From: Synechococcus sp. CBW1002
Lineage (GTDB): Bacteria > Cyanobacteriota > Cyanobacteriia > PCC-6307 > Cyanobiaceae
DNA: 64,000 nt
Assembly (NCBI RefSeq): GCF_015840915.1
Contig: NZ_CP060398.1
Coordinates: 62,001-126,000 of the forward strand
Direction of reading: 5' to 3'
The position numbers and the translations under genes were made by a program. Positions 1 through 64,000 of the stretch are shown piece by piece. Under the pieces are notes generated by a model. That model saw nothing but the letters and a program-made list of their open reading frames with translations, was not told the DNA's origin and searched no databases. The first letter of the stretch is position 1. Every line of letters begins with the position of its first letter.

Positions 1-148
1 GATAGCTACGGGCCCAGTGGGCCTGCCAGTAGAGAGTGAGGGCACTCAGGCCGAGCATGGCCACACCCAGACCGAGCAAGGCTCCGTCACTCGCACGGTG
101 AAGGCCCGCCAGCCAAGGCGAGCGGCGTGCGATCCGGGTCGGAGACAT
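1..148 (-). CDS. Small bitopic membrane protein, partial (runs off the window)
   Basis: The reading frame starts at an ATG whose first base is 148 and leaves the window at base 1, so only 49 residues are visible. A short basic cytosolic stretch (residues 1-20, several Arg) is followed by one strongly hydrophobic segment from about residue 24 to 42, then a Trp/His/Arg boundary. This is the topology of a single-pass protein with its bulk outside the membrane. An FtsL-like division protein would fit, but that is only a guess from topology. It lies downstream of, and on the same strand as, the CPBP protease, with 177 bp between them. Confidence 0.55.
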   Translation of the reverse strand, partial: MSPTRIARRSPWLAGLHRASDGALLGLGVAMLGLSALTLYWQAHWARSY

Positions 149-325
149 TGATCCCTGGATCAGCTCCAGAGATCGCCGGATCGGGGCTCGCCGGAGGGGT
201 TTGGGGGAGGAGGGGGAGGCGAGCAAAGCCTGGATGGAATCTGCGCAAGTGAACCATTGAACAGGGGCACTCGCAAGCTGTGGCGGCGCCATCCGCAAAT
301 CGGCACAGCACAGCCCGCTCCAGGC

Positions 326-1798
326 TCAGCCCCCAAGCAACAGCAGGTTGGAGAAGGTGAGGGCATTCCAGAGGCCATGCATCAGGACGCAGGCCCCGAG
401 CCGGCCGCTGCGCAACCGCAGCCAGCCCAGCCCCAGACCCAGCACAAACAAGGGCGCCAGCTCGCCCAGGCTGAGGTGGGCCAAGGCGAAGAGGGCCGCA
501 CTGCCGAGCACGCCTCCCGTACCACCGAGACGCCGCGCCAGGACCGGCAGCAGCACGCCTCGGAACAGGGTCTCCTCGAACAGAGGTGCCAGCACCATGG
601 CCGTCGCGGCAAAACAGAGCAGCGCCGCAGAGTTGCCGCTGGTGAGCACCAGCTCCAGCAGAGGATTGCTGCCGCTTGGATCACTCCAGATCCACTGCAG
701 GATCCAGCCGGTCAGGGCCACCACCGGCAACACCATCACCAGGTGGGAGGCGGCCCAGCGGAGGCTGAGGCTGAGCGGCCGCCAGCGCCACTGCAACCAG
801 CCACCCTCCGGTACAGGTCCCAACCCAGCCAACAGGACAGCGAGCAGGGTCAGGGGGGCGGCCATCAGCCCCAGATAGAGCCCGAGCACCTGCAGCCCCT
901 GGCCCAAAGCCAGGTCCACCCCGAGTGCGGCCACTGCGGAGCTGAGCAGCGGGCCTAGCAGCAGCGGGGTGAGCACTTCACCCAGCAGCACGAAACCACC
1001 GGCGATCAGCAGGGTCACATCCACACCGGAGAGGGTGGGGCCCTGCAAGGGGGGAAGGGGCGCCTGGCGACCACGCCAGGCCAGCCACAGCTGCCGCACC
1101 AGCAGGGCCAGTCCGAGCAGCAACAGCAGAGCGGGCAGCAGGTTGATGCCGACCAGCCGCCAGAGGGCTCCACGGGCAGGGCCCGCCTCCAGGCATCGCA
1201 GCGGCCGATCCTCGGCATCAGCGCTGAGCTGCTCGCAGCCCAGGCGCCGCAACAGCGGCGAGGGTGACCACGGCTCCAGCAGAGTGGCGATCAGGTCGTC
1301 GGGCGTCAGGGCGGCCAGCAGGGCGGGATCAGCGACCGCCAGAGCCGAAGGGCTGGCCGCCGGTTCCTCACCGGACCGGGAGGGGGAGGGAGACCCCAGC
1401 AGGGCATCGAGCAGGGGGCGCCGGGAGGGGGGAAGCTCGGCGGTTGCGCGTAAATCCTGCAGCAACGCCCGGGCCTGGGCGTCGTCGCCGCGGCCACGCT
1501 CAAGCAGGGCCCACTGCAGCCGCAGCGGCGGAGCGGTCAGTCCAGCCGTGTCGCCATCGAGGCGTTGCAACTCCCTCCGCAACGCTTCCAGCGGATCGGC
1601 CCCCACCAGCAGGGGCTGCAACGGAGCGGGAACCGCCGGCGCCGCCAGAGCAGCCAGCTCCAGCTGGCGCAGATCGAGGGCGGTGGCCACCGACGGCCGC
1701 TGCAGGCTGTCGAGCAGGCCGTTGAACCAGACCAGGGCACTCAGAGCCAGGCTGAGGAACGCCAGGGCGGGCTTCCAGGTTGCGGAGGACGGAGCCAT
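326..1798 (-). CDS. CPBP family intramembrane glutamic endopeptidase
   Basis: The protein is about 490 residues: an N-terminal signal-anchor, a roughly 170-residue Pro/Leu-rich extramembrane part, then about eight hydrophobic segments. The C-terminal third carries the CPBP (CAAX protease and bacteriocin-processing, formerly Abi) signatures: an EETLFR motif (EExxxR), a downstream FALAH and a final HGLWN. These supply the glutamates and histidines of the membrane-buried active site. Substrates of cyanobacterial members are unknown. The frame is open 26 codons further upstream, but I chose the ATG at 1798 because it leads straight into the signal-anchor and leaves room for a promoter against the divergent phosphoglycerate mutase gene. 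Confidence 0.88.
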   Translation of the reverse strand: MAPSSATWKPALAFLSLALSALVWFNGLLDSLQRPSVATALDLRQLELAALAAPAVPAPLQPLLVGADPLEALRRELQRLDGDTAGLTAPPLRLQWALLERGRGDDAQARALLQDLRATAELPPSRRPLLDALLGSPSPSRSGEEPAASPSALAVADPALLAALTPDDLIATLLEPWSPSPLLRRLGCEQLSADAEDRPLRCLEAGPARGALWRLVGINLLPALLLLLGLALLVRQLWLAWRGRQAPLPPLQGPTLSGVDVTLLIAGGFVLLGEVLTPLLLGPLLSSAVAALGVDLALGQGLQVLGLYLGLMAAPLTLLAVLLAGLGPVPEGGWLQWRWRPLSLSLRWAASHLVMVLPVVALTGWILQWIWSDPSGSNPLLELVLTSGNSAALLCFAATAMVLAPLFEETLFRGVLLPVLARRLGGTGGVLGSAALFALAHLSLGELAPLFVLGLGLGWLRLRSGRLGACVLMHGLWNALTFSNLLLLGG

Positions 1799-1904
1799 GC
1801 AGTGCGCCGGTGGCCCTGGGATTCTGGTCTGCAGGGGCCGCACACCCCCCGCGACCTGGCTCCCGACCCCTCCCATACGATGGCCGCACCCGCGCCACAG
1901 CTCC

Positions 1905-3245
1905 GTGTCCCTCCGGTTGGTTCTGGTCCGTCACGGGCTGAGCACCTTCAACACCGAGCACCGCATTCAGGGACGCGACGATCTCTCCAGCCTCACCGCC
2001 GAGGGCCACGAGCAGGCCCGCCGCACCGGTGAGGCCCTTCGGGATCTGCCCCTCGCCGCCGCCTACTGCTCCCCCCTCAGCCGGGCCCGTGACACGGCCC
2101 GAGAGCTGCTGCAGGCGCAGGGCACGTCCCTGCAGGCCACAGCGAACGACGGGCTGCTGGAAATTGATCTGACCCCCTGGACCGGCCTGCTGCGCAGCGA
2201 GCTGAGGCAGACCTTTCCTGAGGAGGAACGCCGCTGGCGGGAGGCGCCCGAGACCCTGGAATTCAGCCGCCCCGACGGCAGCTGTTACCGCCCCCTCGAG
2301 GAGCTGATGGTCCAGGCCCGGGACTGGCTGAACGGGTTGCTTCGGGATCACGCCGAGGCCGTGACCAGCGCCAGCACGAGCACGGTGCTGGTGGTGGCCC
2401 ATAACGGCATTCTGCGCTGCCTGCTGCTCACCCTGCTGGGCCTGCCCGCCCGTGAGTTCCGCCGACTGCGCCTCGATAACGCCTCGGTGTCGGTGCTGAA
2501 CCTGAGCGGCTCGGCCAGCGATCCGGAGGTCCAGATCGAGTCGCTGAACGGCACGGTCCATCTCGACCGCGGCCTGCCGGTCAAGGGCGATGGACCGAGG
2601 CTGCTGCTGGTGCGCCACGGCGAAACCGACTGGAACCGCCAGGGGCGTTTTCAGGGCCAGATCGATATTCCCTTGAACGCCAATGGCCTGGCCCAGGCCC
2701 AGGCCGCCAGGTCCTTCCTGGCGGATCAGAGCCTGCAGCGGGCCTACACCAGCTCGATGTCGCGGCCGCGTCGCACCGCCGAGGTGATTCTCGAAGACCA
2801 TCCCGGTGTGCCGCTCACCAGCACCGACGGGCTGGTGGAGATCGGCCATGGCCTCTGGGAGGGCTGTCTCGAAGCCGAGATCGCTGAGCGCTGGCCGCAG
2901 CTGCTGGCTGACTGGAAACGGGCACCGGAGACGGTGCTGATGCCGGAGGGGGAAACGATCCAGCACGTGTCGGATCGCTCCCTGCACACCTGGGACGTGA
3001 TCGCCGCCAGCCTCGATCACGAGGAAACGGCCCTGGTTGTGGCCCACGACGCCGTCAACAAGACAATCCTCTGTGGCCTGCTGGGCCTCCGGCCGGCTGA
3101 CATCTGGGCGATCAAGCAGGGCAACGGTGGTGTGACCGTGATCGACTATCCCCACGGCGTGGCGGCAGGAGCGGTGGTGAGCTGCCTCAACCTGACCGCC
3201 CACCTCGGCGGGGTCCTGGACCGCACCGCGGCGGGAGCCCTCTGA
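1905..3245 (+). CDS. gpmB: Two-domain histidine phosphatase, phosphoglycerate mutase family
   Basis: This 446-residue protein contains two tandem histidine-phosphatase domains. The first opens with LVRHGLSTF right after the start and the second with LLVRHGETDW near residue 230; each has the RHG triad that carries the phospho-histidine. Later histidines of the fold are also visible (VVAHNG and VVAHDAVNK). Cyanobacterial proteins of this double-domain form are annotated as phosphoglycerate mutase, although family members also act on other phosphoesters. The frame is open far upstream, but homology begins at the GTG at 1905. It is divergent from the CPBP gene and 8 bp ahead of the dihydroorotase-like gene, so those two are probably co-transcribed. 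Confidence 0.88.
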   Translation: MSLRLVLVRHGLSTFNTEHRIQGRDDLSSLTAEGHEQARRTGEALRDLPLAAAYCSPLSRARDTARELLQAQGTSLQATANDGLLEIDLTPWTGLLRSELRQTFPEEERRWREAPETLEFSRPDGSCYRPLEELMVQARDWLNGLLRDHAEAVTSASTSTVLVVAHNGILRCLLLTLLGLPAREFRRLRLDNASVSVLNLSGSASDPEVQIESLNGTVHLDRGLPVKGDGPRLLLVRHGETDWNRQGRFQGQIDIPLNANGLAQAQAARSFLADQSLQRAYTSSMSRPRRTAEVILEDHPGVPLTSTDGLVEIGHGLWEGCLEAEIAERWPQLLADWKRAPETVLMPEGETIQHVSDRSLHTWDVIAASLDHEETALVVAHDAVNKTILCGLLGLRPADIWAIKQGNGGVTVIDYPHGVAAGAVVSCLNLTAHLGGVLDRTAAGAL

Positions 3246-3253
3246 TCCGGCCG

Positions 3254-4522
3254 ATGGTGCGCCATCTGCTGGAAGGAGTGACGCTGCTGCCAGGCCCGCA
3301 GCAGCAGCCCAGCACCACCGACGTGCTGCTCGAGGACCGTCGCCTGGTGGCTGAGGGCGATGAGGCCCGCCGTCTCCTGCCTCTGGCACCCGTTGTGCGT
3401 GTCGACGCTGGCGGCTGCTGGCTGGCGCCTCCCCTGGTGGATCCCCACAGCGTTCTCGAAGATCCATGGGACGGCCGCGCCGAAACCCTGAGCAGCCTGG
3501 CTGCGGCAGCCGTGACCGGGGGCTATGGCACCGTGGCCCTGCTGCCGCGTGCCCACGACTGGCGCGACCGGCCCGAGCGCCTGAAGCTGCACTGGCCAGA
3601 GCCCCTGCGCCTGCGCCTCTGGGGCAGCCTCAGTCTCAAGGGTGCCGATCAGGATCTGGCCCCCCACGCCGATCAACTGGCCACCGGAGCCCTTGGCCTG
3701 GCCGGCGATGACCACCTGCCTCCCCTAGCGCTGCTGGAGAGCAGCTTTCGGCTGGCGGAGATGGCCGAACGGCCGGTGCTGCTGGCTCCGCGGGAGGCCC
3801 AGCTGACGCGTCAGGGGTTCGTTCGGGAACGGGTGGAGGGCCTGCGGGCCGGCTGGCCCCTGGATCCGGTGGTGAGCGAAACCCTTCCCCTTCAGACCTT
3901 ACTGGCCCTTGGCGAGGCCCATCCCTCAGCCCAACTGGTGCTGATGAACCTCTCCACCAGCGAAGCGGTGGAGCAGCTGCGCCGCCATCGCCAGCCACCG
4001 CCGGCGACGGTGAGCTGGTGGCACCTGCTGGCCGACAGCGGCCGTCTCGATCCAAGTGATGAAGGCTGGCGGATGGTCCCCTCCCTGGGCAATCCGGCCG
4101 ATCGGGAGGCCCTGATCGCAGCCCTGGCGGAGGGATTGATCACGGCGGTGGCAGTGCAACACCAGCCGCTTGATGCCGAGGAACGGCTGCTGCCGGTGGA
4201 TCAGCGACGCGCCGGCGTGGCCGGCCATGGGCTGGCCCTGTCCCTGCTCTGGCAAGAACTGGTCGTGGGCAGGGGCTGGACCGTGGCGGAGCTCTGGCAG
4301 GTGCTCTGCTGGGGTCCGGCTGCCCTGCTGGGGGAACGACCCGAGAGCCTGATCGTCCCCAGTGACCGCTGGATTCTGTTCGATCCTGCAGCGTCCTGGA
4401 ACTGGGACGGTGGGAGTTGCCGGTCGCTGGCCGCCAACCAGTTGCATTGGGGACAGCCCCTATTGGGACGGGTGCGGGCCAGCGGACTCATGGATCCTGC
4501 GGACTGGTGCCTGATGGGCTGA
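3254..4522 (+). CDS. Dihydroorotase-like protein, probably non-catalytic
   Basis: The 422-residue protein follows the amidohydrolase/dihydroorotase layout: a small N-terminal beta region, then the DPH...GGYGTV stretch at about residues 63-96 that corresponds to the metal-site strand and following loop of dihydroorotases. Key ligands are missing. The usual HxH is HSV, the usual HHL is WHL, and the TDHAPH motif is represented by VQHQP, which removes the catalytic aspartate. It resembles PyrX/PyrC'-type non-catalytic paralogues, which in other bacteria serve as structural partners of aspartate transcarbamoylase. It follows the mutase by 8 bp and converges on lepB with a 35-bp overlap of the coding ends. 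Confidence 0.75.
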   Translation: MVRHLLEGVTLLPGPQQQPSTTDVLLEDRRLVAEGDEARRLLPLAPVVRVDAGGCWLAPPLVDPHSVLEDPWDGRAETLSSLAAAAVTGGYGTVALLPRAHDWRDRPERLKLHWPEPLRLRLWGSLSLKGADQDLAPHADQLATGALGLAGDDHLPPLALLESSFRLAEMAERPVLLAPREAQLTRQGFVRERVEGLRAGWPLDPVVSETLPLQTLLALGEAHPSAQLVLMNLSTSEAVEQLRRHRQPPPATVSWWHLLADSGRLDPSDEGWRMVPSLGNPADREALIAALAEGLITAVAVQHQPLDAEERLLPVDQRRAGVAGHGLALSLLWQELVVGRGWTVAELWQVLCWGPAALLGERPESLIVPSDRWILFDPAASWNWDGGSCRSLAANQLHWGQPLLGRVRASGLMDPADWCLMG

Positions 4523-5261
4523 GGCTGCCCATCTGATCAAAGGGGAAGAAGCGCCAGAACGCCCGGCCGATGATCTCCTTCTGGGGCAGGAAGTTGCCGC
4601 CGGGCCAGAAGCGACCATCCCAGCTGTTGGCGCGGTTGTCGCCCAGCACCAGAACGTGGCCAGGCGGCACCACGGTGTTGAGGGTGCGGCAGGGGCCGAT
4701 GCCCTGGCTGTCCACGGGGCAGTAGTTGTGCACGTAGGGCTCGTTCAGCCTCTTGCCATCGATGAACACCTGACCGCGGGGATCCACCGCAACCCGATCA
4801 CCCGGCACAGCCACCACCCGCTTGATGTAGGCATCGCAGGCCGGCACCTGCAGGCCCGGCAGGGTGCCGATGAAGGGCAGGTTGACCAGGAGGCAACGGA
4901 GTGGATTGGGGGAGCTCTCGCCGGTCAGGACCGGATCAAAGTGATAGGGGGAATGGAACACCACGATCTCGCCGCGACGTGGTTCGCGGCTGCGGTAGGA
5001 GAGCTTCTCCACCAGCAGGCGATCCTGGATCTGCAGGCCCGGCAACATCGACCCGGAAGGGATGTACCGGGCCTCCATCAGAAACTGGCGGATACCCAGG
5101 GCCACCGCCAGGGTGATCAGCACACTGCGCCAGAAGGCCCAGGGGTTCTCGGCCGCATGCGGATGGGGCGTTTCATCCTGAACAGCGGGTGGATCGGGCC
5201 GCGCCCCAGGAACGTCATCGTCGTTGGGCGGATGGGGTAGGGGATCGCTCAATGCACTCAT
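4488..5261 (-). CDS. lepB: Signal peptidase I
   Basis: The protein is 257 residues and cleaves signal peptides from secreted proteins at the outer face of the cytoplasmic or thylakoid membrane. A Pro/Asp-rich cytosolic N-terminus precedes one membrane segment (WRSVLITLAVALGIRQF). The catalytic Ser lies in YIPSGSMLPGL and the general-base Lys in KRVVAVPGD, followed by a GDNRANSWDGR box, all typical of family S26. The frame is open for 21 more codons upstream, but I chose the ATG at 5261 because the upstream part overlaps the likely promoter of the divergent gene beginning at 5323. Its 3' end overlaps the convergent dihydroorotase-like gene. Confidence 0.93.
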   Translation of the reverse strand: MSALSDPLPHPPNDDDVPGARPDPPAVQDETPHPHAAENPWAFWRSVLITLAVALGIRQFLMEARYIPSGSMLPGLQIQDRLLVEKLSYRSREPRRGEIVVFHSPYHFDPVLTGESSPNPLRCLLVNLPFIGTLPGLQVPACDAYIKRVVAVPGDRVAVDPRGQVFIDGKRLNEPYVHNYCPVDSQGIGPCRTLNTVVPPGHVLVLGDNRANSWDGRFWPGGNFLPQKEIIGRAFWRFFPFDQMGSLSPSGTSPQDP

Positions 5262-5322
5262 CGACGGCGGCGGCTTGGCCCGAGGAAGGCAGATTAGGCA
5301 GAGATCGGCCCGCTGCCCCTTC

Positions 5323-6930
5323 ATGGCACGACCCCGCTGGCAAGCTCAGGTCCCACGCCCCCGCAGCACCCTCGCCCTGGCGTGGGATCGCTTTGTGGCC
5401 CTGTGGGCAACGGTGAATCTTCTGTGGGTGGCCTTTGATCTCACCTACATCCCCCTGCGCAATTTCTGGCTGCAGCGCAATCTGTATCCACTGCAATCCC
5501 TGCCCCTGCGGGTGCCGGTGCCCTTTCTGCCGGATCTCACCCCCCTGGTGGATCCGATCAAGGGCATCGAACCCCACCGCGAAACCCAGGCCTACCTCGA
5601 TCAGTTCGAGCGCCTGGATCACTCCCTGCAGACCGGCGCATCCCCAAAGGGAAGCTCACCAGCAGACAGCTTCAGCGCTGAGCAGCGGCGGCTGCTGGCG
5701 AAGCAGGTGAAGCTGACGCAGCAGATGATCGACAGCAATCCCTTCCTGGCCGCCAACGCCTCCGGCACACTCGAGAAGATCAAGAATCTGCTGCGGCAGC
5801 GGGCCGACGAGACCTCGGCCAAACAGGCCTCGGCCGAACTGCTCGATCCGGCCTGGCTGAGCAGCCACCCCTGGGCCACGGAGCGGGTCTTCTGGCGGGA
5901 GCAGCTCCTGCCCCTGGTCGCCACCAACTATTGGCGGTCGATCGACGAAAACGGCCGCCCCACCGACCACTTCTGGTTCTACGACCTGGTGCTGTTTCAG
6001 AGCGTCTTCGCCCTGGACATCCTCCTGCGCTGCCTGCGGATCCGGCGGCGACTGCCCGGGCTGAGCTGGAGGGATGCGCTGCTGCGACGCTGGATTGATC
6101 TGCCCTTGCTGCTGCCCTTCTGGCGCTGGCTGCGCCTGGTGCCTGTGGTGGAACGCCTGCAGTCCAGCGGCCTGATCAACATCGAGCCGCTGCGGGCAGT
6201 GATCAGCCGCGGGGTGGTGGCGATGCTGGCGGTGGAACTGTTTGAGGTGCTGTCCCTGCAGCTGGTCGACGGGATCCAGCAGCTTGTGCGCTCGCGGCGG
6301 TGGCCTGAGCGGCTTCGGGCCCTGCGCAGCCACCAGAGCGTGATCAGCCCCGACGAACAGGAACTGGTGGAGCTGGTGCGCATCTGGGCACCGCTGCTGC
6401 TCAACCAGGTGGCGCCCCGGTTGGAGCCAGAGATCCAGGGAGTTCTGGGGCATGCCCTGCAGCAGAGCCTGCAGAACACGATCGTGCCGGGGCCGCTGCG
6501 GCGGATTCAGCTGCTGATGCAGATGGAGCAGGGGCTGAGCCGGCAGCTGGCCAACGGCATGGTGGAAAGTCTGCTGGACGTCTCCCGAGGCACCGGCGAG
6601 CGTCTGCAGCGCCGGGATGATCTACAGCTGGAGCTGCTGCAGCGCTTCATCGACCGCTTCTGGGAAGAACTGGCCTCCGCCCTCGAAAATGGGGAGGCAC
6701 TGCTGCGATCCCAGGCGCTGCTCTGCTCGCTGCTGGAGCAGCTGAAGCGGACCTACCTCGGCCAGATCAACCGAGCCAGCATCGAGGCCCTCATCGAGGA
6801 GCTCGAAGAAATCACCCTGCCATCCTCACTGGCTGGCCATGACGGAACCATTCAAGGAGCAGGAGGCGTTGAGACTGATCCAGGCGACACAGGCAGACAG
6901 GGGCAGAAGCCGAAGCGCGGAGGACGGTGA
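5323..6930 (+). CDS. Conserved cyanobacterial membrane protein of unknown function
   Basis: The protein is 535 residues. A basic N-terminus is followed by a hydrophobic segment (residues about 18-40), a 170-residue Gln/Glu/Lys-rich soluble region that is probably helical, a second hydrophobic stretch around residues 216-235, a basic loop (RRLPGLSWRDALLRRW) and a third around 260-275. A long soluble, helix-rich C-terminal half ends in a Gly/Lys/Arg tail. This is reminiscent of channel or anchored coiled-coil proteins, but I do not recognise a named family. The start at 5323 begins MARPRW; it is divergent from lepB with 61 bp between starts. Confidence 0.7.
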   Translation: MARPRWQAQVPRPRSTLALAWDRFVALWATVNLLWVAFDLTYIPLRNFWLQRNLYPLQSLPLRVPVPFLPDLTPLVDPIKGIEPHRETQAYLDQFERLDHSLQTGASPKGSSPADSFSAEQRRLLAKQVKLTQQMIDSNPFLAANASGTLEKIKNLLRQRADETSAKQASAELLDPAWLSSHPWATERVFWREQLLPLVATNYWRSIDENGRPTDHFWFYDLVLFQSVFALDILLRCLRIRRRLPGLSWRDALLRRWIDLPLLLPFWRWLRLVPVVERLQSSGLINIEPLRAVISRGVVAMLAVELFEVLSLQLVDGIQQLVRSRRWPERLRALRSHQSVISPDEQELVELVRIWAPLLLNQVAPRLEPEIQGVLGHALQQSLQNTIVPGPLRRIQLLMQMEQGLSRQLANGMVESLLDVSRGTGERLQRRDDLQLELLQRFIDRFWEELASALENGEALLRSQALLCSLLEQLKRTYLGQINRASIEALIEELEEITLPSSLAGHDGTIQGAGGVETDPGDTGRQGQKPKRGGR

Positions 6931-6990
6931 CGACTGGATGGCTGCCTGCCCATGGCCACGACAGAGCCTGAACCACAGGGAGCCTGAGCC

Positions 6991-7350
6991 TCAGGCATCC
7001 AGACAGAAGGTCTGCCACTCTTCAAGCGAGAAGCCGGTCAGGATCCGCCCGTCGCCGCGCACCAGGAAGGGCCGCTTGATCAGCTTGCCATCCGCTTCCA
7101 GGGCATCAAGGGCAGCCTCATCATCCATGGCCTTGACAGCCGCTGCACCGAGAGCCCGATAGCTCTGCCCACTGGTGTTGAACAGGCGACGGCGACCGAG
7201 CTGCTCCAGCGCCGCCGCCAGTTCCAGGCGTGTGGGAGGGGTGAGGGTGATTTCAAGCAGCTCAGGCTTGAGGCCCTGGCTGGCCAGCCACTGCTGGGCC
7301 TTGCGGCAGGTGGAGCACTGGGCATAGGCGTAGAGACGCCAGCCGCTCAC
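6991..7350 (-). CDS. ArsC/Spx family thioredoxin-fold protein
   Basis: The protein is 119 residues, the usual size for the ArsC/Spx/YffB family. The N-terminus carries a C12-S-T-C15 pair followed by Arg-Lys, as in Spx and related reductases, and a KRPFLV motif with the cis-proline lies near residue 93. Members are either glutaredoxin-coupled arsenate reductases or Spx-like redox regulators. No ars genes are nearby and the CxxC arrangement is closer to Spx/YffB, so an arsenate role is not assumed. Its ATG overlaps the stop codon of the upstream ferredoxin gene by 4 bp, implying co-translation. Confidence 0.8.
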   Translation of the reverse strand: MSGWRLYAYAQCSTCRKAQQWLASQGLKPELLEITLTPPTRLELAAALEQLGRRRLFNTSGQSYRALGAAAVKAMDDEAALDALEADGKLIKRPFLVRGDGRILTGFSLEEWQTFCLDA

Positions 7351-7709
7351 TTCTTGCCGACCAGAGCCTTGAGTGCACCCACCAGGCTGTTGGAGCCCTT
7401 GCCCACGCCTGCATCAGGGCGGGTACGGACGGTCACGTCCCCGTTGACGGCCGTGCGGCAGCTGAGGCGGTAGTTCGCCGGACGATCAGCCAGGTACACC
7501 TCCTCGACATCACTGCGGGGGGAGAGATTGCGCTGGCCCTCGAGCACCTCGACCACGCAGGTGCCGCACTGGCCAAGGCCGCCGCAATTGTTGACGTTGT
7601 TGAGGCCCTTGTAAGGGTTGATGCCCGCATCCAAGGCTGCCTTACGAAGATTGGCTCCTTCGATGCAACCGACCTGCTGGCCTTCGCGTTCAAAACGGAT
7701 GGTGGGCAC
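7347..7709 (-). CDS. Plant-type [2Fe-2S] ferredoxin
   Basis: The protein is 120 residues. Four cysteines suit a [2Fe-2S] cluster: C42, C48 and C51 in CGGLGQCGTC, and C84 in YRLSCRT. The C-terminal tail is longer than in photosynthetic PetF and basic (GKGSNSLVGALKALVGKK), so it is more likely one of the low-abundance cyanobacterial ferredoxins than the main electron carrier. The start is a GTG at 7709, which gives the conserved PTIRFE opening; the upstream open frame overlaps the promoter area of the divergent methyltransferase. Overlap with the ArsC/Spx-like gene suggests a shared redox task. Confidence 0.88.
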   Translation of the reverse strand: MPTIRFEREGQQVGCIEGANLRKAALDAGINPYKGLNNVNNCGGLGQCGTCVVEVLEGQRNLSPRSDVEEVYLADRPANYRLSCRTAVNGDVTVRTRPDAGVGKGSNSLVGALKALVGKK

Positions 7710-7850
7710 GGTCGATCCGGGGGGAATGGGCGCCGCCCAACTTAGGGCACCCACCGCAGCATCCCCTGCAGTTACGGCCGGCCTGAAACGGAGTGTTGAG
7801 GAGGCAAAGCGCCCGTAGCATCGCGGCTCACCCTCCAATCCGCACCAGCC

Positions 7851-8561
7851 GTGGTCGAGGAACGCCAGAGCGACACCAGCCACCCGGCCGATAATGACGG
7901 TTACGAGCGGGTGGTCCAGCGGCTGATCCCGGGTTACGCCAGCCTGGCCCGCCTGGCCGTGGCCCTGCTGGCAGCCTCGCCCTTGGCCAGCCGTGAGGGA
8001 GCTGCCATCCTTGTGGCCGGCTGCGGTACGGGTTCCGAACTGCTCGAAGCCCAGGCTCAGCGACCCGATTGGAGCCTCACCGCCACCGATCCCTCCGCCG
8101 AGATGCTGGCCATCGCCCGGGGCCGGCTCTTAGGCGGCGGCAGGATCGACTGGCGCCAGAGCACGGTTGAAGCACTTGCCGAGGACGAGGCGTCGCAGGG
8201 ACGCTTTGCCGGCGCCCTTTCGGTGCTGGTGTTGCAGTCGCTCCCTGATGACGGCAGCAAGCTGGCCTTCCTCAGCGCCCTCTGCCGCAGCCTGCAGCCG
8301 GGCGGTCAGCTTGTGCTGGTGGATCGGATGCAGCCGGAGCGTTCCCCCTTGCGGAAGCAGGTCGAGGCTGCCTGGATCGGCTTCCAGGAGGCCAGCGGCC
8401 TTGATGCAGCCGCCGAGGAGCTGGCGCCTCTCACGGAGCAGACCCACCCGATCGGCCTGGCCCGGCTCGGCGCCCTGGTGAACGCGGCGGGATTCAGTGA
8501 TCCTGCCCGGATCTTTCAGGCTCTCAACTACGAAGGCTTCATGCTGCAGCGAGCACGTTGA
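7851..8561 (+). CDS. Class I SAM-dependent methyltransferase
   Basis: The protein is 236 residues with a Rossmann-fold methyltransferase core. Motif I is ILVAGCGTGSE (about residues 53-63), the acidic ribose-binding end of strand 2 is in TATDPSAEML, and a post-II region reads GALSVLVLQSLPD. The motifs identify the enzyme class but not the substrate. The start is a GTG at 7851, chosen because the frame has no earlier start leading into the conserved region. It is divergent from the ferredoxin gene (141 bp between starts), and its end lies 29 bp from the convergent pyrophosphatase gene. Confidence 0.85.
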   Translation: MVEERQSDTSHPADNDGYERVVQRLIPGYASLARLAVALLAASPLASREGAAILVAGCGTGSELLEAQAQRPDWSLTATDPSAEMLAIARGRLLGGGRIDWRQSTVEALAEDEASQGRFAGALSVLVLQSLPDDGSKLAFLSALCRSLQPGGQLVLVDRMQPERSPLRKQVEAAWIGFQEASGLDAAAEELAPLTEQTHPIGLARLGALVNAAGFSDPARIFQALNYEGFMLQRAR

Positions 8562-8590
8562 GGAAGTCGTGATGCAGCCCCCACCCGCTC

Positions 8591-9139
8591 TCAGGGATCC
8601 AGGGATGGAACCGAGATGGGGGTGTTGGCAAGCTGGGCAGCTTCCATACAACGCTGCAGCAGAGCGGGTACTTCCACCACATCCAGCCAGCCGGTGATGG
8701 TGGTTTTGCGGCCCTCGATACTTTTGTAAGTGCGGAAGAATTCAGCCACATCCTCCAGCTGATTCGGTGAGATCTGGCGGATACTGCGCACGCCAACCTG
8801 ACGCGCATCGGCGGCCGGCACGCAGAGCAACTTGCCGTCGTTGGCACCACAGTCGATCATGTCGAGGATGCCGATCGGGCGCGCAGTGATCAAACAACCG
8901 GCAAAGGTTGGCTCTTCCATGATCACCATGGCATCGAGCGGAGCGCCATCCTCCGCAAGGGTGTTGGGGACGAAGCCATAGTCGAAGGGGTAGCGCACCG
9001 AAGAGTGCAGCACCCGGTCGAGGGCCATGATGCCGGCCTCCGCGTTGTACTCATATTTGTTGCGACTGCCGGCCGGGATCTCAACGATCAGATTGACCAG
9101 TCCCGGTGCCGGACAGGCCGCCAGTTTGCTGAGATCCAT
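8591..9139 (-). CDS. ppa: Family I inorganic pyrophosphatase with a D-to-A change in the active-site motif
   Basis: The protein is 182 residues and hydrolyses PPi to two phosphates in family I. Visible conserved residues are NKYEY (Lys28, Glu30), DRV (Asp41, Arg42), the RYPFDYGF segment, and the late D-x(4)-D-x-K triad in DCGANDGK. In the signature DxDPxD the middle aspartate, which in E. coli (Asp67) helps activate the attacking water, is Ala66: the motif reads DGAPLD. Alignment to the synthetic, KYE-type cyanobacterial housekeeping enzyme is otherwise continuous. A second pyrophosphatase with an intact motif lies 25 kb away. The start at 9139 gives a conventional N-terminus. Confidence 0.93.
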   Translation of the reverse strand: MDLSKLAACPAPGLVNLIVEIPAGSRNKYEYNAEAGIMALDRVLHSSVRYPFDYGFVPNTLAEDGAPLDAMVIMEEPTFAGCLITARPIGILDMIDCGANDGKLLCVPAADARQVGVRSIRQISPNQLEDVAEFFRTYKSIEGRKTTITGWLDVVEVPALLQRCMEAAQLANTPISVPSLDP

Positions 9140-9422
9140 GGCCCGTCTCGCGCAGGGGGATTGTCACGGCAGGCCCTGGAGCCGCGGCGGAAGGCAGCCA
9201 GGTGGGCCGTTGAGCCATCACGCTACCGAGGGGCACGAGAACGGTGGCAAGGGCGATGGTGAAGCCCAGAATGGGAGAGAGCGAGAGCTGGATCAGCCCC
9301 GGACTGGGGGGCTCCTCAAGGGATTCCTGACCGGTATCGAGACCGTCTTGCTTCTGATCTTCAGGAGTGGTCTGGAGCAAGGCCCCGATCAGTGAGGCGG
9401 TGGCAGGAGGAGGATGGTCCAT
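9081..9422 (-). CDS. Possible small single-pass membrane protein overlapping ppa
   Basis: This 113-residue reading frame is on the same strand as ppa and overlaps its first 59 bp in another frame. An acidic, Gln/Glu-rich first 45 residues precede one clear hydrophobic segment (LSPILGFTIALATVLVPLGS, residues about 48-67). The tail after it is low-complexity and lies mostly in the overlap. The membrane segment argues for a real gene just upstream of ppa, but the long overlap argues against it or for a shorter protein. I do not recognise a family. Confidence 0.35.
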   Translation of the reverse strand: MDHPPPATASLIGALLQTTPEDQKQDGLDTGQESLEEPPSPGLIQLSLSPILGFTIALATVLVPLGSVMAQRPTWLPSAAAPGPAVTIPLRETGHGSQQTGGLSGTGTGQSDR

Positions 9423-9755
9423 GAAAAAGCGGAACCCACGAGCAAGTCAGCCGCGGCCGGAGGGGCAACTGACCTGAAGGGCCCTACCTGTGGCGACGGC
9501 TCAGCTGCGGAACTCATGGCACTGCCCTAAGGAGGGAATGAGGAGCCGCAGCAGCTGAAACACAGGAAGGGACGAACGGCCTGAGGGGTCCTGAAGACGG
9601 GGATGAAAGAAGGAACAGGAATCTTACGTCTCCCTGCAGGCAAGCGATGCATCCAGTTTGGCAACAACTCAAGCGCCTCATTTCAGTCCGCCGATTGAGC
9701 CAGTGCAGCTTCTGGCTCTGCGGATGTCACTACGGCAGATGTCGACGATGACGGA
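9423..9755. other. Intergenic region without a recognised gene
   Basis: The 333 bp between the small membrane ORF and the end of the HTH protein gene hold no frame with family resemblance. The stretch is less GC-rich than its surroundings and contains the presumed promoter for the minus-strand small ORF/ppa unit. I see no convincing terminator or structured RNA. Confidence 0.4.
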
Positions 9756-9801
9756 TCGCTGGCGATTCCTCAGGCAGCTCGCTGGCGATTCCTCAGGCTG
9801 C
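9756..9801. repeat. 23-bp tandem duplication at the 3' end of the HTH gene
   Basis: Two adjacent 23-bp copies, 9756-9778 and 9779-9801, differ at one position (A at 9776, T at 9799). The first 20 bases are identical. The inner copy contains the stop codon (9793-9795) and last codons of the minus-strand HTH gene. The extra copy lies immediately downstream of that stop codon. Confidence 0.9.
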
Positions 9802-10443
9802 CGGTCGCGCCTGATCAAAGCTGTCGCGGTGGGCAGGCGCAGGCAGGGGGGCTGAGCCCTCCTCGAACGCATCGAGACGGCTGCGGATCGCGCGCAGCTC
9901 ATCGAGAATCGATGTGAGCAGCTGCTGGGTCGCGGTCGACGGCGAGTTGAGCACCTCCACGGTCACCTCCTTGATCCTCAGGACATCCCGGGCGAAGCGA
10001 GCCACCTCATGGGGATGGAACAGCAGCGGATCCTTCTGGTCGCTTCGGTACTCGGGATTGAGCTTGCGTGGATTGAAGGGGGGATTGAGGTTGCGCGGAT
10101 CGGTGTTGGTGTAGCGATAGACCGAAGCCCTTGAACGGTTGAGCGCCTTCTGGACCTCATCAATGCCGATCAGTCCCTCCGGGGTAATCGCTGCAGCGGC
10201 CCCTGCGGCAGGCGGCTCCTGTTCGCTGGCGGGGCGATCAGGCCCGGACGCGGCCGGAACATATCCAGATGGAGCCACTGCCCCATAACCCACCCCTCGG
10301 GGCGGAGAAGGGGGAGTCGCAGCAGGGGCACTGCGCAGGCCCGGTGCCAGACCGGTGAAACCGCTGGCCACCGCCGAAACAGGCGCCGCAGCGCTCGAAG
10401 CCAGCCCTCCCGCTCCACCGTTTGTTCCTGGGAAGGGTGGCAT
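9793..10443 (-). CDS. Cyanobacterial HTH (MerR/resolvase-like) protein
   Basis: The protein is 216 residues. The first 100 are low-complexity Pro/Ala/Gly. Residues about 105-170 form a helix-turn-helix-like unit (LIGIDEVQKALNRSRASVYR) followed by a basic, Asn/Pro-rich wing and FHPHEVARFARDVLRI. A helical C-terminus with Leu/Ile heptads could dimerise. Such proteins beside proS are widespread in picocyanobacteria and are often labelled putative resolvase or transcriptional regulator, but no catalytic serine-recombinase domain is visible. The ATG at 10443 (MPPFPG) was chosen over an upstream start because the upstream part overlaps the proS leader. Confidence 0.7.
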   Translation of the reverse strand: MPPFPGTNGGAGGLASSAAAPVSAVASGFTGLAPGLRSAPAATPPSPPRGVGYGAVAPSGYVPAASGPDRPASEQEPPAAGAAAAITPEGLIGIDEVQKALNRSRASVYRYTNTDPRNLNPPFNPRKLNPEYRSDQKDPLLFHPHEVARFARDVLRIKEVTVEVLNSPSTATQQLLTSILDELRAIRSRLDAFEEGSAPLPAPAHRDSFDQARPAA

Positions 10444-10624
10444 GAGACGACAGTTAGACAGGTGGGAAACGCGCCAGACGCTAGCAGAGCTTTCCAGGTG
10501 TGCCAGGGGCTCCGCCGTGGGATCAGGCCCCTTCAGCAACCGTCCCGCTCACCCTTGCAGGATTCTTCGACCATCAGTCAGGCCCTGGGCAGTGGTAATT
10601 TCCCAAATCCACTGCCCCACAACG

Positions 10625-12448
10625 ATGCGCGTCTCCCGCCTGATGCTGGTGACGCTCCGGGACGATCCGGCAGAAGCTGAGATTGCCTCGCACAAGCTGC
10701 TGTTGCGGGCCGGATACATCCGCCGCATCGCCTCGGGCATCTACGCCTATCTCCCCCTGCTCTGGCGGGTGCTGCGCAAGGTTGCGACGATCGTGCGTGA
10801 GGAGCTGGACGCCACCGGGGCCCTCGAGACACTGCTGCCCCAGCTCCAGCCTGCTGATCTCTGGGAGAGAAGTGGTCGCTGGGCCGGCTATACCGCCGGC
10901 GAGGGAATCATGTTCCACCTGGAGGATCGCCAGGGCCGCGAGCTGGGCCTCGGCCCCACCCATGAAGAGGTGATCACCGCGCTGGCGGCAGAGCTGCTGC
11001 GCTCCTACCGGCAGCTGCCGGTGAACCTCTACCAGATCCAGACCAAGTTCCGCGATGAGATCCGCCCCCGCTTCGGCCTGATGCGGGGGCGCGAATTCAT
11101 CATGAAGGATGCCTATTCCTTCCACGCCAGCGAAGCCTGCCTCAGGGACACCTACGCAGCGATGGATCAGGCCTACCGCCGCATCTTCAGCCGATGCGGG
11201 CTGCGGACCGTGGCGGTGGAAGCCGACAGCGGCGCCATCGGCGGCTCGGCCAGCCAGGAATTCATGGTGACCGCCGAGGCCGGCGAAGACCTGATCCTCA
11301 CCAGCCCCGACGGCCGCTACGCCGCCAATCAGGAGCGGGCCGTCTCCCTGGCACCCGAAGCGGTGGCGCTCACGGACCAGCCCTGCCAGGAGCTGAGCAC
11401 GCCGGGGCAGACGACGATCGAACAGCTGTGCAGCGGGCATGGCTTCGATCCGAGCCAGATCGTCAAGGTGCTGCTGCTGCTGGCTCGCTTCGCCGATGGC
11501 GCTGACCAGCCCCTGGTGGTGAGCCTGCGAGGAGACCAGCAACTCAACGAGGTCAAGCTGGCCAATGCCGTTCAGGCCCGCCTGGGGGCGGAACGGGGCA
11601 GCCTGCTCGAGCTGGCCCCGCTCACGGCCGATCAGCTGGAGCGCCAGGGACTGGCGCCCCTTCCCTTCGGCTCCCTCGGCCCGGATCTGAGCGATGCGGT
11701 TCTGTCTGGAGCCCGGGACTGGACCCCGCGCTTCCTGCGGCTCGCCGACGGAACCGCCGCCTCTCTGCAACGCTTCGTCTGCGGGGCCAACCGCCTCGAC
11801 ACCCACCGCGTCGGTGCTCGCTGGGGGCCATCCAACCCCTGTCCGGAGTCCCTGGATCTGCGCGCCGCCCAGCCTGGCGACCGCTGCCAGCACGACCCGA
11901 GCCAGGAACTGGAGGCGGCCCGAGGCATCGAAGTGGGCCACATCTTCCAGCTGGGCCGCAAGTATTCCGAGGCCCTCGACGCCCGTTTCACCGCCGAGAG
12001 CGGAGCCGACGAGGCCCTGTGGATGGGGTGCTACGGCATCGGGGTCTCGAGGCTGGCCCAGGCCGCGGTGGAACAGAACCACGACCGCAACGGCATCTGC
12101 TGGCCCGTCTCGATCGCGCCCTTCGAGGTGATCGTGGTGGTGGCAAGCAGCCAGGACAGCCAGCAGGTGACCCTGGCTGAGCGGCTGTATGGCGAGCTGC
12201 AGGAGGCGGGCCTGGAGGTGCTGCTGGATGACCGCAACGAGCGCGCCGGCGTCAAGTTCAAGGATGCGGACCTGATCGGCATCCCCTGGCGCGTAGTGGT
12301 GGGCCGCGGCGCCGCTGACGGCCAGGTGGAGCTGGTGGAACGCGCCGGCGGCAACAAGCGAGATCTCAGCGCCGACGAACTCCTGGCCGAACTGCTGCCC
12401 CGGATCCAGGCGGGCCGCCAGGGTCTGCGCAACCCGGCCCAGGGCTGA
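10625..12448 (+). CDS. proS: Prolyl-tRNA synthetase
   Basis: The protein is 607 residues, the usual size of bacterial-type ProRS, and charges tRNA-Pro with proline. Class II motif 1 lies near residues 35-60. Motif 2 includes LGPTHEE and FRDEIRPRFGLMRGREFIMKD (start quoted only in part), and motif 3 is GIGVSRL near residue 475. An insertion between motifs 2 and 3, the INS editing domain that deacylates Ala-tRNA-Pro, occupies about residues 230-390. The C-terminal anticodon-binding domain (IVVVASSQDS to the end) follows. The ATG at 10625 is the start; the frame is open upstream but overlaps the divergent HTH gene. Confidence 0.95.
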   Translation: MRVSRLMLVTLRDDPAEAEIASHKLLLRAGYIRRIASGIYAYLPLLWRVLRKVATIVREELDATGALETLLPQLQPADLWERSGRWAGYTAGEGIMFHLEDRQGRELGLGPTHEEVITALAAELLRSYRQLPVNLYQIQTKFRDEIRPRFGLMRGREFIMKDAYSFHASEACLRDTYAAMDQAYRRIFSRCGLRTVAVEADSGAIGGSASQEFMVTAEAGEDLILTSPDGRYAANQERAVSLAPEAVALTDQPCQELSTPGQTTIEQLCSGHGFDPSQIVKVLLLLARFADGADQPLVVSLRGDQQLNEVKLANAVQARLGAERGSLLELAPLTADQLERQGLAPLPFGSLGPDLSDAVLSGARDWTPRFLRLADGTAASLQRFVCGANRLDTHRVGARWGPSNPCPESLDLRAAQPGDRCQHDPSQELEAARGIEVGHIFQLGRKYSEALDARFTAESGADEALWMGCYGIGVSRLAQAAVEQNHDRNGICWPVSIAPFEVIVVVASSQDSQQVTLAERLYGELQEAGLEVLLDDRNERAGVKFKDADLIGIPWRVVVGRGAADGQVELVERAGGNKRDLSADELLAELLPRIQAGRQGLRNPAQG

Positions 12449-12504
12449 GCGCTGGCCTGGCGATGCCCAATCCCTAGGATTCCCCAACCCTTTGCCCATT
12501 CCCC

Positions 12505-12927
12505 ATGGCTGCCTTCTGGCAACGCGTCCAGCACCGGTTGCGTGCTGTGCTGGTGGCTCTGGGTCTGTGCCTGGCGCTCGGGCTCACGGCCTGCAGTGGA
12601 GCCTCCTCGGGCCTGAGCGGCAACTATGTGGACGACACCATGGCCGTGGCGCAGAGCCTCCTGACCACGATCGCGATCCCGCAGGACGATCCTGGACACG
12701 CCGCCGCCGAGACCGAGGCCCGGGCCCTGATCAACAGCTACATGGCCCGCTACCGGCCCCAGAGCAGTGTCAATGGCCTGAGCTCGTTCACCACCATGCA
12801 GACGGCGCTCAACTCCCTGGCCGGCCACTACACCAATTACGCCAATCGGCCCCTGCCCGATGCCCTGAGGGAGCGGCTGGAGAAAGAGCTGCAGAAGGCC
12901 GAACGCAACGTTGTGCGAGGCACCTGA
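12505..12927 (+). CDS. psb27: Photosystem II assembly lipoprotein Psb27
   Basis: The protein is 140 residues. The N-terminus is a lipoprotein signal peptide with the lipobox LTAC, so Cys30 would be lipidated after cleavage. The mature part (GNYVDDTMAVAQSL to the end) is the four-helix Psb27 fold, with conserved NSYMARYR and hydrophobic heptads. Psb27 binds CP43 on the lumenal side and is needed for assembly and repair of the Mn cluster. It is followed by a strong hairpin terminator and is probably monocistronic. Confidence 0.95.
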   Translation: MAAFWQRVQHRLRAVLVALGLCLALGLTACSGASSGLSGNYVDDTMAVAQSLLTTIAIPQDDPGHAAAETEARALINSYMARYRPQSSVNGLSSFTTMQTALNSLAGHYTNYANRPLPDALRERLEKELQKAERNVVRGT

Positions 12928-12953
12928 TCCCCCTGTCCTCGCTCAGCCCGTCG

Positions 12954-13020
12954 AGCTGCCCCCCAGGACGGCGTCAATCCAACGACGAGCACACGCCGTT
13001 CCAGTCTGGGCAGCTTTTTC
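12954..13020 (+). terminator. Rho-independent-type terminator after psb27
   Basis: AGCTGCCC (12954-12961) pairs with GGGCAGCT (13008-13015), and an inner arm GGACGGCGT pairs with ACGCCGTTCC, giving a long hairpin with an approximately 18-nt loop. A run TTTTC follows at once. The position 27 bp after the psb27 stop fits transcription termination. Confidence 0.7.
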
Positions 13021-13207
13021 TGTCTGCGGGTCGCAGGATTCATGGCGGCGGCCTGCGAAGTCAGGCCCGAAAAAATCTGTTGGCGAAAGGGAGGGATGGA
13101 AACCGGCTCACCAGGGCGGTCGACCCAGGGATTTTGACGAAAAGCCACCTGATCTGAGAGGCTTTCGGATTGTGCTTTGAAGCGGCTTCGGGCCGCTGTG
13201 TTCTTCC

Positions 13208-14521
13208 TTGGCCAACGTTGTCGTCATCGGTGCGCAGTGGGGTGACGAGGGGAAGGGAAAGATCACGGATCTGCTGAGCCGCTCCGCCGATGTGGTGGTG
13301 CGCTACCAGGGAGGCGTCAACGCCGGCCACACGATCGTGGTGGATGGTCGGGTGCTGAAGCTGCACCTGATTCCCTCCGGAATTCTCTATGCCGACACCA
13401 CCTGCCTGATCGGCTCAGGCACGGTGGTGGATCCCAAGGTGATGCTGGTCGAGCTCGACATGCTGCTCGGCCTGGGCATCGATGTGAGCGGCCTGCAGCT
13501 GGCGTCCACCGCCCATGTGACCATGCCTTACCACCGCCTGCTGGATCAGGCGATGGAACAGCGGCGCGGCGATCGCCGCATCGGCACCACCGGCCGCGGC
13601 ATCGGCCCCACCTATGCGGACAAGGCCGAACGCAACGGCATCCGGGTGATCGATCTTCTCGATGAGACCCGGCTGCGCGACCGGCTCGCCGGCCCCCTGG
13701 CCGAGAAGAACGAGATCCTCCAGAAGCTCTACGGCCTCGAACCGCTCGATTTCGAGGCGGTGGTGGCCGAATACGTGGGCTACGGCCAGCGCCTCGCCCC
13801 CCACGTGGTGGAGTGCACCCGCACCATCCATGAAGCGGCCCGGGCCCGCAAGAACATCCTGTTCGAGGGCGCCCAGGGAACCCTGCTCGACCTGGACCAT
13901 GGCACCTACCCCTACGTCACCTCCTCCAACCCGGTGAGCGGTGGGGCCTGCATCGGAGCCGGCGTGGGTCCCACCCTGATCGACCGGGTGATCGGCGTGG
14001 CCAAGGCCTACACCACCCGCGTCGGCGAAGGCCCCTTCCCCACCGAACTGGAGGGCAGCCTCAACGACCACCTCTGCGATCGTGGCGGCGAGTACGGCAC
14101 CACCACCGGCCGCCGCCGCCGCTGCGGCTGGTTCGACGGCGTGATCGGTCGCTACGCCGTACAGGTGAACGGGCTCGACTGCCTGGCGATCACCAAGCTG
14201 GACGTGCTCGATGAGCTCGACGAGATCCAGGTGTGCGTCGCCTACGAACTCGACGGCGAGCGCATCGTCCATTTCCCCAGCAGCTCCGAAGCCTTCGCCC
14301 GCTGCAAACCGATCTACGAGACCCTGCCCGGCTGGCAGACCTCAACCGCCGACTGCCGCAGCCTCGACGATCTGCCCGGCACCGCGATGGCGTACCTCCG
14401 CTTTCTCGCCGAACTGATGGAGGTACCGATCGCCATCGTGTCGCTCGGCGCCAGCCGGGATCAGACGATCGTGGTCGAGGATCCGATCCACGGTCCCAAG
14501 CGCGCCCTCCTGAACGTCTGA
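13208..14521 (+). CDS. purA: Adenylosuccinate synthetase
   Basis: The protein is 437 residues and converts IMP, aspartate and GTP to adenylosuccinate in purine synthesis. It starts almost directly with the signature [15 protein letters not shown] (GTP P-loop plus catalytic Asp), followed by NAGHTIV, the [14 protein letters not shown] loop and [13 protein letters not shown] near residue 297. The start is a TTG at 13208; no ATG or GTG lies between it and the conserved N-terminus. The next gene, a PfkB-type kinase, starts 9 bp downstream, so the two probably form an operon of purine metabolism. Confidence 0.96.
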
Positions 14522-14530
14522 GGTATCGCC

Positions 14531-15523
14531 ATGACGACCAAATCCTTCGACGTGGTGGGCATCGGCAACGCCATCGTGGACGTGCTGGTGCAGGCCGACG
14601 ACCGCTTTCTCGGCGACCATGGCCTCACCAAGGGCACCATGGCCCTGATCGATGAGCAGCAGGCCGAGCAGCTCTACGCCAGTGTCGGGCCTGGCCTGGA
14701 GACCTCCGGCGGCTCCGCCGCCAACACCCTGGCCGGCATCGCCCAGCTGGGCGGCCGAGCCGGCTTCATCGGCCGGGTGCGGGATGACCAGCTCGGAGCG
14801 ATCTTCAGCCACGACATCCGCTCGGTGGGCGCTCATTTCGACACCCCCGCAGCCCGCAGCGGCCCCTCCACGGCCCGCTGCCTGATCCTGGTCACCCCCG
14901 ATGCCCAGCGCACCATGTGCACCTATCTGGGGGCATCCGTTGGGCTTGATCCCACCGACCTCGACCTCACCCTGGTGAGCCAGGCCAGGCTGCTTTACCT
15001 GGAGGGCTACCTCTGGGACAGCGAAGAGGCCAAGCGCGCCTTTCTGGCCGCGGCCGAAGCCATCCGCGCCACTGGCGGCGAGGTGGCCCTGAGCCTCTCC
15101 GATGCCTTCTGCGTAGAACGGCACCGCGACAGCTTTCTCGAGCTGGTTGATGGTCACGTCGATCTGCTGTTCGCCAACGAGATGGAGATCACGGCCCTCT
15201 ACCGGGCCAACAGCTTCGAGGAGGCCGCCGATCAGGTGCGGGGCCGCTGCAAGGTGGCGGCCCTGACCCGCAGTGAACAGGGCTCCCTGATCCTCAGCGG
15301 CGACACCACGATCCAGGTGGAACCGGTGGTGCTGGGCAACCTGATCGATACAACCGGAGCCGGGGACCTCTACGCCGCCGGCTTCCTGTACGGCTACACC
15401 CGCGGCGAGAGCCTGGAGCGCTGCGGACGGCTCGGATCGCTCTGTGCCGGTGCGGTGGTGACCCAGCTGGGTCCGCGCCCCCAGGGCTCACTCAAGGACC
15501 TGGTGGCGTCCCACCTGGGTTGA
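14531..15523 (+). CDS. PfkB-family carbohydrate/nucleoside kinase (adenosine kinase-like)
   Basis: The protein is 330 residues. The N-terminal signature GNAIVDVLVQ, the glycine-rich ETSGGSAANTLAGIA segment, and the C-terminal PfkB signature DTTGAGDLYAAGFLYG with catalytic Asp define the ribokinase/PfkB fold. The short N-terminal lid and GGSAANT motif are closest to adenosine-kinase or inosine-guanosine-type members, which would suit its place right after purA, but the sugar specificity cannot be read with certainty. Its 3' end overlaps the convergent cutA by 32 bp. Confidence 0.88.
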   Translation: MTTKSFDVVGIGNAIVDVLVQADDRFLGDHGLTKGTMALIDEQQAEQLYASVGPGLETSGGSAANTLAGIAQLGGRAGFIGRVRDDQLGAIFSHDIRSVGAHFDTPAARSGPSTARCLILVTPDAQRTMCTYLGASVGLDPTDLDLTLVSQARLLYLEGYLWDSEEAKRAFLAAAEAIRATGGEVALSLSDAFCVERHRDSFLELVDGHVDLLFANEMEITALYRANSFEEAADQVRGRCKVAALTRSEQGSLILSGDTTIQVEPVVLGNLIDTTGAGDLYAAGFLYGYTRGESLERCGRLGSLCAGAVVTQLGPRPQGSLKDLVASHLG

Positions 15524-15995
15524 GTGGAGCTTCGCCAAGCCCGCAGCTCTCGGCCAGCCAGCGCCCGTAGGCGGCACTGGCCGCCACGGGCCAGTGGATC
15601 CACTCGGGCGTGTCGTAGCTGTGCAGGGCCCGCACGGCGCTCTCCAGGTCGACCAGGCGGGAGGCATGGGTCTTGAGCAGCAGCTGCACCTCCTCAGCGG
15701 TTTCGATCGCCCCCTGCCAGCGGTAGATCGAACGGAGCGGCGTCAGGGCGACACAGGCAACCAGCCGCCGTTCCACCAAGACACGAGCCAGGGCCTGGGC
15801 CCTCTCGACATCGGCCTCCGTGGTGAGGGCCAGCACCAGGGAAGCGGGGCCGGCGGAGCCATCCGCGCTGGGTTCAGGCTGGGGACCCTCGGCCGGCAGA
15901 TGGCCAGCCTGCGGCATGGCGGCCGGCGGAGGATCCGCCTGTTGCATGGCGGCTGCCTGGGGGCAACCGGTTTTGCTGGACTCCATGGCGGGCAT
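15492..15995 (-). CDS. cutA: CutA1 divalent-ion tolerance protein with N-terminal extension
   Basis: The C-terminal 110 residues are a full CutA1 domain, a trimeric ferredoxin-like fold. It has a first strand SLVLALTTEADVERA, the ERRLVACVAL strand, SIYRWQGAIETAEEVQLLLKT and the final HSYDTPEWIHWPV. Usual family length is about 105-115, so the start is uncertain. ATGs at 15995, 15986, 15947 and 15917 would add 30-57 low-complexity residues rich in Pro/Ala/Gln. I list the longest because it lies just after cobK and has a weak purine stretch upstream. The gene follows cobK by 34 bp on the same strand. Confidence 0.85.
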   Translation of the reverse strand: MPAMESSKTGCPQAAAMQQADPPPAAMPQAGHLPAEGPQPEPSADGSAGPASLVLALTTEADVERAQALARVLVERRLVACVALTPLRSIYRWQGAIETAEEVQLLLKTHASRLVDLESAVRALHSYDTPEWIHWPVAASAAYGRWLAESCGLGEAPLNPGGTPPGP

Positions 15996-16029
15996 GGGGG
16001 GCTTCAGATGCTGCCCATGCTGGAGCGGC

Positions 16030-16899
16030 TCAAGCGGGCCAGCCGATCCGCTCCAGCAAAGTCGCCCAGGCGAGGCCCTGGCGCGCATGTGGTTCCTGTG
16101 GAGCGCGCAGCAACAGCAAGTGCAGTCCGAGATCCGCCGCCAGCGTTCGCCAGAGGGTTTCGGTGCGCCCGCCGGACTGGCGGCAGAGCACGTGACTGAT
16201 CGCCCAGCGGCGACACAGGGCCCGTTCCACCGCGGCACCGACGGCGGGCCGCAGACAGGCGATCCTCTCGGGGGGCAAGCCAGCCGCCAGGGCCAAGGCC
16301 AGGGCACTGGGAGCCGGCAGCACCCGGGCGAAGTGGCGCGCTCCTTCACTGGAGGCCAGCGCCTCGGGTAACTGCCGCGAGCCGATCGCCAGCAGCAGCC
16401 GTCGGCCCTGCCAGGGACCGCACCCCTCGAGGGCAGACACCCCCTCCAGCAGCAAAGGCTCTGGAGAGGACGGCTTTGGCGTGGTCGGCCATGGTGCACC
16501 ACTGGCCGACGCCGGCTCCAGTGCAGGCTCCCGCGCAGGGTCGGCCCGCAGCAGGCGCAGCAGGGGCTGCTCCAGGGCAGCGCAGGCCCTTTGCAGCTCG
16601 TCTGAGATCCGCACCGCAAAGGGATGGCTGGCATCCACGACCCAGCGGAAGGGGCGCCCCTTCCGCTGGGCCTCCTGCAACACCTGCGCCACACCCTGCG
16701 GCCCGAGGGCGCCCACCCCAATCTCCAGGGCGGGATGGGGGGCATAGGCGCGCACGGCCGCGGCCGTGACCACATTCACCTGCACCCGCCAGCCGCGTTG
16801 CAGCAGAGCGGCCGCCAGCGGCGGCCCTTCGCCCGTGCCAGCCACCAACCAGAGACGATCCTTAGCCACAGGGGCAGCGACAGGGCTTGAGCGGTGCAT
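16030..16899 (-). CDS. cobK: Precorrin-6A reductase (CobK/CbiJ)
   Basis: The protein is 289 residues and performs NAD(P)H reduction in cobalamin ring synthesis. The N-terminus LWLVAGTGEGPPLAAAL is the nucleotide-binding signature of CobK/CbiJ. DASHPFAVRISDELQRAC (residues about 90-107) is the second family hallmark, and PLLRLLRADP and LLLAIGSRQ follow as in the family. A roughly 25-residue Ser/Pro/Ala insertion sits near the middle. It is divergent from ssb (31 bp between starts) and upstream of cutA. No other cob genes lie in the window. Confidence 0.88.
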   Translation of the reverse strand: MHRSSPVAAPVAKDRLWLVAGTGEGPPLAAALLQRGWRVQVNVVTAAAVRAYAPHPALEIGVGALGPQGVAQVLQEAQRKGRPFRWVVDASHPFAVRISDELQRACAALEQPLLRLLRADPAREPALEPASASGAPWPTTPKPSSPEPLLLEGVSALEGCGPWQGRRLLLAIGSRQLPEALASSEGARHFARVLPAPSALALALAAGLPPERIACLRPAVGAAVERALCRRWAISHVLCRQSGGRTETLWRTLAADLGLHLLLLRAPQEPHARQGLAWATLLERIGWPA

Positions 16900-16930
16900 C
16901 AGGATGGGGCGATCAACCGGCCGGCGGGGC

Positions 16931-17461
16931 GTGAATCACTGTTTGCTTGAAGTGGAGGTGCTGGAGGCTCCCCAGATCCGCTACACCCAGGACAACCAGA
17001 CCCCGATCGCCGAGATGGCGGTGCGGCTCGATGGCCTGCGGCCCGATGATCCGCCGGGGCAGCTGAAGGTGGTGGGCTGGGGCAACCTCGCCCAGGATCT
17101 GCAGAACCGGGTCCAGGTGGGCCAGCGGCTGGTGCTGGAAGGTCGACTGCGGATCAACACCGTGAGCCGACCCGATGGGGTCAAGGAGAAGCGGGCGGAA
17201 TTCACCCTTTCGCGGCTGCACCCGATCGGACCGGACGGCAGCAGCTCTGGCGGACCGGCACTGGGCGGCGCTGGCATGGCCCCAGCAGCGGGCCCTGGGA
17301 TGGCTGGCGGCCAACGGCCAGCGGCGGCGGCGCCCCAACGCCGCACGGCTGGTGGGCCGGAGGCCCGCACCGCGGCCGCCGCCGCCACTCCACCGCCACC
17401 CACCTGGAACACCTCTCCCCTGGTGCCAGACCTGCCGGACGACGACGACATCCCCTTCTGA
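16931..17461 (+). CDS. ssb: Single-stranded DNA-binding protein
   Basis: The protein is 176 residues. Residues 1-105 form an OB fold of SSB type (NHCLLEVEVLEAPQIRYTQ, then KVVGWGNLAQDLQNRVQVG and LVLEGRLRI). A Gly/Ala/Pro-rich linker follows, and an acidic C-terminal tip LPDDDDIPF, the partner-recruiting tail of SSBs. I chose the GTG at 16931 because related picocyanobacterial proteins begin MNHC; an in-frame ATG at 16904 would add nine residues. The protein coats ssDNA during replication, repair and recombination. Confidence 0.9.
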   Translation: MNHCLLEVEVLEAPQIRYTQDNQTPIAEMAVRLDGLRPDDPPGQLKVVGWGNLAQDLQNRVQVGQRLVLEGRLRINTVSRPDGVKEKRAEFTLSRLHPIGPDGSSSGGPALGGAGMAPAAGPGMAGGQRPAAAAPQRRTAGGPEARTAAAAATPPPPTWNTSPLVPDLPDDDDIPF

Positions 17462-17494
17462 ATCAGGCCAGCCCAGCAATCGTCCGCCCAACGA

Positions 17495-17659
17495 TCAGCT
17501 CTTGGGGAATCGCTCGCCGGCCTGATCAAGCAGCTGGCCGAGTTCCCGCTCCAGAGCGGCCAGATCCAGCCGCCACTGGGGCCAGAGGCCGGCATCGATC
17601 TGGCGCAGAAGCCAGAGCCGGTCGGCCTGCAGCTGGCTGATCAGGTCGGCGGTGCTCAT
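17495..17659 (-). CDS. Small hypothetical protein
   Basis: A 54-residue frame from the ATG at 17659 encodes an amphipathic helical protein (ADLISQLQADRLWLLRQI, then WPQWRLDLAALERELGQLL). The frame stays open to 17836, but the extra N-terminal 59 residues are almost only Ala/Ser/Asp and would overlap the start of the divergent DUF2854 gene. Even composition, Trp/Leu spacing and position between ssb and DUF2854 favour a real small gene. I do not recognise a family. Confidence 0.45.
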   Translation of the reverse strand: MSTADLISQLQADRLWLLRQIDAGLWPQWRLDLAALERELGQLLDQAGERFPKS

Positions 17660-17830
17660 CCCAGGGGTACTCGGATCGGCAATACCTGGATCGCCAACCG
17701 CCGCTGCGGTTCCCGCAGCGGCGTCGGCGCTGACATCAGCGGCGCTGGCGGCAGCGGCGTTCGGAGCGGTCACGGCAGAGCGGGATGGAGTCCATCGCCA
17801 TCCTGCTACCCCCTGCAGGAGGATGGCGAC

Positions 17831-18397
17831 ATGCAAGCGCTCACATCCCCCGGCAGCCTGGTGACGATCGCCGGCGCCGCCCTCACGGTGATCGGCTCGA
17901 TCGCCTACGCCACGGACAGCCCCAACCTCAGCCTGGCCGGGGTGTTTTACGGGGTGCCCGTCCTACTGGGTGGGCTGGCCCTGAAGTCGTCGGAGCTGCC
18001 CCCTGCCCAGCGCCTGACCCCAGCCAGTCAGTACAAGGCACTGCGCCAGCAGGAGGCCAACGAGCCGCTGCGCAAGTTGCTGGGCGACGTGACCCGCTGG
18101 CGCTACGGCCAGAAAGCACACCTGGAAAGTTCCCTCGAAGCCCTCAAGCTCTGGGACGACGATGCCCCTCCCCAGCTGCTCAGCATCGCCGAGCTCGAGC
18201 AGAACGGCGGCTACGGCCTGCGGCTGCGCTTCAGCACCGGTGCCGTGCCCTATGACCAGTGGGAAGCACGCCAGGACCGGCTGGGCCGCTTCTTCGGGCC
18301 GGGCCTGCAGGCGGAGCTGAGCCGGCTGGGCGGCGATCAGATCCAGCTCAGCCTCCTGCCGGCCGCTGCTGGCCCAGAAACCACCCCCGACGTCTGA
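17831..18397 (+). CDS. DUF2854 membrane protein
   Basis: The protein is 188 residues. Two adjacent N-terminal hydrophobic segments (SLVTIAGAALTVIGSIAYA and LAGVFYGVPVLLGGLAL) form a hairpin, then a soluble domain with the family's RLTPASQYKALRQQEANE and VTRWRYGQKAHLESSLEALKL stretches. DUF2854 is confined to cyanobacteria and plastids of algae and plants. Its biochemical role is unknown, and a thylakoid or envelope location is an inference. The ATG at 17831 precedes the first membrane segment by only a few residues. Confidence 0.88.
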   Translation: MQALTSPGSLVTIAGAALTVIGSIAYATDSPNLSLAGVFYGVPVLLGGLALKSSELPPAQRLTPASQYKALRQQEANEPLRKLLGDVTRWRYGQKAHLESSLEALKLWDDDAPPQLLSIAELEQNGGYGLRLRFSTGAVPYDQWEARQDRLGRFFGPGLQAELSRLGGDQIQLSLLPAAAGPETTPDV

Positions 18398-18540
18398 CGT
18401 CCAGTCCTGACCGGGCCGCTGGCCACGCCACGACCAAGGGGTACATGACTTGAGGCCCGAGGTCCAACGCCCAACGCCAACCGAAGCCGCGTCGACGGAC
18501 CGCGTCCCCCCACTCTCTCCCCACCCTTTCCTCCAGACCG

Positions 18541-19440
18541 TTGAGCACCGAACCCTCGATCAGCCATCAGGACACCCTGCGGGTGTCGGTTCTCAGTGAG
18601 GCGCTGCCTTACATCCAGCGCTTCGCCGGACGGCGCATCGTGGTCAAGTACGGCGGCGCCGCCATGGTGCAGGAGGAGCTGCGCGATGCCGTGTTCCGCG
18701 ATCTGGCCCTGCTGGCCTCCGTCGGCGTTCAGCCGGTGGTGGTGCACGGCGGCGGCCCGGAGATCAACCAGTGGCTCGGGCGCCTGGCGATCGAGCCCCA
18801 GTTCCGCGATGGCCTCAGGGTTACCGACGCCGCCACCATGGACGTGGTGGAGATGGTGCTCGTTGGACGGGTCAACAAGCAGATCGTGAATGGCCTCAAC
18901 CAGGTGGGGGTGCGGGCGGTGGGCCTCTCCGGCAGCGATGGATCCCTGGTGCGGGCCCGTCCCTACGGCGACGGTGATCACGGCCTGGTGGGTGATGTGG
19001 CTGCTGTCGATCCCGCCGTGCTGCGGCCGCTGCTCGACAACGGCTATGTACCGGTGATCTCCAGCGTGGCCCCCGATTCCGCTGGCCGGGCCCACAACAT
19101 CAATGCCGACACCGTGGCCGGGGAGCTGGCCGCCTCACTCCAGGCTGAAAAACTGATTCTGCTCACCGACACGCCGGGCATTCTGCGGGACCGGCACGAC
19201 CCGGCCTCGCTGCTGCGCCAGCTCACCCTCTCCGAGGCGCGGGCCCTGATCGCCGAGGGAATCGTCGAGGGGGGCATGACCCCCAAGACCGAGTGCTGCA
19301 TCCGTGCCCTGGCCCAGGGGGTCGCCGCCGCCCACATCGTCGATGGCCGTGTCCCCCACGCCCTGCTGCTGGAGGTGTTCACCAACTCCGGCATCGGCAC
19401 CATGGTGGTGGGCAGCTCCCGCACCCTGCAGAAAGACTGA
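18541..19440 (+). CDS. argB: Acetylglutamate kinase
   Basis: The protein is 299 residues and phosphorylates N-acetylglutamate in arginine synthesis. Signatures visible are VVKYGGAAM (phosphate-binding Lys), [14 protein letters not shown], and [14 protein letters not shown] with the active-site Asp, plus the C-terminal [12 protein letters not shown]. The N-terminal helix ([21 protein letters not shown]) is the form found in hexameric, arginine-inhibited enzymes that in cyanobacteria bind PII. Start is a TTG at 18541. The next gene begins 10 bp after the stop codon. Confidence 0.95.
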
Positions 19441-19450
19441 CGACACCGCC

Positions 19451-20569
19451 ATGGAGGGCTTGAGCGGAGCGGGACTGGCGGACGACCCTCTGGCGGCGGC
19501 CCGCCGCGGCCTTGAACGGGGCGACTATGGCCAGGTACTGCGCCTGCTGGAGCCGCTCGCGACCCTGCATTCACCGCGCACCGCCCTGGGCGGAGAGGTG
19601 CGGCTGCTGATGACCACGGCTCTGATGGGTCAGGGGCAGAGCGAACGGGCCCAGGCCTGCTGCCGTGAGCTGCTGCGCTGCAACGACCCCCTGCTGCGGA
19701 CCCAGGCGCGGGATCTGCTGCTGGTCCTGGAGGCCCCAGCGCTCAGCCGCCCCCGCGATTGGTCCCTCACCCTTCCCGAGCTTGGAGATGCGCCCTCTCT
19801 GGAGGGCAGCCGGGCTGCCGCGCTGCGGCGGCGGGCCAACAGCGGCCCACCGCCCCCACCGCCACCGCCGGTGGGGGCCACCCGCGCCCCGATCGGCTTC
19901 GCGGCCCTGGTGATTGCCCTGGTGCTGCTGGCCCTCGGCCTGGGCGGCTGCATGCAGGTGCGCAGCGACCTCCACTTCGAAGGACCGGGTCGACTCCGCC
20001 TGGAGCACCATCTGCGCAGTGACAGCGGCCGCATCACCCCCTGGCAGCGCCAGTTCGCGCTGGCCCTGGAAGCCGAGGGTTTTCGCCACGACCGCAGCGG
20101 CGGCGAGGAGCAGCTGATCGGATCCGTCCAACCGGCCTCCGCCGCCCTGGCCCAGCTGGCCCGCAACCTGGAGCTCGCCTCTCAGCTGGGTGGCGTCCCT
20201 CTGCCTCCACCCCAGCTGGTCCTGCGGGAGCGCAACTGGGGCCTGGGGGTGCGGCAGGAGCTGCAACTGGAGCTGGATCTGCGCAACCTCGCCACCGTTC
20301 CAGGCCTGGATCTGGGCCTGAACCTCGCTCCGGTGCGGCCTTCGGCCGTGCGCCTGTCCACCCCGCTGGCCACCCGGTCATCGCGGCAACCTGGAGGGCA
20401 GCTCTGGCCCCTGCAGGCCGGGGCCCTCAACAGGCTGGAGTTGCGCTGCTGGCGCTGGAGCCCATTGGGGCTGGGCGGCGCCTCGATCCTGCTGCTGCTG
20501 CTGCTGGTCTCCCTGCTGCAGTGGCTGCGACGACGGGCGGGCTTCGGCTGGCCGGAGCTGCCGGCCTGA
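19451..20569 (+). CDS. DUF3153 membrane protein
   Basis: The protein is 372 residues. Residues 1-95 are helical, TPR-like (LERGDYGQVLRLLEPLATL, then QSERAQACCRELLRC). A Pro-rich linker leads to a hydrophobic segment at about residues 144-163 ending in GGCMQVRSDLHFEG, the start of the DUF3153 region. A second membrane segment, LLLLLLVSLLQWL, is near the C-terminus. DUF3153 proteins are cyanobacterial with no known function. The fusion of a short helical-repeat region to DUF3153 is worth noting. It starts 10 bp after argB and converges on priA (23 bp). Confidence 0.8.
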   Translation: MEGLSGAGLADDPLAAARRGLERGDYGQVLRLLEPLATLHSPRTALGGEVRLLMTTALMGQGQSERAQACCRELLRCNDPLLRTQARDLLLVLEAPALSRPRDWSLTLPELGDAPSLEGSRAAALRRRANSGPPPPPPPPVGATRAPIGFAALVIALVLLALGLGGCMQVRSDLHFEGPGRLRLEHHLRSDSGRITPWQRQFALALEAEGFRHDRSGGEEQLIGSVQPASAALAQLARNLELASQLGGVPLPPPQLVLRERNWGLGVRQELQLELDLRNLATVPGLDLGLNLAPVRPSAVRLSTPLATRSSRQPGGQLWPLQAGALNRLELRCWRWSPLGLGGASILLLLLLVSLLQWLRRRAGFGWPELPA

Positions 20570-20592
20570 TCGATCTCCGGAACCAGCCGCGC

Positions 20593-22848
20593 TCAGAGGC
20601 TGAGGGGGTCGGGATCGATCGCCAGGCTCACCCCGGCCGGCAGGGTCTGGCGGAGCTCCGCCTCGGAGGGCAGGGGCAAGGGTGTGCCCGCCGGTCCATG
20701 CAGGAGCAGTTGCCAGCGGCTGCGCCCCGCCACCCGGGCGACTGGAGCAGGCGCAGGCCCCACCAGCATCCAGCCCGCCGTCAGGAGTGTGGGGCGCAGA
20801 TGCTCGGCCAGGGCGGAGGCTGCCGTGGCCGTGGCCGTGGCGCTCGGCCCGGCCAGGCGCAGCAGGCAGGCGCGGCTGAACGGCACCAGGCCCGCCTGGC
20901 GGCGCAGGGCCAGCTCCTCGACCAGAAACTGCTCGTAGCGCCCATCCACCAGGTGCCGGATCACCGGATGCTCCGGGCAGTAGGTCTGCACCAGCACCTC
21001 GCCGGGTCGCTCACCACGGCCGGCCCGGCCGGCCAGCTGCAGCAGCAACTGCAGGCTCAGCTCGCTGGAACGCAGATCGGGGCGATGCAGCAGCCCATCG
21101 GCGGCCAACACCGCCGCCAGGGTGACCCGCGGAAGATCCATCCCCTTGGCCAGCATCTGGGTGCCCACCAGCACGTCGGCGTCACCGGCGGCGAAGCGCT
21201 CGAGCAGGCGGCGGTGACCGTCGCGGCCGCGGGTGGTGTCCCGATCGAAACGCAGCACCCGCAGGCCCTCGAGCTCAGCGGCCAGCTGCTCCATCACCCG
21301 CTGGGTGCCGGCACCGAAGGGCTTGAAGGCAGTGGAACCGCAATGGCCGCAGCGATGGCTGATCGGGCTGCGGTGATCGCACCAGTGGCAGCGGAGCCAC
21401 TCATGGCCGGCGCCATCGGCACGGGCACTGCGGTGCACGGTGAGGGCCACGTCGCAGTGGGGGCAGAGCACCACCTCACCGCAACTGCGGCAACTGAGAA
21501 AGGAGCGGTAGCCACGCCGCGGCACCAGCACCACGGCCTGTTCACCGCGTTCCTGCAAGGTCTGCAGACGCCCCATCAGGGCCCGGCTGAGCAGGCGTCG
21601 ATGCCCCTCGACCAGCTCCATCCGCATGTCCACCACCCGCACGGGCGGCAGCGGCCGGGCCCCGATCCGCTCGGGCAGGCGCAACAGCCGGGTGTCGGCG
21701 GCCTCGCCCTGGCAGCGCAGCCAGGTTTCCAGCGACGGCGTGGCACTGCCGAGCACCAGCCGCGCACCAGAGCCAGACAGCCGCAGCCGGGCCACATCGC
21801 GGGCGTGATAGCAGGGCATCGGACTCTCCTGCTTGTAGGAGTCGTCGTGCTCCTCATCCAGCACGATCAAACCGAGACGGGGCAGCGGCAGAAACACCGC
21901 CGAGCGGGTTCCCACCGCCACCAGGGCCACGGGCTCGGCAGCCGCCTCCAGACAGCTCCGCCAAACCCGCACCCGCTCGGCGTCGCCCATGCCGCTGTGA
22001 TATTCGAGCACCTGCGCGCCGAACCGCTGGCGGCAACGGTCCAGCAACTGGGGGATCAGGCCGATCTCCGGGGCCAGCAGCAGCACGCTCTCCCCCCTGG
22101 CCAGGCAGGCGGCCGCCGCCTGCAGATAGACCTCGGTCTTGCCGGCCCCCGTCACACCCCAGAGCAGCAGGGCCTGGGCAGGGGCCGCCGCTTCGATCGC
22201 CGCGACGGCCTCCTGCTGGGCCGGCGTCAGCCGATGCCCGCCGGGGTCATCGGACGAAGACGAGGCAGGCGGTGGGCAACGGCGCAGCAATCCCCGCCGC
22301 TCCAGGGTGCGCAGAACCGCCGGCGAACAGCCCTCCACCGCCTGGAGGGCCGTCAGTGGCAACTGGCCTCCCCCCTCGGCCAAGGCCTGCAGCAAACGGC
22401 CCTGCCGTTCGGTGGTGGAAACAGGAGCAGCCGGATGCTCGGCCGGCAACGCGACCCAGCTGCGTGCCAGGGCCCGGGCGGCGGCCCCCACCGAGGCACG
22501 GCTGAGCGAAGTCTTGCGGCGCTGGCCCAGCCAGCCGGCCGGCAAAGCGCTCTTGAGGGTTCGGAACAGACTGGTGTGGCACTGATCGGCCACCTGGGCG
22601 ATCCAGGCACGCCAGCGTGGGTCTACGGCGGCAGGCTGCAGCAGCTCCAGCACCGGCTCCAGGGTGCGGCCCAGAAGCTCGGGGGGAACCTCGACGAGGG
22701 TCTCCACCACCAGACCGCCATGACGCCGACCCTGCAGGCGTACCGCCACCAGATCCCCTGGCCCCAGAACGAGCCGATCGGGATTGGCATAGGTGAACAC
22801 CTGCCCCTCCCGACCGGCCTCGAGCCACACCTGCACGAAGCCGTGCAC
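20593..22848 (-). CDS. priA: Primosomal helicase PriA
   Basis: The protein is 751 residues and restarts stalled replication forks. It has an N-terminal DNA 3'-end-binding domain, the Walker A motif GVTGAGKTEVY, the DEEH box in VLDEEHDDSYKQ, and a zinc module with paired Cys motifs (CRSCGEVVLCPHC and CHWCDH...CGHCG). The later helicase motifs VGTQMLAKGMDLPRVTLAAV and QLAGRAGRGERPGEV are present. The GTG at 22848 is the only plausible start after an in-frame TAA at about 22900. It is divergent from rpoD across a long leader. Confidence 0.95.
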   Translation of the reverse strand: MHGFVQVWLEAGREGQVFTYANPDRLVLGPGDLVAVRLQGRRHGGLVVETLVEVPPELLGRTLEPVLELLQPAAVDPRWRAWIAQVADQCHTSLFRTLKSALPAGWLGQRRKTSLSRASVGAAARALARSWVALPAEHPAAPVSTTERQGRLLQALAEGGGQLPLTALQAVEGCSPAVLRTLERRGLLRRCPPPASSSSDDPGGHRLTPAQQEAVAAIEAAAPAQALLLWGVTGAGKTEVYLQAAAACLARGESVLLLAPEIGLIPQLLDRCRQRFGAQVLEYHSGMGDAERVRVWRSCLEAAAEPVALVAVGTRSAVFLPLPRLGLIVLDEEHDDSYKQESPMPCYHARDVARLRLSGSGARLVLGSATPSLETWLRCQGEAADTRLLRLPERIGARPLPPVRVVDMRMELVEGHRRLLSRALMGRLQTLQERGEQAVVLVPRRGYRSFLSCRSCGEVVLCPHCDVALTVHRSARADGAGHEWLRCHWCDHRSPISHRCGHCGSTAFKPFGAGTQRVMEQLAAELEGLRVLRFDRDTTRGRDGHRRLLERFAAGDADVLVGTQMLAKGMDLPRVTLAAVLAADGLLHRPDLRSSELSLQLLLQLAGRAGRGERPGEVLVQTYCPEHPVIRHLVDGRYEQFLVEELALRRQAGLVPFSRACLLRLAGPSATATATAASALAEHLRPTLLTAGWMLVGPAPAPVARVAGRSRWQLLLHGPAGTPLPLPSEAELRQTLPAGVSLAIDPDPLSL

Positions 22849-23517
22849 CAGATCAGGGGCGTCAAAAACGGACAGGGAAGTTGCGGCTGTCTCCCTGTCT
22901 TCTTAAGATAATGGCGTTGAGCAGTTTCAAAGCTGCTGTCGGAACCCGACAGAGTTCCGTCCAGAGGGAAGACCCGAAGTGCAGGACCATCCTTGAGATC
23001 AGGTCCTCCAGGTCTGCGACCACCCCTGACAGCACTGTCTCGGCTCCGTTCTCCATCCTCTCCCCCATCGGTCAGGTTCTCAGCCTTCGATCAGGTTCCC
23101 CGCACGTCCTGCGACCGGTCCGCTCCAGCGGTTCGGTCACACCATGCTTCCAGGCACCGTTATGCCTGTGGAGCCGCAGTGACGGTCCGGCCGGCAGTTC
23201 TGCTGCCGCATCCTTCCCGCTTGCTCTCTTCTGGGCAGACCGGGGAAGACCCAAGGGAACCGGCCCTGGGCTCATCTGGCTTTCAGAGCGCTGAACGACC
23301 TGACTCGACCGCGTTTGATTCTGAACCGAACCGTTCCGCAGGGCTCCTGACCCGGGGCCTCCACCTGCCGATTGCCTCGTCCTGTCGTCAGGGCGCTCTC
23401 GATCGGACGACTCCTGACATCCCTGATTGTCCTGATGTTCCACCGGTGCGTTCCACCGGAATGAACGTCCCGATCCCCCAGCCTCGCTCCACCCACACCA
23501 TCGTCTTGCCGCATCCG
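22849..23517. other. 669-bp region between priA and rpoD
   Basis: No protein family is recognisable here, although one forward frame stays open throughout, as expected at this GC content. A short inverted repeat (TGTCGG-AAC-CCGACA) lies just after the candidate promoter. Such a long leader before the principal sigma-factor gene implies either a long regulated 5' UTR or an unrecognised small RNA. Confidence 0.4.
22881..22909 (+). promoter_or_regulatory. Candidate sigma-70 promoter for the rpoD leader
   Basis: TTGCGG (22881-22886) and TAAGAT (22904-22909) are separated by 17 bp and sit in a local AT-rich patch, a plausible -35/-10 pair. It would give a 5' UTR of about 600 nt for rpoD and face away from priA. 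No experimental support can be read from sequence alone. Confidence 0.3.
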
Positions 23518-24981
<1,464 letters not shown>

Positions 24982-25054
24982 TCCTGAGCCTGGTGAGCCT
25001 GGAGCGCCCGTTCACCCCTTGAGCGCACTCCCCTCGTCCGAGCCGGCCCCTGCG

Positions 25055-26164
25055 ATGGCGGCGCCGGCCCCAGTCCGCGTCTCGATCGTGCTGCCCACTT
25101 ACAACGAGCGGGGCAACATCGAGCCTTTGCTGGCTCAGTTGCTGCCGCTGCGCCGCCAGTTCGATCTCGAGATCCTGGTGGTGGACGACGACTCCGCCGA
25201 CGGCACCGCCGAACTGGTGAGGCAGCTGGCCCATGGCGAACCGGCGATCCGACTGATCCGCCGGGTCGGCCGGGCCGGCCTGGCCAGCGCCATCAAGGAA
25301 GGGCTGCTGGATGCCACCGGAGATCTGGCGGTGGTGATGGACAGCGACGGCCAGCACGAACCGGGTTCGGTGCTGCGTGCTCTCGAGACGCTGCAGGCCG
25401 GCGAGCTCGATCTGGTGATCGGCAGCCGCTTCCACCCCGGGGCCGAGATCCGCGGTCTCAGCGGCCGCCGGGAGACCGGCTCCACCTGGGCCAACAGCGT
25501 GGCCCGCTTCAGCCTGGCCCGAGCCTATGGGCCGCTGAGCGATTTCATGAGCGGCTTCTTCGCGCTGCGGCTCGACAGGGTGCTGCCCCTGATCCGCGCC
25601 GTGGACGTGAACGGTTTCAAGTTCCTCTACGAACTGCTGGCCGTCAGCGGCGGCCGCCTCAGGGCCGCCGAGATCCCACTCACGTTTCAGCCGCGCAGCT
25701 ACGGCAGCTCAAAGCTCGATCTGGCGGTGTTCTGGGACTTCCTGATCTCGATCCTGCACAGCCTCAGCTTTCGGCTGCTGCCCCGACGGGCGATCAGCTT
25801 CGGTCTGGTGGGGATCAGCGGTGTGGCGGTGCAGCTGCTGATGACCGCCCTGCTGATGGCCGGCGACCGCCTGAGCTTCAAACAGGCCCTGCCTGTGGCC
25901 GTGGTGGCCGCCGCCAGCTCGAACTATCTGATCAACAACGCCCTCACCTTCCGCTTTCAGCGGTTGCGGGGCCTGGGATTGCTGCGGGGCCTGCTCAAAT
26001 TCCTGCTGGTGGCGTCCCTGCCGGTGCTGGCCAATGTGGGCCTCGCCTCGGCCTTCTACAGCTTCGTCTCGCCCGACACTTTCTGGGCCCAGCTGGCCGG
26101 CATCGTGGTGGTGTTTGTCTGGAACTATGCCGCCTCCTCCCGCTTCGTCTGGAACACCCCCTGA
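25055..26164 (+). CDS. GT2 polyprenyl-phosphate glycosyltransferase fused to a GtrA domain
   Basis: The protein is 369 residues. Residues 8-235 are a dolichol-phosphate-mannose-synthase-like GT2 domain: SIVLPTYNERGNIEPLL, the VVDDDSADGT strand, and the metal-binding MDSDGQHEP. Residues about 243-365 hold four hydrophobic segments with the GtrA signature (FGLVGISGVAVQLLM, SNYLINNALTFRFQ, VWNYAASSRFVW). Such fusions make a polyprenyl-phosphate sugar and are thought to help flip it across the membrane. The ATG at 25055 precedes the conserved part; a TTG at 25019 is an alternative. GT39, PAP2 and DUF1824 genes follow. Confidence 0.9.
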   Translation: MAAPAPVRVSIVLPTYNERGNIEPLLAQLLPLRRQFDLEILVVDDDSADGTAELVRQLAHGEPAIRLIRRVGRAGLASAIKEGLLDATGDLAVVMDSDGQHEPGSVLRALETLQAGELDLVIGSRFHPGAEIRGLSGRRETGSTWANSVARFSLARAYGPLSDFMSGFFALRLDRVLPLIRAVDVNGFKFLYELLAVSGGRLRAAEIPLTFQPRSYGSSKLDLAVFWDFLISILHSLSFRLLPRRAISFGLVGISGVAVQLLMTALLMAGDRLSFKQALPVAVVAAASSNYLINNALTFRFQRLRGLGLLRGLLKFLLVASLPVLANVGLASAFYSFVSPDTFWAQLAGIVVVFVWNYAASSRFVWNTP

Positions 26165-26230
26165 AGCGGCCCGCTCTTCAACCTGCCGGCCCGGAGGCGG
26201 AGCCTTAACCTGTCGATCACAATCGGCAGC

Positions 26231-28057
26231 GTGGCTGGATTGCAGAACCTGGCTGATGTTCAGAGTGCTGGATTGAAGAGCAGGCTGAGCGTGCTGGAAG
26301 ACCAGCCGATCCGGCTGGCGTTGCTGGCAATCGTGGGGCTGATCGGGCTCTGCTGGCTGGCTTTCTTCAACGGCCTCGGCTCCCTCGGGCTGATGGACAA
26401 GACCGAGGCCCTCTTTGTGGAAGTGGGCCATCAGATGCTGCTGCGCAACGACTGGGTCACACCCTGGTGGAACGACAGCACGTTCTTCGACTATCCGGTC
26501 TGGGGCTACTGGATGGTGGCCCTGAGCTTCCGTCTGTTCGGTGTCTCCGAAGCGGCGGCGCGGCTGCCGGTGGCAGTGGCCGCCAGTGCCGTGGTGCTGG
26601 CCACATTCGGCCTGCTGCTGCTCTGGGCGCCCGCTGGGGAATCGCGGCTGAAGGCTGTGGCGCGGGCGGGTGTGGCGGCCGGAGTTCTGGCCACCACACC
26701 CGCCTGGATCGGCTGGGGCCGCACATCCACCACCGACATGTTTCTGTCCAGCGCCATCACCCTGGCGCTGTTCAGCTATCTGGTGGCGGAGCGGGATCCG
26801 TCCAACCGGCGCCTGATCGCAATGGGCCGGGTGGGCATGGCCTGCTTTGTCGGCATCGCCGTGCTGGCCAAGGGCCCGGTCGGCCTGTTGCTGCCTGCCA
26901 TCGTGATCGGCGCAGACCTGCTGGTGCGGGGCCATTGGTCCCGTTGGCTGCGGCCCTTCCCCCTGGCCGCGATGACCCTGCTGTTCTGCGGCATCGCCCT
27001 GCCGTGGTATGCCGCCGCCACGGCGGTCCATGGCCAGGCGTTCCTCGGGGGCTTCCTCGGTTTCAGCAACCTGGAACGCTTCACCAGCGTGCTCTATGAC
27101 CACCCTGGACCGCCCTGGTTCTACCTCCCCTGGCTGCTGCTGCTGCTGCTCCCCTGGTCGCCGTTCCTGCCCCAGGCGATCGCCCGGGCCGCCCCCTGGC
27201 CGCTGGCCCGGGCACGCCAAGCCGACGCCCCGGCCCTGCCGGCGATCCTGCTGCTGTGGCTGGTTTTGATCGTGGCGTTCTTTTCGGCCGCCGCCACCAA
27301 ACTGCCGGGGTACATCCTGCCGGCCATTCCAGCCGCCAGCCTGCTGGTGGCCTTGCTGTGGCATCCCCTGAGCACCGATCGACGGGACCGGCAGGCTCCC
27401 CCGACCTGGGCCTTCGCCAGCTGGTTGAACATCGCTTTGCTGGCTGGAGGTTCCGCCGCGGCCGCCCTGGCACCCAGCTGGGTCAGCCGCGATCGGGCCT
27501 TTCCCCAGTTCGCCGCCGCCTTGAGCGCCTCAGGATTACCCCAGCTGCTGGCGGTGCTTCTCGGCCTGGCCGCCCTGGTGGGCCTGGCCTTGATGCTGGG
27601 CCGCCGCAACGACTGGATCTGGCTTCCCAATCTGGCGGGCTTCCTGGCTGTCCTATTCGGAGTGGTGGCACCCCTTGGTCCCCTGCTGGATCGGGAACGC
27701 CAGCTTCCCCTGCGTGAGCTGCAACAGCTGGCGGGCAGCCAGAGCCGCCCGGATGAACCCCTGTGGGTGGTGGGCACCATGCGCTACAGCACTCTCTTCT
27801 ATGGCGGACGGTCGGCCGTGTTCCTCGGGGATGCCAGCGACGTCAAGGATCTCTGGAGACAGGATCCCTCCCTGCTCGCCATTCAGCCCGCCAGCGTCAG
27901 CGCCCTTCTGCTGGGCGACCGGCACAAACTCGATGGCTTCGCTCTGCCGGCCGATCGGGTTGAACGGCTGGGTCAGCGCGGGGTTCAGGAGCTCTGGCGG
28001 GTCTCCCTGGACGAGCTGCGTCCGCGCAAGCGATCCCGCAACCGGAAGGCCTCCTGA
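26231..28057 (+). CDS. GT39/ArnT-like membrane glycosyltransferase
   Basis: The protein is 608 residues with about a dozen hydrophobic segments. The first extracytoplasmic loop has the family's acidic pair in LMDKTEALFVEVGHQML, followed by WNDSTFFDYPVWGYW, matching the DE and PPL(Y/W)YW-type motifs of PMT/ArnT enzymes. They take a sugar from polyprenyl phosphate and attach it to an outer acceptor. A soluble C-terminal part (about residues 490-608) follows. The start is a GTG at 26231. The stop codon overlaps the next start in a TGATG, so translation is probably coupled to PAP2. Confidence 0.85.
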   Translation: MAGLQNLADVQSAGLKSRLSVLEDQPIRLALLAIVGLIGLCWLAFFNGLGSLGLMDKTEALFVEVGHQMLLRNDWVTPWWNDSTFFDYPVWGYWMVALSFRLFGVSEAAARLPVAVAASAVVLATFGLLLLWAPAGESRLKAVARAGVAAGVLATTPAWIGWGRTSTTDMFLSSAITLALFSYLVAERDPSNRRLIAMGRVGMACFVGIAVLAKGPVGLLLPAIVIGADLLVRGHWSRWLRPFPLAAMTLLFCGIALPWYAAATAVHGQAFLGGFLGFSNLERFTSVLYDHPGPPWFYLPWLLLLLLPWSPFLPQAIARAAPWPLARARQADAPALPAILLLWLVLIVAFFSAAATKLPGYILPAIPAASLLVALLWHPLSTDRRDRQAPPTWAFASWLNIALLAGGSAAAALAPSWVSRDRAFPQFAAALSASGLPQLLAVLLGLAALVGLALMLGRRNDWIWLPNLAGFLAVLFGVVAPLGPLLDRERQLPLRELQQLAGSQSRPDEPLWVVGTMRYSTLFYGGRSAVFLGDASDVKDLWRQDPSLLAIQPASVSALLLGDRHKLDGFALPADRVERLGQRGVQELWRVSLDELRPRKRSRNRKAS

Positions 28058-28701
28058 TGGCGCGCCTGTCCCTTCCACGGCCCCAGCTCCGCTGGAGCGA
28101 CGTTCTGACGGTTCTGATCTGCATTGGACTGGTCAGCGCACTGGCGGCGAATCTGGATCCGAAAGAGCCGCCGCGGTTCGATGCAGCGGTGCTCGACTGG
28201 ATCAGCGAAAGCATCCGCGGCCCCCTGCGGGCAGTTCTGGTTCAGGTGTATCGGGTCAGTGGCGTGGGCTTCACCTTCGTGCTGGTGCTTGCCGCCCTGT
28301 TCTATGTGTCGTTCAAGCGATGGTGGCGGGATCTGGCCATGCTGGTGGTGGCCACCGCCGGCATCCTGCTGATCGTGGACCGGATGCTGAAACCGTTCTT
28401 CGATCGCTCCAGACCGCCTGAGAAATTGCTGGTGGTGGACGGACGCAGCTTTCCCAGTGGCCATGCCGCCGGCGGGGTGGTGTTCTATTTCGCCATGGTG
28501 ACGATTCTGGCGGCGCACCATCCACGGCTGCGCTGGCCGCTGACGCTCGGGGCGGGATTGTGGGTGGCGCTGGTGTGGCTGAGCACCCTGGTGGTGCGGG
28601 CCCATTGGCCCAGCGACCTGATCGCCGGCGGAGCCGTGGGCCTCGCCTGGCTGACGGTCTGCCTGTCAATCTGGCGCAACCCTGCCGATTCCTCCTCCTG
28701 A
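28057..28701 (+). CDS. PAP2-superfamily membrane phosphatase
   Basis: The protein is 214 residues with five or six membrane segments. The three PAP2 motifs are in order: KPFFDRSRP (KxxxxxxRP), FPSGHAA (PSGH), and STLVVRAHWPSD (SRxxxxxHxxxD with Thr-Leu for the first positions). Members dephosphorylate undecaprenyl pyrophosphate or phosphatidate. After a GT39 transferase, recycling of the polyprenyl carrier is the natural reading. It shares 1 bp with the genes on both sides (TGATG junctions). Confidence 0.9.
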   Translation: MARLSLPRPQLRWSDVLTVLICIGLVSALAANLDPKEPPRFDAAVLDWISESIRGPLRAVLVQVYRVSGVGFTFVLVLAALFYVSFKRWWRDLAMLVVATAGILLIVDRMLKPFFDRSRPPEKLLVVDGRSFPSGHAAGGVVFYFAMVTILAAHHPRLRWPLTLGAGLWVALVWLSTLVVRAHWPSDLIAGGAVGLAWLTVCLSIWRNPADSSS

Positions 28702-29117
28702 TGGCTGTCGCTGCCCTGGTCGACCTGCGCGGACTGCGCACCGCCCCCAGCCTCACGGAGGCTGAACGGCAGGTGCTGCGTCAGGAGCTGCAGGAGCGGC
28801 TGGCCGCCTGCGACTGGTTCACCGTGGGGGTGATGGCCCCGTGGGCCGCTGCTGCGACAGCCACCCTGCGCCACTGCGAAGCCGCCCTGGACTGGAGCCC
28901 CCTCGCCCCCCTGAATGGCCATGACCCGCAGGGCGGCACCGGCGCAGCGGCGGCCGAGGCTGGGCCGGTCTTTCTCAAGGGCAACCAGAACACCGGCACC
29001 TTCAGCCTGCGTCAGGAGAACGGCCTGGGCGAAGGACTGCTGATCAGCGGCCACAGCCCCGCCGATCCGGAGGCAGAGGACACCTGGGGACCACTACCCC
29101 TTGATTTCTTCGGCTGA
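28701..29117 (+). CDS. DUF1824 family protein
   Basis: The protein is 138 residues, soluble, with no signal peptide. The C-terminal half has the family's conserved FLKGNQNTG and LGEGLLISGH motifs. DUF1824 is restricted to cyanobacteria and function is unknown. Its ATG overlaps the PAP2 stop codon (TGATG), making it the last gene of the glycosyl-transfer module. Its stop codon is contained in a 23-bp tandem duplication. Confidence 0.85.
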   Translation: MAVAALVDLRGLRTAPSLTEAERQVLRQELQERLAACDWFTVGVMAPWAAAATATLRHCEAALDWSPLAPLNGHDPQGGTGAAAAEAGPVFLKGNQNTGTFSLRQENGLGEGLLISGHSPADPEAEDTWGPLPLDFFG

Positions 29118-29151
29118 ACGCCCGCCGGTTCTTCGGCTGAACGCCCGCCGG
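29106..29151. repeat. Perfect 23-bp tandem duplication over the DUF1824 stop codon
   Basis: Copies 29106-29128 and 29129-29151 are identical over 23 bp. The first copy holds the stop codon TGA (29115-29117) of the DUF1824 gene; the second lies wholly downstream. Right after it, at 29161-29180 and 29181-29200, a 20-bp imperfect direct repeat (about three mismatches) follows. Confidence 0.92.
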
Positions 29152-29303
29152 GATGACTGATCAGCTGCTGGATTCATGCGTCAGCAGCTGGATTGATGCA
29201 TCGGCAGATCACGGAGCATCGCGCTGCTGGCTGACGAGAGCGGGCCGGTCCTTAGGCTGGGCGGCTGTTGATCGGCAGCTCGACTGCCAACCGAAGGTTT
29301 TCG

Positions 29304-30269
29304 ATGGCCGGCTCCACCCTGCGCATTGCCTCCCGCCGCAGCCAGCTCGCCATGGTGCAGACCCACTGGGTGCGCGATGAGCTGGCCAAGGCCCATGGCG
29401 GCCTGGAGATCTCGATCGAAGCGATGGCCACCCAGGGAGACAAGATCCTGGATGTGGCCCTGGCCAAGATCGGCGACAAGGGGCTGTTCACCAAGGAACT
29501 GGAAGCCCAGATGCTGGTGGACCAGGCCGACATCGCCGTTCACAGCCTCAAGGATCTGCCCACCAACCTGCCCGAGGGGCTGATGCTGGGCTGCATCACC
29601 GAACGGGAGGATCCGGCCGATGCCCTGGTGGTGCACGAGACGCACAGGGACAAGACCCTGGCCACCCTGCCGGAGGGAGCTGTGGTGGGCACCAGCTCGC
29701 TGCGCCGTCTGGCCCAGTTGCGGCACCACTATCCGCACCTCGTCTTCAAGGATGTGCGCGGCAATGTGATCACCCGCCTCGAGAAACTCGACTCCGGCGA
29801 GTTCGACTGCCTGATTCTGGCGGCAGCCGGCCTGGGTCGCCTCGGCCTTGGCGACCGCATCCACGAACTGATCGACCCGTCGATCTCTCTGCATGCCGTG
29901 GGCCAGGGCGCCCTGGGCATCGAGTGCCGCGAGGGTGACGAGGCCGTGCTGCAGCAGATCAAGGTGCTGGAGCACACCCCCACTGCCCGCCGCTGCCTGG
30001 CGGAGAGGGCCTTCCTGCGGGAACTGGAGGGCGGCTGCCAGGTGCCGATCGGAGTCAACACCCGCTTCGAGGGGCCGGACGGCAGCGGCGACCTGGTGCT
30101 CACCGGCATGGTGGCCAGCCTGGATGGCCTACGCCTGATCCGCGACGAGGCCCGTGGCCCCCAGGAGGATCCGGAAGCGATCGGCATCGCCCTGGCCCAC
30201 ACGCTCAAGCAGCAGGGCGCCGGCGAGATCCTGCAGGAGATCTTCGCCAGCGTTCGGCCCGAGGCCTGA
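29304..30269 (+). CDS. hemC: Porphobilinogen deaminase (hydroxymethylbilane synthase)
   Basis: The protein is 321 residues and joins four porphobilinogen units in haem and chlorophyll synthesis. Conserved elements are [13 protein letters not shown], the catalytic region [22 protein letters not shown], and [11 protein letters not shown], where the Cys carries the dipyrromethane cofactor. The ATG at 29304 ([10 protein letters not shown]) is the natural start. It stands 28 bp ahead of the ClC gene on the same strand. Confidence 0.96.
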
Positions 30270-30296
30270 AGCGGCGAGGCGGTCGCGGCCTCGGCC

Positions 30297-32372
30297 ATGC
30301 AGCAGTCGTCCGCCGAGGCCACGGCCCTGCCCTTCCAGTGGAATCTGCTGGCCTGGGCCGCCTTGGTGGGCACCGCCACCGGCCTGGCGGTGGTGGGGTT
30401 CCATGAATTGCTGGGCTTCATCAACAATTTCCTGTTCGGCCCCTTCGTGGAAGGTCTGCTGAGCCTGGGAACCTCCACCGCGCCACCGGCCCCGGAATTG
30501 CCTTCCCTGTCGCCGGAAGGGAGCACGCCGCTGAAGGCCCTGCTGGAGATCGGCCTGGGGGGCCTGGGATTCCTGCCGCCACCACCGGCTCCACCGCTGC
30601 CGGCGCCGCCACCCCTGCCAACGGCGCCGGGCTGGCTGGATCTCTGGCCGGTGGTGGTGGTCCCGACAGTGGGGGGCCTGGCCGTGGGGGTGCTGCGCCG
30701 GATCGGCGGGGATCTCGGCCCTGGCCTGCCCAGCCTGCAGGCGATGGCGGAAGGCAGCCAGCCGGCCACCCCGAAACTGCCGCTGCTGCGGCTGGTGGCA
30801 GCCTCGCTCAGCCTCGGCAGCGGCGCCTCCCTCGGCCCCGAAGGGCCCAGCGTTGAGGGCGGTGGCAACATCGGCCTCTGGGTGGGCGAACGCGGCAGGC
30901 TGACACCCCAGAGTCAGAAGACACTGGTGGCGGCCGGGGTGGCCGCCGGACTGGCCGCCGGCTTCAAGGCACCGATCGCCGGCGTGTTTTTCGCGCTGGA
31001 GGGCAGTTTCAGTGCGATTCCCGGTCGTCCCAGCGTGCGGGCCGTGCTGGTGGCAGCAGTGGCCTCCTGCCTGGTCACCCAGCTCTGCCTCGGCGATACC
31101 CCGATCCTGAGGCTGCCGGCCTACGAGGTGCGCTCACCCCTGGAATTGCCGCTGTATCTCGGCCTGGGAGTGGCCTCCAGCCTGATGTCCTGGCTGCTGA
31201 TCAGCCTGCTGGCCGCAGGGCGCAGCCAGAGGCTGCAGCAGTGGCTGGGGCGCCTGCCGATTGGACTGCCCACCGCCCTCGGCGGTGCTGCCGTCGGTGG
31301 CATGGCCCTGCTGTTTCCCCAGGTGCTGGGGGTGGGCTACGACACGATTGAAGCCTTGCTGGGCCGCGATGGCGGCATCCCCCTGCTCACCCTGGCGGTG
31401 CTGCTCGTGGTCAAGGTGCTCGCCACGGCCGTGAGCAGTGCCACCGGATTCGTGGGCGGCGGCTTCGCACCATCACTGTTTCTCGGGGCGGTGCTGGGCA
31501 ATTGCTACGGCCAGATTCTTGGAGACAGCGGTCTGCATCTGCCGGTGGCCGAACCGCCGGCCTACGCCATGGTGGGCATGGCGGCGGTGCTGGCCGGCAG
31601 CGCCCGGGCTCCCCTCACGGCCCTGCTGCTGCTGTTCGAGCTCACCCGCGACATCCGCATCGTGCTGCCGCTGATGGCAGCCGCCGGTCTGAGTGCGGCC
31701 CTGGTGGAACGCTGGCAGGGGCTGCACGATCCCGGCCTGCTGGGACCGGATCCGATGGAGGAGGAGCGGCGTGGCCGACTCACGGCTTTATCGGTGGCGG
31801 AGGCGTTTGAACCGGAAGCTCCTCTGGTGCTGGAGGCAGATACACCGGTTCTTCAGGCCCTGAATCAACTGGTGGCCTGCCATGGCCACGCCTTGATCGT
31901 CAGCGAGGGAGAGTGGGCCATGGGGCTGGTCACCCTGCCGGACCTGCAACGGGTCCTCAGCGCCAAACAGCATTGGACGACCCAGCAGATCGCCCAAGAG
32001 GGCCCATCGCACCGCCTGGATAAGCAAACGAACCGTCCCGCCGACGATTGCGCCATGGACAGTGAGCCGCGGCTGCTGGATTGCCGCCGCGGCGAACTGG
32101 TCTGGTTACCACTTTGCGCCAGCCTGGCTCAACTGGAGGAACAGTTGCTCTCCCAAGGACTGCGCCAGCTGCCGGTCTTCGACCTGCCGCAATCCCGGGA
32201 GGGGGCTTTGCCCCATGGGCTACCGGCCCGAGGTCTGCCGCTGAGCCGACTGCGGGGACTGGCCAGCCGGGATGGCATGGCCCTGGCCCTGGCCCGTCAG
32301 ATCAGCTGGCCAGATCGCAGGCCTGGGGATCCAACGGACCCGCCACCGGATCCACCTGGGACAGACGGCTGA
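30297..32372 (+). CDS. ClC anion channel/antiporter with GPGLP selectivity motif and CBS region
   Basis: The protein is 691 residues. The ClC membrane domain covers about residues 15-480 and contains a Pro-rich insertion at about 60-110. The anion-selectivity loop reads G141-P-G-L-P145, where chloride-type ClCs have GSGIP. The gating glutamate is E182 in GPEGP, and FKAPIAGVFFALEG and GGGFAPSLFLGAVLGN are the later signatures. The residue aligned with the internal proton glutamate (E203 of E. coli ClC) appears to be Gly236. A C-terminal cytosolic region (about 500-691) looks like a CBS pair. The start ATG is at 30297. Confidence 0.9.
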   Translation: MQQSSAEATALPFQWNLLAWAALVGTATGLAVVGFHELLGFINNFLFGPFVEGLLSLGTSTAPPAPELPSLSPEGSTPLKALLEIGLGGLGFLPPPPAPPLPAPPPLPTAPGWLDLWPVVVVPTVGGLAVGVLRRIGGDLGPGLPSLQAMAEGSQPATPKLPLLRLVAASLSLGSGASLGPEGPSVEGGGNIGLWVGERGRLTPQSQKTLVAAGVAAGLAAGFKAPIAGVFFALEGSFSAIPGRPSVRAVLVAAVASCLVTQLCLGDTPILRLPAYEVRSPLELPLYLGLGVASSLMSWLLISLLAAGRSQRLQQWLGRLPIGLPTALGGAAVGGMALLFPQVLGVGYDTIEALLGRDGGIPLLTLAVLLVVKVLATAVSSATGFVGGGFAPSLFLGAVLGNCYGQILGDSGLHLPVAEPPAYAMVGMAAVLAGSARAPLTALLLLFELTRDIRIVLPLMAAAGLSAALVERWQGLHDPGLLGPDPMEEERRGRLTALSVAEAFEPEAPLVLEADTPVLQALNQLVACHGHALIVSEGEWAMGLVTLPDLQRVLSAKQHWTTQQIAQEGPSHRLDKQTNRPADDCAMDSEPRLLDCRRGELVWLPLCASLAQLEEQLLSQGLRQLPVFDLPQSREGALPHGLPARGLPLSRLRGLASRDGMALALARQISWPDRRPGDPTDPPPDPPGTDG

Positions 32373-32511
32373 GAATGCGATGCAGATCGAGCTCGGAGAG
32401 CTCGCCATTGCTGCACCACTTCAGAGCTGTGCTGTTGAGCGGATCAAAGCTGTGGGGGTGATCCGAGGGATGCAACGGAAATCCAGCGCGAAGGGGAACA
32501 GAACGGGCCAT
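32302..32511 (-). CDS. Possible small protein overlapping the ClC 3' end
   Basis: A 69-residue minus-strand frame starts at an ATG at 32511 and overlaps the last 71 bp of the ClC gene. Its composition is protein-like rather than the usual Arg/Pro/Ala-rich pattern of antisense frames here: PLRAGFPLHPSDHPHSFDPL, then STALKWCSNGELSELDLHRI. It lies in a locally less GC-rich intergenic stretch. I do not recognise a family. Confidence 0.4.
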   Translation of the reverse strand: MARSVPLRAGFPLHPSDHPHSFDPLNSTALKWCSNGELSELDLHRILSRLSQVDPVAGPLDPQACDLAS

Positions 32512-32661
32512 GGAGCCGGCGGAGATCGAAAGCGTGCAATCGCGCCAACAGCAACGATTGCGTTGATCCGATCACGAAGATGCTCATGACACTACGGGCT
32601 GATCCCGTCCTACCTAGGCCTTCGCGGGTGGATCTGCAGAATGTCTTTGGTTCCTGCCCGA

Positions 32662-33369
32662 TCAGCGGGTCACCACCACAGGCGTCCCCACCTCGACCAG
32701 GTCAAACAGCTTGCGGACATGGTCGGACAACATGCGCACGCAGCCATTGGTGACCGCCGAGCGGGAACTCACGGTCCAGGACCAGGCGCTGGGAGTGCCA
32801 TGGATGCCGTACTGGTTTACGCCACTGCTCTTGAAGCCGAGCCAGCGATCACCCAGCGGACCATTGGCACCCACGACAGGGTTGATCTTGCCGCTCTTCG
32901 TGCTCTGGTACTGAGGATTGACCACCTTGTTCTCAACCTTGAAGCGGCCCGTGGGGGTGGGGGTCCTGGGATCACCAATGGCGACTGGCCAGCTGCTGAT
33001 CACCTTGCCGTTCTCCCGCAGGCTGATGGTGCGCCGCCCAAGCTCCAGGAGGATCTCACGGGTGATCGGCGCTGTGGCAGCGTCAGCAGCCCCAGGTCCA
33101 GCCGGAGCGGCCCCTGGAGGCGGCGTGTCAGGGGAAACCACCGTCGCGGGAGTCGTTGCTGCGGGAGCCGTTGTTGCGGGAGTCGAAAGGCTTGTCTGGG
33201 GCTGGTTGACAGCGGGTCCGGTGGCAGGTGACTCGCCAGCTGAAGGCAAAGACGACGTGGCCTCTTCCGCCACCACGGCGGTGGCGCCCAGACCCAGGGA
33301 CCCAGCACTCGCCAGTACAGGCAGGGCTATCAGTGCCGCGACAGACCGGGAGTGAAGAAAGCGCACCAT
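32662..33369 (-). CDS. L,D-transpeptidase (YkuD domain), secreted
   Basis: The protein is 235 residues. Residues 1-35 are a signal peptide (basic start, long Ala/Leu core, AVVA cut region), and 36-100 a Pro/Thr/Ala-rich linker. The YkuD domain from about 105 has ISLRENGKVISSWPVAIGD, GTPSAWSW preceded by the catalytic-site His, and the nucleophile Cys at about 210 in TNGCVRM. The common motif is SHGCVRM, so the His just before GC is Asn here. It cross-links peptidoglycan stems or attaches proteins. The ATG at 33369 suits the signal peptide better than the one at 33402. Confidence 0.88.
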   Translation of the reverse strand: MVRFLHSRSVAALIALPVLASAGSLGLGATAVVAEEATSSLPSAGESPATGPAVNQPQTSLSTPATTAPAATTPATVVSPDTPPPGAAPAGPGAADAATAPITREILLELGRRTISLRENGKVISSWPVAIGDPRTPTPTGRFKVENKVVNPQYQSTKSGKINPVVGANGPLGDRWLGFKSSGVNQYGIHGTPSAWSWTVSSRSAVTNGCVRMLSDHVRKLFDLVEVGTPVVVTR

Positions 33370-33501
33370 GGCTGTCAAGGTGATTGGAAGAGACAACGTC
33401 ATTGCAAAGAAGACTAGGGAGCCCCACTGAGTGGCGCTTGGAACCGAAGGCTCCTTGGCCCCCAGCCCTGCCGGCCTCTGGTCGGGAGGCTCCGATGAGG
33501 A

Positions 33502-34089
33502 TCAGCCGACCAGCTGGGGCTCGATGACCTCGAGATAACGCGCTTCGCACTCTTTGATGATCTTCACGGCTTCAGCACTGTCGAAGAAGCCATTGACACG
33601 GCAGGTGCCAGGCTTCTTGAGATCTTTGTAGTGCTCCCAGTAGTACTGGGTTTCCTTGAGCCAGTGATCACCGAGCTGGGTGTAGCAGGTGATGTGGTCC
33701 ATGCGCTTGTCATCAGCCAACACGGCAATCACCTTGTCATCCACTTCACCGCCATCATCAAATTTCATGATGCCGATAATGCGGGCTTCCACCAGGCTGC
33801 CGGGCACCAGAGGTTCGGTCACGCTCACGATTTCGATATCAAGCGGGTCGCCATCCTCATCCCAGGTGCGGGGGATGCAGCCATAGGCAAAAGGATAGGC
33901 AAGGGAGGAATAGCCAACACGATCAAGCTTGAGTTGCCCGGTTTCGGTGATCAGCTCGTATTTGTTAATGGTGTTGCTGTTCAGCTCCACAATCGTGTTC
34001 AGCCGCAGTTCCGCTTCATCGGCGAAGGCCGGCAGCACATGCAGCAGATTCATCATCGTGCGGCTGGGGGCTTGATCAATGTTCGCCAT
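33502..34089 (-). CDS. Second family I inorganic pyrophosphatase, intact active site
   Basis: The protein is 195 residues. The segments NKYELIT, LDRVGYSSLAYPFAYG, the complete signature DGDPLD (Asp79, Asp81, Asp84) and the later DGGEVDDK are all present, so every metal and catalytic position I can align is intact. It is clearly diverged from the ppa at 8591, with another N-terminus and a longer C-terminal region (HYKDLKKPGTCRVNGF). The start at 34089 (MANIDQAP) gives the shortest plausible N-terminus. The neighbours, an L,D-transpeptidase and an M32 peptidase, are on the same strand. Confidence 0.92.
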   Translation of the reverse strand: MANIDQAPSRTMMNLLHVLPAFADEAELRLNTIVELNSNTINKYELITETGQLKLDRVGYSSLAYPFAYGCIPRTWDEDGDPLDIEIVSVTEPLVPGSLVEARIIGIMKFDDGGEVDDKVIAVLADDKRMDHITCYTQLGDHWLKETQYYWEHYKDLKKPGTCRVNGFFDSAEAVKIIKECEARYLEVIEPQLVG

Positions 34090-34159
34090 GAAGCACTTCA
34101 AAACGGCTGGCGGGCATCCTACGGATCGCCCCAGACCGCTTCGCCATCCCATCAGGCAC

Positions 34160-35713
34160 TCAGTCCGGAGCCAGCAGACGGAGCACCTTCTGCCTGAGAT
34201 AGGTCAGGAACGGATCCGCACGCAAGGGCTGGCCGGTGACCATCTCCACCAGCTCCTCGCCGTTCACCGAGCGACCCAGCGGCCAGACCTGCTCCGCCAG
34301 CCAGCCGCGCAGCCTCTCCTCCTGACCCTCCGCCACGCATTCCTCGATCGGACCAGTCCGCCGCTCCATGGCTTCGGCCAGCTGGGCACTGATCAGATGG
34401 CCCAGGGCGTAGGAGGGGAAATACCCGAAGAGTCCTTCGGCCCAGTGAATGTCCTGAAGGCACCCCTGGGCGTCGTTGGGTGGCTGGATTCCGAGCAGGT
34501 CGCGCATGCGGCGGTTCCACTGCTCCGGCAGGTCCTCGACCGGCATCCCCTGCTCCAGCAAGGCCAGTTCCAGCTCAAAGCGCATCACGATGTGCAGGGC
34601 GTAGCTGAGTTCATCGGCCTCGACCCGGATCAGTCCCGGCCGCAGTGGGTTGAGGGAGCGCCAGAAGCCGGCGGCGCCTCCCCAGGGATCAGCCCCCAGA
34701 CCGTCGCGGAAGCGAGGATGCCAGCGGTTGGCAAAGGCGCGGCTGCGGGCCACCCGGCACTCCCAGAACAATGACTGGGATTCATGCACACCCATGGAGG
34801 TGGCTTCTCCCAGGGGCCAGGGAAAGAAATGGTCGTCGGACTGAGGCAGGCCCTGCTCATAGAGGGAGTGGCCCCACTCGTGGGCAGTGGCCAGAAAGGC
34901 TGAAAGCGGCTGGCCAGGCACCACCCGGGTGGTGATGCGGAAGTCCTGGGGGCCAACCGTGCAGGAAAAAGGGTGGGCGGAACCGGAGCGCTGGCAGCGG
35001 CTGGGGTCATAGCCCCAGTCGTCGAGCAGCGCCGCGCAGAGACTCTCCTGCAGGCCCTCGGGCAGGTCGGCAGTGGGCACTGCTGCACTGGCAGCTGCTG
35101 TGGTGGAAGCCGCTGTGTTTGCAGCAGAGGTGACCTGGTCCAGCAAAGCCGGAAGCTCGGCCTTCAGGGGGGCAAACAACGCCTCCAGCCTCGCCACGCT
35201 GATATCCGGCTCAAAGGGCTGGGCCAGGATCTCCCAAGGGCTGCGGACCACCGGTTCGGCGTCGGCCAGCTGGCTGGCCTGCTCGCGCCGCAGCCGGATC
35301 AACGTGGTCAGGGCCGGCGCGAAGGCGCCGAAGTCGTTGCGCGCCCGGGCGTCCTGCCAGACCGCATTGCCGCGTGACTGGGCCATGGCCAGGGCGGCCA
35401 CCAGTTCTGGGTCGAGGCAGCGCTGACGCTCCTGCTCCAGCCGCAGCAACTGCAGATTGCGGCGCCGCTGCGGCGGAGCTTCAGGATCGAGCTCGGCCTC
35501 TGCCGCCGCCACCAGATCGGCCAGCTCATCGCTGCTCTGGCGCTCGTGCAGCTGGCCGGCCAGCAGGGCCAGCTGTTCCCCTCGCCAGGCGGCCCCAGCC
35601 GTTGGCATCACCGTGTTCTGGTCGTAGTAGAGGGCGCTGCTGATCGAGCCCAGCAGCCGGGTCTGGTGCAGATGGCTGCGCAGGCGTTCAAGGGTCGAAC
35701 CCGAGGGGGCCAT
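34160..35713 (-). CDS. M32-family metallocarboxypeptidase (Taq type)
   Basis: The protein is 517 residues, the typical size of carboxypeptidase Taq. It is a zinc exopeptidase that removes C-terminal residues other than proline, with HEWGH (HExxH) around residue 275 and the third-ligand region MGVHESQSLFWE about 30 residues later. The family's late signature IRVEADELSYALHI precedes HIVMRFELELAL. No signal peptide is present, so it is cytosolic. The ATG at 35713 begins directly with the N-terminal helices. Confidence 0.92.
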   Translation of the reverse strand: MAPSGSTLERLRSHLHQTRLLGSISSALYYDQNTVMPTAGAAWRGEQLALLAGQLHERQSSDELADLVAAAEAELDPEAPPQRRRNLQLLRLEQERQRCLDPELVAALAMAQSRGNAVWQDARARNDFGAFAPALTTLIRLRREQASQLADAEPVVRSPWEILAQPFEPDISVARLEALFAPLKAELPALLDQVTSAANTAASTTAAASAAVPTADLPEGLQESLCAALLDDWGYDPSRCQRSGSAHPFSCTVGPQDFRITTRVVPGQPLSAFLATAHEWGHSLYEQGLPQSDDHFFPWPLGEATSMGVHESQSLFWECRVARSRAFANRWHPRFRDGLGADPWGGAAGFWRSLNPLRPGLIRVEADELSYALHIVMRFELELALLEQGMPVEDLPEQWNRRMRDLLGIQPPNDAQGCLQDIHWAEGLFGYFPSYALGHLISAQLAEAMERRTGPIEECVAEGQEERLRGWLAEQVWPLGRSVNGEELVEMVTGQPLRADPFLTYLRQKVLRLLAPD

Positions 35714-35791
35714 GGAGACGGACGACTGCTGGAGGCCAGCATGGCGCCGGCCTGGTTCTGCAGTCTGGCGGGCCGATGGGGCCGCAGCTGA

Positions 35792-36085
35792 TCATCCGTG
35801 CTGCAGCAAGGCACCCAAGCCAAGCTGCTGCAGGATTCCCTGGCCGGAGAGGGCCTCAATGGCCAGGCCGATCACGAAACCAAGCATGGCCAGGCGACCA
35901 TTCAGGAGTTCGGCACGGCTGTGGAAACCCCAGCCACTGTGACTGGCTGCGCTGGCGAGATACATGCGTGGTTCAATGACCCGCGGATCGAGGAGCTGGG
36001 GCTCCTGAGAATCCCACATCCCGCCTTCTGATTCGGCATAGTTTTTGACGTGGACCTGTGCTGCGGTTTTGGTTGAAGCTGACAT
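35792..36085 (-). CDS. High-light-inducible protein (Hli/Scp)
   Basis: The protein is 97 residues. A hydrophilic N-terminus of about 55 residues leads to one membrane helix with the chlorophyll a/b-binding motif ELLNGRLAMLGFVIGLAIEA, where the Glu-Arg pair and Asn ligate chlorophyll. A short Gln/Leu tail follows. Hli proteins protect photosystems and chlorophyll intermediates under excess light. The long N-terminus places it in the longer-form picocyanobacterial Hli group. Confidence 0.93.
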   Translation of the reverse strand: MSASTKTAAQVHVKNYAESEGGMWDSQEPQLLDPRVIEPRMYLASAASHSGWGFHSRAELLNGRLAMLGFVIGLAIEALSGQGILQQLGLGALLQHG

Positions 36086-36468
36086 GACGATGAGTCCTGC
36101 GAGTGAAGTCTGTAAGTGTCCTGAAGAAGGAACGCGTGCTGGAAAACAACCATGGCGTCCAGGCCCATGGAAATAGCAAGAACTATGTTGCGCTTCGACG
36201 ATGCCCTGATCAATGACTGTCAGGGGCTCCTCTTCATGACAACACCGTAAAGCCAGAATGACGTTTTCAACCTTTTCCAGGCTGTGTGGTCAGGTGAAGG
36301 GCGGTTTCCCCTGCCCCTCTGATCCGCAGGCTGGGGCACATCAGCGCGCTGGAGAGTGAAACCCGTACCCGATGTCGACCTGTGCGGTGATCGACACGAT
36401 GCCGGTCACAACCCTGTCAAAGGCTGGAGAACGAACCGACATGGCATGCAGACGGGGTTGCCAACAGC
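36086..36468. other. Divergent promoter region between hli and the porin gene
   Basis: These 383 bp contain no coding frame I can support. They must carry the promoters of the minus-strand hli gene and the plus-strand porin gene. The hli-proximal part is AT-richer than the surroundings. I looked for paired HLR1-type TTACA repeats and did not find them. Confidence 0.45.
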
Positions 36469-37854
36469 ATGAGGTCCATCCAGCCCTGGTTTCGGTGCTG
36501 CGCGGTGGCCTGGATGGTGAGTGCAACAGCCCCCTTGCTCGCCCAGGACATCCCGATTGAGGCGCCCCAGCCAGCCACCGAAGACATCGAGACGATGAAG
36601 GAGGTCGCGAAACTGGAAGCCCTCCATTTCGCGCCCACCACAACGGTGCAACTGCAGATCAATGGCGCCCTGGGGGCACTGCACTACACCGGCAGCGCAA
36701 TCGAGACCTCCAGCAACACGGCAGCGGGAGCTCCCCTGCTCAATGGTCTCAGCTTCAACCACGAGACGAGGCTGACGATCGACACCAGCGTCACCGGCCA
36801 GGATCTGCTGCGGATCCGCTTCCGCGCTGGCAACTTCGCCCGATCCGGCTTTGTCTCCAACGCTCCCACACCACTGTCGCGGCTGGATTTCGCCTTCCAG
36901 GAGCCTGGCTGCACCGCGGAAGAAGGAAACTGCGCGGTGCAACAGATCAGCATCAACAGGGCCTACCTGCAGATCCCCCTCACTCCCGAGATCCGCTTCA
37001 GCTTCGGTGCGCGGATCATGCAACTCGACATGCTGCCCGTGTGGCCGAGCGTTTACAACCAGTCCCCCATTCTCGACCTGTTCCAGTACGCCGGAGCACC
37101 GGGTGCCTACAGCAAGCGGCTCGGCGGAGGCTTCGGTGCCTGGTGGCAGCCCAAGGGCTCACTGCAGGGTCTCAGCCTCGGCTTTGCGTACGTCGCCGGC
37201 CGAGCCGGCAGCTCTGCCCAGGGCGGCGGCCTGTTCTCGGCGAACTCCGGCCAGACCAGCACCATCCAACTGGCCCTGACCCGACCCCAATGGAACATCA
37301 CCGGGGCCTACACCCTCAGCGGCGCCCAGGTGAGGCTGAGGGGGACACCTCTGGCCAGCCAGCTGGCCGAAGAGTCCAGCCAGGGAAGCCTCGGCTCCTG
37401 GTCCGTGGCGGGCTACTGGCAACCCCGCTCCTCCGGCTGGCTGCCTTCGATCAGTGTGGGCTGGGGCCACGACAGCTTCCGTTTCGGTCGCACTCCCGTA
37501 GCCGATGGATCCAGCATCCGTACAAGGTCCTGGTATGCCGGTCTGGTCTGGAGCGATGTGCTGGGCCAGGGCAACAGCCTGGGATTCGCCGTGGGGTCCC
37601 CAGCCCATGTGACGGCCATCCAGGCCCCCGGGCTGAGCTCCATCAACGACGGCGGCCTCGCCTACGAGCTCTCCTACAGGATCGAGGTCAGTGACCGTCT
37701 CACCCTGACGCCAGCGGTCTTCTGGCTGAGCCGCCCTCGCGGCGCCATGACCACGACGTCGGATCTCTCCGAGGCCCTTCTGTCGCCAGCGCCATCGGGC
37801 AACGCCAGCCTTGGCGTCTGGGCCGGAGTGATCCGAACGACGCTGCGCTTCTGA
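36469..37854 (+). CDS. Cyanobacterial outer-membrane porin lacking an SLH domain
   Basis: The protein is 461 residues. Residues 1-25 are a signal peptide (PWFRCCAVAWMVSATAPLLA). A Glu/Lys/Met-rich helical stretch follows at about 35-50, then a beta-rich barrel with amphipathic strands, Gly/Ser turns and aromatic girdles, ending in the terminal Phe typical of outer-membrane proteins. It matches the barrel of cyanobacterial SomA/iron-uptake porins, but the N-terminal SLH domain that anchors most of them to peptidoglycan is absent. It would therefore be a smaller, non-anchored barrel. Its stop originally lay about 10 bp from the convergent gltS stop. Confidence 0.8.
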   Translation: MRSIQPWFRCCAVAWMVSATAPLLAQDIPIEAPQPATEDIETMKEVAKLEALHFAPTTTVQLQINGALGALHYTGSAIETSSNTAAGAPLLNGLSFNHETRLTIDTSVTGQDLLRIRFRAGNFARSGFVSNAPTPLSRLDFAFQEPGCTAEEGNCAVQQISINRAYLQIPLTPEIRFSFGARIMQLDMLPVWPSVYNQSPILDLFQYAGAPGAYSKRLGGGFGAWWQPKGSLQGLSLGFAYVAGRAGSSAQGGGLFSANSGQTSTIQLALTRPQWNITGAYTLSGAQVRLRGTPLASQLAEESSQGSLGSWSVAGYWQPRSSGWLPSISVGWGHDSFRFGRTPVADGSSIRTRSWYAGLVWSDVLGQGNSLGFAVGSPAHVTAIQAPGLSSINDGGLAYELSYRIEVSDRLTLTPAVFWLSRPRGAMTTTSDLSEALLSPAPSGNASLGVWAGVIRTTLRF

Positions 37855-37929
37855 CTGCGTGTGTGATCAACCGAACCAATTCAGGGCACCTCGAAAAATT
37901 AGCTGTTTCCCAGTGTTCTGCAGGCATGC

Positions 37930-37955
37930 AAAAAGCCGCCAATGGCGGCAGGCAG
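37930..37955 (-). terminator. Terminator of the IS5-family transposase gene
   Basis: Read on the minus strand, GCCGCC-ATT-GGCGGC (37935-37949) forms a tight hairpin followed directly by TTTTT. It lies inside the element, about 60 bp after the transposase stop codon, and would also end transcripts running through from gltS. Confidence 0.8.
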
Positions 37956-38014
37956 CAGAATTTTGTATCGGCGACTGAGCTTTTTACTGCGCTATCGGAT
38001 ACTCCTTCGAGGAT

Positions 38015-39058
38015 TCATGCCACCACTGGTGCATGGCTGATGCGCTGAAGATAGCGAAGGAAGTTGAAGGCCAGATTCTTGAGCCCCCACCATGCCTCGT
38101 TCCTTGCCAGCCCAATCTTTCGCGTCAGCTTCCCACCCATTGACATTGTCATGCAGCCGAAGACATGCTCCACACAAGCTCTAATGGCTGACTTGACGCG
38201 ATTAAGGTCCTTGGCGGCGGCGCTGAGCGGGTGATTGCGAGCGCCCTTATCGTGGATCAAGCTTTCGAAGCGCCCCAAGCTCAGCAGATCTTCAAAGCAC
38301 TCACCTGAATAAGCTGAGTCTGCCCAGACATAATCATGTTCATTCTCCGGATCCAGCAGCCGTGGAAGCATCTGACTGTCATGAATATTGGCAGGTGTAA
38401 TAGCATATCGGCGGATAAAGCCATGGTCGACGTCAATGCAGATGCTGTTCTTGTAACCGAAGTAGTTGATGCCGTTCTTTTTAACCCAGCGAGCGTCTAG
38501 ATCCTTCTGCCGCAGGCGATCTGGGTTTTCTTCCCAGCCTTCCGGCAGCCTACCAGCTTTGATTTCCTTGTTCTCGTCACGGGTGTTGCGCTGTTTGGGA
38601 ACAGGTACGAGAGTCGCATCAATAATCTGACCACCACGGGCTTGGAGTCCCTGTGAGCGGAGGTATGCCTCGAACATCTCGAAGAGCTCCCCAATCACTC
38701 CTGCTTTGCGCAGCCTCTCCCTGAACAAGGCGACTGTGGTTGCGTCAGGAATGTTGTTCATCACACCCAGTCCCACAAACTCCTCAAAGGAACGCCTGTC
38801 ATTCACCTGGAACTCAAGCTCGTCATCGCTGAGGTTAAATAGCTGCTGGAGAACAAGCATCTTGAAAAGGATCAGCGGATCAATCCGCTTACGCCCTGCA
38901 TTGCTCTTGCGATCCTGCGCGTATCCTTGGTCAAGTATCGGCTGGAATTTATCCCATGGGATCGAATCAGACAGCCGCTTGAGAACCGGCTTCTTCTCCT
39001 GGAGCTTTGCGACCCTTTGCTGTTCGTCCCAAAAACCTCTTTGGCCCACCGCTGGCAT
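38015..39058 (-). CDS. IS5-family transposase
   Basis: The protein is 347 residues. An N-terminal DUF772-like region (LFKMLVLQQLFNLSDDELEFQ) precedes the DDE catalytic core: Asp in IIDATLVPVPKQ, Asp in VWADSAYSG, and Glu in RACVEHVFG. The frame is intact. It is transcribed in the same direction as gltS, which now reads into the element. Confidence 0.95.
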   Translation of the reverse strand: MPAVGQRGFWDEQQRVAKLQEKKPVLKRLSDSIPWDKFQPILDQGYAQDRKSNAGRKRIDPLILFKMLVLQQLFNLSDDELEFQVNDRRSFEEFVGLGVMNNIPDATTVALFRERLRKAGVIGELFEMFEAYLRSQGLQARGGQIIDATLVPVPKQRNTRDENKEIKAGRLPEGWEENPDRLRQKDLDARWVKKNGINYFGYKNSICIDVDHGFIRRYAITPANIHDSQMLPRLLDPENEHDYVWADSAYSGECFEDLLSLGRFESLIHDKGARNHPLSAAAKDLNRVKSAIRACVEHVFGCMTMSMGGKLTRKIGLARNEAWWGLKNLAFNFLRYLQRISHAPVVA

Positions 39059-39097
39059 ACAGTCTGACTTCCTGATTCTATCGCTATTTCATCGTAA

Positions 39098-40309
39098 TCA
39101 ACCAGCTTGCTGATTTTTCGAGGTGCCCTTCAGAAAGCGCTGAATCACCACGGCGTTGCTGATGTCCACGAAGAAGCCAGACACCAGCGGCACCACAATG
39201 AAGGCCCTGTGGGCCGGTCCGTACCGCTGAGCCACCGCCGACATGTTGGCCATTGCTGTGGGGGTCGCACCCAGGGAGCTCCCGCCGAAGCCGGCGCAGA
39301 TCACAGCGGCTTCGTAGTCACCCCCCATCACCTTGAACACCACGAACAAGGCGAACAGGAAGGTGAGCACAAACTGCGCGGCCAGAATGGCCAGGATCGG
39401 GCCAGCCAGGGAGGCGATCGTCCAGAGCTGCAGGCTCATCAGCGACATCGTCAGAAAGATGCCCAGGGAAATATCCGAGACAATGGCCAGGGAACGGGGC
39501 GGCGCCAGACAACGGATCGGCAGCAGCCGCGGCACGGTGTTGGTGAGGAAGATCGCCGCGAACAGGGTGCAGACGAACAGGGGCAGGTTGCTGCCGGCGG
39601 CCTTGAGGGCTTCGTGCAGCAGTTCACCAAGACCCAGGCTGACATTGAGCCAGAAGAGGGTTCGCAGCAGCGTGAAATAGGTCACCTCCTCCTGCTCACT
39701 CCCGGATCTGCGACTGGTCTCTGGATCCATGGCCTGAGCAGGCATCAGCTGTTGACCCAGAATCAGAATGCGGGCGATCGGTCCTCCCATCAGGGAGGCC
39801 AGCACCAAGCCGAAGGTGGCGCAGGCAATGGCGATTTCCAGGGCATTGCTGATGCCATGGGCTTCGGCGAAGCGCGGCGCCCAGGCGATGGCCGTGCCAT
39901 GGCCACCGAGCAGGGACACGGACCCGCCCAGCAACCCCACGAGTGGATCCAATCCCAGCAGCACTGCCATGCCGACCCCGGTGAGATTCTGAAGAACCAT
40001 GAAAACCACCGTGGAGGCGATCAGGATCAACAGAGGCCAACCACCGGCAAGCAGGGTCTTGATATCGGCATTGAGGCCAATCGCCGCAAAGAAGTAGAGC
40101 AGCAGAAAATCACGTGTCATCAGATTGAAGCTGATCTCCATCCCGTTAATGGAATGGATCAGCGCCAGCAAGATGCAGACCAGCAAACCACTGGTGACCG
40201 GCTCGGGAATATTGAACTCACGAAGAAAGGAAATCTTTCGATTCAGCCATCGACCAAGCGCCAACACCACGATGGCGATATTGAACGTGGCGAAGCTCTC
40301 AAACTGCAT
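39098..40309 (-). CDS. gltS: Sodium/glutamate symporter GltS, C-terminus rewritten by the IS
   Basis: The protein is 403 residues with about ten membrane segments in two inverted halves. Each half has a family loop: GGSVSLLGGHGTAIAW (about residue 130) and CAGFGGSSLGATPTAMANM (about residue 350). GltS imports glutamate with Na+. The reading frame crosses into the right inverted repeat of the IS5-family element: after QRFL the protein ends KGTSKNQQAG. Joining the flanks at the TTCA duplication restores QRFL-NWFG and stop, so the change is confined to the tail. The glutaminase gene lies upstream in the same orientation. Confidence 0.92.
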   Translation of the reverse strand: MQFESFATFNIAIVVLALGRWLNRKISFLREFNIPEPVTSGLLVCILLALIHSINGMEISFNLMTRDFLLLYFFAAIGLNADIKTLLAGGWPLLILIASTVVFMVLQNLTGVGMAVLLGLDPLVGLLGGSVSLLGGHGTAIAWAPRFAEAHGISNALEIAIACATFGLVLASLMGGPIARILILGQQLMPAQAMDPETSRRSGSEQEEVTYFTLLRTLFWLNVSLGLGELLHEALKAAGSNLPLFVCTLFAAIFLTNTVPRLLPIRCLAPPRSLAIVSDISLGIFLTMSLMSLQLWTIASLAGPILAILAAQFVLTFLFALFVVFKVMGGDYEAAVICAGFGGSSLGATPTAMANMSAVAQRYGPAHRAFIVVPLVSGFFVDISNAVVIQRFLKGTSKNQQAG

Positions 40310-40355
40310 GGAGGTTCATATGCAGGACAAGGGAACGATCAGACCTGAGGGAGCA

Positions 40356-40823
40356 TCATTCGCACCCCTTAACGGAGATGCGATAGCTGAAACCAATCGC
40401 CGCTGGCCTGCTGCTGGAGCCGACCCGGAAGTTCATCAGATTGGTCCGCTTACCAGGAACGGCCTTGAATGGACCGAACTTGCGGCCCGCCCCTGGTTCG
40501 AAGGTCGGTGTTTCGTTCACCACCTGCAGGCTGGTGCCATCGGTGAAGCGCATGAACGCGGAAATCGGGAAGGTGGCCCGCTCCGAGGACGCCGATGTGA
40601 AGAAGAACTGGTAAGAACGAAACGGCCGATCCACGATGAAGTCGGTGTTCCAGTTGGTGTTGCCCAGCAGGCGATCCGGACCGATCCGCTTGGAGACGAC
40701 GGGATCACCACTGCCACCCAGTGGCATCAGAAAGCTGCAGCTGGCCTTGGCACTGGCGACGCCTAATCCAGCAGTCGCCAGGGCAGCCAACAGAAGCGGC
40801 TGGATCAGACGAATCGAAATCAT
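40356..40823 (-). CDS. Small secreted protein of unknown function
   Basis: The protein is 155 residues. Residues 1-27 are a signal peptide (ISIRLIQPLLLAALATAGLG then AKA), and the mature part has only two cysteines, Cys29 next to the cut site and Cys154 at the end, which could pair. The body is beta-rich (FRSYQFFFTSASSERATFPI, IGFSYRISVKGCE). I do not recognise a family. It sits between glutaminase (78 bp) and gltS (46 bp) on the same strand, so a periplasmic role in the same process is possible. The ATG at 40823 was chosen for the signal peptide. Confidence 0.65.
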   Translation of the reverse strand: MISIRLIQPLLLAALATAGLGVASAKASCSFLMPLGGSGDPVVSKRIGPDRLLGNTNWNTDFIVDRPFRSYQFFFTSASSERATFPISAFMRFTDGTSLQVVNETPTFEPGAGRKFGPFKAVPGKRTNLMNFRVGSSSRPAAIGFSYRISVKGCE

Positions 40824-40901
40824 TGTCAGAAGGGCACTTCCAGAACGCAGCATGACAGCCCACTCCGCGTTGGGCATGGACAAATCCACTACAGCGCCCC
40901 C

Positions 40902-41882
40902 TTATCCTTCCGGCCTGGAAGCAAAGAGGTTCAGTCCCAGCGCTTCCGAGAGGAACCTGGCGGTGAGTTGACCGCGCACGCTGTTACCCGCCTCATCCAG
41001 AGGCGCTGAATACGTGGCCAGCCCACCTTTTCCGGGTGCCACGGTGATCATGCCGCCCGCCACCCCGCTCTTGCCGGGGAGCCCGGTGGCATAGAGCCAG
41101 TCGCCGGAGGTTTCGTAGAGCCCGGCGGTGACCATCACCGCCAGCACATGCTGGCAGTGGACCGCATCGATCACCTGCTCGCCCGTGACGGGCTGGCGAC
41201 CACCGTTGGCCAGGGTCGCCGCCATCACCGCCAGGTCTGAGGCCGTCACGCTGAGGGAACACTGGCGGGTGTAGAGGTCAGTGGCTTCTTCGGGATCCCA
41301 CCAGATGCGGTCGTGATCACTGAGCAGGGTGGCGATGCCGGCATTGCGCCGATTCGAGGCCAGCTCCGATTCGCAGACGACCTGATCGATCTCGAGGCGT
41401 CGACCTGCAAAACGGGAGAAGCCGTCCTGAATGAAGGCCCACTTGTCCTCCATGGTGGCGCCAGGAGCCAGACTAGTGGCAGCGATCGCCCCAGCATTCA
41501 CCATCGGATTGGAGAGACCTTCACCACTGCGCTCCACAGCCAGGACAGAATTGAATGGCAGGCCGGTACTGTTCACCCCAAGCTTCTCGCGGGCAGCAGC
41601 CTCACCAATCGCCTGGCAGATCAAAGCAAACAGGAATGGCTTCGAGATGCTCTGAATACTGAAGGCCAGCCGAGCCTCGCCCGCTTCGAACAACGCGCCT
41701 CCACTGCTGGATACGCAGAGGCCGAAATGTTCGGGAGTCGCCGCTGCCAGGGCGTGAATGTAATCGGCAACCCGGCCATCCAGCACGGGAGAGAATCTCC
41801 GATGGGCCTCTACGACCAGATCCTGAACCACCTCTGGGGTGGGCAGATGGCCGGTGGAGACCCATTCGGACACGGACCTCAT
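40902..41882 (-). CDS. glsA: Glutaminase
   Basis: The protein is 326 residues, a serine-dependent beta-lactamase-fold glutaminase that converts glutamine to glutamate and ammonia. The nucleophile Ser-x-x-Lys is in SIQSISKPF, and other family motifs are NSVLAVERSGEGLSNPMVNAG (partly quoted), the Tyr-containing LYTRQCSLSVTASDLAVMA and LPGKSGVAGGM near the end. The ATG at 41882 (MRSVSEW) fits family length. The frame is open upstream but overlaps the Anbu gene end. The gene is 62 bp after Anbu and upstream of gltS. Confidence 0.94.
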   Translation of the reverse strand: MRSVSEWVSTGHLPTPEVVQDLVVEAHRRFSPVLDGRVADYIHALAAATPEHFGLCVSSSGGALFEAGEARLAFSIQSISKPFLFALICQAIGEAAAREKLGVNSTGLPFNSVLAVERSGEGLSNPMVNAGAIAATSLAPGATMEDKWAFIQDGFSRFAGRRLEIDQVVCESELASNRRNAGIATLLSDHDRIWWDPEEATDLYTRQCSLSVTASDLAVMAATLANGGRQPVTGEQVIDAVHCQHVLAVMVTAGLYETSGDWLYATGLPGKSGVAGGMITVAPGKGGLATYSAPLDEAGNSVRGQLTARFLSEALGLNLFASRPEG

Positions 41883-41944
41883 GGTGGGCAGGCGGGGTTG
41901 GGTGGGGATGAGAGCCAGAGCGAAAGGGAGTGGGCTCGGCCGGA

Positions 41945-42706
41945 TCAAGCCGGCGTCGATTGCTCCCAGGCGAAATGGGGGAGCCGATAGAGCGCCTCTC
42001 TCTGAGCGTTGCTCCAAGTCTCGATCATGGCGGAAAGTTCGGGTGCATCCGCCTCAAACTTGACCTGGTGGGAGATTGCCAGCGTATTGCGAGGAACGAT
42101 GGCCAGCTCGAACGGGGGACCTACTGTGAGATTGGAGCGCTGGGTGAGAACCTCCGAAATCAGACAGAGCCGGGCAGCATCTTCAAGGGAAAGGTTGGCG
42201 TGGCCCACATTGTCGAGCGGCGGCTTGCCATATTTCGTCTCACCGATCTGAAGATAAGGGGTCTCACGGGTGGCCATCACCGCATTGCCCTGCGGATAGA
42301 TCATGTAAAGGCCGTGGGATTCCCCACCGACCTGACCTCCAAGGATGAACGAGGCCCCAACGTCAGCACCAACCTCTTTCAATGCAGGCCCATCCTGCCG
42401 TTGTACAGCGAGACTCACCTGACCAACATAGGCAGCCGCCTCGAAGAGGTACTCGCAAGACTGTAAGTTTTTTCCACCCTCATGGTCATCGCCACTCGCC
42501 CGATCAAGGTCTCTGTGTATCCAATTCAAAACGGCCTGCGTGGTAGCAAGATTTCCGGCAGTCAGCAGAACAAACAATCGATCCGACGCCGGCTGAAACA
42601 CATGCATCTTGCTATAGGTTGAGATGTAGTCTACGCCTGCATTTGTACGGGAGTCAGAGGCAAAGACTAGCCCCTTCTCAAGCCAATAACCAATGCAATA
42701 GGTCAC
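41945..42706 (-). CDS. Anbu-type proteasome-like N-terminal threonine peptidase
   Basis: The protein is 253 residues. It matches Anbu (ancestral beta-subunit) from the first residue: TYCIGYWLEKGLVFASDSR, with Asp17, and Lys32 in YSKMHVF. N-terminal nucleophile enzymes need Thr at position 1 after Met removal. An ATG at 42715 would give MAQVTYC, while the GTG at 42706 gives M-TYC, so I chose the GTG. Anbu forms hexameric lock-washer assemblies and is often encoded with an ATP-grasp ligase, an alpha-E protein and a transglutaminase. None is nearby; here the partner genes are glutaminase and GltS. Confidence 0.88.
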   Translation of the reverse strand: MTYCIGYWLEKGLVFASDSRTNAGVDYISTYSKMHVFQPASDRLFVLLTAGNLATTQAVLNWIHRDLDRASGDDHEGGKNLQSCEYLFEAAAYVGQVSLAVQRQDGPALKEVGADVGASFILGGQVGGESHGLYMIYPQGNAVMATRETPYLQIGETKYGKPPLDNVGHANLSLEDAARLCLISEVLTQRSNLTVGPPFELAIVPRNTLAISHQVKFEADAPELSAMIETWSNAQREALYRLPHFAWEQSTPA

Positions 42707-42897
42707 TTGAGCCAAGCCAGGGATGTACTGGCGAAATCCTAGGATCCGCTCAAGCTCCCATCTGCCCCGCCACAGGCTCCACCGACCAGTAGATCGACAA
42801 TTGCACGAAGGATGGCGCTCGATCAGCGAACCAGCGGCCTCTGGCTGAGTTTTCGATGATTCGCGCTAAAAAAGGGCCCACAACGTCTTCAGCAGCG

Positions 42898-43428
42898 ATG
42901 GCCCGTCCCTACCAACCATCACTTCTGCGGCTGCTGCACGGCCCAACGGCTGCGCTGGTGTCTCTGGCCTGGCTGAGCGGGCTGCTCCTGTATTCCAATG
43001 ACGACGGCCGCTGGGGGCGCCTGCCACTGAGGCTCGGTGGAGACTGGATCGACATCCACGGCTCGATCGGCGTACTGCTCTGGCCCCTGGCCATCCTGTT
43101 CGCCCTTTACGCCGTCAGCATGGGGCGCCGGCAGCTGCAGAAGCCCGCCAATGCCATCACCCTGCTCGCCCTGGCGCTGGCTGTGGGGAGTGGCAAATTA
43201 ATGGACGAAGACTGGCTGAAGGATGGTCAACTCGATCATGTTGTCTATTCGGTGCATCTTCTGGCCTGGCTGGTCATGGCAGGAGCTGTGCTGGTCCACA
43301 TTCTGGCCGTGCTGCAACGCGGCGGAGTGCCGCTGGTCCGATCGATGGCGAGCCTTCGAATCCGTGCCAACGACATGCCACGCGACTGGCCTGGCCAGAT
43401 CAGACGGGCTTTGACCTGGAGAGGCTGA
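42898..43428 (+). CDS. Cytochrome b561-like membrane protein
   Basis: The protein is 176 residues with four hydrophobic segments. Histidines sit at helix positions suited to haem b ligation: LLRLLHGPTAA in helix 1, WIDIHGSIG in helix 2, and YSVHLLAWLVM and VLVHILAVL in helices 3 and 4. This is the pattern of the cytochrome b561/Ni-hydrogenase b-subunit fold. It would transfer electrons across the membrane from an unknown donor. ATGs at 42856 and 42898 are possible; I chose the second, right before RPYQPSLLRLLHG. Confidence 0.8.
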   Translation: MARPYQPSLLRLLHGPTAALVSLAWLSGLLLYSNDDGRWGRLPLRLGGDWIDIHGSIGVLLWPLAILFALYAVSMGRRQLQKPANAITLLALALAVGSGKLMDEDWLKDGQLDHVVYSVHLLAWLVMAGAVLVHILAVLQRGGVPLVRSMASLRIRANDMPRDWPGQIRRALTWRG

Positions 43429-43604
43429 CAGCAGCATTCGGCTCCGCTGGATGCCATGGTCAGCAGGAATCAATAAATACGCCGATTGATGGGGGTGACG
43501 TCACCACCGCCGCGGCGGAGAGATCGTCGAGGCTGGCCTCCAGCTTCAGCCCGGCGCCGAAAGGACAGATACCGAGGCCCACCACGTGAAGCGCTTGAGC
43601 CTGA
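43429..43604. other. Intergenic stretch with no recognised feature
   Basis: This covers the gap from the cytochrome gene to the HicB remnant. A minus-strand frame continues through it (to 43460) in a different frame from the remnant but shows no convincing homology. It may be decayed downstream sequence of the same antitoxin gene. Confidence 0.3.
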
Positions 43605-43742
43605 TCAACCAGCAAACGACCCCAACTTGATTCCATATGCATCAGCAGACGAATTTCCGCAAGCAAGGACTCCAGGCAGCTGCCGCACCTCGGCCATCCA
43701 ACGTCCACCTGCTTCTTGTTCGCATTCCAACGTGAAACTCAT
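43605..43742 (-). pseudogene. HicB-like antitoxin remnant
   Basis: A 45-residue fragment opens with the HicB N-terminal strand pattern FTLECEQEAGGRWMAEVRQL followed by PGVLACGNSSADA, then hits a stop codon where the helical half of the domain should continue. Normal HicB proteins are 70 residues or more, and no HicA toxin gene is visible on either side. The next region in another frame does not restore the family sequence clearly, so the gene is broken by more than one event. Confidence 0.55.
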
Positions 43743-43932
43743 GGTGACCTCGCAGCTGATGCCACTTGAGCCAGAACCCAGGCTAGAGCGCATCCATTCC
43801 TCTCGCCCAGCTGGGCGCCCATCCCAGAGATTCGGCTAACGATTAGCGGAGCCCTACCGCAATCCTAAAATAGAGTTTTAGCAAGATACTAGATTGTCCT
43901 AGACGGCGGCAACAGTTCAGACTCTGTATCCG

Positions 43933-45613
43933 TTCAGGGGCCGTGACGCAGCCGCGCAGCATTCACCGCCCTTGATCGCTGATCACCAAGCGACCACAGA
44001 CACCACGATCGATGACGGCCGGCTCAGGGATTCGGCAACAGCGATGGCATCTCACCGCCGCGATGATGGGCGATCAAGGCCTGCTCCAGGAACTGCCAGA
44101 TATCACGGCCCTGTTGCCGCAGGCTGGTGGTGACCGTGAGCAACCTGCTGCGGCAGATTGCACCCTGGCGGGATTGGACGCCATGGCTGATCTTGCGCTG
44201 AATCACCGAATGGCGCAGGGCACGCTCGGCTGCGTTGTTGGTGGGCTCGATCCCTTCAATCTCCAGGAAGGTCCAGAGGCCATCGCTCACTTGCAGCAAC
44301 TGATGGCAGGTACGCACCGTCTTGGCCCACGGCGTTCGCTCGCCGCGCTGGCAGCCCAGCTCCACAACCCGATGCAGCGTGCCCACAAACGCCTGGCGGA
44401 TCGGCCGACAGCCCTGCTGCAACGTGGACCAGTCGATCGTTCCGTCTTTGTAGCGGTGCCACTGGGCAAACAGCTGCTGCTGCAGGCCCAGCAGCTCCGC
44501 TCCAATCTCACCGCTGGCGCCCTGACGGTCAGCGATGGCAGTGAGATCGCGGATCACGTGCGCCCAGCACAGCTGGCGCTGCTCCAGCGGGAGATGGTTG
44601 TAGGCGGAGAAGCGGTCGCTCACCACAATTCCGCCAAAGGCATTCCCGAGCAGGTCGATCGCGGCGGCAGCCGAGCGGCTCAGGCTCTGCAAGAACACTG
44701 TCACCCCCATGGCGGTCACCATGACCCACTCCCAGCCGCGCCGGCCATCGGGGTTGCCCCCATCGGCATTACCGGTGGGGGCACCGGTTTCATCGACATA
44801 GACCACCGACTGCTGACGGGCAAACGCAAGGGCCTCCTGCATGGGCTGCTCCAGTGCTGCACTCAAGCGCTGGCGGATAGTGGCCATCGCTCCCCGGCTG
44901 ATCTGTACCCCCAGCAGCTGATCCAGCAGCGCCTGGGTCTTGCTGAAACTCAACGGGAAGGCACTACCCAGCAGACCCACCAGAGCACTGAGCCGGGGAC
45001 CGTAATGGCTTACTTCCACCTCCGCCGGTAACGAGGCACAGGTGCTGGTGGTACAGCAGGGGCAGACCAGGCGGTGCAGCCGGTGCTCGATCACCAGAGG
45101 CGTGATCGGTGGAATCTCGATCACCTGGTGCCTCAAGGGCTCGGGATCCTGACCCTGTAGCAACGTGCCGCAGCGGCGGCAGGCCTGGGGGTGGTGCTCG
45201 ACCACCTCATCCACCCGCTCGATCGGCAGCAGCTCCGGCCCAGATCCGGGATGGCCCGGCTGGCCGCCGCGCTTGCGGCCACTGCCCTTGCGTCGTTCGG
45301 GCGGCTTAAACCCCTGGCCATCACTGGAGGGAGGCTTGGAAGAATTGCGGGAGCTGCGGCCGATCCGCTCGCGCAGATGGGCCAGTTCGGTCGCCAGGGC
45401 GGTGAGCTGGACGCGGAGCTGCACCATCTCCTCCTGTTGAGCCAGGATGAACTCCCTGGCACCAGCTGGCCACGACAACCAGTCCACCTCGGAAATGCCA
45501 GCAGGAGGGGCGCCCATCTCAAGCAGTCTCTGCCTGAGATGCAAACGGGAATCAGGACGCCGTCAAGGGTTCAGCAGAGACGATGTTCGCCGCGTGCTGT
45601 CCCGACCCCTGAA
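43933..45613 (-). mobile_element. IS66-family element (transposase gene only)
   Basis: Imperfect inverted repeats frame the transposase gene: TTCAGGGGCCGTGAC at 43933 and the complement of a TTCAGGGGTCGGGAC at 45613, with partly matching inner arms of about 24 bp. No 8-bp target duplication is found (left flank TGTATCCG, right flank TGCTTACC). Accessory tnpA/tnpB genes usual for long IS66 elements are absent. The missing duplication suggests an old insertion or later recombination between copies. Confidence 0.7.
44024..45544 (-). CDS. IS66-family transposase (TnpC)
   Basis: The protein is 506 residues. An N-terminal coiled-coil with a basic SSRNSSKPPSSD motif is followed by a zinc-finger-like pair (CRRCG and CPCC), then the DDE domain with Asp in VYVDETGAPTG, Asp in VVSDRFSAYN and Glu in TNNAAERALR, and a C-terminal region. 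The frame is intact, so activity in trans is conceivable. Confidence 0.95.
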   Translation of the reverse strand: MHLRQRLLEMGAPPAGISEVDWLSWPAGAREFILAQQEEMVQLRVQLTALATELAHLRERIGRSSRNSSKPPSSDGQGFKPPERRKGSGRKRGGQPGHPGSGPELLPIERVDEVVEHHPQACRRCGTLLQGQDPEPLRHQVIEIPPITPLVIEHRLHRLVCPCCTTSTCASLPAEVEVSHYGPRLSALVGLLGSAFPLSFSKTQALLDQLLGVQISRGAMATIRQRLSAALEQPMQEALAFARQQSVVYVDETGAPTGNADGGNPDGRRGWEWVMVTAMGVTVFLQSLSRSAAAAIDLLGNAFGGIVVSDRFSAYNHLPLEQRQLCWAHVIRDLTAIADRQGASGEIGAELLGLQQQLFAQWHRYKDGTIDWSTLQQGCRPIRQAFVGTLHRVVELGCQRGERTPWAKTVRTCHQLLQVSDGLWTFLEIEGIEPTNNAAERALRHSVIQRKISHGVQSRQGAICRSRLLTVTTSLRQQGRDIWQFLEQALIAHHRGGEMPSLLPNP

Positions 45614-46044
45614 TGCTTACCAGACTCTTTGCCGAATCGACCATTTCAAAATGTAGCCTTGGCGTCTGGGGATTATATACGGATCCACTAAGTCTTTACT
45701 TGATTGGCTACAAGATGTCACCTTGGCCATGCTCCCAAAGACTGATTGACAATCTCGATTCGGGCTTACTGCCGCATCAACAGGGCCAGGAGTGCCTCGA
45801 TCTCTTGACGCTGGGGGCTTCTCCGTGGCTCACGACGCGGATGGAGAGGTTCGAGATCTCGGTGCTCCCCCAAGGCGAAACCCAATTGAGCAGCAGCGCG
45901 GTCGCCTTCCTGAGGACCGGGGTCATGAACCTGCTGCGGCGCGGCGGCTACCGCTCGATCCGTCAGGGCATTCGGGAACTGGGCTACGAGATCGAGGTGA
46001 TGTTGGCGCTGGGAGGGGTGGCGACAACATTGAGCAAGCCTTGA
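45613..46044 (+). pseudogene. Possible C-terminal fragment of a DDE transposase
   Basis: The frame is 143 residues and starts in the edge of the IS66 element. Its last third (FLRTGVMNLLRRGGYRSIRQ, then GIRELGYEIEVMLALGG) resembles the C-terminal helical end of ISAs1/IS4-like transposases. The N-terminal part shows no catalytic motif. The simplest reading is a remnant of an older element truncated by the IS66 insertion. Homology is weak by eye, so the assignment is tentative. Confidence 0.35.
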
Positions 46045-46409
46045 TCAGTTTCCCGCGAACGAGTCAGCGTAGCGATCGGTCGCTGGCAACCCGGCACACC
46101 ATCGGGCGTGCGTTCGCCACCTGCGAGGCACAACCAAGCCATCCTGCCGCCTCAACTGGACAGCCCGCCCAATCCACTGCTGGGGCCGATGGAAACCGGA
46201 GGCGCTCTGCTGTCGGAGGTCGTCTTCGTCCACCTTGGCCCTGCAGGAGAGGCCACTTCGGGCGCTGGTCTCGCTGCCGCACCGCTGTCCTGGCCTGGCT
46301 GCTTGTCGGGTGGGCTGGGCTGTTGATGCACCAGTGGGAAGAGTTGATCGGGAGGCGATCCCGTCTGCTGAGCCAGAGTTGAACTGTTCGTCTCGATACA
46401 GTGCTGTCG
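46045..46409. other. Accessory spacer with no supported gene
   Basis: This stretch of 365 bp lies before the HPP-family gene. Frames on both strands are open only because of high GC and have low-complexity Arg/Ala/Pro translations. It is likely decayed DNA between mobile elements. Confidence 0.4.
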
Positions 46410-46928
46410 ATGGTGTTTCGACGTCTGCGAACCGATCGGGAGCGTGGTCGTGCGTTCCAGCCTCGCTTTGCCCGGGGAGAGATTGTGGCGGCCTGGATCG
46501 GCGGTCTCCTGGCCATCTGCGCACTGGGCCTGATCAGCAGCTGGAGTCACTACCCCCTGGTTGTGGCTCCCTTCGGGGCTTCCACCGTTCTGTTGTTCGG
46601 GCATCCCAGCAGCCCCCTGGCCCAACCCCGCAACATCGTTCTCGGCAATACGATCGGGGCCTTGATCAGCGTGGTGTGCGTGGCCTGGCCAGGCCCTTCG
46701 GTGGGGGGGATGGGGCTGGCCGTAGGGGTGACCATCGCGCTGGGGCAGCAGCTGCGATGCCTGCACCCACCTGCGGGTGCTGTGGCCCTGCTGGGCGTGC
46801 TGCTGAAGGCCCGACCCTCTTTCGTACTCAGCCCGATCCTCAGCGGCTCCCTGGTCCTGGTGTTGATCGCGGTGGTATTCCACCGACTGCGTCCGTCCAG
46901 CGGGCCCTATCCGCATCACTGGCTCTGA
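46410..46928 (+). CDS. HPP-family membrane permease
   Basis: The protein is 172 residues with four or five hydrophobic segments. The family signatures are PFGASTVLLFGHPSSPLAQP in the first loop and LHPPAGAVALLGVL, the HPP motif. Characterised HPP proteins of cyanobacteria and chloroplasts take part in nitrite transport, so a nitrite or small-anion role is likely but not proven here. The ATG at 46410 is used; a GTG at 46401 would add three residues. The flanks are broken genes, so it is an island of intact sequence. Confidence 0.82.
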   Translation: MVFRRLRTDRERGRAFQPRFARGEIVAAWIGGLLAICALGLISSWSHYPLVVAPFGASTVLLFGHPSSPLAQPRNIVLGNTIGALISVVCVAWPGPSVGGMGLAVGVTIALGQQLRCLHPPAGAVALLGVLLKARPSFVLSPILSGSLVLVLIAVVFHRLRPSSGPYPHHWL

Positions 46929-47604
46929 ACCCGGCCGGCACCAGTGCGGCCGCAGGACTGAAGGCTCCAGCGACCCGCAACACCGGTCCTGCGAAGAAGA
47001 GGGCCAGGCTGGCGATCGGGCCCGACGGACGTTGGGGTTCCGGAGCCGCGCCGGTCGTGGCTCTCGCCCTGTTGGTACTGCCGACACTGCATTGGAGCGG
47101 GCTGCAGGTGATTGGCAGAGCTGTGACCATCGGAGCAGGAACCCAACTCCTGGCCCAGTTGTTGGCATAGACCAAACCCTGCCTGGCTTCCCTCTTTGCG
47201 TTCCTCCAGCGTTTCCAGCCCATCGAGCCTCCGGGCGAACAGCAGCTCGCCGGTGAACAGCGAGGCCGCCGTGGTGCCGGTGCCGATGGACGGCTGGGCG
47301 CTGGCGGCGGCGCACCCCTCATCCAATGCTCAGCGGTGCGTTCCTAGCAGAGACCACCAACACCTGAACAACAGCCACACGTGCGAAAAACGCGTGGAAT
47401 GTCGGCTGCAGCCGATTCCAGGCAGCCAGGCCAGCGCCGACGACCAGACACCGGTGGCAATGGATCTCATGGAGTTCCCAGCCGGCCCCGATCGCTGGCC
47501 GCACTGGCGACTCCGGTTCTGCGCTGCTGGTCCATGGCTGTCGTATCCCCATCCCCCCAAGGATCCTCCGGAGCAGAAGCTGGTTGCCTCCCTGAGCGAG
47601 CTGA
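46929..47604. other. Decayed accessory DNA, no intact gene
   Basis: A stretch of 676 bp between the HPP gene and the ArdC-like remnant. One plus-strand frame (47460-47610) reads DLMEFPAGPDRWPHWRLRF and another minus-strand frame reads TAASLFTGELLFARRLDGL; both look more protein-like than random but match no family I know. They are probably pieces of dead genes. Confidence 0.35.
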
Positions 47605-47976
47605 TGGAGGGATCGCACCGCCTTCCACTCCGCCAATGCGCTCTACGCCACCTGGGCCCGCAAGGCGGTCCACTCCAGCCGTCATGGCTCCCGGCTCCAG
47701 CGGGGTCTCTCCGGCCGGATGGGAGGCAGCGCCTCCAACTGCCGGGCCTATGCCCGCGAAGAGCTGGTGGCCGAGCTCGGGGCGGTGCTGCTGGGTGATC
47801 GGCTTGAGATCGGCAGCGATGTCTGAAACCACGCCGCCTACCTGGCCTCCTGGATCGCGCTGCTCAGGGAGTTGCCGCGGCTGCTGTTCCAGGTGCTCAA
47901 CGAGGCCCGGCAGGCCGCTGATCTGATCGCCCCCGATTGGATCGCCCAGCCCGGCCAGGGCAGGACTGGCGAGTAG
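47605..47976 (+). pseudogene. ArdC-like zincin metallopeptidase, decayed
   Basis: The reading frame preserves the C-terminal half of an ArdC-type (DUF1738/zincin-like) protein. FHSANALYATW precedes the metal site, then SRLQRGLSGRMGG, YAREELVAELGAVLL, and NHAAYLASWIALLRELPRLL to a TAG at 47974. The zinc motif HExxH is degraded to RKAVH, a TGA stop (47824) interrupts the conserved ENHAAY, and the N-terminal ssDNA-binding half is gone. Such proteins are plasmid-borne antirestriction factors. Its stop lies 10 codons before the ATPase start in the same frame. Confidence 0.7.
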
Positions 47977-48006
47977 CGCTATGGAGGGGGCATCAGCGGG
48001 GCCCGA

Positions 48007-50361
<2,355 letters not shown>

Positions 50362-50367
50362 CCCCCC

Positions 50368-51297
50368 ATGTCCTCCCAGCACGAGAGCCCCAGCCACCCG
50401 GCCGTGGAGATCCAGCGCCAGCCCCACCCCCGCCAGCACCAGCACCGCGCCGGATCCGGCAGGGCCTTTCGCTGGAGCGTGATCCTCAACTGCGGCCTCT
50501 CGGCCCTGCAGCTCGCGATCGGCGTCGGCTTCGGGTCGCTGGCGTTGATCGGTGATGCCGTGCACAACCTTGGCGATGTGGCCGGCCTGCTGCTGGGCTG
50601 GGGCGCCGAGCGGCTGAGCACGCGAGCTCCGAACGACCAGTTCACCTACGGCTATGGCCGCTCCACCCAGCTGGCCTCCCTGGCCAATGCGGGGCTGATC
50701 CTGATGGCCGCCACCGTGGTGCTGGTGGAGGGGATCAAACGGCTGAATACCCCGGTCGAGGTGCTCAGCACTCCCGTGGCCTGGGCGGCGGCGCTGGGCA
50801 TCGCCGTCAACCTCTTCTCCGCCCGGCTGTTCGGCGACGACGGCAGCCACGACCTCAACCGCCGGGCGGCAGTGATTCATCTGCTTGGCGATGCCGCCGT
50901 GTCGGCAGCCGTGCTCGTGAGCGCCATCGTGGTCGGACTGACCGGCTGGAACTGGCTCGATGCCGCCACCGGCATTGGGGTCGGCCTGGCGGTGGCCTGG
51001 ACGGGCTGGTCCCTGCTGGGCGCGTCGATGAGAGTCGCCCTTGATGCGGTGCCTGCTGGGATTGAGCCGGCGGCGGTGAATCAGGCGTTACACAGCCTGC
51101 CCGGCGTGGTGGATGTGCACCACCTGCACATCTGGAGCATGAGCACCTCCCAGAACGCCCTGACCGCCCATGTGGTGCGTCGAACCGGGGAGATCGACGA
51201 CCTGAAACTGCTGCATCAGGCCAAGGAACGACTCGCCCAGCTCGGCATTGCCCACAGCACCCTTCAACTGGAGCCGGCGGACCCAGCTGATCCTTGA
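50368..51297 (+). CDS. Cation diffusion facilitator (CDF) exporter
   Basis: The protein is 309 residues. A His-rich cytosolic N-terminus (HPRQHQHRAG) and six membrane helices. Helix 2 has HNLGD preceded by DAV (the family's HxxxD/DxxxD site), and helix 5 has HLLGD. The His-rich stretch in other family loops is short. The C-terminal domain contains VVDVHHLHIWSMS, the metal-sensing cytosolic fold. Zn/Co/Cd/Mn export against protons is the usual role. It is 6 bp from the P-type ATPase gene, forming a two-gene metal efflux unit. Confidence 0.92.
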   Translation: MSSQHESPSHPAVEIQRQPHPRQHQHRAGSGRAFRWSVILNCGLSALQLAIGVGFGSLALIGDAVHNLGDVAGLLLGWGAERLSTRAPNDQFTYGYGRSTQLASLANAGLILMAATVVLVEGIKRLNTPVEVLSTPVAWAAALGIAVNLFSARLFGDDGSHDLNRRAAVIHLLGDAAVSAAVLVSAIVVGLTGWNWLDAATGIGVGLAVAWTGWSLLGASMRVALDAVPAGIEPAAVNQALHSLPGVVDVHHLHIWSMSTSQNALTAHVVRRTGEIDDLKLLHQAKERLAQLGIAHSTLQLEPADPADP

Positions 51298-51313
51298 GAG
51301 GATGGGGAGGGAC

Positions 51314-51622
51314 TCAGCCCACCAGCTCCACCATCCGGTGCAGCCCTTCGATGCCCTGCCAACCCAGATAGAGGCCCAGCAGCAGCGCGAACACCCCGAC
51401 CAGCCATTCGGCCCGGTGCACCAGCCAATCGTTCAGCGAAGAGAGGGGCTCTCGCAAGCGGTTGCCGCTGACCAACCAGGCCAGGGGTGGCAACAGCAAC
51501 AGGGACGTGGTCATGGTCACGAAGACGGAGCCCACCTCCAGATCGCCGCGCAGATCGGAGTGGTTGGCCAGCAGCATGCCGCCCTCCTTGACAGAGAAGA
51601 CCACCGCTCCAGTCGGCGGCAC
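51314..51622 (-). pseudogene. Truncated GAP-family (LysE-like) transporter, C-terminal half
   Basis: The frame is about 100 residues. It keeps FSVKEGGMLLANHSDLRGDL, two hydrophobic segments (VFVTMTTSLLLLPPLAWLV and WLVGVFALLLGLYLGWQGI) and REPLSSLNDWLVHRAEWL, all from the second half of GAP-family six-helix exporters (about 220 residues). The N-terminal half, with the first three helices, is absent upstream. No intact start region is visible; translation could begin at a TTG/ATG inside. It lies convergent to the CDF gene. Confidence 0.65.
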
Positions 51623-52103
51623 ACATCACTGTGACAACGATGAACGGCGAGATGCAGCATTGAACGCCAGAGAAAGTACACGAGGATTTCACCTTCTTTG
51701 ACGACAATTCAGGAGCTTCCACTTTTTCTTCACCAACACCTCAACCCACGAGAATCGCAACATCGCAACAGCATCGACAGCCAATATCTCGGACACCACG
51801 GATCACCAGATCAGGGACCAGAGAAAAATCTGAATCCAGATAAGACCGAGAGCCGATAACCCAATCCCATCAATCACGTCGTCGTGCCAATCGGGAAGCT
51901 GGCTCGGCCCCCTGCGATGAAGAACTCCCCTGAACCGCTGACACCCCATCAGCTTCCACCCCAAAATGGGGAAAATTCGCCGCCAGACACCCTGCGTCAA
52001 CCACCCACAACGCAGACGGGACCCAGCATCAAGACCAGGATTTTGTTTCAGTGCCACGCGACTGGCGGCCCTGCCCTGCTCATCGTCATCAACCAATCCG
52101 ACC
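51623..52103. other. AT-richer spacer with a doubtful small membrane frame
   Basis: This 481-bp region has lower GC than its neighbours. A minus-strand frame (51803-51952, 49 residues) ends with a hydrophobic run DGIGLSALGLIWIQIFLWSL and could be a small membrane peptide, but nothing else supports it. A short CCCC-AAAAT-GGGG inverted repeat lies near 51960-51973. Confidence 0.35.
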
Positions 52104-52340
52104 ATGACTCCCCCCTTCCGAGACCTTGACCGGCCTGGGCGAAGGCTGTGCGGTGAGCCCTGGCCCGAAGTGAGACGCCAGGGGCCCCGCTTGTACCGCG
52201 TCATGGATCAGGAGGGCAATGTGACGATGCTCGAAGCCACCTCCCTGGGAACGGCGATGATGATCGCGGAGGAACGGCTGGGCATTCACGCCGACCTGCT
52301 GCATATTTCGCCCGTTTCCGGTGGTCCGGAAATCATGTGA
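52104..52340 (+). CDS. Small hypothetical protein
   Basis: The frame is 78 residues from the ATG at 52104. It is soluble with a basic first half (DRPGRRLCGEPWPEVRRQGP) and a second half LYRVMDQEGNVTMLEATSLG followed by a helix. The strand-helix-like ending could fold by itself. I do not recognise a family. The reading frame is open 46 codons further upstream, but that part is Arg/Ser/Pro-rich and unlikely to be coding. The OsmC gene is convergent with it (49 bp). Confidence 0.5.
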   Translation: MTPPFRDLDRPGRRLCGEPWPEVRRQGPRLYRVMDQEGNVTMLEATSLGTAMMIAEERLGIHADLLHISPVSGGPEIM

Positions 52341-52389
52341 ACGGCCACGGGCTGATCGCTTCGTTCTCAGCGCGGCCAGTCGCGCAGGG

Positions 52390-52791
52390 TCAGGCCCAGT
52401 GCATCTCCATCGCCACGGCACCCTCCAGGCTCTTCTTCACCGGGCAGGCCTCCGCCGCGCGGCGCAGCACCGCCCGGGCGGAATCCTCCAGCTCCGTCGG
52501 CAGGTTGATCCACACCTCCAGCTTCTCGATCCTCCGCGCTCCCGTGGTGGTCATGCTCTTCTCCACCCGGGCGGTGGCGCCCTCGAGAGGCCAGCCATGC
52601 CGCTCGGCTGTGATCCCCATGATTGTGAGGATGCAGGTGGCGAGCGCGGTGGCCACCAGATCGGTGGGGGAGAAGCACTCCCCCCTCCCCTGGTTGTCGG
52701 TGGGGGCATCGGTGGCCAACTCCATGGTGCTGGGTTCATGCAGGGCCTGGCAGCGCAGGCCGCCCTCGTAACGGCAGGCGATCGAAGTCAT
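52390..52791 (-). CDS. OsmC/Ohr-family peroxidase-like protein
   Basis: The protein is 133 residues. OsmC-family catalytic cysteines are present in ATCILTIMGI (about residue 53) and EACPVKKSL (about residue 114). The CFSPTDLVATALATC stretch is characteristic of the family. These enzymes reduce organic hydroperoxides with lipoyl or thiol donors. It is divergent from the DUF2721 gene, with 44 bp between starts. Confidence 0.9.
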   Translation of the reverse strand: MTSIACRYEGGLRCQALHEPSTMELATDAPTDNQGRGECFSPTDLVATALATCILTIMGITAERHGWPLEGATARVEKSMTTTGARRIEKLEVWINLPTELEDSARAVLRRAAEACPVKKSLEGAVAMEMHWA

Positions 52792-52835
52792 CGGATCAAA
52801 GTCGGTAGGGTCGCAGTCTGCGGTGAATTCCTCCG

Positions 52836-53324
52836 ATGCAGGGCACCCTGTCCACGACCATCCTCCTGGGGGTCCTGAGCGAGCCTGAGCAGGGGTCGGC
52901 CGTGGTCGCGCTCTCCAGGGCCATCCAGCTGTCGGTGGCGCCGGTGTTTCTGCTCACCGGCATCAGTGGCCTGCTCAACACCTTCACCGGCCGGCTGGCT
53001 CGGATCATCGACAGGACCCGGGTGATGCAGGAGACCCTGGAACGGGGCGGCGGCCAGCAGGCGGACACCCTGACCAAGGCCCTGAAGGTGCAGCACCGCC
53101 GCACCTTCCTGATCAACCGCGCCATTCTCTGCAGCAGCATCAGCGCCTTGCTGGTGGCGGGAGTGGTGGCCGTGCTGTTCATCAGCACCGTGGCCGCCCT
53201 CGACCTGGCGGCGATCGTGGTGCCCGCCTTCGTGTTGGCGATGCTGGCGCTGATCGTGGCCCTGCTGCTGTTCCTGGTGGAGGTGCAGCTGGCAATCGGC
53301 CAAAACCCCCGCCGCTATTACTGA
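52836..53324 (+). CDS. DUF2721 membrane protein
   Basis: The protein is 162 residues with three hydrophobic segments. SRAIQLSVAPVFLLTGISGL leads to NTFTGRLARIIDRTR, the family's conserved polar loop. RRTFLINRAILCSSISALLV and a third segment near the C-terminus (FVLAMLALIVALLLFL) follow. DUF2721 is common in cyanobacteria and proteobacteria without a known role. It converges on the truncated GGDEF fragment. Confidence 0.88.
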   Translation: MQGTLSTTILLGVLSEPEQGSAVVALSRAIQLSVAPVFLLTGISGLLNTFTGRLARIIDRTRVMQETLERGGGQQADTLTKALKVQHRRTFLINRAILCSSISALLVAGVVAVLFISTVAALDLAAIVVPAFVLAMLALIVALLLFLVEVQLAIGQNPRRYY

Positions 53325-53353
53325 AACTGCCAGATCAGCCCAGGGACCATCCC

Positions 53354-53839
53354 TCAGGCCACCGTGAGGCGATCACGCCCCTGCTCCTTGGACAGATAGA
53401 GCGCCCCATCGGCCATGGCGAGGGCTGCATCGAACGGGAGAGGTTGATCTGGATCGGCCACGAACAACCCAGCGCTGATGGTCACACCCCCGTCCGGGGC
53501 CAACCCCTGGAGATCCAGAACCTTGACCTGGCTGCGGATCCGTTCACCGATCCCCAGAGCCATGGCCGGATCAATCTGGGGGAGCACCACCAGAAACTCC
53601 TCTCCACCGAGGCGATACACAGCATCTCCCTCTCGCACGGCCTTGGTCATGACAGCAGCCACCTTCTTCAGCACCTGATCACCGGCCGCATGGCCGAAGC
53701 TGTCGTTGATCCGCTTGAAGAAATCGATGTCGAACGACAGGAGGGCGTAGGCACCGCTGGGCTGGTCATCTTCAAGGGCCCGTCGATTGGTCAGGCCCGT
53801 GAGCGAATCGGTTGTGGCCTGTTGCTTGAGCTCAAGCAT
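53354..53839 (-). pseudogene. GGDEF half of an ODP-GGDEF diguanylate cyclase split by an IS
   Basis: The fragment is 161 residues, a full GGDEF domain. TDSLTGLTNRRAL opens it, and DIDFFKRINDSFGHAAGD is the substrate region. The active-site loop is GGEEF, with an RxxD inhibitory site (REGD) five residues before it, and MADGALYLSKEQGRD is near the end. It is the C-terminal half of the gene whose N-terminal half starts at 56097. The IS1595 element separates them. An ATG made by the 8-bp duplication and flank (53837-53839) is in frame, so the domain might still be translated alone. Confidence 0.88.
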
Positions 53840-53846
53840 GCGCAGA

Positions 53847-54878
53847 CTTGATTAGGTAGCAAGCTCCGCGCTCCTCAGGAGGTGCTCGGGTCGTGCGGTG
53901 CAGAGACAGACCGCCTGGAGCACTTGATCGGTCATCTCTTCCAGCTTGAAGCGGTGATTGAAGCGGAAGCTGAAAGCGCCCAGGTAGCGATCAGCGTACT
54001 TGTCAAAGCGCAGGGCATGAAACGTTCCGCTGAAACTGGTTTTCAAGTTACTAATCACGGTGTTGATCCACCGGAACTCAGGCAGATCCTTCGGATGCCG
54101 CCCCTTCACTGTCGTGGGGTGATGAATACAGCCCACCTCTGCCACGGCACGGAAGCAGGCCAGCCCATCGGAGATCACCTCGCATCCTTGAGCCAAGGAG
54201 CTCTGGGCCCAGTCTGCGATTGCCACGAAGGAGAAGGCTTTGACCTTCGAGACCTTCACATGAATGGGGTGGCCGTCCTCGTCCAGTGAGACAGCTGCCA
54301 CGATTGGGACCTTGTTTTCCGATCCTCGACCTGCCTTGCCACCATTGCATTCACCACCAAAGTAAGCATCATCCAGCTGCACTTTTCCATGTAGGACGCA
54401 TGCTTCCTCTTGCTCGCTCATCGCTTGGATGATTTTATTGTGCATCAACCACGCCGTGCGGTAATTCACCCCGAGTTGCCGCATCAGAGCCAGGGAGGAC
54501 GTACTGCTCTTTGCCTGGCCAATTAGGTAAAAGGCGAGGAACCAGATCGTGAGAGGCAACTTCGTGGCCTCCATGACTGTTCCAGCAGTGAGCGTTGTCT
54601 GATGGCGGCACTGTCGACACTGATACCGCTTGTGGCGGCGTCCATAGACAAGGCCATGCTCCTTCTGTCCGCATCGAGGACAGCGGAATCCCTCCGGCCA
54701 GCGAGCTGCCTCTAGAGCAGCCTCGCATTTCTCCTCGGTGCCGTAGAGATCCATGAACTGGGGCACGGACATTCCAGGCTGGAATTGGATTCGGTTCACG
54801 GCCATGGCGTCGCCCCTGGTACGTAGGTACCACTCTAGGCCCGTCCGGGCTGGCTGCGGCGCTTGCTACCTAATCAAG
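53847..54878 (-). mobile_element. IS1595-family insertion sequence inside the ODP-GGDEF gene
   Basis: The 1,032-bp element has perfect 18-bp inverted repeats (53847-53864 and 54861-54878, CTTGATTAGGTAGCAAGC on the left). It is flanked by a perfect 8-bp target duplication TGCGCAGA (53839-53846 and 54879-54886). One transposase gene fills it. Removing it and one duplication copy restores the host reading frame exactly, evidence of recent insertion. Confidence 0.96.
53852..54805 (-). CDS. IS1595-family transposase
   Basis: The protein is 317 residues. An N-terminal zinc-ribbon with two CxxC pairs (CPRCG and CRQC) is followed by an ISXO2-like DDE domain: Asp in VQLDDAYFGG, Asp in EVISDGLACF, and an Asn in WINTVISNLK in place of the third acidic residue, the DDNK form of this family. 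The stop codon TAA lies in the left inverted repeat. Confidence 0.95.
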   Translation of the reverse strand: MAVNRIQFQPGMSVPQFMDLYGTEEKCEAALEAARWPEGFRCPRCGQKEHGLVYGRRHKRYQCRQCRHQTTLTAGTVMEATKLPLTIWFLAFYLIGQAKSSTSSLALMRQLGVNYRTAWLMHNKIIQAMSEQEEACVLHGKVQLDDAYFGGECNGGKAGRGSENKVPIVAAVSLDEDGHPIHVKVSKVKAFSFVAIADWAQSSLAQGCEVISDGLACFRAVAEVGCIHHPTTVKGRHPKDLPEFRWINTVISNLKTSFSGTFHALRFDKYADRYLGAFSFRFNHRFKLEEMTDQVLQAVCLCTARPEHLLRSAELAT

Positions 54879-56097
54879 TGCGCAGATGATCCTGATGCTC
54901 CTCCACCACACCATCAATCCACGACTGAAGAGATGGAGTGATGTCCTTCAGCATCCTCAGAACATCCTCATCCACAGGGATCTGGTCGTCGATCAGCAGC
55001 GACAGCTTCGTCGGAGGTTGGGTGCTGAGCTCCACCTGCTCCCAGCTCGGCGGCGGCCCTTCCAGCCGCGGTTCCGGTGGTGTGCCACTCCAGCTGGTCC
55101 ACCCCTGATCAGGCAGGTCAATCGAGAGCACGCAATCGCGGACTCCGCGGATACGCTGCAGCACCAGCTTGAGGGTGACCAGCATCTGGGTAGGGGCGGC
55201 CTGGGACAGGAGCACCTGAAACAGGCGGCTACGGGCCTCGGCAATGCGCAATAAGCGCTTCAGATCGATATCGGCATCCGCCAGGGCGAAGATGCCGCAC
55301 TCCAGAGCCTTGAGCCGGCTGAAGGCCTCCTCCACCAGCGGGCCAGGCACGACATGGCCGTGCTGGGGGGCGATCATGGCGATCTGGGGCCAGCGCTGCT
55401 GGACCCGGGTCAACCCAGCCGACAGCAGCTCCGTGCTGGGCATGTAGTGCTGATGAAAGGGCTTGGCACTGGCGATCAGAACATCAAGGTCCCGGCAGAT
55501 CAGATTGGCGGCATCGGGGACAAAGCCGCCGAACAGATCGGAGGAGAACAGAATCCTGGAGGCCGTGTCATACGACACCATCGCTCCAGGGAAGTGCAGA
55601 TAGGGCGTGAGCTGAAACTCAAGAGCTCGATCCCCTTCCAGAGGCAGACGCCAATTCTGTTCCTCCACAAGATAATAATCAAAACGGTGGCCGTAATGGC
55701 GCAGAAGCGCCATCGCCCGCCATTCGGTGACCACCTGAATATCCGGCCGGCTGAGGCGCTCGGACAACATCGGCAGGGCCGCCGCGATATCAGGATCGCA
55801 GTGGTGACAGACCAGATAACGAATCGCACTCAGGTCGTCGATCCGGGCCACCTTGGCCAGGGTGGTCTCGATCGTGAGCGGCGAGCCCGGGTCAATCAGA
55901 ACCCCATTGTTGCCATTGCGCAGGTAATAGGCATGGCACTGGAAGCGGTCGTCCGGCAGGCGACGCCCGACCCACCACACATCGGGAGCCAGTTCGATCG
56001 GGGCATCGGAGCAATCAGCAGGCTCGTTGCTCCCATGAAAAGGAAGCACTGAAGTCTCCCGTCGATCCAACTGTGACGGCTCGAAGTCGATGATCAC
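54874..56097 (-). pseudogene. ODP (diiron metallo-beta-lactamase) half of an ODP-GGDEF cyclase split by an IS
   Basis: The fragment is 407 residues. Residues 30-260 form a metallo-beta-lactamase fold of the FprA/ODP type. LIDPGSP is the first turn, and the metal loop reads VCHHCDPDI (His98/99, Asp103; a Cys replaces the usual Glu). Later ligand regions are LHFPGAM, FSSDLFGG and APQHGHVV. No flavodoxin domain follows; a helical linker runs to HLRT and the stop contributed by the IS. Its frame continues in the downstream GGDEF fragment after the element is removed. Such ODP domains bind oxygen at a diiron centre. Confidence 0.85.
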
Positions 56098-56135
56098 AAT
56101 CAGATCGGTAGAGGCAACAAGAGGATGAGAGAACG

Positions 56136-56921
56136 CTAGTGCAGATCAGGCATAACAGCGGCCGAACCCTGGCCAGCGGCAGCCGCGAGTTGGCGGCAGC
56201 ACTGATCAAAGGCAGCAGTAGGATCCTCGGCGGCCGTGATCGGTCGGCCGATCACCAGCTGGCTGGAACCGGCCGCAATCGCTTCTGCCGGACTCCAGAC
56301 CCGCTGCTGGTCCCCCGCCGCGGCTCCCGCCGGCCGGATCCCCGGGGTGACCAGAGCGAAAGGTACCGGGTAGCGCCGCCGCAAAGCCTCCACTTCCAGC
56401 GGAGAGCAGACACAGCCGCCGAGACCGGCCGCGACGGCCAGTTCAGCGAGGCGGGGCACGTAGGTGGTCAGGGGCTCCTCGATCGCCAGCTCAGCAGCGA
56501 AGCGAGCGGCATCCCAGCTGGTCAGTACCGTGACCGCCAGCAGGGTGGGTTGGGGCAGACCCGCCTGCTCGGCAGCCAGGGTGGCGCCGGCCTGGGCGGC
56601 GGCCAGGGCATCGCCGCCGGCGCAGGCATGCACGGTGATCAGCTCGGCGCCGAGGCGAGCAGCGCTGCGGCAGGCGCCTGCCATGGTGGCGGGGATGTCG
56701 TGGAACTTGAGATCGAGAAACACCCGAAGCCCCCGATCACGCAGCTCGGCGATCACCGCAGGGCCGGCGGCAGTGAACAGCTCCAGCCCCACCTTCACCC
56801 AGCGCAGCTCCGGAATCCTCTCCGCGAAGCTGAGGGCCTGGGTGCCATCCATGCCGTCGAGGGCCACGATCAGCTGATCGGCAGCAACCTGATCGGCCGG
56901 CGAGGGAACAGGAGAGGTCAT
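56136..56921 (-). CDS. pyrF: Orotidine 5'-phosphate decarboxylase
   Basis: The protein is 261 residues and makes UMP from OMP in pyrimidine synthesis. It starts with a short extension, then LIVALDGMD, the substrate-binding [12 protein letters not shown], and the catalytic [11 protein letters not shown] (Lys plus Asp pairs), ending in [10 protein letters not shown] with the phosphate-binding loop. The ATG overlaps the tyrS stop codon by 4 bp (ATGA), so the two are co-translated. The first reading-frame start gives the usual N-terminus. Confidence 0.95.
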
Positions 56922-58165
56922 CCGGCCACCAGACGGCGGAAGGTCTTCTTGCCCAGCTGCAGCACCTTGCCATCCAGCACGGCTGTATCAGCGAACTCCT
57001 GGTTGGGATCGGCCAGCTTCTGGCCGTCGAGCCGCACCCCACCGCCCTGAATGGCGCGGCGCGCCTCGCTGCTGCTGGCGCAGAGTCCCACCGCAGCAAG
57101 CAGATAGAAGGCCCTGGCCGGGAAGTTCACCGCCGCCAGCGACGCCTCCGGCACTTCGGCATCGGCTGCGCCACTGCCGGCGGCCCCGGCCACCAGGCGC
57201 GCGGCATCCGCCTGGGCCTGGGCCGCCGCCTCGGCGCCGTGGCGGGCCCGGGTGATCTCCAGGGCCATCGCCCTCTGGCGTTCGCGCGGGTTAGCCGGCA
57301 GGGCAGCCAGATCGGAATCGGTCAGAAGAGTGAGGTAGGCGTCCACCACGGCATCGGGCACCTTCTCCAACTTCGAATACATCGTCAACGGATCGTCCCG
57401 CAGGCCCACCGTGTTGCCCAGGCTCTTGCTCATCTTCTGCACCCCATCGAGGCCCGGCAGGATCGGCAACAGCAGCCCGAACTGGGGCCGCTGGCCAAAG
57501 TGGCGCTGCAGATCGCGGCCCATGGCCACATTGAACTTCTGGTCGGTGCCGCCCAGCTCGAGATCGGCCTGTACCGCCACCGAGTCGTAGCCCTGCAGCA
57601 AGGGGTAGAGAAATTCATGCAGGGAGATCGGTGTGCCGGAGCCGTAGCGGTTGGCAAAATCCTCCTTGGCCAGCATCTGCCCAACCGTGCTGATGCCCAG
57701 CAACTCGATCACCTGGGGCAGATCCAGTCCCGCCAGCCATTCGCTGTTGCGGCGCACCTCCAGCCGACCCGGCGTCTCGAAATCCAGCAGGGCCCGTTCC
57801 CTCGGCTGCCCCTGACCCAGCTGTTCGAGATAGGTGCGGGCGTTGGCCTCCACCGCCTCGGCGTCAAGCTGCACCCGCGTGCTGCTCTTACCGGTGGGGT
57901 CACCAATGCGGGCGGTGAAGTCGCCGATGATCAACACGGCCGTATGGCCCGCATCCTGAAAGGCCCTCAGCTTGCGGAACAGGATGCTGTGCCCCAGGTG
58001 GATGTCGCTGCCGGTGGGATCGATCCCCAGCTTCACCCGCAGGGGACGGCCAGCGGCCTCAGCCTCAGCCAGGCGAGATCCGAGCAGCTGATCGGGATCG
58101 GCGGCGGCGCTGCCGGCCGGGAAGAGATCCACCAGCCCACGCTGAAGCCAGCCGGGAAGCGCCAT
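56918..58165 (-). CDS. tyrS: Tyrosyl-tRNA synthetase
   Basis: The protein is 415 residues. Class I signatures are [14 protein letters not shown] (HIGH-type HLGH) and KMSKSLGN. A Tyr/Gln-binding region lies in [13 protein letters not shown], and a C-terminal S4 domain ([13 protein letters not shown]) follows. The ATG at 58165 (MALPGWL) was chosen; ATGs up to 20 codons upstream are in frame but have low-complexity translations. It is the first gene of a tyrS-pyrF pair. Confidence 0.95.
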
Positions 58166-58311
58166 GGTCTCCCCCACTGGCATGGCGCCAACCCCTTGCA
58201 TGGCTTCAAACCCTGCCTCAGCCATCCTGCTCCCCGTTGCCAGACCGCGGCGGATCGTAGGCAGGCGCGGGCCGCGCTCAGGCGGACTGCGGGATCAGAC
58301 GGGCTGCGAAT

Positions 58312-58635
58312 TCAGGCCGTCTGATCGAGTTCGCGTTTCATGCGTTCGAGGGTCTGGTGCATCTGCTCAAACATCACTTCGGGGGTGAGGCCGAATTGGC
58401 CGAGCTGGGTGCGCAATTGCTCCACGGTGAGCTTGGCCTGGAAATCCTCCGAGAGCTCGAAGCGTTTCATGAACACGCGATAGCGGTCCATCAGCTCTTC
58501 CATGCGATCGATGTAGAGCTTCTTACCAGCCCGGTCGAACTTGCCGTAGTCACTGCCCAGCTGCATCAGCTGCTGGTAATCACTGAACAGACGGCGGGCC
58601 TCGTCCTGAACGATCTCGGAGTCGAAGAAGGCCAT
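58312..58635 (-). CDS. DUF1825 family protein
   Basis: The protein is 107 residues, an all-helical small soluble protein. It begins MAFFDSEIVQDEARRLFSDY and has the family's DRAGKKLYIDRMEELMDRYR and LTPEVMFEQMHQTLERMK. DUF1825 is restricted to cyanobacteria and has no assigned function. The ATG at 58635 was chosen because homology starts at once; an upstream in-frame start would add 26 Arg/Gly-rich residues. Confidence 0.88.
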   Translation of the reverse strand: MAFFDSEIVQDEARRLFSDYQQLMQLGSDYGKFDRAGKKLYIDRMEELMDRYRVFMKRFELSEDFQAKLTVEQLRTQLGQFGLTPEVMFEQMHQTLERMKRELDQTA

Positions 58636-58830
58636 GGCCGAGCCCGTTGACGCATTGGCGACGATTCTGGGGTCCCCCCGTTCCCCCTCGGAGGTGCGGA
58701 TCCACGCACACACAGGTTCAGCGAAACGCCACCGAGGCCTGACAGCGGCTCAAGCGCGATTCAGCATGCCGCCATCGACCAGCCCACCCAACCGTTCTGT
58801 GCCGGTCGCCGTTCAGGAGCTCCGCCACCC

Positions 58831-59529
58831 GTGGATTTCACCCCGCACCTGCCGCGCCTGCAGAACCCTGACCTCAGCAGCCTGGAGGTGATCCGTGGCC
58901 GCAGAGCCGTGGTCGCCATGGGGAGCCCGGCCCTGCTCACGTTCTTCTGCCACTACCCCTCACAGCTGCGGATCACCGGAGCGGCCACCACCGCCCAGGA
59001 AGTTCTTGATTTGCTGATCAAAAACAAGCCCCACGTGCTGATCGCCACCGACCATCTGGAACACGGCTGTGGCATCGACCTCGTGGTGCAGGCCAAGCAG
59101 CTCCAGGCGAAACTGCGGACCCTGCTGATCGCCACCCAACCCCAACGCAGCCAGCGCCTCAAGGCGGCGATAAAGGCTGGATGCAACGGCATCTGTCTCG
59201 AATCACGCATCGGGTTCGGCACGCTGCGTGCGGCGATCGGTGCGGTGCGCGGCGGCGGGGTCTACATCGATTCCGGCCTGGCCGATCTGTTCAGGCAGGT
59301 CCATGCCGACCACACCCCTCTGCGGCCCATCACCCAGCGCGAGACCCAGGTGCTCACCCTGGTGACGCAGGGCCACTCCAACCCGGAGATCGGCGCCCAG
59401 CTGTTTCTGTCGCCGGACACCGTGAAAAGCCATATCCAGAACCTTCGCCACAAACTGCAGGCGCGCGATCGCACCCATGCCGCTGTGATTGGCCTCTGCC
59501 GGGGGCTGGTGCCCTGGCCAGACACCTGA
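58831..59529 (+). CDS. NarL/FixJ-type response regulator with LuxR HTH
   Basis: The protein is 232 residues. A degenerate receiver domain covers about residues 22-140, with the phospho-acceptor region HVLIATDHLEHG, then LLIATQ (the conserved Thr site) and AGCNGICLE in place of KGA-type switch residues. The C-terminal LuxR HTH is complete: RETQVLTLVTQGHSNPEIGA and LFLSPDTVKSHIQNLRHKLQ. No histidine kinase is near. The start is a GTG at 58831. It resembles the small regulators of picocyanobacteria that respond to light or nutrient stress, but the signal is unknown. Confidence 0.85.
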   Translation: MDFTPHLPRLQNPDLSSLEVIRGRRAVVAMGSPALLTFFCHYPSQLRITGAATTAQEVLDLLIKNKPHVLIATDHLEHGCGIDLVVQAKQLQAKLRTLLIATQPQRSQRLKAAIKAGCNGICLESRIGFGTLRAAIGAVRGGGVYIDSGLADLFRQVHADHTPLRPITQRETQVLTLVTQGHSNPEIGAQLFLSPDTVKSHIQNLRHKLQARDRTHAAVIGLCRGLVPWPDT

Positions 59530-59616
59530 AGTCCGTCAGGCGAGATCAGATTCAATGACCTGGCTCGGGCAGGGGGGCCACCGCTAACTTCTGAGCCGTA
59601 CCGCGCCCGGATCCGC

Positions 59617-60444
59617 ATGGCCAAGGGCCACTGGCTCGATCCCCTGGCCCGCCGTCTGCTGGAGGCGACGGGCCAACTTCCTGCCGTACCCGAGCGTGAA
59701 CCTAATTCCGGCGGCGGCATCAGGCCCCTGGGCCGGGCGCTGGACATCACAGCGGATCGCATCCGAGCCGTGGCGGCCTGGCGCACCCCCGAGCAGAAGG
59801 TCTCACCAGACCACCGCCTCACCCCCGGTGACGACAAGCAAGACCTCGGCGTTCAGGAGGCAGAGCAACAGGAAGCCGTGGAGCGGGAACTACTGGCCTT
59901 GCGGTTGGCCCAGAACCCCGCTTTGCGTCTGCAGGGGGCAGACGAGGTGCGACGGGCCGCCGCCCTCGGCTGGCGGCTGGACGTGAACCGGGCCACGGCC
60001 GCCGACTGGCTGCGGCTGCCGGGCTGCAGCCCGAACCATGTGGATCTGCTGCTGCGCCTCCAGGCCAGCGGGGTTCAGCTCAGCGGCCCTGATGACCTGG
60101 CCAACCTGCTGGAGCTGGAGGCGGCCACCATGGCGACCTGGGTCCCCCTGCTGGACTTTCGCTGGTACAGCGACGCCCCTGCCGTACCGGCCACACGCCC
60201 GCTTGAGATCAACCAGGCCAGCGCCGCTGAGCTTCAGCGCGATCTGGGGCTGAGCGAGGAGCGCTGCGGGCGCCTGCTGCGCGAACGCTCCCGGCTGCCG
60301 TTTCAGGACCTGGCCGATCTGCAGCTGCGGTTGCAGTTTCCCCCCGCCCTGCTGGAGGGCTGGATCGGCCGGGTCCGGTTCAGCCCCGGTCCCGCCGGGC
60401 CCAGTCTGTTCAAGCCCCTCAGCCAGCACCGCAAGCCGCGATGA
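59617..60444 (+). CDS. Helix-hairpin-helix (ComEA-like) protein
   Basis: The protein is 275 residues, no signal peptide. The middle has LDVNRATAADWLRLPGCSPN, a ComEA-type HhH unit (NxATxxxLxxLPG). A second unit, LEINQASAAELQRDLGLSEE, starts near residue 198. Two or three HhH units suggest non-specific double-stranded DNA binding in the cytosol. Its stop overlaps the start of the GIY-YIG gene by 4 bp (ATGA), so the two proteins are probably made together. Confidence 0.82.
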   Translation: MAKGHWLDPLARRLLEATGQLPAVPEREPNSGGGIRPLGRALDITADRIRAVAAWRTPEQKVSPDHRLTPGDDKQDLGVQEAEQQEAVERELLALRLAQNPALRLQGADEVRRAAALGWRLDVNRATAADWLRLPGCSPNHVDLLLRLQASGVQLSGPDDLANLLELEAATMATWVPLLDFRWYSDAPAVPATRPLEINQASAAELQRDLGLSEERCGRLLRERSRLPFQDLADLQLRLQFPPALLEGWIGRVRFSPGPAGPSLFKPLSQHRKPR

Positions 60445-61082
60445 GCAGCCGCGGCCAGCCACGCCAGGGGGAATTGTTCGCCGGCACGCCGGCCTCCATC
60501 ACAGGCCTCTCGGCCGCGACCAATCCGGCAAGACCGGACACCCTGCCGCTGTTACGCCGCCAGATCCTCGCCTGGCAAGGGGCCCTGGCGGCCCACCAGC
60601 AGCCCCTGTTCAGCGCCACCGCCGCGGGCCTGGATCCCACCGCCCAGCAGGGCCTCCTGTTCGGCCCAGCGAGTCAGCCTCAGCGGCTGGCTGGCCAGCT
60701 GGATCCGCTCAGCCTCACGCCCCAGAGCCTGTCGTTCTGGCGCTGGCCCAGCAGCTCCCACCAGGGTGCCGCCGTGTATCTGGTGATGGACCGGCCCGCC
60801 GAAGCCCCCTGCCCCCTGCTGCTCTACGTGGGCGAAACCAGCCGCGCCGACCGGCGCTGGAAGGGGGATCACGACTGCAAGAGCTATCTCAGCACCTACG
60901 GCGAGGCCCTGCGCGCCGCCGGCCTGCAACCCCAGCTGAGCATCCGCTTCTGGTGCGACGTGCCCGCCACGACCGCAGCCCGACGCGCCGTGGAGCAGGC
61001 CCTGATCCAACAGTGGCTGCCACCGTTTAACAAGGAGACGCGCGAGCGCTGGAGCACCCCATTCACCGCCCTGCAGGACTGA
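60441..61082 (+). CDS. GIY-YIG nuclease-family protein
   Basis: The protein is 213 residues. The catalytic module is C-terminal. AVYLVMD stands for GIY, LLYVGETSRADRRWKGDH is the YIG strand plus conserved Arg, and AVEQALIQQWLPPFNKET holds the catalytic Glu and the final Asn. The first 115 residues are Gln/Leu-rich with no known domain. The GIY-YIG fold cuts DNA by a single metal. Coupled to an HhH protein, a structure-specific DNA role is a reasonable inference. Confidence 0.85.
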   Translation: MSSRGQPRQGELFAGTPASITGLSAATNPARPDTLPLLRRQILAWQGALAAHQQPLFSATAAGLDPTAQQGLLFGPASQPQRLAGQLDPLSLTPQSLSFWRWPSSSHQGAAVYLVMDRPAEAPCPLLLYVGETSRADRRWKGDHDCKSYLSTYGEALRAAGLQPQLSIRFWCDVPATTAARRAVEQALIQQWLPPFNKETRERWSTPFTALQD

Positions 61083-61132
61083 GAGCGCCCAGTTGAGCTG
61101 GCTACGATCGCGGCCACGCCCGTCTGATCCGC

Positions 61133-62641
61133 ATGCAGTTTCGTTGCCTCCCCGCAACCTCCGCCACCCCCCTCGGCGACTGGAGCGGCGACACCCTGGT
61201 GCTGGGGTTGCTCGCGGGAGATGACGGGCAGCCGTTGCTCGGACCGCTGGAAGCCCTGCTTGGCGCTGGCCTGCGACAGCGGCTGGAACAACGGGCCTTC
61301 AAGGCCAAGCCAGCGGAGGTGCTCGCCTTCGAACGGGTGGGCGTCGAGCCGGCAGCCGTGGTCGTGGTGGGGCTGGGCGAGGCGGAGGGATTCAATCTCG
61401 ATGGCTTGCGCAGCGCCGTCGCCAAGGCCGCCCGCACCGCGGCCGCTTCCGGTGGTCGCCACCTCGGCCTGGCCTTCCCCCTGACCAGCCTGCCGGCCGA
61501 GACAACCCCCGCCATCGCCGCAGCGGCAATGGCCGAGGCCGTGCGGCTCAGCCTCTACGCCGACCAACGCTTCCGCAGCGAGGCCGAACCCAAGCCCCGC
61601 CCGGACACGGTGACCCTGATCGGCCTGGATGACGCGGCCGATACCGCCCTCAGCCGCGTGGGGGCAGTCTGCGCCGGCGTGGAGCTGGCCCGTGAACTGG
61701 TGGCCGCGCCCCCCAACGTGGTCACCCCCCAGGCTCTCGCCGACGCGGCCTTGGCCATCGCCGAGGCCTATGGCGCCGAGCTGAAGGTGCTGGAGCGGAG
61801 CGACTGCCAGGCCCTGGGCATGGGGGCCTACCTGGGCGTGGCCCAGGGCTCGGATCTGCCGCCCAAGTTCATCCACCTCACCATCCGCCCCGAAGGCGAC
61901 ATCCAGCGGCGCGTGGCCCTGGTGGGCAAGGGGCTCACCTTCGACTCAGGCGGCTACAACCTCAAGACGGGCGGATCCCAGATTGAGATGATGAAGTACG
62001 ACATGGGCGGCAGCGCCGCCGTGCTGGGGGCAGCGCGTGCCCTTGCCGAGCTGCGGCCCGCGGGGGTGGAGGTGCATGTGATCGTGGCCGCCTGCGAAAA
62101 CATGATCAGCGGTGGTGCCGTCCACCCCGGCGACATCGTCACCGCCTCCAACGGCAAGACGATCGAGATCAACAACACCGATGCCGAAGGGCGGCTCACC
62201 CTGGCGGACGCCCTGATCTACGCCTGCAAGCTGGAACCGGATGCCGTGGTGGATCTGGCCACCCTGACCGGGGCGTGCGTGATCGCCCTGGGGGAGGAGA
62301 TCGCCGGTCTCTGGTCGACCAGCGATGCGCTCGCCGCAGCCCTGCTGCAGGCCGGCCAGGTGGGCGGCGAGTCCTTCTGGCGCATGCCCCTGCGGGCTTC
62401 CTATCGCAGCGGCCTCAAGAGCCCCGTGGCCGACATGAAGAACACCGGTCCGCGCCCCGGCGGCTCGATCACTGCCGCCCTGTTCCTGCAGGACTTCGTG
62501 ACCAAGGATCTGCCCTGGGCCCACCTCGATATCGCCGGCACGGTCTGGAGCGACAAGGGGCGGGGCATGGATCCGGCCGGGGCCACCGGCTTCGGGGTGC
62601 GCACTCTGGTGCAATGGGTGCAGGCGGGGGCCACCGCCTAG
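61133..62641 (+). CDS. pepA: Leucyl aminopeptidase
   Basis: The protein is 502 residues. Family M17 with the metal-site motifs [29 protein letters not shown] and the signature [14 protein letters not shown]. The N-terminal macro-like domain covers residues 1-170, and the C-terminal catalytic half forms a hexamer that removes N-terminal residues and processes glutathione conjugates in the cytosol. Its stop TAG (62639-62641) is formed by the TA target site plus the first base of the IS630 element. Without the element the next base is also G, so the original protein is unchanged. Confidence 0.96.
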
Positions 62642-63729
62642 TGTGCCGTCCCGGAGATCTGCGAGCAAAGTCGCTGGAGCTTCTCCAGGATTGAATCCGC
62701 TGTGGCCGTCCAGTTGAACGGCGCCTTGGTCTTGTTGTAGGCCGCCACGAATTGCTCGATCTTGGAGATCAACTCCTTGACGCTGGAGAAGCTGCCGCGT
62801 CGGATCGCCCGCTGGGTGATGATCCCAAACCAACGCTCCACCTGGTTGATCCAGGAGGCGTAGGTCGGTGTGTAGTGCACGTGGAAGCGGGGCCGCTGCG
62901 CCAGCCAGGCCCTCACCTTGGCGTGCTTGTGGGTGCAGTAGTTGTCGACGATCAAGTGGACATCAAGCTCCTCGGGGACCGACTTCTCGATCTGGCGCAG
63001 GAACCCCAGGAACTCCTGATGCCTATGGCGGGGCTTGCATTGGGTGATCACCTCGCCTGTTGCCACATCCAGAGCAGCGAACAGCGTGGTGGTGCCGTGG
63101 CGGATGTAGTCGTGGGTGACGCCCTCCACGTAACCCAGGCCCATGGGCAACAGCGGCTGGGTGCGGTCCAGTGCCTGGATCTGCGTCTTCTCGTCGACGC
63201 AGAGCACCATCGCCTTATCCGGAGGGTTCAGGTACAGGCCGACGATGTCGCGGACCTTCTCCACAAAGAACGGGTCGGTGGAGAGCTTGAACGACTTCTG
63301 CCGGTGGGGCTGGACCGAGAAAGTCTGCAGCCAGCGGTGAACGGTGGTTTTGGAGATGCCGGTGGCAGCCGCGAGGGAGCGCGCAGACCACTGGGTGCTG
63401 CCATCGGTGGGCTTGGTCTGCAGTGCCCGGTTGATCACCTCCGCCACCGTGTCGTCCTCGTAGGTGCGAGGCCTACCCGGCCGCAGCTCGTCATGCAGGC
63501 CCTCCAGGCCCAGCTCCCGGTACCGCTTGCGCCACTTGCCAACGGTCATCCCCGTCAGCCCCATCCGTTTGGCGATGGCGGTGTTGGTCTCGCCGGCACC
63601 GCAGGCCAGCACGATCTGAGCGCGCTGCACGATCGAATGCGGCAACGACCGGGAATTTGCAAGGGCCCGCAACTGCTGAACCTCGTCCTCGCTGAGGACC
63701 AGCGGAGGCATCGGACGACCAAGCGCCAC
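62638..63729 (-). CDS. IS630-family transposase
   Basis: The protein is 363 residues. An N-terminal HTH ([20 protein letters not shown]) and a second winged region with a [10 protein letters not shown] linker are followed by the DDE domain: [21 protein letters not shown] and [11 protein letters not shown]. The frame is intact in one ORF. Its stop codon TAG uses host bases 62638-62640, which overlap the pepA stop in a CTAG tetranucleotide. Confidence 0.95.
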
Positions 63730-63783
63730 AAGGCACCTCGGGTGACACTCTCGATTCTAGCTGTTATTTCCGGGACGGCATAC
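62641..63783 (-). mobile_element. IS630-family insertion sequence at the pepA stop codon
   Basis: The element is 1,143 bp. The terminal inverted repeats, GTGTGCCGTCCCGGAGAT (62641) and the complement ending GTATGCCGTCCCGGAAAT (63783), differ at two positions. TA target duplications flank both ends (62639-62640 and 63784-63785). Mariner-type insertion at TA is characteristic of IS630. Confidence 0.95.
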
Positions 63784-63818
63784 TAGGTTGTAGCCCTTGA
63801 AGCCGGATTCCCAGCCCC

Positions 63819-64000
63819 ATGGCCGCTCAGAAGATCCGCTGGTACGCCAAAGCGCAACTGGGGGTGCTGATGCTCCCGGCGGGCCTGTGCCTGTTCGGCG
63901 AAGCGGTGATCCGCAAGGGCATCCAGACCCTGGCGGCCTCGGCCAAGACTGTGGACACCATTGCCGATCCAGGCCCCTGGTTCTGGTATGGCACCTTCGG
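63819..64000 (+). CDS. Small membrane protein, partial (runs off the window)
   Basis: The frame starts at the ATG at 63819 and continues to the window end (60 residues visible). A basic start (AAQKIRWYAKAQ) is followed by a hydrophobic stretch LGVLMLPAGLCLFGEAVI, then a polar region with TVDTIADPGPWFWYGTFG. It is a probable inner-membrane protein of the picocyanobacterial core. I do not recognise a family. Before the IS630 insertion it lay about 35 bp after pepA, so it was likely co-transcribed with it. Confidence 0.65.
   Translation, partial: MAAQKIRWYAKAQLGVLMLPAGLCLFGEAVIRKGIQTLAASAKTVDTIADPGPWFWYGTF

Follow-up and report, generated by a model that had tools for sequence, protein, structure and literature searches.

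ODPs fused to signal-transduction domains reportedly have their primary source in Muok et al. 2019. They have already been identified as a group, in general terms, in the accessible text of PMC7319448, and the words GGDEF and diguanylate are absent from its main text as far as accessible. The described proteins closest to the sensor half of the gene studied here are the ODPs of Thermotoga maritima (6qrq, 6qwo) and Treponema denticola (6qnm, 6r9n); according to the accessible text of the respective articles, the T. denticola ODP is genetically coupled to a separate chemoreceptor (PMC7666581), and in the T. maritima ODP a Gln at motif 5 takes over from the third His of motif 2 (PMC7785958). Among c-di-GMP sensors, globin, PAS-heme and hemerythrin O2 or redox sensors are named in the 2022 review PMC8846402, whose accessible main text has neither the word ODP nor the word lactamase. 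The hemerythrin cyclase Bhr-DGC of Vibrio cholerae is about ten times more active in its reduced form (PMC9388753, accessible text). No study of an ODP cyclase was found in the literature searched, most subscription journals lying outside its scope.

Organization of the interrupted gene

We studied a window of 64,000 nucleotides (the whole stretch of DNA analysed) from Synechococcus sp. CBW1002. A minus-strand gene in this window was cut in two by a 1032-bp element (Table 1), and the empty site reads as a single frame of 567 codons. The first-pass annotation had placed an ODP and a GGDEF domain in one parent gene of about 567 residues, joined without a gap after HQDHLR; removal of the element plus one copy of the duplication indeed brought HQDHLR against MLELKQQ in an open frame of 567 aa. 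Both gene parts are open, have complete domains and lie on the same strand as the transposase. The final codon of the 5' part is supplied partly, and its stop codon wholly, by the insertion sequence (IS), and the internal ATG of the 3' part is located 12 nt past the transposase stop. A terminator scan at the locus found none. Judged by its sequence and by the models described below, the parent protein is an ODP-GGDEF protein with a putative GAF-fold region between the two domains, a region that the first-pass annotation does not mention.

Table 1 Features of the interrupted gene and of the inserted element (positions are those of the window)
Feature	Position	Strand	Source
Broken gene, 5' part: ODP and putative GAF-fold region, 407 aa, GTG start	54874..56097	-	
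ODP domain PF19583, residues 52-247	55357..55944	-	Pfam
Metal loop H99-C-D101-P-D103 (CS-1328: H97, D99, D101)	55789..55803	-	
Putative GAF-fold relay and start of coupling helix, residues ~270-407	54877..55290	-	modelled on CS-1328 orthologue
8-bp target duplication TGCGCAGA, copy 2	54879..54886	.	
18-bp terminal inverted repeat, right in + strand, identical to left	54861..54878	.	
IS1595-family insertion sequence, 1032 bp	53847..54878	-	
IS1595 transposase, 317 aa	53852..54805	-	Pfam and NCBIfam
18-bp terminal inverted repeat, left in + strand, CTTGATTAGGTAGCAAGC	53847..53864	.	
8-bp target duplication TGCGCAGA, copy 1	53839..53846	.	
Broken gene, 3' part: full GGDEF domain, 161-aa ORF from internal ATG	53354..53839	-	
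GGEEF signature of cyclase	53594..53608	-	

The transposase matched the IS1595 models of Pfam (PF12762 and PF12760, E 7.9e-31) and of NCBIfam (NF033547, E 6.7e-55, 186 bits, cut-off 75). As annotated beforehand, the 18-bp inverted repeats and the 8-bp duplication are both perfect, and 8 bp is the norm of the IS1595 family. A second copy of the IS, 1032 bp long and 100% identical, was found elsewhere in the genome (3.85 Mb searched, one contig) with its own perfect 8-bp duplication, AGGACTGT. Two of 60 related genomes, one of them the window's own, gave IS matches at E <= 1e-50; there was none at this threshold in the assembly of Synechococcus sp. CS-1328, a draft of ~70 contigs that is 94% complete, and drafts can miss IS copies. 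A plasmid search with the IS (near mode) gave no match. The gene disruption is an ordinary transposition: transposase models, duplication, open joined frame and the uninterrupted orthologue (see below) all agree with the recent IS1595 insertion proposed earlier.

The joined protein was searched in the same number of related genomes (60, the window's own included). The sole congener, CS-1328, presented an uninterrupted gene of 565 aa, 93% identical and with no stops, so the objection that relatives hold no such orthologue falls away. The gene order tyrS - pyrF - ODP-GGDEF - DUF2721 - OsmC is common to the window and CS-1328; in the other related genomes, among the matches listed, only the GGDEF part was matched. 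Outside the genus, the tyrS and pyrF genes were not beside the gene in the loci examined, and this neighbourhood is therefore taken as incidental. The dN/dS values against CS-1328 (NG86) were 0.16 for the ODP-GAF half and 0.23 for the GGDEF half, the latter slightly above the range of four neighbouring genes (0.125-0.21). Because both halves are near their neighbours in this respect, the break, a derived state, is probably recent, and most of the divergence between the window and CS-1328 seems to have gathered while the gene was whole.

Domains of the joined protein

The ODP domain matched PF19583 with E 1e-51 (176 bits, cut-off 27.2), a match that is not decisive alone because this model also matches flavodiiron proteins. 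By sequence (phmmer), the closest solved ODPs were those of T. maritima (6qrq, 1.2e-22) and T. denticola (6qnm, 8.7e-16), which have the same domain, fold and ligand positions (HxDPD, H, D, QH). Residues H97, D99, D101, H166, D185, Q243 and H244 (CS-1328 numbering, used hereafter) did not vary among the 26 complete relatives, and the window protein has all seven, with numbering +2. The ligand set is thus H-x-D-x-D, H, D and Q-H, with the third His of motif 2 lost (I102); the Gln-for-His swap of the T. maritima ODP fits this pattern of I102 and Q243. By analogy, the domain is most readily taken as an ODP of the type known from chemotaxis as a sensor of oxygen and iron, and it would bind two irons and respond to O2 as the characterised families do.

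The metal loop reads H-C-D-P-D-I here and H-Q-D-P-D-V in both solved ODPs, and therefore an Asp stands at the place of the Glu and the Cys at the place of the usual Gln. The earlier reading of HHCDPD as having a Cys where Glu is usual came from a misalignment, since the residue in that place is Asp in all 26 relatives and in both solved ODPs; the same alignment puts the Cys at a non-ligand position and rules it out as a replaced metal ligand. Residue 98 was Gln in 22 of the 26 complete relatives, Cys in three and Pro in one, and the Cys (3/4) and Pro (1/4) were those of the picocyanobacterial clade (see below), Gln being present in all the others. A Cys or Pro at this position, beside the ligands, could alter the O2 chemistry.

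Flavodiiron proteins carry an HxExDH motif and a flavodoxin domain. These proteins (FDP/Flv, FprA) have the metallo-beta-lactamase diiron fold in common with the ODP studied here, whose motif 2 is HxDPDI (HCDPDI) instead, and Pfam gave no flavodoxin match in the window half or in six complete relatives; membership among the flavodiiron enzymes is ruled out. The window's genome has its own HTEPDH protein at C1:1270438 and a third match to the ODP model at C1:1273541, where the scan gave no HxExDH.

A full-length model was built for the CS-1328 orthologue with six sequences (pLDDT 81.6, pTM 0.50); at this pTM the placement of the domains is unsure. The model ODP aligned with 6qwo (Z 28.7, rmsd 3.3, 244 aligned), with 6r9n (Z 27.7) and with flavodiiron proteins, and the Z of 27.8 for these last is so close to 28.7 that the fold does not separate the two families. 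For the GGDEF part the best-scoring GGDEF structure was DosC, 4zve (Z 21.5, rmsd 1.9, 147 aligned). The middle region, modelled alone, had a pLDDT of 84.9 and GAF domains as its top three structural matches, the best being 3trc (Z 10.2, rmsd 3.0, 124 aligned); the Pfam GAF model matched this region in none of the six complete relatives or the 26 complete proteins scanned, and Foldseek returned nothing for it at E <= 0.001 (best 1.9e-3). The insertion, at window residues 404-407 (402-405 in CS-1328), lies inside a long model helix (385-414) that would couple the putative GAF region to GGDEF.

The GGDEF domain covered the entire PF00990 profile (Pfam E 4e-35) and has the GG[DE]EF motif and the metal Asp residues. 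An I-site RxxD precedes GGEEF by five residues (REGD-AVYRL-GGEEF), so both the intact loop and the I-site of the first-pass annotation stand. From characterised families, the domain would be expected to make c-di-GMP from GTP, and the isolated GGDEF part could be active on its own. Above cut-off, the genome had 20 GGDEF matches, the broken one included, and three PilZ matches, which suggests that c-di-GMP signalling as such continues in the window strain.

Distribution of the gene and its losses

A scan of genome contigs revealed seven loci: three picocyanobacterial (CS-1328, Vulcanococcus limneticus LL and a Cyanobium MAG) and four others (an 'Actinomycetes' MAG, Mariprofundus erugo, a Mariprofundaceae MAG with a broken frame and an unclassified MAG). 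In a search outward from Mariprofundus, a profile of ODP plus middle region was matched at E <= 1e-60 by 13 of 78 genomes of its class and by 47 of 398 sampled from its phylum; these 47 comprised 38 with an open frame (stop to stop) of at least 500 aa, eight with short ODP-like frames and one cut by its contig.

The alignment of complete proteins (A4) took loci L045-L050 and 20 of the 34 loci L057-L090, with start codons chosen by script. The 14 left out were L057 (broken frame, same genome as L051), L058, L059 and L068-L072 (ODP-like ORFs of 248-362 aa), L060 and L061 (HTEPDH, flavodiiron type), L065 and L066 (cut by their contigs), and L075 and L077 (hybrid kinases, cut at the locus end); L051 was also left out because its frame is broken. 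Among the 26 complete proteins scanned, 26 had the ODP, 25 a GGDEF domain and one a class III cyclase, and the two partial relatives cut at the locus end carry HisKA-HATPase-receiver, as hybrid kinases do. The same input domain thus precedes three kinds of output (GGDEF, class III cyclase and hybrid histidine kinase), the best evidence here that the ODP is likely sensory. The coupling of an ODP to c-di-GMP had been called rarely described; this may well be true of its description, although the arrangement itself is not exceptional. With 25 of the 26 complete proteins and 38 of the 398 phylum genomes, a rare ODP-GGDEF fusion is ruled out.

A midpoint-rooted tree was made of 37 ODP rows, and in it one clade (100/100) unites the protein of the 'Actinomycetes' MAG with the three from picocyanobacteria. 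This clade stands on a long stem among the rows of the Mariprofundus phylum, its exact branch point not being fixed. The G+C content of the gene was 0.614, against 0.661 for the window. The place of the clade hints at a horizontal gain of the gene.

Since the protein of the 'Actinomycetes' MAG (L047) falls within the picocyanobacterial clade, a mis-binned cyanobacterial contig was considered; neither its neighbours, FUSC-like and SDR genes, nor its G+C of 0.68 settles the matter.

In the class of the window strain, the ODP half found matches at E <= 1e-15 in five of 388 sampled genomes. One is the window's own, three (G006, G331 and G339) belong to a single other genus, and the fifth is G326, whose frame contains HTEPDH, the flavodiiron type. 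CS-1328 was evidently not drawn in this sample, as it has no row. The three genomes of the other genus hold the gene in pieces, with deletions and frame changes that differ among them, and their locus shows synteny with that of the intact Cyanobium MAG gene. G331 is a single contig (G006 and G339 are drafts), and assembly error is therefore unlikely to explain all three remnants. Given these deletion-ridden remnants in another genus, the gene has been lost at least twice among picocyanobacteria.

Proposed mechanism and comparison with known sensors

In the intact protein, an ODP domain with two irons would change state with O2 and iron supply, and this change would pass through the GAF-fold relay and the long helix to the GGDEF domain, whose synthesis of c-di-GMP would rise or fall in response; at the RxxD site the product would exert feedback. 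Because the IS1595 element landed in the coupling helix, the ODP-GAF sensor (407 aa) is now encoded apart from the cyclase (161 aa), and O2 would no longer be linked to c-di-GMP. The direction of the signal, the relay from GAF to GGDEF and the loss of coupling are drawn from characterised families.

We assign a probability of roughly 0.75 to this explanation as a whole, i.e., that the parent gene product was a soluble diguanylate cyclase of the ODP-GAF-GGDEF type, responsive to O2 and iron, recently broken and with its coupling lost. It is rather unlikely that the ODP senses iron supply, NO or redox, or that it is a small O2/NO-reducing enzyme, the cyclase reporting something else. The ODP is related in fold and sequence to flavodiiron NO/O2 reductases, a residue beside the ligands is changed in the picocyanobacterial clade, and it is redox state, not the binding of a ligand, that controls the characterised hemerythrin cyclase (PMC9388753, accessible text); however, the absence of a flavodoxin match, a ligand set that is that of sensory ODPs and the position of the domain ahead of several signalling outputs speak for a sensor, and iron sensing is compatible with the ODP reading.

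Still less probable is that both halves work today, the ODP-GAF sensor on its own and the GGDEF domain as a separate product started at the internal ATG, possibly co-transcribed with the transposase. In favour of this, both domains are complete, open and on the transposase strand, and dN/dS is low in both halves. Against it, the coupling helix is cut, and the insertion seems too recent for the dN/dS values to show later selection. The consensus scan gave no promoter-like site (0, where chance alone predicts 0.6; such a scan may overlook cyanobacterial promoters), the gene has decayed in three genomes of another genus, and the 20 GGDEF matches of the genome, the broken one included, may buffer the loss of this cyclase. 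That two adjacent genes were never one protein, with the IS simply between them, has in its favour only the two reading frames of today and is scarcely credible: the perfect duplication, the open joined frame and above all a fused orthologue of 93% identity at the same location rule it out.

The broken O2- and iron-responsive cyclase would well illustrate a sensor type that is known but has received little study, with biochemistry we infer from its families; it is not wholly new, as intact copies exist in relatives and in other bacteria. If the reading is true, c-di-GMP signalling gains an O2/iron-sensing type of cyclase unnamed in the accessible text of the 2022 review (PMC8846402). As a natural knockout, the broken copy lends itself to study of the role of such a sensor in an oxygen-producing cell, and the host is a free-living picocyanobacterium whose close intact relative, in the named strain CS-1328, makes the reading directly testable. 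More tentatively, and somewhat short of an even chance as a whole, the ODP (with its GAF-fold relay) may be a widespread and interchangeable O2/iron input for cytoplasmic c-di-GMP, cyclic-nucleotide and hybrid-kinase signalling, i.e., a third O2-sensing cyclase chemistry beside heme and hemerythrin, retuned in the picocyanobacterial branch (Gln to Cys or Pro) and repeatedly lost there.

The solved T. maritima and T. denticola chains each consist of one ODP domain (253-255 aa) with Gln at the loop residue, whereas the domain here is fused to GAF and GGDEF and has Cys. Hemerythrin domains fold as a helical bundle and bear no relation to the metallo-beta-lactamase fold. In the accessible text on the V. 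cholerae Bhr-DGC (PMC9388753, PMC8846402), hemerythrin and GGDEF are the sole domains named, and this protein is alike in principle in having a non-heme diiron sensor N-terminal to GGDEF. The window protein fits the group of ODP fusions summarised in PMC7319448 (accessible text). The heme cyclases DgcO (DosC) and BpeGReg take O2 in and give c-di-GMP out (PMC8846402, accessible text), as proposed here, but their sensor is a protoglobin heme and that of the window protein an ODP.

ODP-GGDEF genes and related fusions in other bacteria

In a Cyanobium MAG, two nitrogenase-like genes lie divergent to an intact gene coding for ODP (diiron domain) and GGDEF (diguanylate cyclase). One of the two carries a protochlorophyllide reductase 57-kD domain, and the pair is probably chlB/chlN, whose enzyme is oxygen-sensitive. 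Remnants of the ODP-GGDEF gene were found at the corresponding place in three genomes of another picocyanobacterial genus (G331, G339 and G006). An ODP-GGDEF protein of the picocyanobacterial clade, with the loop HPDPDI, is encoded in a MAG labelled Actinomycetes, reflecting either transfer between bacteria or mis-binning. ODP is also fused to other output domains in genomes of the Mariprofundus phylum.

Coordinates of the features discussed in this section and the next two
Feature	Genome	Location	Strand
Two nitrogenase-like genes and the intact ODP-GGDEF gene divergent to them	Cyanobium MAG	L048:2170-5137 and L048:5914-7641	
ODP-GGDEF	MAG labelled Actinomycetes	L047:1307-2971	
ODP + class III adenylate/guanylate cyclase, one fused protein	Mariprofundus phylum	L076:1480-3849	+
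ODP + hybrid histidine kinase, one fused protein	Mariprofundus phylum	L075:1-2475	-
ODP + hybrid histidine kinase, one fused protein	Mariprofundus phylum	L077:1480-3912	+
Places matching the IS end (examples)	Window genome (G000)	C1 2572766, 1199565, 1913469, 1715286, 497548	
GGDEF match with in-frame TGA	Window genome (G000)	C1:3775941-3776411	

IS1595 elements of the window genome

The end of the IS matched ten further places in the window genome, with 78-81% identity over 122-206 nt, and those of the further IS places that were scored matched the whole or most of the element at 72-76%. Judged by these alignments, several putative IS1595 lineages are present besides the two identical copies.

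GGDEF matches in the window genus

The window genome holds a further GGDEF match with an in-frame TGA, which may be a second disrupted cyclase. With its GGDEF part, the query gave 22 matches each in this genome and in Synechococcus sp. CS-1328 (at most 23 candidates scored), whereas 29 of the 35 other family members searched, some with incomplete genomes, had none or one. By picocyanobacterial standards, c-di-GMP enzymes thus seem abundant in the window genus.
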